A stretch of 32,138 nt of DNA from the NCBI GenBank assembly GCA_021805735.1, contig JAJZEE010000041.1, positions 1 through 32,138 of the forward strand, in the 5' to 3' direction. Origin of the DNA: Bacillota bacterium (GTDB taxonomy: Bacteria > Bacillota > Bacilli > Alicyclobacillales > SLC66). Of the stretch, positions 1 through 32,138 are shown piece by piece. Positions within the stretch are counted from its first letter, which is position 1; each line of letters starts with the position of its first letter. Below the pieces are notes generated by a model. That model saw nothing but the letters and a program-made list of their open reading frames with translations, was not told the DNA's origin and did not search any database. A program made the position numbers and the translations under genes.

Positions 1-1091
1 ATTTTACTGAACGCATCAGGGTCAATGGACTTGCGATCCCGGAAACGGATTTCATGGATCTGCTGAGTATTGTCAGGGAACCCCTGGAGGCGCTGCAGGC
101 GGATTTTACACCCGCGCAGTACTTTGGTCCTGTAGGCATTGTTGCGGCGGTCGCCATGCTGTACTTTGCGCACTGCCAGACGGATGTCAACGTGATCGAA
201 TTGGGCCGTGGAGCGCGCCATGACGATGTGAACGCCCTGGGCGCGGAACTGGCGGCGGTTACGCCTGTGTTGCTGGAACACACGTTGCAACTGGGTCCCA
301 CGTTGCGGGATATCTCTTACAGTAAAGCTGGCGTCATTACGAAGGATCTAAGGGCCGTTGTGACAGGAAGACAGTTCCCGGAACCAGCGACGGTTTTACG
401 CTCGGAGGCTGTGGCCATGGGTGTGCCCCTGGTGGCTTATGGCGCCGATTTTGCGGTGCAGGGCGCAGAGGTTCTTTCGTCAGGAACACTATGCAGCATT
501 CGCTCGCCGCGGACCGAGTACCCGCCCATGGTCATCGGACCGCTTGGCGCTCATCAGGCGGACAACGCCGCCGTCGCTCTGACTGTGGCGGAACTGTTTG
601 TCGGCGCGCCGCTTGCTGAGAGAACTGTTCGTCACGCACTCGGAGGATTGCGCCTTCTGGGGCGTGGGCAAGTGCTGCCCGGAACGCCTCGGGTGGTGAT
701 TGACGCGGCGATTAACCGCGAGAGTGCTTCCTGCGCCAGGGAAGTGATCCTCTCTCAACAGTACACTCGGCTGGCGCTCGTGATCGGAGTGCCAGCGGAT
801 AAGGACTATCGCGGCCTGCTGGATGTACTGGGGCCGCTCGCTGATTTCCTCGTCCTTACAGTGGCCAGAAACCCGTACCTGACGTTCCCGCAAGATGCCT
901 TGGACGCTGCGCAACACTACTGCCCGGCCCTGTTTTGTCCGACGCTCACGGAAGCGATCGAGGCTGCGACGACGGCGGCGGAACCAGGAGGGATGGTCGC
1001 GATTATTGGCACACATTCGCTGGTCGGCGAAGCGCTGGAATATTATGCGATTCCGACGCGTGACCTGGCGCCCATCGGGTCTGCCGAGTGA
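1..1091 (+). CDS. FolC-like Mur ligase family protein (5' partial)
   Basis: The reading frame is open from base 3, so the N-terminus lies outside the window. The first visible residues, FTERIRVNGLAIPETDF, match the stretch after the P-loop of folylpolyglutamate/dihydrofolate synthases (FolC), so roughly the first 60-70 residues with the ATP-binding loop are missing here. Further FolC-like blocks are GPTLRDISYSKAGVI, LGAHQADNAAVAL and VIGVPADKDYRGLL. FolC adds glutamate to (dihydro)folate in the cytoplasm. The protein is divergent: the usual DGAHNP motif of the C-terminal domain reads DAAINR, and the usual GLGGRLDATN block reads GRGARHDDVN. It may therefore be a FolC paralogue with changed or lost activity. 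Family membership is firm and the activity is doubtful. Confidence 0.75.
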   Translation, partial: FTERIRVNGLAIPETDFMDLLSIVREPLEALQADFTPAQYFGPVGIVAAVAMLYFAHCQTDVNVIELGRGARHDDVNALGAELAAVTPVLLEHTLQLGPTLRDISYSKAGVITKDLRAVVTGRQFPEPATVLRSEAVAMGVPLVAYGADFAVQGAEVLSSGTLCSIRSPRTEYPPMVIGPLGAHQADNAAVALTVAELFVGAPLAERTVRHALGGLRLLGRGQVLPGTPRVVIDAAINRESASCAREVILSQQYTRLALVIGVPADKDYRGLLDVLGPLADFLVLTVARNPYLTFPQDALDAAQHYCPALFCPTLTEAIEAATTAAEPGGMVAIIGTHSLVGEALEYYAIPTRDLAPIGSAE

Positions 1092-1106
1092 TGACATCTT
1101 GCGCGG

Positions 1107-1120
1107 TTGTATCAATACAA
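1107..1120. promoter_or_regulatory. Palindrome TTGTAT-CA-ATACAA between folC-like gene and spoVR
   Basis: Perfect 6-bp inverted arms with a 2-nt centre lie 16 nt after the folC-like stop. It could be an operator or a small hairpin. The half-site equals that of the TTGTATACAA palindromes near 16.2 and 18.0 kb, but the spacing differs. Function is unknown. Confidence 0.3.
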
Positions 1121-1136
1121 TCGCAGCTCCACGTTA

Positions 1137-1268
1137 ATGAGCGTCTACCGGAACTTGCGCACACCCCGCTTTCGTTGCGCGGTTATCCATGAGAAGGGGG
1201 AAGTATACAAGGCTTTGCGAACGTTTTTCACCGCGGAGGAAGACGTTTCGGGCGGTGATGCGGTATGA
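1137..1268 (+). CDS. Possible small ORF (43 aa) overlapping the spoVR start
   Basis: An ATG ORF begins [12 protein letters not shown] and ends in a TGA that overlaps the spoVR ATG as ATGA, an arrangement typical of translational coupling. It has no convincing Shine-Dalgarno of its own and no family I recognise. The only strong Shine-Dalgarno nearby, GGAGGA at about 1235, lies inside it and is about 25 nt from the spoVR ATG, too far for direct use. It may be a real coupling ORF or an accident of the leader. Confidence 0.25.
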
Positions 1269-2206
1269 CGCCAGCCGAGTTTGGCGAACTCGAAGCCGCG
1301 ATTGAACGCATGACAGACATCGCAAAAGGATTCGGCCTCGATTTCTACGATATGCGCTTCGAATTGGTGCCCGCCGATGTGCTGTATACATTTGGCGCCT
1401 ATCAGGGCATGCCTACACGATTTTCCCACTGGTCCTTCGGCAAGGCGTATCACCGGATGAAAATGGATTACGATTTTGGCCTCAGCCGGATCTATGAACT
1501 GGTCATCAACTCCGATCCCTGTTACGCCTTCCTCATGGACAGCAATTCGCTCGTGCAAAACAAACTGGTATCCGCTCATGTGTTGGCGCACTGTGACTTT
1601 TTCAAAAATAACGCCATGTTCGCGCATACCTCACGCGGCGTCGTGGACAGCATGGCTGCCAGCGCGGAGCGGTTTCGGTCGTATGAAATGGAATACGGCA
1701 AAGACGCGGTGGAGGAGTTTTTGGACGCGGCGTTGGCGGTTCAGGAGCATGTGGATGCGTCGCACACGTCTTTGCGCCGTCAGCGTAAGCGCTCTGAAAA
1801 AGATGGGGAAACGGAACGTCAGCTTTCACGCGAGCGCGGCCCCTATGAGGATCTATTTGAGCTCGACATTAGTTCGGTTGGCGCGGCGGAAAAAGGACAG
1901 CAGGCGGACGAACTCGCCGGCGGGAAACGCTCCACCCAGACAGAGAAGGACCTGCTGCTGTTTTTAATGCGCCACAGCAAGGTGCTCAGCGATTGGCAAC
2001 GGGACGTACTGACCGTTGTGCGGGAAGAGATGCTGTACTTTTGGCCGCAAATAGAAACCAAGATCATGAACGAAGGTTGGGCGACATACTGGCATCTCCG
2101 CATCATGCGAGAGTTGCCTTTGACAGATGCGGAGTCCGTCGACTTTGCCCGGATGCATTCGGGTGTCGTGCTGCCTTCGAAAACCTCGATCAACCCCTAC
2201 ACGTGA
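1265..2206 (+). CDS. spoVR: SpoVR family protein, N-terminal two thirds (split gene)
   Basis: The 313-residue product carries the SpoVR signature from its N-terminus, for example [30 protein letters not shown] and [17 protein letters not shown]. SpoVR proteins are linked to spore cortex formation in Bacillus and are about 470 residues long. ATG 1265 is used because an in-frame stop lies at 1256 and the N-terminus then aligns with SpoVR. The frame is cut by TGA at 2204-2206, directly after INPYT. The same frame continues without a shift as VLKMWEEIEKRWD, exactly where intact SpoVR goes on. A single base change at the stop codon (for instance TTA to TGA) would explain this. The gene is probably a recent nonsense pseudogene, or the halves are made separately by re-initiation. 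Confidence 0.85.
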
Positions 2207-2215
2207 GTACTGAAG

Positions 2216-2704
2216 ATGTGGGAAGAAATCGAAAAACGGTGGGATCGCATGCGGTCGGAAGCGGACAGCGCCGCCAACGTTGCGCCGTCCGGTCGGGAAA
2301 AGATGTTTGAAGTCCGTGAGATGGAGTCGGATACGTCGTTTATCCGCAACTATCTCACGAAAGAACTCGTCGACGAGTTGGATCTGTATCTTTATCAGAA
2401 GGTGGGCAACGAGTGGCGAGTTGTCGAGCAGGACTTTGAAAAGGTGCGCGACAAACTGTGCGCCTCGCGTGTCAACGGAGGGTATCCGGTGTTGCTGGTC
2501 AGGGACGGGGATTACCAGTTGACGGGCGAACTGTATCTGTTTCACGCCTATGAAGGCATGGAACTGGACGTGCGTTACACGGAAAAAACACTGCCGTATG
2601 TTCACCGGCTGTGGGGGCGTTCCGTGCATCTGGAAACTGTGCTGGAGGGTCGGCCTGTGCTGTTTACGTACGACGGCAAAAAGACTTCGCGCAAATTTCT
2701 GTAA
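2216..2704 (+). CDS. spoVR: SpoVR family protein, C-terminal third (split gene)
   Basis: The 163-codon frame is in phase with the upstream spoVR part and starts at an ATG 9 nt after its TGA. It contains the conserved C-terminal SpoVR blocks GREKMFEVREMESD, FIRNYLTKELVDELDLYLY, YTEKTLPYVHRLWGR and FTYDGKKTSRKFL. Added to the first part, the total of about 480 residues fits a normal SpoVR. Both halves are well preserved and no second lesion is visible, which argues for a recent mutation, re-initiation at ATG 2216, or a sequencing error. The Shine-Dalgarno before 2216 is weak. Confidence 0.8.
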   Translation: MWEEIEKRWDRMRSEADSAANVAPSGREKMFEVREMESDTSFIRNYLTKELVDELDLYLYQKVGNEWRVVEQDFEKVRDKLCASRVNGGYPVLLVRDGDYQLTGELYLFHAYEGMELDVRYTEKTLPYVHRLWGRSVHLETVLEGRPVLFTYDGKKTSRKFL

Positions 2705-2733
2705 CTGCGCAAATAGTTCACTATTTTCGCGCG

Positions 2734-2762
2734 TTGACAGGTTGCCCGCCTGGCCCTATAAT
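2734..2762 (+). promoter_or_regulatory. Consensus sigma-A promoter of the c-di-GMP riboswitch RNA
   Basis: A perfect -35 box TTGACA (2734-2739), a 17-nt spacer and a perfect -10 box TATAAT (2757-2762) predict a transcript start near 2769, a few bases before the riboswitch aptamer. This is one of the strongest promoters in the window and shows that the RNA is its own transcription unit, separate from spoVR. Confidence 0.9.
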
Positions 2763-2774
2763 GACGATAGAAAG

Positions 2775-2856
2775 CACGATAATGGCAAACTTAGGGAAAC
2801 CTAAGGACGCAAAGCCATGGGTCTACAGCCGTAAGGCCAGGATCGCCAGGCTGCCG
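2775..2856 (+). ncRNA. Cyclic di-GMP-I (GEMM-I) riboswitch aptamer
   Basis: The RNA has the defining GEMM-I parts in order. GGCAAAC (2784-2790) opens a stem CTTAGG/CCTAAG capped by a GAAA tetraloop at 2796-2799. The strictly conserved GGACGCAAAGCC (2805-2816) follows, then GGGTCTAC and a second hairpin with a GTAA loop that ends in ATCGCCAGGCTGCC. This matches the class I c-di-GMP aptamer, in which the GAAA loop docks on a receptor in the second hairpin. It senses the second messenger that usually controls the switch between motile and attached life. The next ORF starts 46 nt downstream. Whether ligand turns expression on or off cannot be read with certainty. Confidence 0.92.
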
Positions 2857-2900
2857 AAGCGAATAGACTTCGGCGAATACCCCATGAGGCGGTGATTCGC
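2854..2900 (+). promoter_or_regulatory. Riboswitch expression platform hiding the Shine-Dalgarno
   Basis: Two hairpins follow the aptamer. The first pairs CCGAAG (2854-2859) with CTTCGG (2868-2873). The second pairs GCGAAT (2873-2878) with ATTCGC (2895-2900), plus ACC (2879-2881) with GGT (2891-2893) and CC (2882-2883) with GG (2888-2889). It thus locks up the Shine-Dalgarno GAGGCGG (2886-2892) of the GTG start at 2902. GCGAATA occurs twice (2859-2865 and 2873-2879), so either copy can pair with ATTCGC, a likely basis for switching. This is a pairing analysis by eye without an energy calculation. Confidence 0.65.
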
Positions 2901-2901
2901 T

Positions 2902-3084
2902 GTGTTACAAGGCTTGGATAGTGCGGCGCAATGGATTAAGGGTTCGTTTTCTATAGCTTCTAAAGGTTTCAATGCAGGGTTTGGCGCGGAACTTGCCGCG
3001 CCGGAGTGGAATCGACGTCGCGCTGAGCGGTTCGGATCCGTGTATAAGCGATCTTCGGAACGCACGATCGTGTTTTATTTGTAG
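2902..3084 (+). CDS. Riboswitch-controlled small ORF (60 aa), unknown
   Basis: The GTG start lies about 9 nt after GAGGCGG and directly behind the switch hairpin. The product begins MLQGLDSAAQWIKGSFSIAS, ends SSERTIVFYL and has an arginine-rich middle. I recognise no family, transmembrane segment or signal peptide. Its position between a c-di-GMP aptamer and a terminator makes translation likely. The stop (3082-3084) is 12 nt before the terminator stem, so a ribosome finishing here would cover the base of that hairpin. It may be a small effector peptide or a leader ORF whose translation regulates read-through into the kinase operon. A structured RNA without product is the alternative. Confidence 0.5.
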   Translation: MLQGLDSAAQWIKGSFSIASKGFNAGFGAELAAPEWNRRRAERFGSVYKRSSERTIVFYL

Positions 3085-3096
3085 GTGAAAAGGCAT

Positions 3097-3130
3097 CCTC
3101 CTAAGCCGATGTGCGCTCAGGGGGGTTTTT
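3097..3130 (+). terminator. Intrinsic terminator before the kinase operon
   Basis: A 10-position stem with one mismatch (3097-3106 with 3115-3124), an 8-nt loop and a run of five T form a good Rho-independent terminator. It ends 21 nt before the histidine kinase start, so it either ends the riboswitch transcript or acts as an attenuator for the kinase, TPR and response-regulator genes. Confidence 0.75.
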
Positions 3131-3151
3131 GGCGTACGAAAGGGTTGGAGG

Positions 3152-3811
3152 ATGAGGCGGATGTCCACCGAGATGGCTATCCATGCGATTGAAGACGAGA
3201 GAAAAAGACTGGCTCGGGACATTCACGATGGTCCCGCGCAACTGTTGACGAACTTGACGATGCGCCTCGAAGTCGTCAAGGAGATGGCGAAACGGGATCC
3301 GTTGACGGTGTTGCCCGAAATTCAAAAGGTCCAGGAACTGATGCGCGGTTCGGTGAGTGAACTGCGCCGCATGATCTACGACCTTCGCCCCGTCGACATT
3401 GCGGAGAAAGGTCTTTCAGGCGCGCTGCTCGAATACGCGGACCGCTGTAACTACCTGCTCCGAATTCCCGTTGTCGTAGCGGTTGACGCGACCTGCGACG
3501 TGCTTGCGGCGCCGTACGCGGTTGCGGTGTTTCGCGTCGTGCAAGAGTGTATTACGAACAGCTTGCGGCACGCGCGAGCGCAACGAGTGGATGTCTCTGT
3601 GACCGTAGCGGAAGGTGTGCTAAGAGCAGTCGTCCGCGACGACGGGTCCGGTTTTCCTTATGGAGACACGAGTCAACATAAGGGATTCGGACTTCTTGGC
3701 ATCGAGGAGCGCGCTCGGTTGATTGGCGGCGAGGTGCGAGTGCAGTCGAAAATGGGTCAAGGTACGGAAGTGGAGTTGACGATGAGAATTGCCACGTATG
3801 GCGCAGAGTGA
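3152..3811 (+). CDS. DegS-like sensor histidine kinase without sensor domain
   Basis: This soluble kinase of the HisKA_3/HATPase family (219 residues) has the H-box ERKRLARDIHDGPAQ with phospho-accepting His25, an N-box QECITNSLRHA (Asn136), a G1 box VRDDGSGFP and a G2 box GFGLLGIEERA. It would autophosphorylate and pass phosphate to a NarL-type regulator, very likely the one encoded at 5448. It has almost no sequence before the H-box and no membrane segment, so input must come from a partner, and the TPR protein encoded next is the obvious candidate. ATG 3161, about 10 nt behind GGAGG, is an equally good start. The gene overlaps or abuts the next one. Confidence 0.88.
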   Translation: MRRMSTEMAIHAIEDERKRLARDIHDGPAQLLTNLTMRLEVVKEMAKRDPLTVLPEIQKVQELMRGSVSELRRMIYDLRPVDIAEKGLSGALLEYADRCNYLLRIPVVVAVDATCDVLAAPYAVAVFRVVQECITNSLRHARAQRVDVSVTVAEGVLRAVVRDDGSGFPYGDTSQHKGFGLLGIEERARLIGGEVRVQSKMGQGTEVELTMRIATYGAE

Positions 3812-3821
3812 GGGGATTGCG

Positions 3822-5327
3822 GTGTCGTCGGCCATCGAGATCGGCAAAGAACTGTTGGCGCGGGGATTACCGTATGCGGCTATTGAGTATCTGGAGGACA
3901 TGCTAAGCGCCGAACGGGATCCTGAAGCGTCCGCGTTGCTGGCTAATGCTCTGGGATGGTGTTTCACGGATCTCGGGAATCCGGAACGAGCCGCGGGTTC
4001 TTTCACTCGTTCTAAGGAAATCGCGCGGGCAGGGCATTTGCCTGACATATTCGCCATTCGACCGCAGATCAATCTGGCATTGACTGAACTCAGACGCGGG
4101 AACCCGACGGTGGCCTATGAGGAAGCGAGCGAGTTGCTCGAAGACGTCAAGGAGCAGCCGGAGGAGACGCAGGGGCTCATATACGTCAATCTGGCGGCTA
4201 TCTGCGTAGCCTTGGAGCGTTACGACGAAGCGGAGATTTTCGCGTGCAGGGGCGCGGTGTTTTTGGATGGCGGCGGAGGCGGCTTCGCGTTTGGGGCTTA
4301 TGTGAATCTGGGCGTAGCGTTGCTTGCGCTCGGCGACCCGGCGGCGGCGCGGCAGGCGTTTGAAGTGGCGTATGATCGCTCGGATGGGCAGTCGTTTCAC
4401 GCCGCGCTCGAACTGTTGCGGCTGCATCTCCTCCACGGCGACGATCAACTCGGCGCGATGTTGCTGCGGGACGCGCTCGATGGGGTATGGACGCAGTTAA
4501 TCGAATTTTCTCGCGACGATCTTGGCCGGATCTGCGAAGTCCTCGGGTATGGGGCGGCGATGGCGGGCGACTCGCTGCTTGCGGACCGTTTGCTTGAAAA
4601 GGCGGAACTGTACTTTGGGAGAGTGGGATGTTGGCGCGAATATCGAGCGCTTGGGCTGGAACGCGAGCGACGGCAACAATCGCTTACGGTCGCGGCGGCG
4701 ATGGCTGGGCGGTCTGAATGGCCCGACGCGTTGCCAATGGCCCGCATGCTGCACGCGTTTATGGGGGCGCTCGACACGCTGGAGCAAGTTGCTCCCACCT
4801 ATTTTGCAAAAGCGCAACAGGTCGCCCGACTTGCAGTGCAAATCGGGGATGCGCTCGGGTTCCCGACGGAGTCGCTGCGGGCAGCGTACATAGGGGCGCA
4901 ACTGCTGGGATGGCGGGTGGACGCGAGCGTGCGCGCGGATGAGCGGGAAGCGCTGATTGAGGCGTATGGGCAGATCGGGCCCGGCTGGTTGCAGGCGCAT
5001 GGATTTCCGGATACTGTACTCACCATAGCCGCATACGTGGAAACACTCGATCAAGGCGCGAAACTGCGCGACTTTTCATCGCAGAAGGCGCTGCCGGAAC
5101 CCTCCCCTGAGACGGCCGCGATATGGGCTGTTGTTCGATCGGCGGAGAGGTATGTCCATCACGTGCGAACCCGTGAACGCCATTCGTCCGCGATGCGTTG
5201 GCTGGATCGGGATCCGGGCGCGTGGAAACCGGCTGTTCGCGCCTTGCGCGCGCTGGAGCGAAGCGCCGTCGGAGCGGAAGGACTGCGCGGGAGTCGCAAA
5301 GGGCGAACGTCCGTGTCTTGTACGTGA
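3822..5327 (+). CDS. TPR protein with degenerate HD-GYP-like C-terminal half
   Basis: GTG 3822 is preferred because GAGGGG lies 6-7 nt upstream. TTG 3789 and ATG 3798 in the same frame are alternatives that would overlap the kinase gene. Residues up to about 300 form TPR-like helix pairs, for example PYAAIEYLEDMLSAE, NPERAAGSFTRSKEIA and LALGDPAAARQAFEVA. From about residue 305 the pattern follows an HD-GYP domain: YFAKAQQVARLAVQIGDALG, then LRAAYIGAQLLGW where the family has LLHDIGK, then YGQIGPGWL. The metal-binding HD residues are gone, so phosphodiesterase activity is unlikely. It sits between a sensor-less kinase and its probable response regulator, so a role as input or scaffold is inferred. 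The HD-GYP relation rests on pattern and spacing only. Confidence 0.65.
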   Translation: MSSAIEIGKELLARGLPYAAIEYLEDMLSAERDPEASALLANALGWCFTDLGNPERAAGSFTRSKEIARAGHLPDIFAIRPQINLALTELRRGNPTVAYEEASELLEDVKEQPEETQGLIYVNLAAICVALERYDEAEIFACRGAVFLDGGGGGFAFGAYVNLGVALLALGDPAAARQAFEVAYDRSDGQSFHAALELLRLHLLHGDDQLGAMLLRDALDGVWTQLIEFSRDDLGRICEVLGYGAAMAGDSLLADRLLEKAELYFGRVGCWREYRALGLERERRQQSLTVAAAMAGRSEWPDALPMARMLHAFMGALDTLEQVAPTYFAKAQQVARLAVQIGDALGFPTESLRAAYIGAQLLGWRVDASVRADEREALIEAYGQIGPGWLQAHGFPDTVLTIAAYVETLDQGAKLRDFSSQKALPEPSPETAAIWAVVRSAERYVHHVRTRERHSSAMRWLDRDPGAWKPAVRALRALERSAVGAEGLRGSRKGRTSVSCT

Positions 5328-5403
5328 GACGCCAACGGCAACACAATCGGCAACTTCACTGGCGTCGCCAATGGCGAAGGCCGGTGGTCTGTACGTGAGG
5401 GGG

Positions 5404-5431
5404 TCGTCTGTCGCAACGGCGCGACAGACGG
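5404..5431 (+). other. Stem-loop in the leader of the response regulator gene
   Basis: CGTCTGTCGC (5405-5414) pairs perfectly with GCGACAGACG (5421-5430) around a 6-nt loop. No T-run follows. The Shine-Dalgarno GGGAGGGG of the next gene begins a few bases later, so the hairpin may tune translation or processing. Confidence 0.5.
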
Positions 5432-5447
5432 ATGGGAGGGGCGCGAG

Positions 5448-6182
5448 TTGACCACACATACGCGGTTGTTGCTGGCTGATGATCAGTCCTTGTTTTTGAG
5501 CGGCCTGGAGGCGCTGTTGTCTATGACAGGCGAATTTGTGGTGGTCGCGACGGCGCATACCGGCGCTGAAGTGCTGACCGCCCTTCACGATCTGTCCGCT
5601 GACGTTCTGCTGTTGGACATCGGAATGCCAGACCGATCAGGGATCGAAACCGTCAGGCAGCTTCGCGACATGGGCGTGATAACTCCCGTGCTGATCGTCA
5701 GCAACTATGATGGCAAGGACTACGTCTTGCAGGCAATTGCCGCAGGGGTGCAGGGATATGTTCTAAAAGACGCGACGATCGACACAGTGCGCGCGGCTGT
5801 GCGCACTGTTGCGGCCGGCCAGCGGTATGTCGACCCACGACTGGTGGGCTATATGATGGACGCCCTCTTTGCGGAAGCGAGTGAGACGCAGCGAGCGGGG
5901 AGTTCCAGGGAAACCGCCGAGCGGCCAGACGCTGACCTCGCTGTGTCCGTAGAAAACGCCGCTTTTGCGGAACGGGTTGCGCTGACACAGGTTCTCACTC
6001 CGCGGGAACTGGAGGTGCTCAGGTTGATGACGCAGGGGTGCAACAACAACGAGATCGCGGAGACTCTCTTTATTAGTCCAAAAACGGCTCGCAATCACAC
6101 GACGAACATTTTGCAGAAACTCGGGGCGCCAGATCGAACGAAGGCAGTGGTTATCGCTCTGTCGGAGCGATTGGGAGTGTAG
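5448..6182 (+). CDS. NarL/FixJ-family response regulator (DosR/DegU class)
   Basis: A receiver domain with the acidic pair ADDQ near the N-terminus, phospho-acceptor Asp57 in LLLDIGMP and the conserved Lys in YVLKDA is joined to a LuxR-type helix-turn-helix from about residue 183 (LTPRELEVLRLM, NNEIAETLFISPKTARNH). The total of 244 residues is usual, with a longish linker. TTG 5448 is chosen because GGGAGGGG lies about 7 nt upstream and the receiver then starts at the proper place. The upstream kinase has the matching HisKA_3 type, so the two should be a pair. The regulator gene is directly followed by the pilus operon, whose leader holds a palindrome of DosR-box geometry. Control of the pilus genes is inferred from this. 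Confidence 0.9.
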   Translation: MTTHTRLLLADDQSLFLSGLEALLSMTGEFVVVATAHTGAEVLTALHDLSADVLLLDIGMPDRSGIETVRQLRDMGVITPVLIVSNYDGKDYVLQAIAAGVQGYVLKDATIDTVRAAVRTVAAGQRYVDPRLVGYMMDALFAEASETQRAGSSRETAERPDADLAVSVENAAFAERVALTQVLTPRELEVLRLMTQGCNNNEIAETLFISPKTARNHTTNILQKLGAPDRTKAVVIALSERLGV

Positions 6183-6253
6183 TGTCCGGAACCGGGTGAG
6201 CGAGCGCGCAGGGAAGTGCCGCCCGTGACCATCTGCGCGATCCATGGCGGCCA

Positions 6254-6281
6254 GGACGTCCAAGATAGGACTATTGTCCTA
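6254..6281. promoter_or_regulatory. Candidate response-regulator operator upstream of flp
   Basis: TAGGAC-TATT-GTCCTA (6266-6281) is a perfect 6-bp inverted repeat. Its core GGAC-N4-GTCC has the same half-sites and spacing as the mycobacterial DosR box, and DosR belongs to the regulator class encoded just upstream. A second, spacer-less palindrome GGACGTCC lies at 6254-6261. A weak promoter (TTGTCC at 6274, TAGGAT at 6299, 19-nt spacing) overlaps it. Binding is inference. Confidence 0.5.
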
Positions 6282-6310
6282 CGCGCAAACGGCGAAAATA
6301 GGATTCGCGC

Positions 6311-6337
6311 CCCTGTCTTAAACAGGGTCTTTTTTTT
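6311..6337 (+). terminator. Intrinsic terminator or attenuator in the flp leader
   Basis: CCCTGT (6311-6316) pairs with ACAGGG (6322-6327) around a 5-nt loop and is followed by TCTTTTTTTT. It lies about 130 nt after the response-regulator stop and 67 nt before the flp start. It may end the regulator transcript or, if the pilus promoter lies upstream near 6270-6304, act as an attenuator of the pilus operon. Confidence 0.8.
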
Positions 6338-6403
6338 ATGCTTGGATCACAACAGCAAGAGGATAGCTTTCAAAACACCATACCTTCAAAGGGGCGATCA
6401 AGG

Positions 6404-6628
6404 GTGAAAGGGATCAAAGAGAAGATGGCGGGGATTTATCATTCAGTTGCAGTCAAGGCGGGCGAAATGGTCGTACGCCTGCGGAATGATGAAGAGGGTC
6501 AGGGGCTCGTCGAGTACGGTCTGATCATCGGGCTGGTGGCGATCGCGTTGGTTGCTGCGCTCGTTGCACTTAACGGCGGACTCACAACCGTCTTCAGCAA
6601 CATTACGACCACGTTGAAGGGTTTGTAG
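6404..6628 (+). CDS. flp: Flp/Fap-type pilin
   Basis: This small type IVb prepilin has the hallmark EEG/QGLVEYGLIIGLVAIAL: a charged leader, a Gly for cleavage by the prepilin peptidase, Glu at position +5, Tyr at +6 and one hydrophobic helix. Mature Flp subunits build the thin adhesive Tad pilus. GTG 6404 is chosen because AAAGGGG lies 9 nt upstream and the leader length is then normal. ATG 6425 is possible, while ATG 6338 directly behind the terminator T-run is unlikely. It is the first gene of the pilus operon, and the peptidase gene follows after a strong stem-loop. Confidence 0.93.
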   Translation: MKGIKEKMAGIYHSVAVKAGEMVVRLRNDEEGQGLVEYGLIIGLVAIALVAALVALNGGLTTVFSNITTTLKGL

Positions 6629-6774
6629 ACGGGTTCGGAAGTGTCGCTGTCAGGAGACGAGGTCGTATGCTGCGCCTCTGCTTAAACACGGTTGCGCCAA
6701 ACTCGCTACCGGCGCGACACATCAGCACACAGCCCTGTCCAAGGGAGTGTTTCATCTTTCGCGGTGGCTTTGCA

Positions 6775-6810
6775 GGGGCGCAACGGCGTGTTGATGCGCT
6801 GTTGCGCCCC
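6775..6810 (+). other. Strong stem-loop between flp and the peptidase gene
   Basis: GGGGCGCAAC (6775-6784) pairs perfectly with GTTGCGCCCC (6801-6810), and further pairs follow inside. No T-run follows, so it is not a standard terminator. It fits a barrier that protects the 3' end of flp mRNA and lets pilin be made in excess over the assembly proteins, as expected for a major subunit. Confidence 0.6.
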
Positions 6811-6832
6811 GCTGACGAAGGGGGAAGAGACG

Positions 6833-7339
6833 ATGTCCGCAAGCGTGATGGTGGCTTTGGCGTTCTGCGCGGGTGCGGTGGTCACCGATTTGTTGTGGCG
6901 GCGGATTCCGAACCGCTTGACGTTGCTTGCGGCCATCTGTGGTTTATTGGTGCACGGCGTGGTTCACGGGCATCCGTTAGACAGCCTTGCCGGCGCTGCG
7001 GTCGGGTTCGCAGTTTTGCTCGGTCCTTATCTGCTGTGGGGAATCGGCGGCGGTGACTTGAAACTCCTGACCGTGGTCGGATTCGCGCTGGGGGTTGAAC
7101 GAGTGCTGACAGCCAGTCTGATGATGGCTTTGGCAGGCGGGCTATTGGCCATTCTCGTGAAAGGGAATGTTTTTGGACTCGGGAGTTTACTCGGGCGGCC
7201 GTGGAAACCGACCGAGTCAGTCACCGGGCACGAGGGATTTGCAAAGGTTATAGGTGAACCGGTGTCGATTCCTTACGGAGTCGCGATCTTTCTAGGAGTG
7301 CTCGCCGTCGTGCTTTCAGGCGGGGGGATGAGACTGTGA
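6833..7339 (+). CDS. cpaA: Prepilin peptidase TadV/CpaA
   Basis: This short membrane aspartic protease of the type IV prepilin peptidase family (168 residues) has the two catalytic Asp residues in their usual settings: Asp19 in VVTDLLWRRIPNRLT and Asp75 in GIGGGDLKLL. It has about four to five hydrophobic segments and lacks the N-methylation domain of PilD, as is typical for Tad systems. It cleaves the leaders of Flp and of the TadE-like pseudopilins. ATG 6833 has GGGGGA in front. Longer in-frame starts back to 6692 would add an arginine-rich tail across the stem-loop and are rejected. Its stop overlaps the tadE start. Confidence 0.9.
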   Translation: MSASVMVALAFCAGAVVTDLLWRRIPNRLTLLAAICGLLVHGVVHGHPLDSLAGAAVGFAVLLGPYLLWGIGGGDLKLLTVVGFALGVERVLTASLMMALAGGLLAILVKGNVFGLGSLLGRPWKPTESVTGHEGFAKVIGEPVSIPYGVAIFLGVLAVVLSGGGMRL

Positions 7340-7758
7340 TCGGAACTCGAACTCGCTTCGCTCTTGCGGTCAAGAAACTGTGGAAAGACGAGAGTGGCCA
7401 GTCGCTGGTCGAGTTCGCGCTGGTGCTGCCCATACTTCTGCTTATATTGCTCGGAATTATAGATTTTGGAAGTATTTTTTCGACGGAACTCGTCATTGAA
7501 GGGGCGGCGCTCGACGCCGCGCGCTATGCGAGCGTCGGCGCGACGGATGCGCAGGTGAATCAGGTGATTCAACAGGACTGCGCGACGTTGCAAACCTCGC
7601 AACTGACGGTGACCATCAATCCGACTCAGAGCAATCGCGTCTCGGGACAACCGGTCGTGGTGACGATCTCCTATCCGGTGAATATTGATTTTCCTCTGAC
7701 CGCGTTCTTGCCGAATCCGCTCGTCGTCCATGCGGCGACGGACATGAGAGTGGAGTGA
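7336..7758 (+). CDS. tadE: TadE-like pseudopilin
   Basis: The 140-residue product carries the TadE motif DESGQSLVEFALVLPILLL with Gly and Glu placed for prepilin peptidase cleavage, then one hydrophobic helix and a small beta-rich extracytoplasmic part. TadE-type minor pilins help start or stabilise the Flp pilus. The GTG start overlaps the cpaA stop (GTGA), which indicates translational coupling. The tadG-like gene begins 4 nt after its stop. Confidence 0.88.
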   Translation: MIGTRTRFALAVKKLWKDESGQSLVEFALVLPILLLILLGIIDFGSIFSTELVIEGAALDAARYASVGATDAQVNQVIQQDCATLQTSQLTVTINPTQSNRVSGQPVVVTISYPVNIDFPLTAFLPNPLVVHAATDMRVE

Positions 7759-7762
7759 TCGC

Positions 7763-8764
7763 ATGAAGCTGCTGAAGGACGAAGCCGGAAACGTCGCCGT
7801 ATTGGTTGCGCTGATGATGGTGGTTTTGCTCGGTTCTACCGCGCTTGTCACAGATGTCGGCGTCGAATTCGCGGCCAAGCAAAAGCTGTGGAACGCGCTG
7901 GACGCGGGAGCCTTGTCGGGAGTTGAGGAGATTTTCAACGGCGCGTCCGTGGCGCGATCGACAGCTTACCAGTATGTTCAGAACAACGGAGGAAGCGTCA
8001 ACAGCATAAACGTCAACACCGCAACAGAAACGATAACGCTAAACGGGCAGCAAAACGTGCCGCTTTATTTTGCCAGAGTGTTGGGATATAAGTCCGCCAA
8101 TATCTCTATTCAAGTACAGGCGCAAGCCGGAACGCTGGTTTCCGGAACGGGGTTCGCGCCCATTGCCGTCGTGGAACAAAACTTTGCCTACGGGCAGACG
8201 TATACGCTGTCGATCGGGGCTGGACAGAACGGATCCGGGAACGGCGGGAGTACAGAGGGCGGATCGAGTGAAAATGAAAGCGATGGAAACTCGGAAGATT
8301 CGTCTTCTGGCGGGGATGGATCGAACGACAATCAAGAGTACGGCAGTGGAAATTATGGTTACCTCGCTTTAGGCGGCACCGGGGCGCAACAGTTTTCGCA
8401 GAATCTCATGTCTGGGTACAGTGGGGTGCTGTCAGTCGGCGAACAGGTTCAAACGGAACCGGGGGACATGTCCGGGCCCGTATCGCAAGCGATTTCCTAC
8501 AGGTTGCAACAGGGTGAAGGCTGGACATTTGCGACGGCTTCAAACGGTTGTCCGCGCGTGATTCTGTTGCCCGTCGTGAACACGCTTAACGTAAATGGAA
8601 GGTCCAATGTCACAATTGTCGGCTTTGCGGCCTTTTATCTGGATGGATTGCAAGGGAGCGGGGGCCACCAACAGATTGTCGGCCAGTTTCTGCAAATGGT
8701 CGTTCCGGGCACTATCGGTCAAGGTACGAACTTCGGACTGTACGGTGTCCGCTTGATAGGATGA
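7763..8764 (+). CDS. TadG-like protein with Tad_N pilin-like domain
   Basis: The N-terminus DEAGNVAVLVALMMVVLLG is the Tad_N/TadE-G helix that anchors such proteins in the membrane, followed by WNALDAGALSGVEEI, a conserved pattern of the family. Residues of about 150-200 form a low-complexity Gly/Ser/Asn/Asp/Glu stretch (for example GSGNGGSTEGGSSENESDGN). A C-terminal domain of about 130 residues follows. Full-length TadG has a von Willebrand A domain, which I do not see here. It probably works as a minor pilin or extracytoplasmic assembly factor. The acidic linker resembles a surface spacer. Confidence 0.8.
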   Translation: MKLLKDEAGNVAVLVALMMVVLLGSTALVTDVGVEFAAKQKLWNALDAGALSGVEEIFNGASVARSTAYQYVQNNGGSVNSINVNTATETITLNGQQNVPLYFARVLGYKSANISIQVQAQAGTLVSGTGFAPIAVVEQNFAYGQTYTLSIGAGQNGSGNGGSTEGGSSENESDGNSEDSSSGGDGSNDNQEYGSGNYGYLALGGTGAQQFSQNLMSGYSGVLSVGEQVQTEPGDMSGPVSQAISYRLQQGEGWTFATASNGCPRVILLPVVNTLNVNGRSNVTIVGFAAFYLDGLQGSGGHQQIVGQFLQMVVPGTIGQGTNFGLYGVRLIG

Positions 8765-8800
8765 GAAGGGTTCCCGTGAGTCATAAAGGAGTGGAACGTC

Positions 8801-9544
8801 GTGCAGAAGCGAAGGACATCCGCGATCCTCATCGGTGTAGCGATCGTGCTCGCGACCCTGACGGCTGTCGTTGTCAATGTCGAAGTGCACGCAGAAATGG
8901 TGCGCTTGCAAAATGGGAATCGCCTCGAACCAGTCGTACTGGTGGCTCAGCGCATCGCGGCTCACACGCGAATCGCGCCGGGGATGGTCACGATTCGCAA
9001 CGTTCCCGCCGGAGGCAGAGCGCTCACCGCCATTACGAGCTTGAATGGCGCGGTTGGATTCATCTCTAAAACAACCTTATACCCTGGTGAACAACTGCTT
9101 GCGCCAATGGTGACAACCATCATGGCTTCCCCCAGTCTCGCGGATCGAGTGCCTTCGGGCATGGTGGCCATGAGCGTTCTCTATAATCCGGTGACGCAGG
9201 CGGCGGGAGCCATCGAAGTCGGCGATCGGGTGGCCGTTATCGCGGTGCTTGGGAAGAGTTACACGGCAAGTAAGTACGATGCGGCTAAGATCATAGCCAC
9301 AAATGTGCAGGTGTTGGCTGTGCCAGCCGGGGCGGTGAACGGGAGCGCGGGGGTTGGGCTTGGTTCATCCAGTGGAAACTCGCGCGCACAAGCCGTCACC
9401 CTGGCCGTTACGCCACGGCAGTCAAGTGCGATCGCATTTGTCACGACCTACGGGTCACTCAATCTGGTGTTAGAACCTTCCGGACAGACCAGTCTTGCAA
9501 CAACCGGCACGCTTGTGACCGACGCAACCGTTCTGAGGAGGTAA
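8801..9544 (+). CDS. cpaB: Pilus assembly protein CpaB/RcpC
   Basis: The 247-residue product has an N-terminal signal anchor (residues 7-27), then a SAF-like segment (PVVLVAQRIAAHTRIAPGMV) and the RcpC/CpaB pattern MVAMSVLYNPVTQAAGAIEVGD. GTG 8801 is preceded by AAAGGAG. In Gram-negative bacteria CpaB works with the secretin. No secretin gene is present here, as usual for monoderms, so it probably forms part of the envelope-crossing assembly in contact with the cell wall. It is followed after 5 nt by cpaE. Confidence 0.88.
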   Translation: MQKRRTSAILIGVAIVLATLTAVVVNVEVHAEMVRLQNGNRLEPVVLVAQRIAAHTRIAPGMVTIRNVPAGGRALTAITSLNGAVGFISKTTLYPGEQLLAPMVTTIMASPSLADRVPSGMVAMSVLYNPVTQAAGAIEVGDRVAVIAVLGKSYTASKYDAAKIIATNVQVLAVPAGAVNGSAGVGLGSSSGNSRAQAVTLAVTPRQSSAIAFVTTYGSLNLVLEPSGQTSLATTGTLVTDATVLRR

Positions 9545-9549
9545 GCCGC

Positions 9550-10758
9550 GTGAAACAGACCATTCGCGTGTTGCTAGTGGATGACGCCAAGGAGATTCGC
9601 GACACGGAGAGAATGATGCTCGGGTTCTCTCCGGACGTCGAGATCGTGGCCGAAGCCGAGAACGGCCTGGAAGCCTATGAGTTGGCCAAATCCTTCAAAC
9701 CGGACATCGTGCTGATGGATATCAACATGCCGATCATGGACGGGATCGAAGCCACTCGCCGGATTGCCGATGAATTGCCAGACGTGACTGTGGTGATCGT
9801 GTCGGTGCAAGAGGAGTTCGAATCACTGAAAAAGGCGATCCAGGCTGGAGCGCGTGAATATCTGCTCAAACCGTTCAGCGCGGACAGCATGCTGGCCGCG
9901 ATCCGTGGGGTGTACGCACGCATGGAGAAACAACAGCGGGTAACCACCACGGCGCTCTTATCCGATCGCTTTCGCAGCAAGTCTCACATCCATGTCGTGT
10001 TCAGCGCCAAAGGCGGCGTTGGCAAGACGACGGTCGCGGTGAACTATGCGTTGTCCCTGGCGCGACGGGGGAAGCGCGTCGCGTTGGTGGACTTGGATTT
10101 GAGTTTTGGGGATGTCGGCTTGCTGATGGGTGTGCAAGAAGACAAGCGAACGTGTTATTCGTTGCTCTTAGAAGGCGAAGCGTTCGCAGACGCATTGCCT
10201 AGCTACCTCATAAACCACGAATCGGGTCTCCAGGTTTTGCTTGCTCCGGTTCAAGTCGAACAGGCGGAGTACATTACGCCTGTCTTTGTTCAGGGCGTGT
10301 TGCGGACTTTGCGCAACCAGTTTGACTATATTGTGGTTGACACCGGGCAGGTCCTGACGGATGTCTTTTTCGCCGCGATGGAACTTGCGGATGAGGCGTA
10401 TCTGCTGAGCAGCGCCGATTTGCCCTGCGTAAAAAACAATCGGCGTCTGCTTGAGGTTTTAAAGACGCTCGGGTACTCCATGAGTGTAAAGAACGTGTAT
10501 GTACGCCGCGGGGTGCTCCCTGAGAGATCCGCGTGCGATGTCCTGGATCTTGAGATCTATGCGACCATCGCCTACGAACCGCAAGCCGCAGGCGCGGCGG
10601 CAGATCTTGGAGTGCCTCTCCTGGTCGGCCCGAAGCGGACCAAGACGGCGCGCGACATCAATCTGTTGGCGACGAAGACGTTGGCTCAGGAGCGCCGGGG
10701 CAACGCGGGTACACCCCGCCTTGGAATTCTCCGACGGGCGTTATGGAAAGCGAGATGA
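9550..10758 (+). CDS. cpaE: CpaE/TadZ-type MinD-like ATPase with intact receiver domain
   Basis: The 402-residue protein is a fusion. Residues 1-125 are a complete response-regulator receiver (VDDAKEIRD, phospho-acceptor Asp57 in VLMDINMP, Ser/Thr switch region VIVSVQ, Lys in YLLKPF). Residues from about 148 form a MinD/ParA-type ATPase with the deviant Walker A KGGVGKTT (154-161) and DLDLSFGDVG. CpaE/TadZ places the pilus machine at the cell pole. In many Tad systems the receiver is degenerate, but here all key residues are visible, so phosphorylation may control localisation. GTG 9550 has AGGAGGTAA in front. The next start lies 6 nt after its stop. Confidence 0.9.
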   Translation: MKQTIRVLLVDDAKEIRDTERMMLGFSPDVEIVAEAENGLEAYELAKSFKPDIVLMDINMPIMDGIEATRRIADELPDVTVVIVSVQEEFESLKKAIQAGAREYLLKPFSADSMLAAIRGVYARMEKQQRVTTTALLSDRFRSKSHIHVVFSAKGGVGKTTVAVNYALSLARRGKRVALVDLDLSFGDVGLLMGVQEDKRTCYSLLLEGEAFADALPSYLINHESGLQVLLAPVQVEQAEYITPVFVQGVLRTLRNQFDYIVVDTGQVLTDVFFAAMELADEAYLLSSADLPCVKNNRRLLEVLKTLGYSMSVKNVYVRRGVLPERSACDVLDLEIYATIAYEPQAAGAAADLGVPLLVGPKRTKTARDINLLATKTLAQERRGNAGTPRLGILRRALWKAR

Positions 10759-10764
10759 TGCGAC

Positions 10765-12153
10765 GTGTCGCTGCTCGAACGCATGGAGAAAAAGCGCCAA
10801 TTAAGTGGATTGGCTACAGAACAAAGCCCGTCTTACGGAGCGAGGGCGACCCCGGAGAGCGATGCGACGGGAGGAACCCGACTGGGGAAAGAGGAAGTTT
10901 TCGCACAGCTGAAGAGCAAGCTTCACGTGCGCTTGGTAGACGACTTGGTGCAGGCGGACGCCGCCGACGAAGCCAGTTTGCTCGATCTGCTCAACAGTTT
11001 CCTGCTCGATGAGAGCGTGGTTTTGACCAAAGCGGAACATGAGCGGCTGTTTCGGGAATTGACGGCGGAAATCCGCGGCTATGGTCCAATCGACGGCTTG
11101 CTTCACGATGATACGCTCTCCGAAATCATGGTGGTGGCGCATGATCAGGTGTACGTCGAACGCGCCGGCCAACTCCAGGAGACATCCGTTCAGTTCAAGA
11201 ATGACGACCATGTGATGCGGGTGATCGAGAAAATTGTGGCGCCTCTTGGGCGGCGCATTGACGACGCCACTCCTTACGTCGATGCGCGTCTGCCGGACGG
11301 CTCGCGCGTACACGCGATTATTCCGCCTTTGGCCCTTAAAGGTCCGTGTCTTACGATACGCAAATTTTCGGCTAAACCGTTTACTATCAATGATTTGATC
11401 GGATTCGGCACGCTGACGCCGCCTATGGCGCGGTTCCTGGAGACCGCGATCGCCGCCCGCTTAAACGTCGTCGTCTCAGGGGGAACGGGCTCGGGTAAGA
11501 CAACGACGCTCAATGTCCTGTCAAACTTCATCGGCGACGGCGAACGGATCGTGACGATCGAGGACGCGGCGGAACTGAAGTTGCAGCAGCGCCATCTCGT
11601 GACTCTCGAAACGCGCCCGCCAAACGTGGAAGGCAAGGGGGCGGTGACCATTCGCGATCTCGTCAAAAACGCTCTGCGGATGCGGCCGGATCGAATCGTC
11701 GTGGGCGAGGTTCGGGGCGCCGAGGCGCTCGATATGTTGCAGGCGATGAACACCGGACATGACGGCTCGCTGACGACCGGACACGCCAATTCGCCGCGAG
11801 ATATCCTGCGCCGCCTGGAAACCATGGTGATGATGGCGGGAATGGAACTGCCGATGCGCGCCATTCGCGAACAGATCGCGTCCGCGGTTGACATGATCGT
11901 GCAACAGTCGCGCCTGGCTGACGGCACGCGACGAATCACGCACGTTACGGAAGTGTTGGGCATGGAAGGCGAGCAGATCGTTCTTCAGGATATTTTTGAA
12001 TTTGAACAAACGGGCCGGTCACATGACGGCAAGGTGCTCGGGCGCCATCGTCCCACCGGAACGGTTCCTTCCTGCATGGAGCGACTGAGGTCCGCGGGGC
12101 TCGCCGTGAATCTTGACTGGTTTGTGGATGCGGGATCGATTGCGGCGCGCTAG
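10765..12153 (+). CDS. cpaF: Pilus assembly ATPase CpaF/TadA
   Basis: This 462-residue secretion ATPase of the PulE/VirB11 class powers pilus extension and, in Tad systems, retraction. Visible motifs are the CpaF N-domain (YGPIDGLLHDDTLSEIMV), Walker A SGGTGSGKTTT (Lys245), Asp-box IVTIEDAAELKL, Walker B region RPDRIVVGEVRG and the His-box TTGHANSPRD. GTG 10765 follows the cpaE stop after 6 nt and has only a weak Shine-Dalgarno, which suggests coupling to cpaE. In-frame ATG 10783 is an alternative. Confidence 0.94.
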   Translation: MSLLERMEKKRQLSGLATEQSPSYGARATPESDATGGTRLGKEEVFAQLKSKLHVRLVDDLVQADAADEASLLDLLNSFLLDESVVLTKAEHERLFRELTAEIRGYGPIDGLLHDDTLSEIMVVAHDQVYVERAGQLQETSVQFKNDDHVMRVIEKIVAPLGRRIDDATPYVDARLPDGSRVHAIIPPLALKGPCLTIRKFSAKPFTINDLIGFGTLTPPMARFLETAIAARLNVVVSGGTGSGKTTTLNVLSNFIGDGERIVTIEDAAELKLQQRHLVTLETRPPNVEGKGAVTIRDLVKNALRMRPDRIVVGEVRGAEALDMLQAMNTGHDGSLTTGHANSPRDILRRLETMVMMAGMELPMRAIREQIASAVDMIVQQSRLADGTRRITHVTEVLGMEGEQIVLQDIFEFEQTGRSHDGKVLGRHRPTGTVPSCMERLRSAGLAVNLDWFVDAGSIAAR

Positions 12154-12176
12154 CTCATTGGGAGAGGGTGGATGCT

Positions 12177-13136
12177 ATGGCGGCGCTTCTGGCTTTTATG
12201 AGCAGCTTCCTGATGTCCTGGGTCGGACTTAGCGTCCTTTTGTGGCGCAGACGGCGATTGGAAGACCGCGTGTCCGCGCTCGCCACAGCGGCGACGAAGG
12301 TCGAAAATGCGCAGGCCGCTCCTGTCGGCGATCCAGCGGACGGACAGAGCGCGCAGGCGCGGTTGCGGAAACGACGGGAGACGATGTTCAGAAGTGTGGC
12401 GGCGCGGGCCAATCGCCATGTAGAGAGCGCGGGTATCACGTTGTCGTCCGCTCATTGGCGTTTGGTCGGGATCACGTTTGTCATTCCGCCGTTATTGATC
12501 GGACTGGTGGCCAGGAATGCGCTTCTCGCAGTCATCCTGGAGGGCACTCTGCTCGTTCTTGCGGGGCTTCTGGTGGCGCGCAGGCGGTCAGTTCTGCGCC
12601 GGGAACTGGAAAATAGCCTGGGCGATATCATCACGGTTGCTGCAGGCGCTCTGCGAGCGGGCTACTCGTTTCTCCAGGCGATCGACATCCTTGCAAGTGA
12701 AACGAAGGGCCGCATGGGTGATGAATTTAAACGCATGCTGCGCGAACTGAGTCTGGGCGTCGGCGTTGAGGAAGCGCTGACTCATGCGGCGGAGCGCGTG
12801 GCGTCGACAGACTTTGATCTGATTGTCGCCGCTGTGCTCGTGCAGAGGCAAGTGGGAGGCAATTTGGCTGAGGTGCTCGATATCACGGGTGAGACGATTC
12901 GGGAGCGGATTCGGATCAAGGGAGAGATTCGCACGCTTACCGCGCAAGGGCGGATGTCTCTGTGGATTTTTACGCTCCTGACGCCGGGTATTGCAGCGGG
13001 GTTGTTTTTGTTGAATCCGAGCTATATCTCTACTCTGTGGCAGAGTTCCGCAGGTATCGCGATGGTGGTCGGCGCTGTCGTTGGACAGACGCTCGGGGCG
13101 CTCGTGATTCGCAATATCGTGCGGATCGCGGTTTGA
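12177..13136 (+). CDS. tadB: Tad inner-membrane platform protein TadB
   Basis: It is a type II secretion F-domain protein: an N-terminal membrane segment, a basic stretch, two more hydrophobic segments, the cytoplasmic T2SSF helices (residues of about 140-260, with LRAGYSFLQAIDILASE and QRQVGGNLAEVLDITG) and two C-terminal membrane segments. It forms the membrane platform with TadC that the CpaF ATPase drives. ATG 12177 is chosen because GGGAGAGG sits about 9 nt upstream. GTG 12168 would overlap that Shine-Dalgarno. Confidence 0.9.
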   Translation: MAALLAFMSSFLMSWVGLSVLLWRRRRLEDRVSALATAATKVENAQAAPVGDPADGQSAQARLRKRRETMFRSVAARANRHVESAGITLSSAHWRLVGITFVIPPLLIGLVARNALLAVILEGTLLVLAGLLVARRRSVLRRELENSLGDIITVAAGALRAGYSFLQAIDILASETKGRMGDEFKRMLRELSLGVGVEEALTHAAERVASTDFDLIVAAVLVQRQVGGNLAEVLDITGETIRERIRIKGEIRTLTAQGRMSLWIFTLLTPGIAAGLFLLNPSYISTLWQSSAGIAMVVGAVVGQTLGALVIRNIVRIAV

Positions 13137-13178
13137 GGTCTGACTGACAGTCGCGCGACTTGTCAAGGAGGCGAAACG

Positions 13179-14063
13179 ATGATTTCGATTCTAAGTTTCT
13201 CATCGGCGCTCAGCTTCTTCGTAGGGTGGCTATGGTGGATGTGGCGGCGAGAACTGGCCGTCTCGCATCGAGTCGACCAAATCATTCGCAAATCCGATCA
13301 GGATACGAAGCAAGTTGTCCGCGATTTGGGAACGGCGCTTGTGAAGCGGTTGGTCGGATGGATTGAACGTGTGACGCCTGCTGACTACTTCAAGAGAGTG
13401 GAAGCGGAAGTCAGACGCGCGGGAATCCGCGGTCCGAAAGCCGTTCGTTACTGGCTGCTGGCGCGGGCGGGCGCTCTGGCCGCCGCCTTTGTCGTGGGCG
13501 TGTTCGTCTGGGGAGTGAGTGGATCCACCATCGGTTTTCTGGTCGCCATGATTCTTGTGATTGCAAGCGTCCTTGGACCCCGCCTCTACTTGACGAGCAC
13601 GATCAAAAAGCAACAGTCGCTTGCCCGTCGGGCCTTGCCAAACCTGTTAGACATGTTGACGATCAGCGTCGAGGCAGGATTGGGATTCGATCAGGCCTTG
13701 GCCCGTACCGTGAAAAACATGAATGGACTGTTGGGTCTGGAACTGCGACAGGCGCTGGCAGAGATGAGTCTAGGCAAGACGCGTCGGGAAGCGTTGCGGG
13801 ATGCGGCGACGCGCATAAACGTGGATGAATTTGGGAGTTTTGTTGGGGCCATCGTCCAGGCGGATCGCCTGGGCATGGGTATTGCGCAGGTGTTGCGGGT
13901 GCAGTCGGGCGAGGTGCGCGGCAAACTTCGCCAGCGGGCGGAGGAACAAGCCATGAAGGCCCCGATCAAAATCCTGTTTCCACTCGTGTTATTCATATTT
14001 CCAGGGCTATTTATGATCATCTTGGGGCCTGCCGTCTTGCACATCATGCGGGTTCTCGGGTAG
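13179..14063 (+). CDS. tadC: Tad inner-membrane platform protein TadC
   Basis: This second T2SSF protein (294 residues) has the TadC layout: an N-terminal membrane helix, a pair of helices around residues 90-130, the F-domain with PNLLDMLTISVEAGLGFDQA and ADRLGMGIAQVLRVQS, and a C-terminal helix ending LGPAVLHIMRVLG. AAGGAGGCG stands just before ATG 13179. It is the last assembly gene of the locus, and the DUF192 gene begins 14 nt later. Confidence 0.9.
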   Translation: MISILSFSSALSFFVGWLWWMWRRELAVSHRVDQIIRKSDQDTKQVVRDLGTALVKRLVGWIERVTPADYFKRVEAEVRRAGIRGPKAVRYWLLARAGALAAAFVVGVFVWGVSGSTIGFLVAMILVIASVLGPRLYLTSTIKKQQSLARRALPNLLDMLTISVEAGLGFDQALARTVKNMNGLLGLELRQALAEMSLGKTRREALRDAATRINVDEFGSFVGAIVQADRLGMGIAQVLRVQSGEVRGKLRQRAEEQAMKAPIKILFPLVLFIFPGLFMIILGPAVLHIMRVLG

Positions 14064-14077
14064 GGAGGCGGCGCAGC

Positions 14078-14491
14078 GTGGACAGGCAGCAACTTTATAT
14101 AGAAGATACACGAAGCAACGATCGGGTGATCGAAGGCCGAGTCATCGTTTCGCGACTGGCAGTGGCAGACTCGTTTTTTTCGCGTCTGCGCGGTCTTCTA
14201 GGAAAAAAATCGCTTGCGAGCGATGAAGGCTTATGGTTGGATGCCTGTCATTCGATTCACACGTTCTTTATGAAGTTTGCGATTGATGTGGTCTTTATCG
14301 ACGCGGACGGTCGCGTGGTAGCCCTATATGCTCGAGTTGCGCCCGGAAAGATCGTTGCCGCGAAGCGGGCCGTTCACACGATCGAATTGCCGGCGGGGGT
14401 CTCCGAACGAGTGGGACTGAAAGAAGGGCAGTGTGTGAAACGCGGCGTTCTGTCACAAGTGAGTGTGGTTGACGCGGGAACAGGCGACTGA
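14078..14491 (+). CDS. DUF192 family protein
   Basis: The 137-residue product shows the DUF192 pattern: FFSRLRGLLGKKSL, then HSIHTFFMKFAIDVVFIDADGRVV and a C-terminal IELPAGVSERVGLKEGQ. The family is a small beta-barrel of unknown biochemical role. This member has no obvious signal peptide. GTG 14078 has GGGAGGCGG in front and sits 14 nt after tadC, so it should be co-transcribed with the pilus genes. An accessory role in the pilus is inferred from position only. Confidence 0.85.
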   Translation: MDRQQLYIEDTRSNDRVIEGRVIVSRLAVADSFFSRLRGLLGKKSLASDEGLWLDACHSIHTFFMKFAIDVVFIDADGRVVALYARVAPGKIVAAKRAVHTIELPAGVSERVGLKEGQCVKRGVLSQVSVVDAGTGD

Positions 14492-14833
14492 GATGGCAGG
14501 CGGCCGCGCCAGTGGAGGCGCAGCCGTACAGGGGCGACATGGTATACTGAGATTCAGAAAAAAAGATAAACTTCTCGTTGACGACATCCCAACACTTGCA
14601 TACAATTATCCTTGTGCCCACGGACGAAGCTGATGGTTTAAACCGGACTCCGCTGCGCGAGGCGATTCAGAGGGGTGAGAGTGAGGATCTTATGAGAAGG
14701 GCGTGTCCGGAGATCGGAGAAGGTATATGAAGAAACGATGCAGCGATACGAGGAAGTCAGTGCGGATCATTTGAGTTGTCTTACATACGGCCGCTAATTG
14801 CATAAAACCCCAAACATGTAATGTAACTACCTG
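14492..14833. other. 342-bp gene-free region with a decayed gene copy
   Basis: An imperfect GC-rich hairpin (about 14501-14527) without a T-run follows the DUF192 gene. From 14578 to about 14696 the DNA is a shortened, mutated copy of the GntR promoter and HTH region found at 16177-16463, given as a separate entry. The last 130 nt hold no recognisable promoter or gene. Confidence 0.6.
14578..14696 (+). pseudogene. Relic of the GntR regulator gene and its promoter
   Basis: TTGACG (14578-14583), 17 nt and TACAAT (14601-14606) with the overlapping TTGCATACAA (14596-14605) mirror the promoter and operator at 16177-16205. Further on, 14643-14696 matches 16409-16462, the end of the GntR helix-turn-helix region (CTCCG-TGCGCGAGGCGATTC), with about four or five differences in 54 bp. 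About 170 bp present in the intact gene are missing between the two matching blocks. It is a duplicated and internally deleted remnant, useful as a scar of past rearrangement. Confidence 0.75.
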
Positions 14834-15862
14834 ATGATCGGTCTGAGAGGGAGTTTAGATAGTGTGATTCGTCTGTCTGGCGAAACGGCGCAGTCGTACC
14901 TGCGCATCAGTGGGACCACTGAGCAGGATATCATTCTAACGGCAAAATATCGGGCATTCTTCGAAAATATCGTCGATGAAATCGTCGAGCAATTCTATGC
15001 CACCATCTTCTCCATCGACCGATTGCAACAGAATTTCCTGCAATTCGGGAACCTGGAACGAAACAAGGGAACGCAGCGGACGTATTTCCTAACGTTGTCG
15101 CAAGGAAAAATCGATGATGACTATGTCGAATTGCGAAACCGAATCGGAAGGGTTCACGCGCGCATCGGACTTCCGCCGGAAGACTTCACGGCCTTGTACC
15201 GCTTCTACTTGTCAGAAGTGATCAACAGAATTCCCGAGATCGACGGCATCACTCTGAACGACGCGTTGGCTCTCTCGTCTGCGCTCACCCGCCTGACTCT
15301 GTTTGACATTTCACTGACATTGGCGCAATACAATCACGACGAAACAGAGAGACGAAAAGAGTCCATCCGACAGGAACGAATCGATCTGGCGCAATCGCTC
15401 TTCACCACCGCGGAACAGCTCCGCGCGATCACCTCTGAGTTTGCCAGAAATTCGGCAGGGCTCGCAAGCGCCAGCGAAGAAACCGTGACGCTCTCGCAGC
15501 GCCTGCTTGACAAGATGAGTGTATTGGAAACGATCAACGGAATCATTCGCGAGATTTCTGCGGAAACTCATCTGCTTGGTCTGAATGCGGCCATTGAAGC
15601 GGCGAGAGTCGGAGAACAGGGACGGGGATTCAACGTCGTCGCAGAGGAAATCCGGCGACTCGCGGGACGGGCGAAGCAGTCTGTGCGCGAGATAACGGCG
15701 CAGTTGTCCGGACTGACAAGCGATGTGCCGCAAATCATGGCCCAGTCCGAGTCCGTGGCGGCCACCGGGGAAGAACAAGCAGCCGAGGCGGAAGAACTCG
15801 CGGCCATCGTTGAGCAAGTAATCATTCTCGCGAGCAGACTCAAAAATAATTCGCAGGTATAG
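14834..15862 (+). CDS. HemAT-like globin-coupled sensor / methyl-accepting protein
   Basis: Residues of about 25-185 form a globin-coupled sensor domain (protoglobin type), with the proximal haem ligand His108 in [15 protein letters not shown]. The C-terminal part has the chemoreceptor core [27 protein letters not shown]. No membrane segment is present, so it is a soluble aerotaxis-type O2 sensor that would talk to CheW/CheA. At 342 residues it is shorter than B. subtilis HemAT because the signalling hairpin is short. ATG 14834 has a poor Shine-Dalgarno. GTG 14864, 11 nt behind AGAGGGAG, is an equally likely start and keeps the whole globin fold. Confidence 0.87.
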
Positions 15863-15989
15863 AGCCCGTAAAAAAGTGATCGGGCAAGACCTCGGCGGTG
15901 CCAGAAAGATAGTCAAAATGCGCGCCGTGCGAATGTTTTGTGTACGCCAAGGAGTGTTCCCGGCGCACGCGTGGCAACGCGCCCGCGCA

Positions 15990-16024
15990 TGGGGTGGGCG
16001 GTTCGAACCAGTCATCGCCCACCA
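15990..16024 (+). pseudogene. tRNA 3'-end remnant (tRNA-Val-like T arm, acceptor, CCA)
   Basis: GGCGGTTCGAACCAGTC forms a T arm with the universal TTCGAAC loop and one mismatch in the stem. It is followed by ATCGCCC, A and CCA, as in a complete tRNA 3' end. The matching 5' acceptor GGGCGAT is absent at the right distance, and the anticodon arm that can be drawn overlaps the T stem. As I recall it, the sequence resembles the 3' half of Bacillus tRNA-Val. A decayed tRNA or an attachment-site remnant is likely. Confidence 0.55.
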
Positions 16025-16025
16025 T

Positions 16026-16060
16026 AGCAATCGCGCTACGGCGCGATTGCTTGACTTTTG
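16026..16060 (+). terminator. Terminator-like hairpin after the tRNA remnant
   Basis: AGCAATCGCGC (16026-16036) pairs perfectly with GCGCGATTGCT (16041-16051) around TACG. The following TTGACTTTTG is only a weak T-run. Its place 2 nt after the CCA end is what one expects of a tRNA gene terminator. Confidence 0.55.
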
Positions 16061-16105
16061 ATCAGTGGAATCATTAGCGTTCCTCGCTACACTCAGGAAA
16101 CAAAA

Positions 16106-16138
16106 GTCCGAAGATCACCTCGCGGTCGACCTTCGGAC
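16106..16138. other. Stem-loop GTCCGAAG...CTTCGGAC
   Basis: Eight perfect pairs (16106-16113 with 16131-16138) and an inner ACC/GGT hairpin. On the minus strand the stem is followed by TTTTG, so it could act as a weak leftward terminator. No minus-strand gene ends here, so its role is unclear. Confidence 0.4.
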
Positions 16139-16176
16139 AAATGCTCATTGTCTGCTGTGGAGAGAAGATGTTCTGG

Positions 16177-16205
16177 TTGACAGCATCTTAATACTTGTAT
16201 ACAAT
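16177..16205 (+). promoter_or_regulatory. Promoter of the GntR gene with overlapping operator
   Basis: TTGACA (16177-16182), a 17-nt spacer and TACAAT (16200-16205) form a strong sigma-A promoter. The perfect palindrome TTGTATACAA (16195-16204) covers the -10 box, a position where a bound repressor blocks polymerase. Palindromes of this kind are typical for FCD-type GntR regulators, so autoregulation is likely. Confidence 0.75.
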
Positions 16206-16280
16206 TATTTTGGTATTCGAGTGGTAATCTCAATGTCTTGAAGAAGACGGATTGCGTAAGAGGGAATTAGGAGGTCCGCT

Positions 16281-16964
16281 ATGGCTGGGCAGAGAATACT
16301 GACGCGGGACTTGGCTTATCAAGGGATTCGCGATGCGGTAATATCAGGAGAGATTCAGCCGGGTGAGCAGGTCACGGAAGCCATGCTGGCTTCACAATTC
16401 GGTCTGAGCCGGACTCCGTTGCGCGAGGCGATTCAGAGGATTGAGAGTGAAGATCTTATGATTCGCCAGCCGAATGGCACGATTATCGTGGCTCCGCTTG
16501 ATGTCGCTGTCATGGAGGAACTGTTCAATGTAAGAGAGCGGCTGGAGGGATTGTTGGCGGCTTCCGCCGCACGGGAGAAACAACTCGCGTTGGTCAACCA
16601 GTTAAACTCGGTGATTCATTATGAGGCGGCCTGCCTGGAGTCTGGCGATTGGGAGTCTGCGAAGGAGTGCGATGAACGGTTTCACACTTTGCTTTGGGAG
16701 CATAGCTCACGACAGATCATCGTGCGGATTCTGAGCGGATTTGGCGCTCTGATCGAACGGTTTTACCGGTTGGCGCCATGGCGTGGTCAGTTGGAAGACT
16801 ATCTGCGCACCATTCACGCGGAACACCAGTTGATGTTGCAGGCCATCAAGGAAGGCGATACGGTGTGGGCGGAGATGGCCATGAAGTCAAATATTCGCTC
16901 CACTAAAAAGTATCTGTTAGCTGCGTATAAAAGTGCGTCTGGAAAAGACAAGGCCAGCCTATAG
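16281..16964 (+). CDS. GntR family transcriptional regulator, FCD (FadR-like) type
   Basis: An N-terminal winged helix (residues of about 8-75, with IRDAVISGEIQPGEQVTEAM and LSRTPLREAIQRIES) is followed by an all-helical FCD ligand domain. FCD proteins usually bind a metal through Asp-x3-His and two further His residues to hold small organic acids. Here Asp131, His135 and His182 are present, but the last position (usually His in M..HI) is Asn204. The start is firm, with AGGAGG 7 nt before ATG 16281. It heads a module with a lyase-superfamily enzyme and a Liv-type transporter and probably controls them through TTGTATACAA sites. Confidence 0.9.
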   Translation: MAGQRILTRDLAYQGIRDAVISGEIQPGEQVTEAMLASQFGLSRTPLREAIQRIESEDLMIRQPNGTIIVAPLDVAVMEELFNVRERLEGLLAASAAREKQLALVNQLNSVIHYEAACLESGDWESAKECDERFHTLLWEHSSRQIIVRILSGFGALIERFYRLAPWRGQLEDYLRTIHAEHQLMLQAIKEGDTVWAEMAMKSNIRSTKKYLLAAYKSASGKDKASL

Positions 16965-17064
16965 AGCGCTTATTTTTGTATCGAAATGGACTTGATGGAA
17001 AGGCTGCGGAGTTCTGGCGCTTCTCTACAACATCCATTAAAAGCTTTCGTAAAGGGGGCGCGGC

Positions 17065-17910
17065 ATGGGCGATAGCCAACGGATGTGCGAAGGAATTCAG
17101 GCCGGGCCATGCGTAGTACCCGGCGTCTACAACGCTTTGACTGCAAGACTTGCCGAGGAGGCGGGCTTTAAGACAGTCTATGTCGACAGCCGAGGCGTCA
17201 GCGACCACTTCATGGCGGAACCAGACATCGACTTTCTGAGCTTTGAGCAACTCAGGTTACATGTGGAGCAAATCGCTCTGTCTACCAGACTTAAGATAAT
17301 CGTCGATTTTGCGGATGGGTATGGACTGATGCCAATTGTCGCGCGGCATGCCCGACAACTCCATTTGCTGCAGGTGGCAGGGGTCGTCATGGATGATCGA
17401 ATCATAGATCGATTCATAGAACGGCAAAACTATTCCTCCGTCGAAGACATGGTGCATAAGCTGAAGACTGTGCGCGAGATTTGTCACGATACGGTTCTGA
17501 TTGCACGAACGGACGTCTGCCGGGAACTCGGGCTAACGGCCGCCATGGAACGAACAAAGGCATACCGTGACGCCGGGGCTGATATCACGCTAATCGGGGG
17601 TTTGTCCACGGTGGAGCAGTTGAAAGCGGTTTCCGCTCTGCCGTGGCCACAAGCGATTCACATCAAGAATAAACGGGACGTTCCGTCCTTTGGTTTTGCT
17701 GATCTAGGAAAATTCGGATTTTCATTGGCGTTGCTGTCGGACTTTGCTTCGCGTATGGCCATGAAGACCCTGCAAATCGCATATAAGACCGTGGTTTCCC
17801 AAGGAGACGCAAGACTGCCCACGGAAGAGATGATTGATGAGGAAGAACGCGAACGGCTGTTGAGATATTCCAGCAATCGCGATCTGGTAAACAGTCGTAT
17901 GCCTTTGTGA
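17065..17910 (+). CDS. Isocitrate lyase/PEP mutase superfamily protein
   Basis: The 281-residue barrel protein begins with the family pattern VVPGVYNALTARLAEEAGF, common in methylisocitrate and dimethylmalate lyases, oxaloacetate decarboxylases and PEP mutases. The metal-site region reads DFADGYG (81-87), and VLIARTDVCRELG is the usual IIARTDA strand. The active-site loop is odd: after VVMDDRI (around 108-113) it runs IDRFIERQNYSS, with no K-x-C-G motif of the lyases. A lyase reaction with that catalytic Cys is therefore not expected, and a hydrolase or decarboxylase type is possible. A Shine-Dalgarno AAAGGGGG precedes ATG 17065. It lies between the GntR gene and the transporter, so it probably acts on the imported compound. 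Confidence 0.8.
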   Translation: MGDSQRMCEGIQAGPCVVPGVYNALTARLAEEAGFKTVYVDSRGVSDHFMAEPDIDFLSFEQLRLHVEQIALSTRLKIIVDFADGYGLMPIVARHARQLHLLQVAGVVMDDRIIDRFIERQNYSSVEDMVHKLKTVREICHDTVLIARTDVCRELGLTAAMERTKAYRDAGADITLIGGLSTVEQLKAVSALPWPQAIHIKNKRDVPSFGFADLGKFGFSLALLSDFASRMAMKTLQIAYKTVVSQGDARLPTEEMIDEEERERLLRYSSNRDLVNSRMPL

Positions 17911-17974
17911 ATTGGCGACGGAGGGTGAGAGAGGGGCTAATGTCTGAGAAGAAGGCGTAATACGTTAAGAATTA

Positions 17975-17984
17975 TTGTATACAA
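17975..17984. promoter_or_regulatory. Second TTGTATACAA operator, before the transporter operon
   Basis: The 10-bp perfect palindrome is identical to the one over the GntR promoter at 16195-16204 and sits 88 nt before the livH start. It probably brings the transporter under the same GntR regulator. A clear -35/-10 pair is not visible around it. Confidence 0.65.
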
Positions 17985-18071
17985 AAATGCCGTTTGGAGG
18001 TGGGCGCCTGCTGGAAATGACTGAAGCTTGGAATGGAATGGAGTAAAGGAGCGAGAAGGGAGTCGTGCGAT

Positions 18072-18947
18072 GTGTCATTGTTGCTAATGGGTGTTGGGTT
18101 TGGCTTGATTACTGCATCGGTGTTGGCTCTCGCCTCGGTGGGGTTGACTTTGCAGTTCGGCGTCACCAATTTTGTGAATTTCGCTTATGGAGAGTTTTTG
18201 ACGATTGGCGCGTACTTGGCCTATTTCTTTAGTACAGTCGCTAATCTGAATATCTGGTTGTCGATGTTGCTGGCTGCACTGTTGACAGCGGGGTTTTCCT
18301 GGCTGGTCAATCGTGTCGTCATACAGCCATTTTTGAAGCGCAGGGCTCCATTGCTTATCTTGCTCGTCGTAACGATCGGCCTGTCGCTTTTTCTCGAAAA
18401 TGGCGTACAGGCGATCGCGGGCCCATCCTTTCAACAGTATGTAACAGTACCTGGCGCGATCGTCAATATTGGACCCATGATATTTACAGGTCAGCAGCTC
18501 GTGATTATCGCCATCGCCATCGTATTGATGACTGGCGTTCATCTATTGCTCAAATACACGCGTATCGGCAAAGCGATGCGCTCCATGTCAGACGATCCGG
18601 ATCTGGCGCGCATCAGCGGCGTTCCCATTCAACGGGTAACGGATCTGGCGTGGGTGATCAGCGGGTTTTTGGCTGGATTGGCCGGCGTCGTTCTTGCGAT
18701 CAATGTAACGAGCTTCACCCCGGCGCTCGGGTCGCAGTTTCTCTTCATCATCTTTGCTGCGGTCATCGTAGGGGGCATCGGCCGACCATACGGCGCCATG
18801 TTAGGCGCCCTGTTGATCGGTCTGGTGACGGAAGTGTCCGCCATGTACATCGATTCGGCTTATAAGACAGTCGTCGCCTTCGCCATTCTGGTGATCGTGC
18901 TGCTCTTTCGCCCGCAAGGAATTTTTACATCTAGGGGGCGTGTATAG
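18072..18947 (+). CDS. livH: Branched-chain amino acid-type ABC permease LivH
   Basis: This membrane protein has about eight hydrophobic segments and LivH family blocks such as ASVGLTLQFGVTNFVNFAYGEF near the start and DPDLARISGVPIQRV in the cytoplasmic coupling loop. It forms the channel with LivM. GTG 18072 is chosen because AAGGGAG lies 9 nt upstream. ATG 18033 in frame has no Shine-Dalgarno and would add a polar tail. The livM start lies 1 nt after the stop. Confidence 0.9.
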   Translation: MSLLLMGVGFGLITASVLALASVGLTLQFGVTNFVNFAYGEFLTIGAYLAYFFSTVANLNIWLSMLLAALLTAGFSWLVNRVVIQPFLKRRAPLLILLVVTIGLSLFLENGVQAIAGPSFQQYVTVPGAIVNIGPMIFTGQQLVIIAIAIVLMTGVHLLLKYTRIGKAMRSMSDDPDLARISGVPIQRVTDLAWVISGFLAGLAGVVLAINVTSFTPALGSQFLFIIFAAVIVGGIGRPYGAMLGALLIGLVTEVSAMYIDSAYKTVVAFAILVIVLLFRPQGIFTSRGRV

Positions 18948-18948
18948 G

Positions 18949-19953
18949 ATGTCGTCGCTCGTGTTTTACCTGTTAACCGTCGCCATCTTCTTCTGCATCT
19001 ACTGTATCTACGGGTGGGGACTCAACCTGCAGTTCGGTCTGACAGGCATTCTCGATTTCACCTATATCACGTTTGTGGCGATCGGCGCCTATTTTGCAGG
19101 GGTGGCGGCGCTTCAGCCGGGCAACGGCGGAATCGGCGGGCAGTATATATTGGGCTGGCACTTGCCGTTTCCCATCCCGCCCATCATCGGTGGAATTGCC
19201 GCTGCGGTGCTGGCCATACTCGTCGGATATGTCGGCTTAAAGCGCCTGCGCAGCGACTATCTCGCCATCGTGACGGTGTCCGTTGGACAGATCGTGTGGA
19301 CCTTGATCGGCAATATCACGCCGCTGTTCAACGGATGGGATGGCCTTGCGGGCGTGCCGCAGCCCTTCAATTCTGTCTTCCAACTTGACTTCAATCACTA
19401 TCAATGGGTCTTTCTTGTCATTTGCGTCCTCTTTGCCGCACTCGGGTTTTTGATTATCGAGCGGTTGACACATTCTCCGTTTGGCAGGGTGTTGCGAGCG
19501 ATCCGCGAGGATGAAGATGTGGCGGCCGCACTCGGCAAGAATGTGTTCCGCTACAAGATGATGGCCTTTGTCATCGGTTCCATTTATGCCGGTGTCGGAG
19601 GCGCCCTGACAATCGCGTACATCGGCGCATTCAATCCCAGTGGCTTTACCACCATGGAAACGTTCATCATCTGGGCGGCCATGTTGGTCGGCGGTTCTGG
19701 CAACAATCGCGGGATGATCCTGGGCGCCTTTCTTGTGCCGGTGCTGTTTAACGAAGGCACACGATTCCTGCCCTCCCCGCCGGGGAACCCGTTGCTCGCG
19801 GAGTCGATTCGTGGCATGGCGATCGGGTTGTTGCTGATATTTGCTGCGCGCTATCGTCCGCAAGGGATACTGCCCGAGCGCAAGACAGTCTTTCGTCTTG
19901 ACGGGCTGCCGCAAGGAGGGGAGGCTGGTGGCGATCGTCTCGTTCCCCAGTAG
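18949..19953 (+). CDS. livM: Branched-chain amino acid-type ABC permease LivM
   Basis: This second permease (334 residues) has the LivM pattern GWGLNLQFGLTGILDFTYI at the N-terminus, a coupling segment ending AIREDEDVAAALGKN, and a C-terminal RPQGILPERK. ATG 18949 has AGGGGG about 10 nt upstream. GTG 18940 lies too close to it. Its end overlaps the livG start by 26 nt, a sign of one operon with translational coupling. Confidence 0.9.
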   Translation: MSSLVFYLLTVAIFFCIYCIYGWGLNLQFGLTGILDFTYITFVAIGAYFAGVAALQPGNGGIGGQYILGWHLPFPIPPIIGGIAAAVLAILVGYVGLKRLRSDYLAIVTVSVGQIVWTLIGNITPLFNGWDGLAGVPQPFNSVFQLDFNHYQWVFLVICVLFAALGFLIIERLTHSPFGRVLRAIREDEDVAAALGKNVFRYKMMAFVIGSIYAGVGGALTIAYIGAFNPSGFTTMETFIIWAAMLVGGSGNNRGMILGAFLVPVLFNEGTRFLPSPPGNPLLAESIRGMAIGLLLIFAARYRPQGILPERKTVFRLDGLPQGGEAGGDRLVPQ

Positions 19954-20704
19954 TATTCTGAAAGTCACGAATTTGGCCAAGTCGTTTGGCGGCGTAAAAG
20001 CGATAAACGACGTGTCGTTTATCGTGCGGGAGGGCACGGTGACCGGACTGATTGGCCCCAATGGCGCAGGCAAAAGTTCGGTTGTAAATGCAATCTCCGG
20101 CTTTACGCGGGTTGATCGGGGCGTGGTTGAACTGGCTGGCCACGACATTACTAATCAGGCGCCGCATCGCATCGCTGCCCGCGGTTTGATTCGCAGCTTT
20201 CAAATCGCGCGGGAACTGCAAAAGCTGACTGTCCTGGAAAATATGATGGTCGCGCCGTTTCAGCAACTGGGCGAGAGCCCTTGGCGGGCCCTGATCTCCC
20301 GGCGGGCGGTGATGCGGGAGGAACGTGAGCATCTGGCGGCTGCGGTCGACTGGCTGCAGATGTTCAACCTGTTCCCCCTGCGCGACGAGTATGCGGGAAA
20401 CTTGAGCGGCGGCCAGAAAAAGTTGCTGGAATTGGCGCGAGCGCTCATGGCAAAACCCAAGGTGGTGTTGCTGGATGAACCGATGGCGGGGGTCAATCCC
20501 ACGCTTGCAAAGACGCTCCAAGGGTATATATCGCGGCTTCGGGATCAAGGCGTCACGTTTTTGCTCATCGAACACAACCTGTCCGTCGTTGAGGCGATCT
20601 GCGACCATGTGGTGGTGTTGGCAGAAGGCGCCGTACTGGCCGAAGGCCAAATGAACGAACTGCGTGAAACGGAAGAAGTCATTTCCGCATATCTGGGAGG
20701 TTAG
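19928..20704 (+). CDS. livG: Liv-type ABC transporter ATPase LivG
   Basis: ABC ATPase of 258 residues with Walker A GPNGAGKSS (about 43-51), signature LSGGQKKLLELARALM, Walker B VVLLDEPMAGVNP and switch His in LLIEHNLSVVE. The insert after the Q-loop (RSFQIARELQKLTVLENMMV) is typical of LivG. GTG 19928 stands directly behind the very strong AAGGAGGGGAGG. It pairs with LivF to energise uptake. Confidence 0.92.
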   Translation: MAIVSFPSSILKVTNLAKSFGGVKAINDVSFIVREGTVTGLIGPNGAGKSSVVNAISGFTRVDRGVVELAGHDITNQAPHRIAARGLIRSFQIARELQKLTVLENMMVAPFQQLGESPWRALISRRAVMREEREHLAAAVDWLQMFNLFPLRDEYAGNLSGGQKKLLELARALMAKPKVVLLDEPMAGVNPTLAKTLQGYISRLRDQGVTFLLIEHNLSVVEAICDHVVVLAEGAVLAEGQMNELRETEEVISAYLGG

Positions 20705-20707
20705 CCT

Positions 20708-21415
20708 GTGGAACCCGTACTCAGCGTTTCCGAAATCACTTCTGGCTATGGCGCAAGTCCAATCGTAAAGGGGGTGAGTATAGCTGCCAAGGCTGCTTCC
20801 ACGGTGGTGATTGTAGGCCCGAATGGAGCCGGTAAATCGACCTTGCTAAAGGCTATTTTCGGGTTGCTGGCCATCTTCTCGGGCAAGGTGTACCTGAAAG
20901 GGGAAGATGTCACCGGGATGCCTCCTGAGCGGCTGGTGGCAAGAGGGATGGGGTATGTTCCCCAGAATCGCAATGTATTTCCGAGTCTATCCGTCAGGGA
21001 AAATCTTGAGATCGGAGCCTATCAGACTCCCAAACATACGTCGGAGCGGATGGAACGCGTGTACTTAATGTTTCCGGACTTAAAGAAGGCGATGACGCGA
21101 CCGGCCGGCACCTTGAGCGGCGGACAACGCAACATGTTGGCGATGGGCCGCGCCCTGATGTCGGACCCGGATGTTCTGTTGCTTGACGAACCAACAGCTG
21201 GATTGTCTCCGGCGTACACCAAGGTGGTGTGGGAGCACATCGTGCGGATTGCGGAGATCGGAAAATCGGTCATTGTTGTGGAACAGAATACAACGACTGC
21301 GCTCACATCATCCGAGTGGGGGTATGTGCTTGTGGCCGGAGAGAACCGGGATCAAGGGCCCGGACCAGAGTTGTTGGCCAGGCCAGACATCGGGAAAATG
21401 TTCCTGGGCAGATAA
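20708..21415 (+). CDS. livF: Liv-type ABC transporter ATPase LivF
   Basis: ABC ATPase of 235 residues with Walker A GPNGAGKSTLLKA, LivF-type Q-loop region YVPQNRNVFPSLSVRENL, signature LSGGQRNMLAMGRALM and Walker B LLLDEPTAGLSP. GTG 20708 follows GGGAGGTTA and lies 3 nt after the livG stop. The position after livG and before the binding-protein gene completes a full LIV-I type transporter. Confidence 0.92.
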   Translation: MEPVLSVSEITSGYGASPIVKGVSIAAKAASTVVIVGPNGAGKSTLLKAIFGLLAIFSGKVYLKGEDVTGMPPERLVARGMGYVPQNRNVFPSLSVRENLEIGAYQTPKHTSERMERVYLMFPDLKKAMTRPAGTLSGGQRNMLAMGRALMSDPDVLLLDEPTAGLSPAYTKVVWEHIVRIAEIGKSVIVVEQNTTTALTSSEWGYVLVAGENRDQGPGPELLARPDIGKMFLGR

Positions 21416-21447
21416 CCAAAAAATTGCAAATACGAAGGAGAATAATC

Positions 21448-22722
21448 ATGAATAGAACACGTGTGAAGGTGGCATCTGTAAGTTCTACTTTGCTCATGCT
21501 GGGTTTGCTTGTAGGTTCCAGTTCTGCGTTTGCGTCCACCACACCAGCGGTGAAGCGCGCGGCAGCGTCCGGCACGTTGACGGTTGCCGTCACAGCCGGG
21601 TTTAGCGGCAATGAGGCGTTTATAGGCCCGCGCATACTCAATGGCGTCGAGGTCGCCGTCCAGCAGATCAACGCTGCGGGTGGTCTGCTCGGCAAGAAAC
21701 TGCGCATCGTTACAGCAGACACAGCGAATGACCCGGTCGATGCTGTTCCGGCGGTGTCGCAGGTGATCGCGACGCAACATCCATTTGCGATGATCGGTCC
21801 AGCGTCTGTGACAATTATGGCGGTCGTTCGACAGATCAATCAGGACAAATTGGTCGACGTGACGCTAGGCGGAACGACAGAACTTGACCATATGCGGTAT
21901 CCGTATATATTCCGCACCAGTCCGTCCGATTCACAGTTGGGCGTTGCTATGGCGTATTACGGGATTAAGAAAGGATACAAACGGGCCGCTCTCGTCTTTG
22001 ACTCCAGTTCCTCTGCGCAGACGTTGACTGCGCCTGTTGCGGCGACGTTGAAAAAACATGGAGTAAAGGTCGTTATCAACGAGAGCATCGTGTCAGATCA
22101 AAGCTCCTATCGCAGCGAGATTGAGAGACTGATCTTGAGCAAGCCATCCGTTATTTTCATGCAGGTTGATCCACAGACGGCCAGCACGTTCTTCTCAGAA
22201 TTGCAACAATTGGGGGGCGGCAACATCCCTGTGATCGGGAGCGACGTCACGGCCGCTGCCAGTTTTGCCAAGGCGATGACGTATCCTTATGCGGAACGAG
22301 TACTCACGTCTGTACAGGGAAGCACGATTGGCGGACCTGCAGCCAATCTTTATACGCGGTTCTATACACGGTATTTTCATGGTCAACAACCGTTGACCCT
22401 GTCAAACAATGCTTACGACGCGATGAACATCATTGCGATGGCTGTGCTCGAGGCGAAGTCGGCATCCCCGTCAAAGTACGTGAAAGACATGGTCCGTGTG
22501 GCCAACGGCCCAGGCGCTAGCGTATACGATTTTGCTCAGGGCGCAAAACTGATCAAAGAGGGAAAACCGGTCAACTATCAAGGCGCGAGCGGCCCCGAGA
22601 ATTTTAACCGTTATCACAATGTGACAGGGGCGTTTGAGGCCGTCAAGTGGGTCAATGCCAAAGGCGGACCGCAGTTAGCCCCCTTGGCGCAAATAACGCC
22701 TATGCAATTGTTAGGGTACTAG
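21448..22722 (+). CDS. livK: Liv-type substrate-binding protein
   Basis: Periplasmic-binding-protein type I fold, 424 residues. The N-terminal signal peptide MNRTRVKVASVSSTLLMLGL ends at about AFA/STT. The mature part shows the family pattern GPRILNGVEVAVQQINAAGGLLGKKLRIV and VIGPAS-type contacts (FAMIGPASVTIM). AAGGAG lies about 8 nt before ATG 21448. The signal has no lipobox Cys, although monoderm binding proteins are normally lipoproteins. The protein may be held by the wall or the transporter, or be released. The family takes branched-chain amino acids, amides, urea or aromatic acids, and the substrate cannot be read from the sequence. A distinct GntR plus lyase-like context hints at a carboxylate. 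Confidence 0.88.
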   Translation: MNRTRVKVASVSSTLLMLGLLVGSSSAFASTTPAVKRAAASGTLTVAVTAGFSGNEAFIGPRILNGVEVAVQQINAAGGLLGKKLRIVTADTANDPVDAVPAVSQVIATQHPFAMIGPASVTIMAVVRQINQDKLVDVTLGGTTELDHMRYPYIFRTSPSDSQLGVAMAYYGIKKGYKRAALVFDSSSSAQTLTAPVAATLKKHGVKVVINESIVSDQSSYRSEIERLILSKPSVIFMQVDPQTASTFFSELQQLGGGNIPVIGSDVTAAASFAKAMTYPYAERVLTSVQGSTIGGPAANLYTRFYTRYFHGQQPLTLSNNAYDAMNIIAMAVLEAKSASPSKYVKDMVRVANGPGASVYDFAQGAKLIKEGKPVNYQGASGPENFNRYHNVTGAFEAVKWVNAKGGPQLAPLAQITPMQLLGY

Positions 22723-22759
22723 GTGCAGTAGGATGTCCAAATTTTGATCCTGTAGTACT

Positions 22760-22795
22760 CCGTTAGCCTCTCTCGAATCAGAGGGAGGCTAACGG
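22760..22795. terminator. Convergent hairpin between livK and the MBL gene
   Basis: A 15-bp stem (22760-22774 with 22781-22795, one G-T pair) with a 6-nt loop lies between two convergent genes. Neither side has a T-run, so it is not a textbook terminator but may stop or protect both mRNAs. Confidence 0.5.
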
Positions 22796-22884
22796 CTGTG
22801 ACCACACCCGCGTTTCCCGCCGCACTTTCAGCAAGTCGTTCGCATGGAGAAACAGAGATCTAATGACCGAAATACGCAAGAAGT

Positions 22885-23781
22885 TCACAACACAAATTGT
22901 TCACCCTGCCCGACAACACGAAATCCTCTTTCTTCGATTTCGGCCATTGTGCCTTTATCCCACAAACGGTTTGAGTGATTTAAATGTGTAAAATAAACCT
23001 TGGTAGAAAGGGAATCTACCACGGATTGCAAACGTTCCATGGTTTCCATGACTGTTGGATGAGGGATCTCGTTTCGAGCTCGGTTAGGCAATTCATGCTC
23101 GTTGAAGAACGTACCGTCTAAAATTGCGATCGATACACTTGTTACCGCATTGTTCAATCCAACTTGCCAGAAGTTCCAATCATCAATGTCAGGAACATAT
23201 AACAATGAAGATTGATAACCCGAAATTTGTACCGCCGCGGTATCGGAAAACTCATTGCGATGCGGCACTGGAAGAAGACTGATCGCGAGTCTTTCTGTGA
23301 GTTTTATTGGAACGGATGTTTCGGTAGGAAACAGTCTGATGTTTCCCAATTCAACAAGTTGAGAAAACGGAGCATTGTTAACCAGGAATTGAATCATACG
23401 GTCGGTCGCGATGATTGAGATGTTCTTTGCTGAAAACGCTTCTTTGCCCAAATACACCAGACCAAGATAATGCCCGATGTGAGCATGTGTAAGGATAATT
23501 CCTTCGAATGTATAGTCGCCAGGAACAATGCTCATGAGAAAATCATACTGCCGGGACAGATCAGGTGTGGCGTCGACCATCCAGAACGCACGTTTCACAT
23601 CGTCAATAATTGCCAAAGAACTGACCCATTTTGGAGCTTCCAGTCCGACACGAACATGGTTGCAATTCGGGCAATTGCAACCCATCTGTGGAACTCCTGC
23701 GTCCTGAGCATTACCAAGGACGATTACACGAACATTACTGTCAAAAATGTCCGTTCGCCGATTTGAAGTCAGTATTTTGGA
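22885..23781 (-). CDS. PqqB-like metallo-beta-lactamase-fold hydrolase, start unclear
   Basis: From the first ATG (23685) the product has 266 residues: the cysteine cluster CNCPNC, DATPDLSRQYDFL, the metal motif region LTHAHIGHYLGLVYLG, PVPHRNEFSD, LLYVPDIDDWNFW and ILDGTFFNEHEL, as in PqqB-like proteins. The second metal-site Asp of HxHxDH is Gly here (HAHIGH). The frame continues upstream to 23781 and encodes NVRVIVLGNAQDAGVPQ, the first strand of this family, so the true protein starts earlier. No ATG, GTG or TTG exists there. An AAAGGGTGA Shine-Dalgarno (about 23783-23791) points to ATA 23775 or CTG 23772. The gene either uses a rare start codon or has lost its start. The substrate is unknown, and no PQQ genes are nearby. 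Confidence 0.75.
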   Translation of the reverse strand, partial: SKILTSNRRTDIFDSNVRVIVLGNAQDAGVPQMGCNCPNCNHVRVGLEAPKWVSSLAIIDDVKRAFWMVDATPDLSRQYDFLMSIVPGDYTFEGIILTHAHIGHYLGLVYLGKEAFSAKNISIIATDRMIQFLVNNAPFSQLVELGNIRLFPTETSVPIKLTERLAISLLPVPHRNEFSDTAAVQISGYQSSLLYVPDIDDWNFWQVGLNNAVTSVSIAILDGTFFNEHELPNRARNEIPHPTVMETMERLQSVVDSLSTKVYFTHLNHSNRLWDKGTMAEIEERGFRVVGQGEQFVL

Positions 23782-24060
23782 TCACCCTTTTTCCGGGATA
23801 GCAGTCTGGTCCGAGTTCTATTTGAGATCTCCGGCCCGCGTCCTGCCTGGAAAGAACATTCGGTCGAGATCAACCGGGTTGCGCTTGCAGGTGATTTGCT
23901 CAATCGCAAGTTTTGCAGTTCCTGCGGAACGGGGCTGCAAACCGTCATAAAGGGGTTGTCCGAAACATGCATGAAAGAAGCATTCGTTCCGCCGGCAACC
24001 CGGACTGCCGCTCCAACCATATTTGCAGGAGTTTCTCGATTTCACGGCAGTCACGGGTGA
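23767..24060 (+). pseudogene. Possible zinc-ribbon gene remnant
   Basis: An open stretch of 97 codons without an early start codon encodes EINRVALAGDLLNRKFCSSC followed by GTGLQ. The F-C-x-x-C-G-T pattern resembles the GFA/Mss4-like zinc fold, but the second Cys pair and a sensible C-terminus are missing. It may be a decayed gene or chance. The region lies between the two minus-strand genes. Confidence 0.2.
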
Positions 24061-24593
24061 TCTATGGGCGCCTGACTATCTGTCTCGCGCAATTGGTCTA
24101 TGACTTTGGTCAGCCAGTCCACTTCTAGCTGCGTGTGAAGAATCTGGTGCTCTATGGACAGCGCAATGCCCGAAGAACGGTGATGTTTGGCCGCGTTTTG
24201 CAGCGCCTCGATTTGATTGCGCAGATGTTCCAGACGCAACTGGAGATTACTGGCGGCCTCCTGCCCGGGCAGATGATCGAGAAACAGTAAGCCCACGTCG
24301 CCCTTATAGATCGGTCTATCCGCACGCGCCAGATTCTGCCGCAAGAGGGCGCCAAACTGCCTCTGACCTTCTGGCGTAATGGAGAATACTTTTCGCGGCG
24401 GCCGATTTCCCTCCTGTTCCGTATGAACGGTCACCAATCCGGAACCGGACATTCGTTCCAGGAGGGCGTATGCGGTAGCTTTTTTCATGTCCGTGACCTG
24501 AATGAGATTCTTTTCGATAAAATCGTTGATTTGATATCCATGTGCGCTCTGTACCATCAGGATTCCAAGCAAAAACAAAGATCGTTCATCCAT
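24051..24593 (-). CDS. PadR family transcriptional regulator
   Basis: The 180-residue form starting MDERSLFLLGILMVQSAHGY has the PadR winged helix (residues of about 5-90, with KATAYALLERMSGSGLV and PPRKVFSITPEGQRQF) and a C-terminal helical dimerisation domain. ATG 24593 is preferred because it matches the family N-terminus and has AGGGGGTAGG upstream. A longer form from 24686 would run through the promoter. PadR proteins repress drug exporters or phenolic-acid genes and are released by ligand. Here the divergent neighbour is an MFS exporter with a shared promoter region, so mutual control is very likely. Confidence 0.87.
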   Translation of the reverse strand: MDERSLFLLGILMVQSAHGYQINDFIEKNLIQVTDMKKATAYALLERMSGSGLVTVHTEQEGNRPPRKVFSITPEGQRQFGALLRQNLARADRPIYKGDVGLLFLDHLPGQEAASNLQLRLEHLRNQIEALQNAAKHHRSSGIALSIEHQILHTQLEVDWLTKVIDQLRETDSQAPIDHP

Positions 24594-24627
24594 GGCGGGC
24601 GCCCTACCCCCTGTCTGCAGCATGTTC

Positions 24628-24656
24628 ATTATAGTGTCATTGACTCCGATGGTCAA
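24628..24656 (-). promoter_or_regulatory. Promoter of the PadR gene
   Basis: On the minus strand TTGACC (24656-24651), 17 nt and TATAAT (24633-24628) point to the PadR gene. It overlaps the opposite promoter of the MFS gene almost completely, so polymerase can use only one at a time. Confidence 0.8.
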
Positions 24657-24668
24657 CGGCATTATAAT
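24640..24668 (+). promoter_or_regulatory. Promoter of the MFS gene inside a PadR-type palindrome
   Basis: TTGACT (24640-24645), 17 nt and TATAAT (24663-24668) form a near-consensus promoter. The whole block 24621-24675 is an imperfect palindrome bounded by CATGT and ACATG, half-sites like those bound by PadR proteins. A PadR dimer here would shut both genes. Confidence 0.8.
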
Positions 24669-24768
24669 CTCGACATGATTAATCACGCGTGACTATATGC
24701 GGCTCATTTGAAGGACTGAGAACTTTGCGCTGCAGGGGCGAGGACGATCATGCGAAGGATGGTGTAGG

Positions 24769-25956
24769 GTGTTTAAGAAGCTGATTGTGATTCTCGTCAT
24801 GTTAATTACGGTATTTATCGGTTTTGGACTGATCATCCCGGTCTTGCCGTTGATGGTCAGGCAGGTGGGGGCGGCGCCAATACAGTTGGGCCTGATGTTG
24901 GCGGTGTATTCAGCTGCAGCCTTCGTTACTTCACCCTGGTGGGGTCGCATGTCTGACCGCGTAGGGAGAAAACCCGTCTTAATCACAGGATTGCTGGGTT
25001 TTGCGGTCAGCTTCCTGCTGTTTGGTCTGGCCGGGCACATTCTGTGGCTCATGTACTTTGCACGCGTTATAGGCGGAGGTTTTTCTGGCGCCGTCACGGC
25101 GACTGCCATGGCATACATCGCCGAAGTCACAAGCATAGAAGATCGCACGAGAGGGATGGCATTGGCGGGCGCCTCCATCGGTTTGGGATTCATCATTGGG
25201 CCAGGCGTTGGGGGTCTGTTGTCTCGTTTCGGGTTGAGTGTGCCCTTTTTTGTCGCGTCGTTGCTTGCAGTGGGGAATGCCCTGTGGGGCGCGGTCGCTC
25301 TACGGGAGTCTCGCAGTGCTGAACACCGCAAAGCGGATTCTGACGCGGAGTCCGGGTTCGCGAATTCTCGCTGGAAGGCTTTTTCCGGTTCCCTCAAGTA
25401 CCTCTATCTTGTCGGCTTTATTGGTCAGTTCGCGGTCACGGCTCTGGAAGGCACCTTTCAGTACTTTGAGATGCTCAGAATCGGCGCCGATGCGTTCGAA
25501 ATTGGCGGCATGTTTGTCATTTCCGGGTTGGCGGCCGCATTGGTGCAGGGTGGAATCATCCCGCGTTACGTCAGACACGGGAGAGAACTGCCAGCGTTGT
25601 ATGTCGGGCTGATCATTTCGGGAATCGGACTGATTCTTATCTTATTGTCAGCGAACTTCTGGAGCGCCACCTTGTTCATCACGATCTTCAGCGTCGGCAA
25701 TACGGTCATTCGCGCGCCGCTTACTTCGCTGATTACCAAACAGACGAAAGTGGGGCTTGGACTGGCCAACGGCCTGCTGTCGTCCCTGGATAACCTGGCG
25801 CGAATCGTAGGGCCTCTTCTAGCCACGACGCTTTATGAACTGCGCCCGAGTCTCCCCTATGCCCTCGTAGCCGTGGTTACGTTTGCGGCAACGGGACTGC
25901 TCGGCGCCTATAAACACGCCGCAAAGTCCGTAGCGCCAATTCAGCAACCGCAGTAG
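24769..25956 (+). CDS. MFS drug/metabolite exporter (TetA/Bmr-like)
   Basis: A 12-segment transporter of 395 residues with the MFS motif A WWGRMSDRVGRKPVL between helices 2 and 3 and the antiporter-type motif C GLGFIIGPGVGGLLS in helix 5. A polar central loop (SRSAEHRKADSDAES) separates the two halves. GTG 24769 has AAGGATGG in front. The family exports drugs or toxic metabolites with proton antiport. Control by the divergent PadR regulator supports an efflux role. The substrate is unknown. Confidence 0.88.
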   Translation: MFKKLIVILVMLITVFIGFGLIIPVLPLMVRQVGAAPIQLGLMLAVYSAAAFVTSPWWGRMSDRVGRKPVLITGLLGFAVSFLLFGLAGHILWLMYFARVIGGGFSGAVTATAMAYIAEVTSIEDRTRGMALAGASIGLGFIIGPGVGGLLSRFGLSVPFFVASLLAVGNALWGAVALRESRSAEHRKADSDAESGFANSRWKAFSGSLKYLYLVGFIGQFAVTALEGTFQYFEMLRIGADAFEIGGMFVISGLAAALVQGGIIPRYVRHGRELPALYVGLIISGIGLILILLSANFWSATLFITIFSVGNTVIRAPLTSLITKQTKVGLGLANGLLSSLDNLARIVGPLLATTLYELRPSLPYALVAVVTFAATGLLGAYKHAAKSVAPIQQPQ

Positions 25957-26035
25957 TCTCCCGTCTGAGTCTTGCGCAGCCAAGTCCAGAGCAATTCACG
26001 ACGCCAACAGCCGACATGAAAAACCGCTAGGCCGG

Positions 26036-26100
26036 AATCGTATGCTGCGCCGAGGCGAGTTCGGCGCAGCCGTGTTTGAGAAGCGGCGCAGCATACGATT
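26036..26100. repeat. Perfect 17-bp inverted repeat around a 31-nt loop
   Basis: AATCGTATGCTGCGCCG (26036-26052) is the exact reverse complement of 26084-26100. A nested 7-bp hairpin (GCGCCGA/TCGGCGC) competes with it. It follows the MFS gene by 80 nt and lacks a T-run. It could be a transcript-end structure, the remains of a small mobile element, or a protein site. Confidence 0.65.
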
Positions 26101-26185
26101 GCGGCGGGCAGAGACGATCGTATTATCAGGATAGGCATACTCCTCGTCATATTCTTCATAGTATCCAGACGTGGGGGGGAAGCGA

Positions 26186-26710
26186 ATGAAGTCTCCAAGG
26201 GGAAGGATGAAGTTGAATCGTTATAGAACCAATAGCAGAAAATCAGGCAAAAAGATACGGTTAATACTAGTTTTCGAATTTGCCCTCATATCTGTACTCG
26301 TCATTATACTCCTGTTTTCATTAAACCCCTTTCAGAGCACAAATCCGCTGGCGTCCATAGCGACGATTGGGGAGAATGTGGTCGGCGCCTGGCAATACGA
26401 TGGAGAAAACGCACAAGGAAATCTAGTGTTCTACAATGGGTACGAACCCGTGACTATTCCGGCCGACTCAAAGACCTTCGCGGCGGACGGCGAATTCGTT
26501 GTTATCGAATCACACACCCCAAATAGCATAACATACGAATCTACCCTTGAAGCTGAACTGTTTAACCCCCTTTCAGTGACATCCATAATTCTTATCCTGT
26601 TGCTTATCATGACTTTGCCTTTCATTTTAGTGAGGTTAAGTCACCGGGTTGGGCGAAAGAAGGGAAAGGGATCCAAACGTTTCGTTGCTCACAGTCGAAG
26701 ACGCGCGTGA
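26186..26710 (+). CDS. Hypothetical protein with two membrane segments
   Basis: The 174-residue protein has a very basic N-terminus (residues 1-24), a membrane helix at about 25-46, a soluble part of about 80 residues outside (with VVGAWQYDGENAQGNLVFYN and VVIESHTPNSITYES), a second helix at about 127-149 and a basic tail RKKGKGSKR. I recognise no family. GGGGGGAA stands 5-6 nt before ATG 26186. GTG 26171 is less likely. It is alone between the MFS gene and the sugar regulator and has its own terminator. Confidence 0.65.
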   Translation: MKSPRGRMKLNRYRTNSRKSGKKIRLILVFEFALISVLVIILLFSLNPFQSTNPLASIATIGENVVGAWQYDGENAQGNLVFYNGYEPVTIPADSKTFAADGEFVVIESHTPNSITYESTLEAELFNPLSVTSIILILLLIMTLPFILVRLSHRVGRKKGKGSKRFVAHSRRRA

Positions 26711-26802
26711 TGGTGAACAAAGAGGACTCCCACCCACAGCAGGGCGCGGAGCTTCTTTCTCTTTCCGATTTTGCCCACGTGCGGAAAGTGGGCTTGATGA
26801 CA

Positions 26803-26842
26803 GGAACGCTGGCATTACCCCAAGATGGCGCGTTCCTTTTTT
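26803..26842 (+). terminator. Intrinsic terminator after the two-TM protein gene
   Basis: GGAACGC (26803-26809) pairs with GCGTTCC (26830-26836), and a six-T run follows. A second small hairpin GCCCAC/GTGGGC lies just upstream (26773-26792). Confidence 0.8.
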
Positions 26843-26850
26843 GCATAACA

Positions 26851-26870
26851 TGATATACTTGGCATATTCA
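26851..26870 (+). promoter_or_regulatory. Extended -10 promoter of the sugar regulator gene
   Basis: TGATATACT (26851-26859) is an extended -10 element. No good -35 box is visible. It is followed by TTGGCATATTCA, which shares TGGCATA with the region right behind the permease promoter (28116-28122), so TGGCATA may be part of an operator for the encoded repressor. Confidence 0.45.
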
Positions 26871-26915
26871 CATAGGTGTCATAGTGACTCGATGTTCTCT
26901 AAGGAGCTGTAAATC

Positions 26916-28082
26916 ATGGATACACCGCTGTACGAGCAGATCTACGAGTATGTGCTCAACGAAGTGAAGGAAGGGCGCCTGCGTCCGGGCGACCGTGTGT
27001 CGTCTGAAAAGGAGCTTGCCGACCAGTTCGGCGTGAGCCGGATCACATCCAAGAGCGCGCTGGAAAAATTGGCCCAGTCAGGTGTGGTGCTGCGCATCAA
27101 GGGGAAGGGAACCTATGTGGCAGAGGGGTCGGATGCGCCTGACGGCGACAGCCATGAGAGTGTACCTGCAAATGGAACTCCTGCAGAAGAAATTCCTGGA
27201 TCTGCCGCTATCGCGGCCAAACGTCTATTTGGCCTGATCTTGCCGGACTTCTCCGAATCCTTCGGGCTGGGTCTGGTATATGCAATTGAAGAACGCTGTT
27301 CCGAACTTGGCATGCGGCTCCTGCTAAAGCGATCCTACGGTCGTCAGGATGAGGAGGAGAGCGCCATTGACAGTTTCATGGAGCTCGGGGTTGATGGCCT
27401 GATCATTTTCCCCGTACACGGCGAACACTACAACACCGGTCTGCTGCGCCTGGTGCTGAATCGCTTCCCTGTGGTCCTGATCGACCGCTATCTGAAGGGC
27501 ATACCGGCCTGCTCTGTATACACAGACAACCGTCAGGCTGCTCAGGAACTGACCAGCCATCTCTTCCAGCAGGGCCACAAACGCATCGCCTTTATGTCCC
27601 CGCCGACAGAACACACCTCCACCATCGAGGATCGGTTGAACGGTTTCATGGATGCGTATTTGGCTAATGGATTGCTGCTAAACCCGCAATACCTGGTCAC
27701 ACAACTCCGCAGCACACTGCCCACTTCGTCTTTCAACATGGTGCATATCCGCGCGGATGAAGACATCATCCGCGAATTCACCCAAGAGCATCCAGAAGTT
27801 ACCGCATTTGTGGCCAGTGAATACAACCTGGCTCTCTTGCTCTGGGAAACGCTAACGAAGATGGGGCGGCGCCTTCCAGATGATTACTCCGTCGCGTGTT
27901 TCGATTCTACTCCGCATGTGTTCGACGTTCCGCTGTTCACGCATATTGCGCAGGATGAAAACATGATCGGCAGAACGGCCGTCGATATTCTGATGAGCCA
28001 AGTTGAAGGGGAGGAACCGCCACTGTACCATACTGTTCAATTCCAGATGGTCCAGGGGAGATCGATCAAAAAGTTTTCTTAG
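26916..28082 (+). CDS. AraR-type regulator: GntR HTH with LacI-like sugar-binding domain
   Basis: The first 70 residues are a GntR winged helix (YEQIYEYVLNEVKEGRLRPG, FGVSRITSKSALEKL). After a linker, residues of about 103-388 are a LacI-type periplasmic-binding-protein fold (FGLILPDFSESFGLGLVYAI, VDGLIIFPV, VVLIDRYLKGIPACSVYTDN). This fusion is the AraR architecture, a repressor released by a sugar. AAGGAG lies 9 nt before ATG 26916. It heads a locus with sugar permeases, a GH76 hydrolase and a binding protein, so the inducer is probably a mannose-type sugar or oligosaccharide. Confidence 0.9.
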   Translation: MDTPLYEQIYEYVLNEVKEGRLRPGDRVSSEKELADQFGVSRITSKSALEKLAQSGVVLRIKGKGTYVAEGSDAPDGDSHESVPANGTPAEEIPGSAAIAAKRLFGLILPDFSESFGLGLVYAIEERCSELGMRLLLKRSYGRQDEEESAIDSFMELGVDGLIIFPVHGEHYNTGLLRLVLNRFPVVLIDRYLKGIPACSVYTDNRQAAQELTSHLFQQGHKRIAFMSPPTEHTSTIEDRLNGFMDAYLANGLLLNPQYLVTQLRSTLPTSSFNMVHIRADEDIIREFTQEHPEVTAFVASEYNLALLLWETLTKMGRRLPDDYSVACFDSTPHVFDVPLFTHIAQDENMIGRTAVDILMSQVEGEEPPLYHTVQFQMVQGRSIKKFS

Positions 28083-28085
28083 ATG

Positions 28086-28122
28086 TTGACATATCAGGAA
28101 TACTGCTATATCATGCTGGCAT
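28086..28122 (+). promoter_or_regulatory. Promoter of the sugar transport operon
   Basis: TTGACA (28086-28091), 17 nt and TATCAT (28109-28114) make a strong promoter just after the regulator stop. TGGCATA (28116-28122), also found behind the regulator's own promoter, lies at the start site and may be the operator. Confidence 0.75.
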
Positions 28123-28164
28123 ACCTAATATATAAGGCTGTCGGTTTGATAGGAGTGGTTCACT

Positions 28165-28326
28165 GTGCCTGCAATCCCTATGCCTCTTGCACGACCCCGA
28201 TGCAAACGCTTTCAATGCGGAGCCAAATGGTCATGGCCTTCAGGATGGCCGCGCGCTGATGACAGCGTGGAGGCCGGACCAGAAAGAGGGCAGGTGATCG
28301 CCAATGGTCAAACCGTCGCGCAGTGA
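28165..28326 (+). CDS. Possible small leader ORF (53 aa) before the permease
   Basis: GTG 28165 lies about 9 nt after AGGAG, behind a strong promoter. The ORF begins MPAIPMPLARPRCKRFQCGA, ends GQTVAQ and overlaps the permease start by 23 nt. No family is recognised. It may be a leader ORF that couples translation or an accident of the 220-nt leader. Confidence 0.3.
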   Translation: MPAIPMPLARPRCKRFQCGAKWSWPSGWPRADDSVEAGPERGQVIANGQTVAQ

Positions 28327-29236
28327 GGTTCTCACCGAGCCGCGTGAACGTACCATGCGGGTTTCGCGCTTGAACGCGCACGAGTCGAGAATGGCCTATC
28401 TGTTTGTCAGTCCGGCGATGCTCCTGTTTTTCATCTTCGCCCTGCTCCCCGCCGTGGCGGCGCTTTTGCTGAGTTTCACCAATTACGACATTCTCAACCC
28501 GCCGCAATGGACTGGACTGGTCAATTACGCGCGAATCTTGCAGGATCAGGTGTTTCAGCAGACGCTTGGGAACATTCTTTACTACGTGGTGCTGTACATC
28601 CCGTTTATGATCACCCTGTCGCTTCTGGTCGCATTGGCGTTGAACCGGAAGATGCCCGGCATGAAATTCTTCCGCACAATCTACTACCTGCCGGTCATCT
28701 CGTCGCCGGTGGCGGCGTCCACAGTCTGGATGTGGCTGTTTAACCAGAACTATGGCGTCATCAACCAGATCCTCAGTCTGTTTGGCATCAATGGTCCCAA
28801 CTGGTTGTTTGACGTCAACTCGGCGATGGTCGCGATCGTCATCGTGACGATCTGGCAGGGCCTGGGCGGCAACATGATCATCTATCTGGCGGGTCTTCAG
28901 GGCATTCCGGAATATCTGTACGAAGCGGCCACGCTTGATGGCGCAAACAAGTGGCAGATGTTCCGCTACATCATTTGGCCGTCGCTGCGCACCACCACCT
29001 TTTTCGTTACCACCACCTCGTTCATAGGCGCCTTCCAACTATTTGACCAGGCATATGTCATGACGCAGGGTGGACCGGGCAATTCCACGCTTACGCCGGT
29101 TTACAACATTTACAACAACGGCTTTGAACAATTGCAGATGGGCTATGCGTCGGCGCAAGCGTTTACCCTTTTTGTCATCATCATCATCGTGTCGATGATC
29201 AATCTTCGCGTTAACCGCGAACAAAACCTGGTATAG
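28304..29236 (+). CDS. Sugar ABC transporter permease, MalF/UgpA type
   Basis: This 310-residue membrane protein of the carbohydrate-uptake (CUT1) family has about six helices, an N-terminal cytoplasmic tail, and the EAA loop EYLYEAATLDGANKWQMFRYI that contacts the ATPase. ATG 28304 has GGCAGGTGA in front. It pairs with the next permease. No ATPase gene is in the window, so a shared MsmX-type ATPase, as in other Bacillota, is likely. Confidence 0.9.
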   Translation: MVKPSRSEVLTEPRERTMRVSRLNAHESRMAYLFVSPAMLLFFIFALLPAVAALLLSFTNYDILNPPQWTGLVNYARILQDQVFQQTLGNILYYVVLYIPFMITLSLLVALALNRKMPGMKFFRTIYYLPVISSPVAASTVWMWLFNQNYGVINQILSLFGINGPNWLFDVNSAMVAIVIVTIWQGLGGNMIIYLAGLQGIPEYLYEAATLDGANKWQMFRYIIWPSLRTTTFFVTTTSFIGAFQLFDQAYVMTQGGPGNSTLTPVYNIYNNGFEQLQMGYASAQAFTLFVIIIIVSMINLRVNREQNLV

Positions 29237-29250
29237 GTGGGGAATGGACG

Positions 29251-30129
29251 ATGAAAGTCCGCTGGACATCTGCGCGAATCGCAAGAGAGACGCTGTTTTA
29301 CCTCCTTCTGACCGCCTTCGGGTTAGTTATGTTTCTGCCGTTTGAATGGGCGCTCAGCACGTCGTTTCAGCCGGACAAGGACATCTTCACAATTCCGCTG
29401 CACTGGTTTCCCGCGCACTTCACCTTTGCACACTACGTGAAGGCGTTTACCACCGTGCCGTTTGGTCGGTACTTTCTCAACTCGTTCATCCTGGCTATCT
29501 CGGGCGTGGCGACCAACCTGTTCTTCGGCTCCCTGGCCGGCTACGCATTTGCCCGAATGGTGTTTCGCGGCCGCCAGGCGATGTTTCGCATCCTGCTCAC
29601 ATCCATGATGGTGCCTGGCGTCGTGACGCTGATTCCGACATTCATCATCATCCGTTCGTTTCCGCTGATAGGCGGCAACAATCTGTTCGGGCAAGGCGGT
29701 TTCGGCCTGCTCAATACGTACTGGGCGGTCATCCTTCCGGGGGCGGCGGGCGCTTTTGCCGTATTCATGATGCGTCAGTTCTTTATGACGCTCCCCACCG
29801 ATCTCGGCGAGGCGGCGAAGATCGACGGCTGCGGCGAGTTTCGGATTTTCTGGAATATCTATCTTCCTCTTTGCAAACCAGCGCTTGCAACACTGGGCGT
29901 CTTTACCTTTCAGGCTGGTTGGAATTCGTTTCTATGGCCGCTCATCGTGTTCACCAACGGGCAACTGGCGACAGTACAGATGGGATTGCAGGCGTTCTCC
30001 TACAACCATAACACCGATTTCGGTCCGCTCATGGCGGCTTCCATTGTGGTCATGTTGCCGCTCGTCCTCATCTTCATCTATGCGCAGAAGTACATGACGC
30101 AGGGGATCGCCTTTTCGGGCACCAAGTAA
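29251..30129 (+). CDS. Sugar ABC transporter permease, MalG/UgpE type
   Basis: The partner permease of 292 residues has six predicted helices and the EAA loop DLGEAAKIDGCGEFRIFWNI. The C-terminus MTQGIAFSGTK is characteristic of the MalG/UgpE/LacG group (usual form QGLTAGAVKG). It follows the first permease after 14 nt behind GGTGGGGA. Confidence 0.9.
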   Translation: MKVRWTSARIARETLFYLLLTAFGLVMFLPFEWALSTSFQPDKDIFTIPLHWFPAHFTFAHYVKAFTTVPFGRYFLNSFILAISGVATNLFFGSLAGYAFARMVFRGRQAMFRILLTSMMVPGVVTLIPTFIIIRSFPLIGGNNLFGQGGFGLLNTYWAVILPGAAGAFAVFMMRQFFMTLPTDLGEAAKIDGCGEFRIFWNIYLPLCKPALATLGVFTFQAGWNSFLWPLIVFTNGQLATVQMGLQAFSYNHNTDFGPLMAASIVVMLPLVLIFIYAQKYMTQGIAFSGTK

Positions 30130-30163
30130 AGTCATAGCCTGCGAGGCAAGGGGGATTATCCAA

Positions 30164-31243
30164 ATGAAGTCAGAATCGGCTATGGAACCGGAATGGCAAT
30201 TCGCGCTCAAGGCGTACAAGTCGCTGCGTGACCGTTTCTACGATAAAAATGCCCGACTGTATAGAGAACACGATCCGCGACAAGCGAATGATCGTCCGTA
30301 CGCCTTTGTCTGGCCTTACTCGGGCGTGATGACTGCCGTCAACGCCTTGGCCAGTCACTCCGAGTACGGTGAGCGGTTCCTCTCCGACGTTCGGGAGCTG
30401 GCGGATTCTCTTGAGGAGTACTGGAATCCGGCGGGACCCGTGCCCGGTTACGATTCCTGCGTTATGCGATATGGATCCGATGGGCGGTTTTACGATGATA
30501 ACGAGTGGCTGGGAATGGCTCTTCTACAGGCTGGTCAGTTACTGCGGGATGATCGATTGCTGGAGCGCGCGCGCCTTGCCTTCCGCTTTGCCGTCAGCGG
30601 TTGGAGCGAGGAGATGGGCGGCGGGTTGTATTGGAAAGAGGGCCGTCGCGACACGAAAAACACGTGTTCCAATGGACCGGGCGCCGTGCTCGCGTTGCAA
30701 CTCTACGAAGTGGATCCGCAGCCGGAGTACCTGGACTGGGCCAGTAGGTTGCTCGACTGGACGGCCCGTCTTAAAGATCCGGACACAGGGGTCTATTGGG
30801 ATCATCTGAAGACAGATGGTACGGTGGGTCTCGCCACTTGGACATACAACACAGGCAGTGTCTTGCATGCTCATGTGTTGCTCTACCGACATACGGGTAA
30901 CGTCGAAGCGTTGTCGGAAGCCCGTCGGTTGGCGGATGCAAGTCTGCGACACTTTGCCGCAGTCAAGGGAAATGAGGTCTCCTTTCCCGCGATGCCTTGG
31001 TTCAACGTGGTGCTGTTGCGGGGGTACCTCGCTCTGCGAGAGGCCGATTTTGAAATGGGAGAGCGTTGCGTAGGAGCCTTTCGATCCTACGTTCGCCTAG
31101 CCTGGAAACAGGGGCCGGACAAACGCGGACTGTTCGGTCGCGATTGGAGCGTTCCCACCCGCGAGACAGAAACGGATGTCCGGTGTCTGCTTGACCAGGC
31201 GGCCATGGTGGAAGCGGCGGCCTTGCTGGCCATCGTTCAGTAG
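30164..31243 (+). CDS. Glycoside hydrolase family 76 protein, cytoplasmic
   Basis: The 359-residue protein has the alpha/alpha-barrel pattern of GH76 with the paired catalytic Asp111-Asp112 in FYDDNEWLGMALLQAGQLL, then GGGLYWKEGRRDTKNTCSNG and YNTGSVLHAHVLLYRHTG. GH76 enzymes cleave alpha-1,6-mannan linkages. There is no signal peptide, so it should act on oligosaccharides after import by the neighbouring transporter. It has 34 nt to the permease gene and sits before the binding-protein gene. A related (alpha/alpha)6 barrel activity is possible, but the DDN motif supports GH76. Confidence 0.8.
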   Translation: MKSESAMEPEWQFALKAYKSLRDRFYDKNARLYREHDPRQANDRPYAFVWPYSGVMTAVNALASHSEYGERFLSDVRELADSLEEYWNPAGPVPGYDSCVMRYGSDGRFYDDNEWLGMALLQAGQLLRDDRLLERARLAFRFAVSGWSEEMGGGLYWKEGRRDTKNTCSNGPGAVLALQLYEVDPQPEYLDWASRLLDWTARLKDPDTGVYWDHLKTDGTVGLATWTYNTGSVLHAHVLLYRHTGNVEALSEARRLADASLRHFAAVKGNEVSFPAMPWFNVVLLRGYLALREADFEMGERCVGAFRSYVRLAWKQGPDKRGLFGRDWSVPTRETETDVRCLLDQAAMVEAAALLAIVQ

Positions 31244-31343
31244 AGAGAGGGCGTGAAAGGGGGAATGCGGGGGTCGTAGTGGGCCGCTTGGCAGATACAG
31301 AAAGAAAGTGGCGCAAACTTCTAAAAATAAAGGGGCGAACAGC

Positions 31344-32138
31344 ATGTCGAAAAAGTGGAAATACGGAATGTCGCTGGCCATGATTCCCGCAGTGCTCGGA
31401 ATGGTTGGGGCCACTCTTACTGAGGCCGCCGCGCAAACGACGGCCAAACATGCCAGTGGAGTCACGACCGTCATCTTCTGGGAGGACTGGACCGGCCAGG
31501 GGCAGCAGCAGATGATGAAAATGGTCGACAAGTTTAACGCGACGCACAAGAACATTCAGGTGAAGGACGTCGTGCAAAGCAACATGATCACAAAATTCCT
31601 GACGGGCGCCACGTCGGGCAATGTACCGGACATCATGGAATGGGACCGCTGGCAGACGGCTCTGTATGCGCCCAAAGGTGTGCTCTACCCGATCAACAAC
31701 TTTGTCAAGCAAGATAAGGTCAACCTGAAAGACTTCTATCAGCAGGCGCTGAACGAACTCACGTGGAACGGCAATCTTTACGGCTTGCCGCTCACTGTCG
31801 ACGCGCGAGCCCTTTTCTACAACAAGACTTTGTTTGCCAAAGCGGGCATCAAGAATCCGCCTCAGACCTGGGCTCAACTGGCGGCTGACGCAAAGAAGCT
31901 GACGATCTGGAAAAACGGCAAGCTGGTACAGGCGGGCTTTCTCGGTCCCCAGGCGGGCGACTTCAATATGTGGCTGCAGCAGGCGGGCGGTTCGATGCTG
32001 ACGCCAAATAACAAGAAAACCAACTTCAACAACGCCAAGGGGCTGGCCGTGCTGAACTTCTGGCACCAATTGCTCTTCACCGACAAAGTATACCAAATCG
32101 GCTTTGACTCCGGACTCCCCAACGGCGAGGATGCGTTT
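31344..32138 (+). CDS. Extracellular sugar-binding protein (3' partial)
   Basis: CUT1-type solute-binding protein, open to the window end (265 residues seen, usually about 430). The signal MSKKWKYGMSLAMIPAVLGM ends near TEAAAQ. The mature part has the family patterns VTTVIFWEDWTGQGQQQMMK and LTWNGNLYGLPLTVDARALF. There is no lipobox Cys, as in the Liv binding protein of this window. AGGGGCGA precedes ATG 31344. It belongs to the permease and GH76 operon and should deliver the oligosaccharide. Confidence 0.9.
   Translation, partial: MSKKWKYGMSLAMIPAVLGMVGATLTEAAAQTTAKHASGVTTVIFWEDWTGQGQQQMMKMVDKFNATHKNIQVKDVVQSNMITKFLTGATSGNVPDIMEWDRWQTALYAPKGVLYPINNFVKQDKVNLKDFYQQALNELTWNGNLYGLPLTVDARALFYNKTLFAKAGIKNPPQTWAQLAADAKKLTIWKNGKLVQAGFLGPQAGDFNMWLQQAGGSMLTPNNKKTNFNNAKGLAVLNFWHQLLFTDKVYQIGFDSGLPNGEDAF

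Follow-up and report, generated by a model that had tools for sequence, protein, structure and literature searches.

PprB of Pseudomonas aeruginosa is a regulator of the LuxR type. The available text of two reports places the flp-tad locus of P. aeruginosa under the control of PprA-PprB, with the response regulator binding upstream of flp and of other Tad genes, and gives the putative PprB site as GGCTAATAC (PMC8623646, PMC6821963). In Mycobacterium tuberculosis, the DosR box has the 20 bp consensus TTSGGGACTWWAGTCCCSAA, and several boxes are present at some promoters (PMC2275270). The base contacts of DosR are made by Lys179, Lys182, and Asn183 (PMC4082495).

The window analysed here is a stretch of 32,138 nucleotides from a member of the Bacillota, in which flp opens a Tad/Flp pilus cluster downstream of a response regulator gene. 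The features are listed by window position.

2734-2762, + strand: sigma-A promoter of the kinase-TPR-regulator operon, with the consensus TTGACA-N17-TATAAT
2775-2859, + strand: c-di-GMP-I-GGC riboswitch aptamer heading this operon (Rfam RF03167, 72 bits, E 2.1e-15)
3152-3811, + strand: histidine kinase gene (Pfam HisKA_3 and HATPase_c, 219 aa)
3789-5327, + strand: TPR-repeat protein gene (Pfam), between the kinase and regulator genes
5448-6182, + strand: LuxR/NarL-type response regulator gene (Pfam Response_reg and GerE; helix KTARN), the presumed box binder
6254-6261, no strand: palindrome GGACGTCC, unconserved and probably a chance occurrence
6266-6281, no strand: box 1, predicted distal operator, TAGGACTATTGTCCTA (TAGGAC-TATT-GTCCTA)
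6299-6314, no strand: box 2, predicted degenerate promoter-proximal operator, TAGGATTCGCGCCCCT, centre about -42.5
6311-6337, + strand: intrinsic terminator, CCCTGTC-TTAAA-CAGGG followed by TCT8 (stem 6311-6327, U-tract to 6337)
6337-6342, + strand: predicted -10 hexamer of the flp promoter, TATGCT, exactly 36 bp from the GG of box 2
6388-6394, + strand: Shine-Dalgarno sequence of flp, AAAGGGG
6404-6628, + strand: flp pilin gene (Pfam PF04964, 40 bits), with a GTG start

By analogy, PprB control of flp-tad is the closest functional counterpart of this arrangement. It differs in its phylum and in its putative site, which contrasts with the GGAC-N4-GTCC found here, and the available text of the same reports does not mention a c-di-GMP riboswitch (PMC8623646, PMC6821963). 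The likeness to DosR/DevR lies in the binding motif. Both operators have the GGAC-N4-GTCC core and both regulators are of the NarL type. The recognition helix KTxRN is present in all 16 aligned regulators, so that K, R, and N stand at the positions of Lys179, Lys182, and Asn183, the change at 182 being conservative. The window box agrees with the core GGGACTWWAGTCCC at 11 of its 14 positions and with the consensus at none of the six outer positions; the boxes of a sister family (GGGACAAAAGTCCC) fit the core better. The target here is a pilus cluster, and the 219 aa kinase has only HisKA_3 and HATPase, with no sensor domain recognised by Pfam, whereas the partner kinase of DosR is the haem/GAF sensor DosS/DosT. 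Over its full length the regulator is nearer to those of the VraR/LiaR type, its best solved relatives being 4zmr, VraR, DesR, ChrA, and NarL, with DevR (3c3w) ninth. The assignment to the DosR class in the preliminary description thus stands for the motif and the recognition-helix residues and is not supported for the full-length regulator and the sensor kinase. Membership of a DosR system is not supported; the box resembles the DosR box as a putative binding motif. A limited search of the open literature yielded no account of this operator.

The palindrome TAGGAC-N4-GTCCTA is where it had been reported, and its exact sequence occurs once in the window and once in the 3.76 Mb genome, in both cases at 6266-6281. 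Its placement is likewise borne out, the palindromes and terminator being flanked by the regulator gene and, from Pfam, the Flp pilin gene. Of 2000 dinucleotide shuffles of the interval between these genes, just 4 contain any GGAC-N4-GTCC. There is no enrichment of the motif across the genome (41 sites, compared with 87 for a reversed control), so its significance lies in its position and conservation. A scan for GGAC-N4-GTCC ahead of other surface genes had been proposed; among the sites in this genome with AT-rich or similar spacers, none precedes a recognisable surface gene and most are intragenic.

Loci with flp or tadZ beside a response regulator gene were compared, 16 in all. Seven are from the family of the window (f1), three of these from one genus, and the others are from a sister family of the same order (f2). 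Boxes, spacings, conservation, the regulator helix, and the riboswitch were all computed. An exact GGACN4GTCC is present in the interval between the regulator and Tad genes in 11 of the 16 loci, from both families (f1: the window, G001, and G013; f2: G035, G036, G037, G038, G041, G049, G053, and G056), and in 0-2.2% of dinucleotide shuffles per interval. Three further f1 loci (G004, G007, and G014) have TAGG-N8-CCTA, which has the same width as the box. Within the genus, the palindrome is intact in G001. G002 has TGAAACTATTGTCCTA in its place, with the right half of box 1 alone and the left half lost; all three members share the right half ACTATTGTCCTAC as well as the stretch GAAAATAGGATTCGCG. 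In G002 the regulator gene and flp have been split by an insertion, and the block from about 6239 onward remains with flp, as expected of an operator and promoter of flp. The insertion (L203 2652-4190) contains what the translations suggest is a PIN-domain-like toxin and HTH antitoxin-like gene pair, near 56-nt direct repeats that are 89% identical and contain T8. In another f1 genus, in which flp is apart from the regulator gene, flp is preceded by a c-di-GMP riboswitch, and no box was observed. A search of 300 genomes of the class for the tandem GGACAAA-N16-GGACA returned matches outside the order that resemble chance, in numbers similar to the control.

It is the geometry of the boxes that locates the predicted promoter. 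In f2 a distance of 23 bp separates the first two GGAC in 8 of 8 loci, and in all nine loci the promoter-proximal full box is followed, at exactly 36 bp, by a -10 hexamer (TATGAT or a similar sequence); the next-best offset yields a -10 in two of the nine. When this rule is carried over to f1, a -10 is found at 36-37 bp in 7 of 7 loci, and 36 is also the best offset when computed within f1 itself. The f1 box 2 takes the form TAGGA[T/G]-N4-xxCCCT, immediately upstream of the hairpin, and the hexamers at the end of the U-tract are TATGCT in the window, TATGAT in G001, G007, and G014 (36-37 bp), and TACACT in G004. G013, which has no U-tract, has CAGGAGTATTGTCCCT 36 bp ahead of TAGGAT. The chance product for this geometry in four genus representatives is about 7e-6, a rough value, since U-tracts are biased towards T and the f1 box 2 anchors were picked visually with knowledge of the -10 rule. 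The composite GGACAA-N30-TATGAT has at least nine exact matches among the matches listed for 16 genomes, and six of the nine are at Tad loci.

The spacings between box 1 and box 2 in f1 are 24, 33, 35, 45, and 46 bp, with 33 bp in the window, and they are in helical phase (R 0.91, p 0.007, from one value per genus plus the 23 bp). The hairpin stems vary from 6 bp in the window to about 12 bp in G004, G007, and G014 while the distance from box to hexamer is constant, so the size of the terminator alone does not set this distance. Box 2 is degenerate in f1, its right half being CCCT only, and TAGGATTCGCG is kept at this site in all three members of the genus. The hexamer TATGCT matches the consensus at four of six positions and overlaps the U-tract, and no -35 element is present at the predicted promoter. 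Inverted-repeat boxes at a fixed distance from the -10, with one centred near -41.5, are the pattern of class-II-like activation, and box 2 falls within about a base pair of this. TAGGAT at 6299 was considered as a -10 and rejected because its spacing varies between genera.

Transcription of flp is predicted to start at ~6349. The Shine-Dalgarno sequence of the pilin gene is kept in G001 and G002, where the start codon is ATG, and takes the form AAAGGGG or AAAAGGGG in G004, G007, and G014. An alternative start of flp at the ATG at 6338, which is in frame and has mostly synonymous differences, was rejected on two grounds: in several genera 6404 is preceded by AAAGGGG, and in G002 the matching ATG lacks such a motif ahead of it. 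The leader at 6338-6403, an open frame from that ATG, has 95-97% identity in the genus compared with 76-83% for flp.

A second palindrome, GGACGTCC, had been noted beside the first. It does exist, separated from box 1 by the four nucleotides AAGA, but at that place G001 has GGGCGTCC and G002 has GGACGCTC, so its role as a partner is not supported. By our own estimate an 8 bp palindrome arises at 1/256 per position, and because about one is therefore expected in such an interval, GGACGTCC carries little weight. The degenerate box at 6299-6314 is the likelier partner site of box 1.

The preliminary description had left it to promoter position whether the terminator before flp is an attenuator. 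From the spacing of the boxes, the -10 falls where the U-tract ends, and the terminator is thus upstream of the predicted flp start. It most likely closes the message of the kinase-TPR-regulator operon. A flp start downstream of 6337 with a different operator had been set against the original reading: the predicted start does lie beyond 6337, but with no change of operator. The terminator is found in six of the seven f1 loci (also in G001, G002, G004, G007, and G014), which would suit an attenuator, with flp transcription starting upstream of 6311 and the terminator or a 5' hairpin setting the amount that reaches flp. Such transcripts could come from read-through of the regulator operon or from TTGTCC-N19-TAGGAT at 6274-6304. 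The latter is the top-scoring promoter of the interval, and its spacing is constant in the three genus members. However, its score of 7.0 is like that of shuffles (mean 5.8, sd 2.0), compared with 17.0 for the promoter of the kinase-TPR-regulator operon, its spacing is lost in other genera (10 nt in G004, 24 nt in G013), and a start there would put the hairpin at +1. The predicted fold of a 111-nt stretch is more stable than those of shuffles (z -2.3), yet no antiterminator is conserved among the three genus members and Rfam returned no aptamer there. In G013 the hairpin has no U-tract and the box geometry is retained nonetheless. Attenuation of flp by this terminator is therefore rather unlikely. 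A true attenuator is possible in the sister family: in G035 and G041 (L187 about 4060-4150, L186 about 4340-4400), the sequence from the box promoter to tadZ includes a long stem-loop, TGTCCTACC..GGTAGGACA, with T's after it.

It is quite improbable that the palindrome works at the RNA level, as a hairpin in a structured leader or riboswitch, instead of as a DNA operator. A TAGGAC/GTCCTA stem does appear in the predicted fold, and an alternative UCCUA:UAGGA pairing can be drawn in several family members. Against this, the closing helix of the fold is unconserved, and G002 has lost the stem (TGAAAC/GTCCTA) while flp and the remainder are kept. In the sister family these boxes precede the predicted promoter and are therefore outside the transcript that starts there. 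A structured RNA was also rejected on folding, the z of -2.3 for the chosen 111-nt stretch becoming -0.5 for the longer leader, and Rfam returned sub-threshold chance matches only on 6150-6450. A chance palindrome beside an unrelated terminator, which the lack of genomic enrichment and the mostly intragenic sites would allow, is highly improbable, given that the boxes recur at fixed spacing in the corresponding interval of the related genomes.

The palindrome is thus very probably one member of a pair of sites, predicted from sequence, where the response regulator docks at the start switch of the pilus cluster. The probable reading is a two-box operator driving flp-tad from near 6349, with the terminator upstream insulating flp. 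We infer binding, cooperativity, activation as opposed to repression, and the start site. Phosphorylated dimers of the LuxR/NarL-type regulator encoded upstream would bind box 1 and box 2 cooperatively, box 2 being 33 bp downstream on the same helical face with its centre near -42.5. The bound regulator would recruit RNA polymerase by class-II-like activation for transcription of flp-tad from near 6349, and the terminator at 6311-6337, between box 2 and the -10, would stop the kinase-TPR-regulator transcript and insulate flp. More tentatively, the terminator may be nested within an activator-dependent promoter, as part of its spacer. The 5' arm of the hairpin and the right half of box 2 overlap, and the -10 takes its first base from the U-tract, so that upstream transcription, regulator binding, and flp initiation might compete on ~40 bp; this is a speculative extension of the model.

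Regulators of f1 and f2 have about 25% identity. Those beside the Tad cluster in f2 (L186-L188, L195-L200) have degenerate receivers, with no DD motif near the N-terminus, which suggests phosphorylation-independent control. Because the regulators are this distant and the f2 receivers degenerate, we infer that the operator is common to both families. Paired GGACAAA boxes also precede a short stretch without an evident gene in G040 and G036 (L190 minus about 3702-3892; L189 minus about 4002-4200), which includes a segment rich in C and T and ends in a terminator-like sequence, with TATAGT 36 bp from the box in G040. Rfam gave no match for these stretches, and no close relatives of them were found in the order; from their sequence they resemble genes for small RNAs controlled by the same regulator.

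The regulatory unit also includes a c-di-GMP-I riboswitch, although the palindrome and terminator element is itself no riboswitch. In f1 (the window, G004, and G013) it is ahead of the kinase gene, and in f2 (G036, G038, G040, G049, and G053) it is between the box-driven promoter and flp. The riboswitch therefore changes place between the families (window 2775-2859; L191, L194, and L196-L200). Shortly past the Tad cluster of the window is a gene for a protoglobin-MCP chemoreceptor (14834-15862), a haem-based sensor encoded close to the pilus genes.

The analysis provides a testable promoter model for the Tad/Flp pili of this group of Bacillota, which specifies a regulator, a pair of operators, a -10, and a start and includes a spacing rule that is common to two families. 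If there is competition on the ~40 bp, pilus expression would depend on how upstream transcription terminates. The circuit appears to have been rewired, with the riboswitch on the regulator operon in one family and on the pilin transcript in its sister family.
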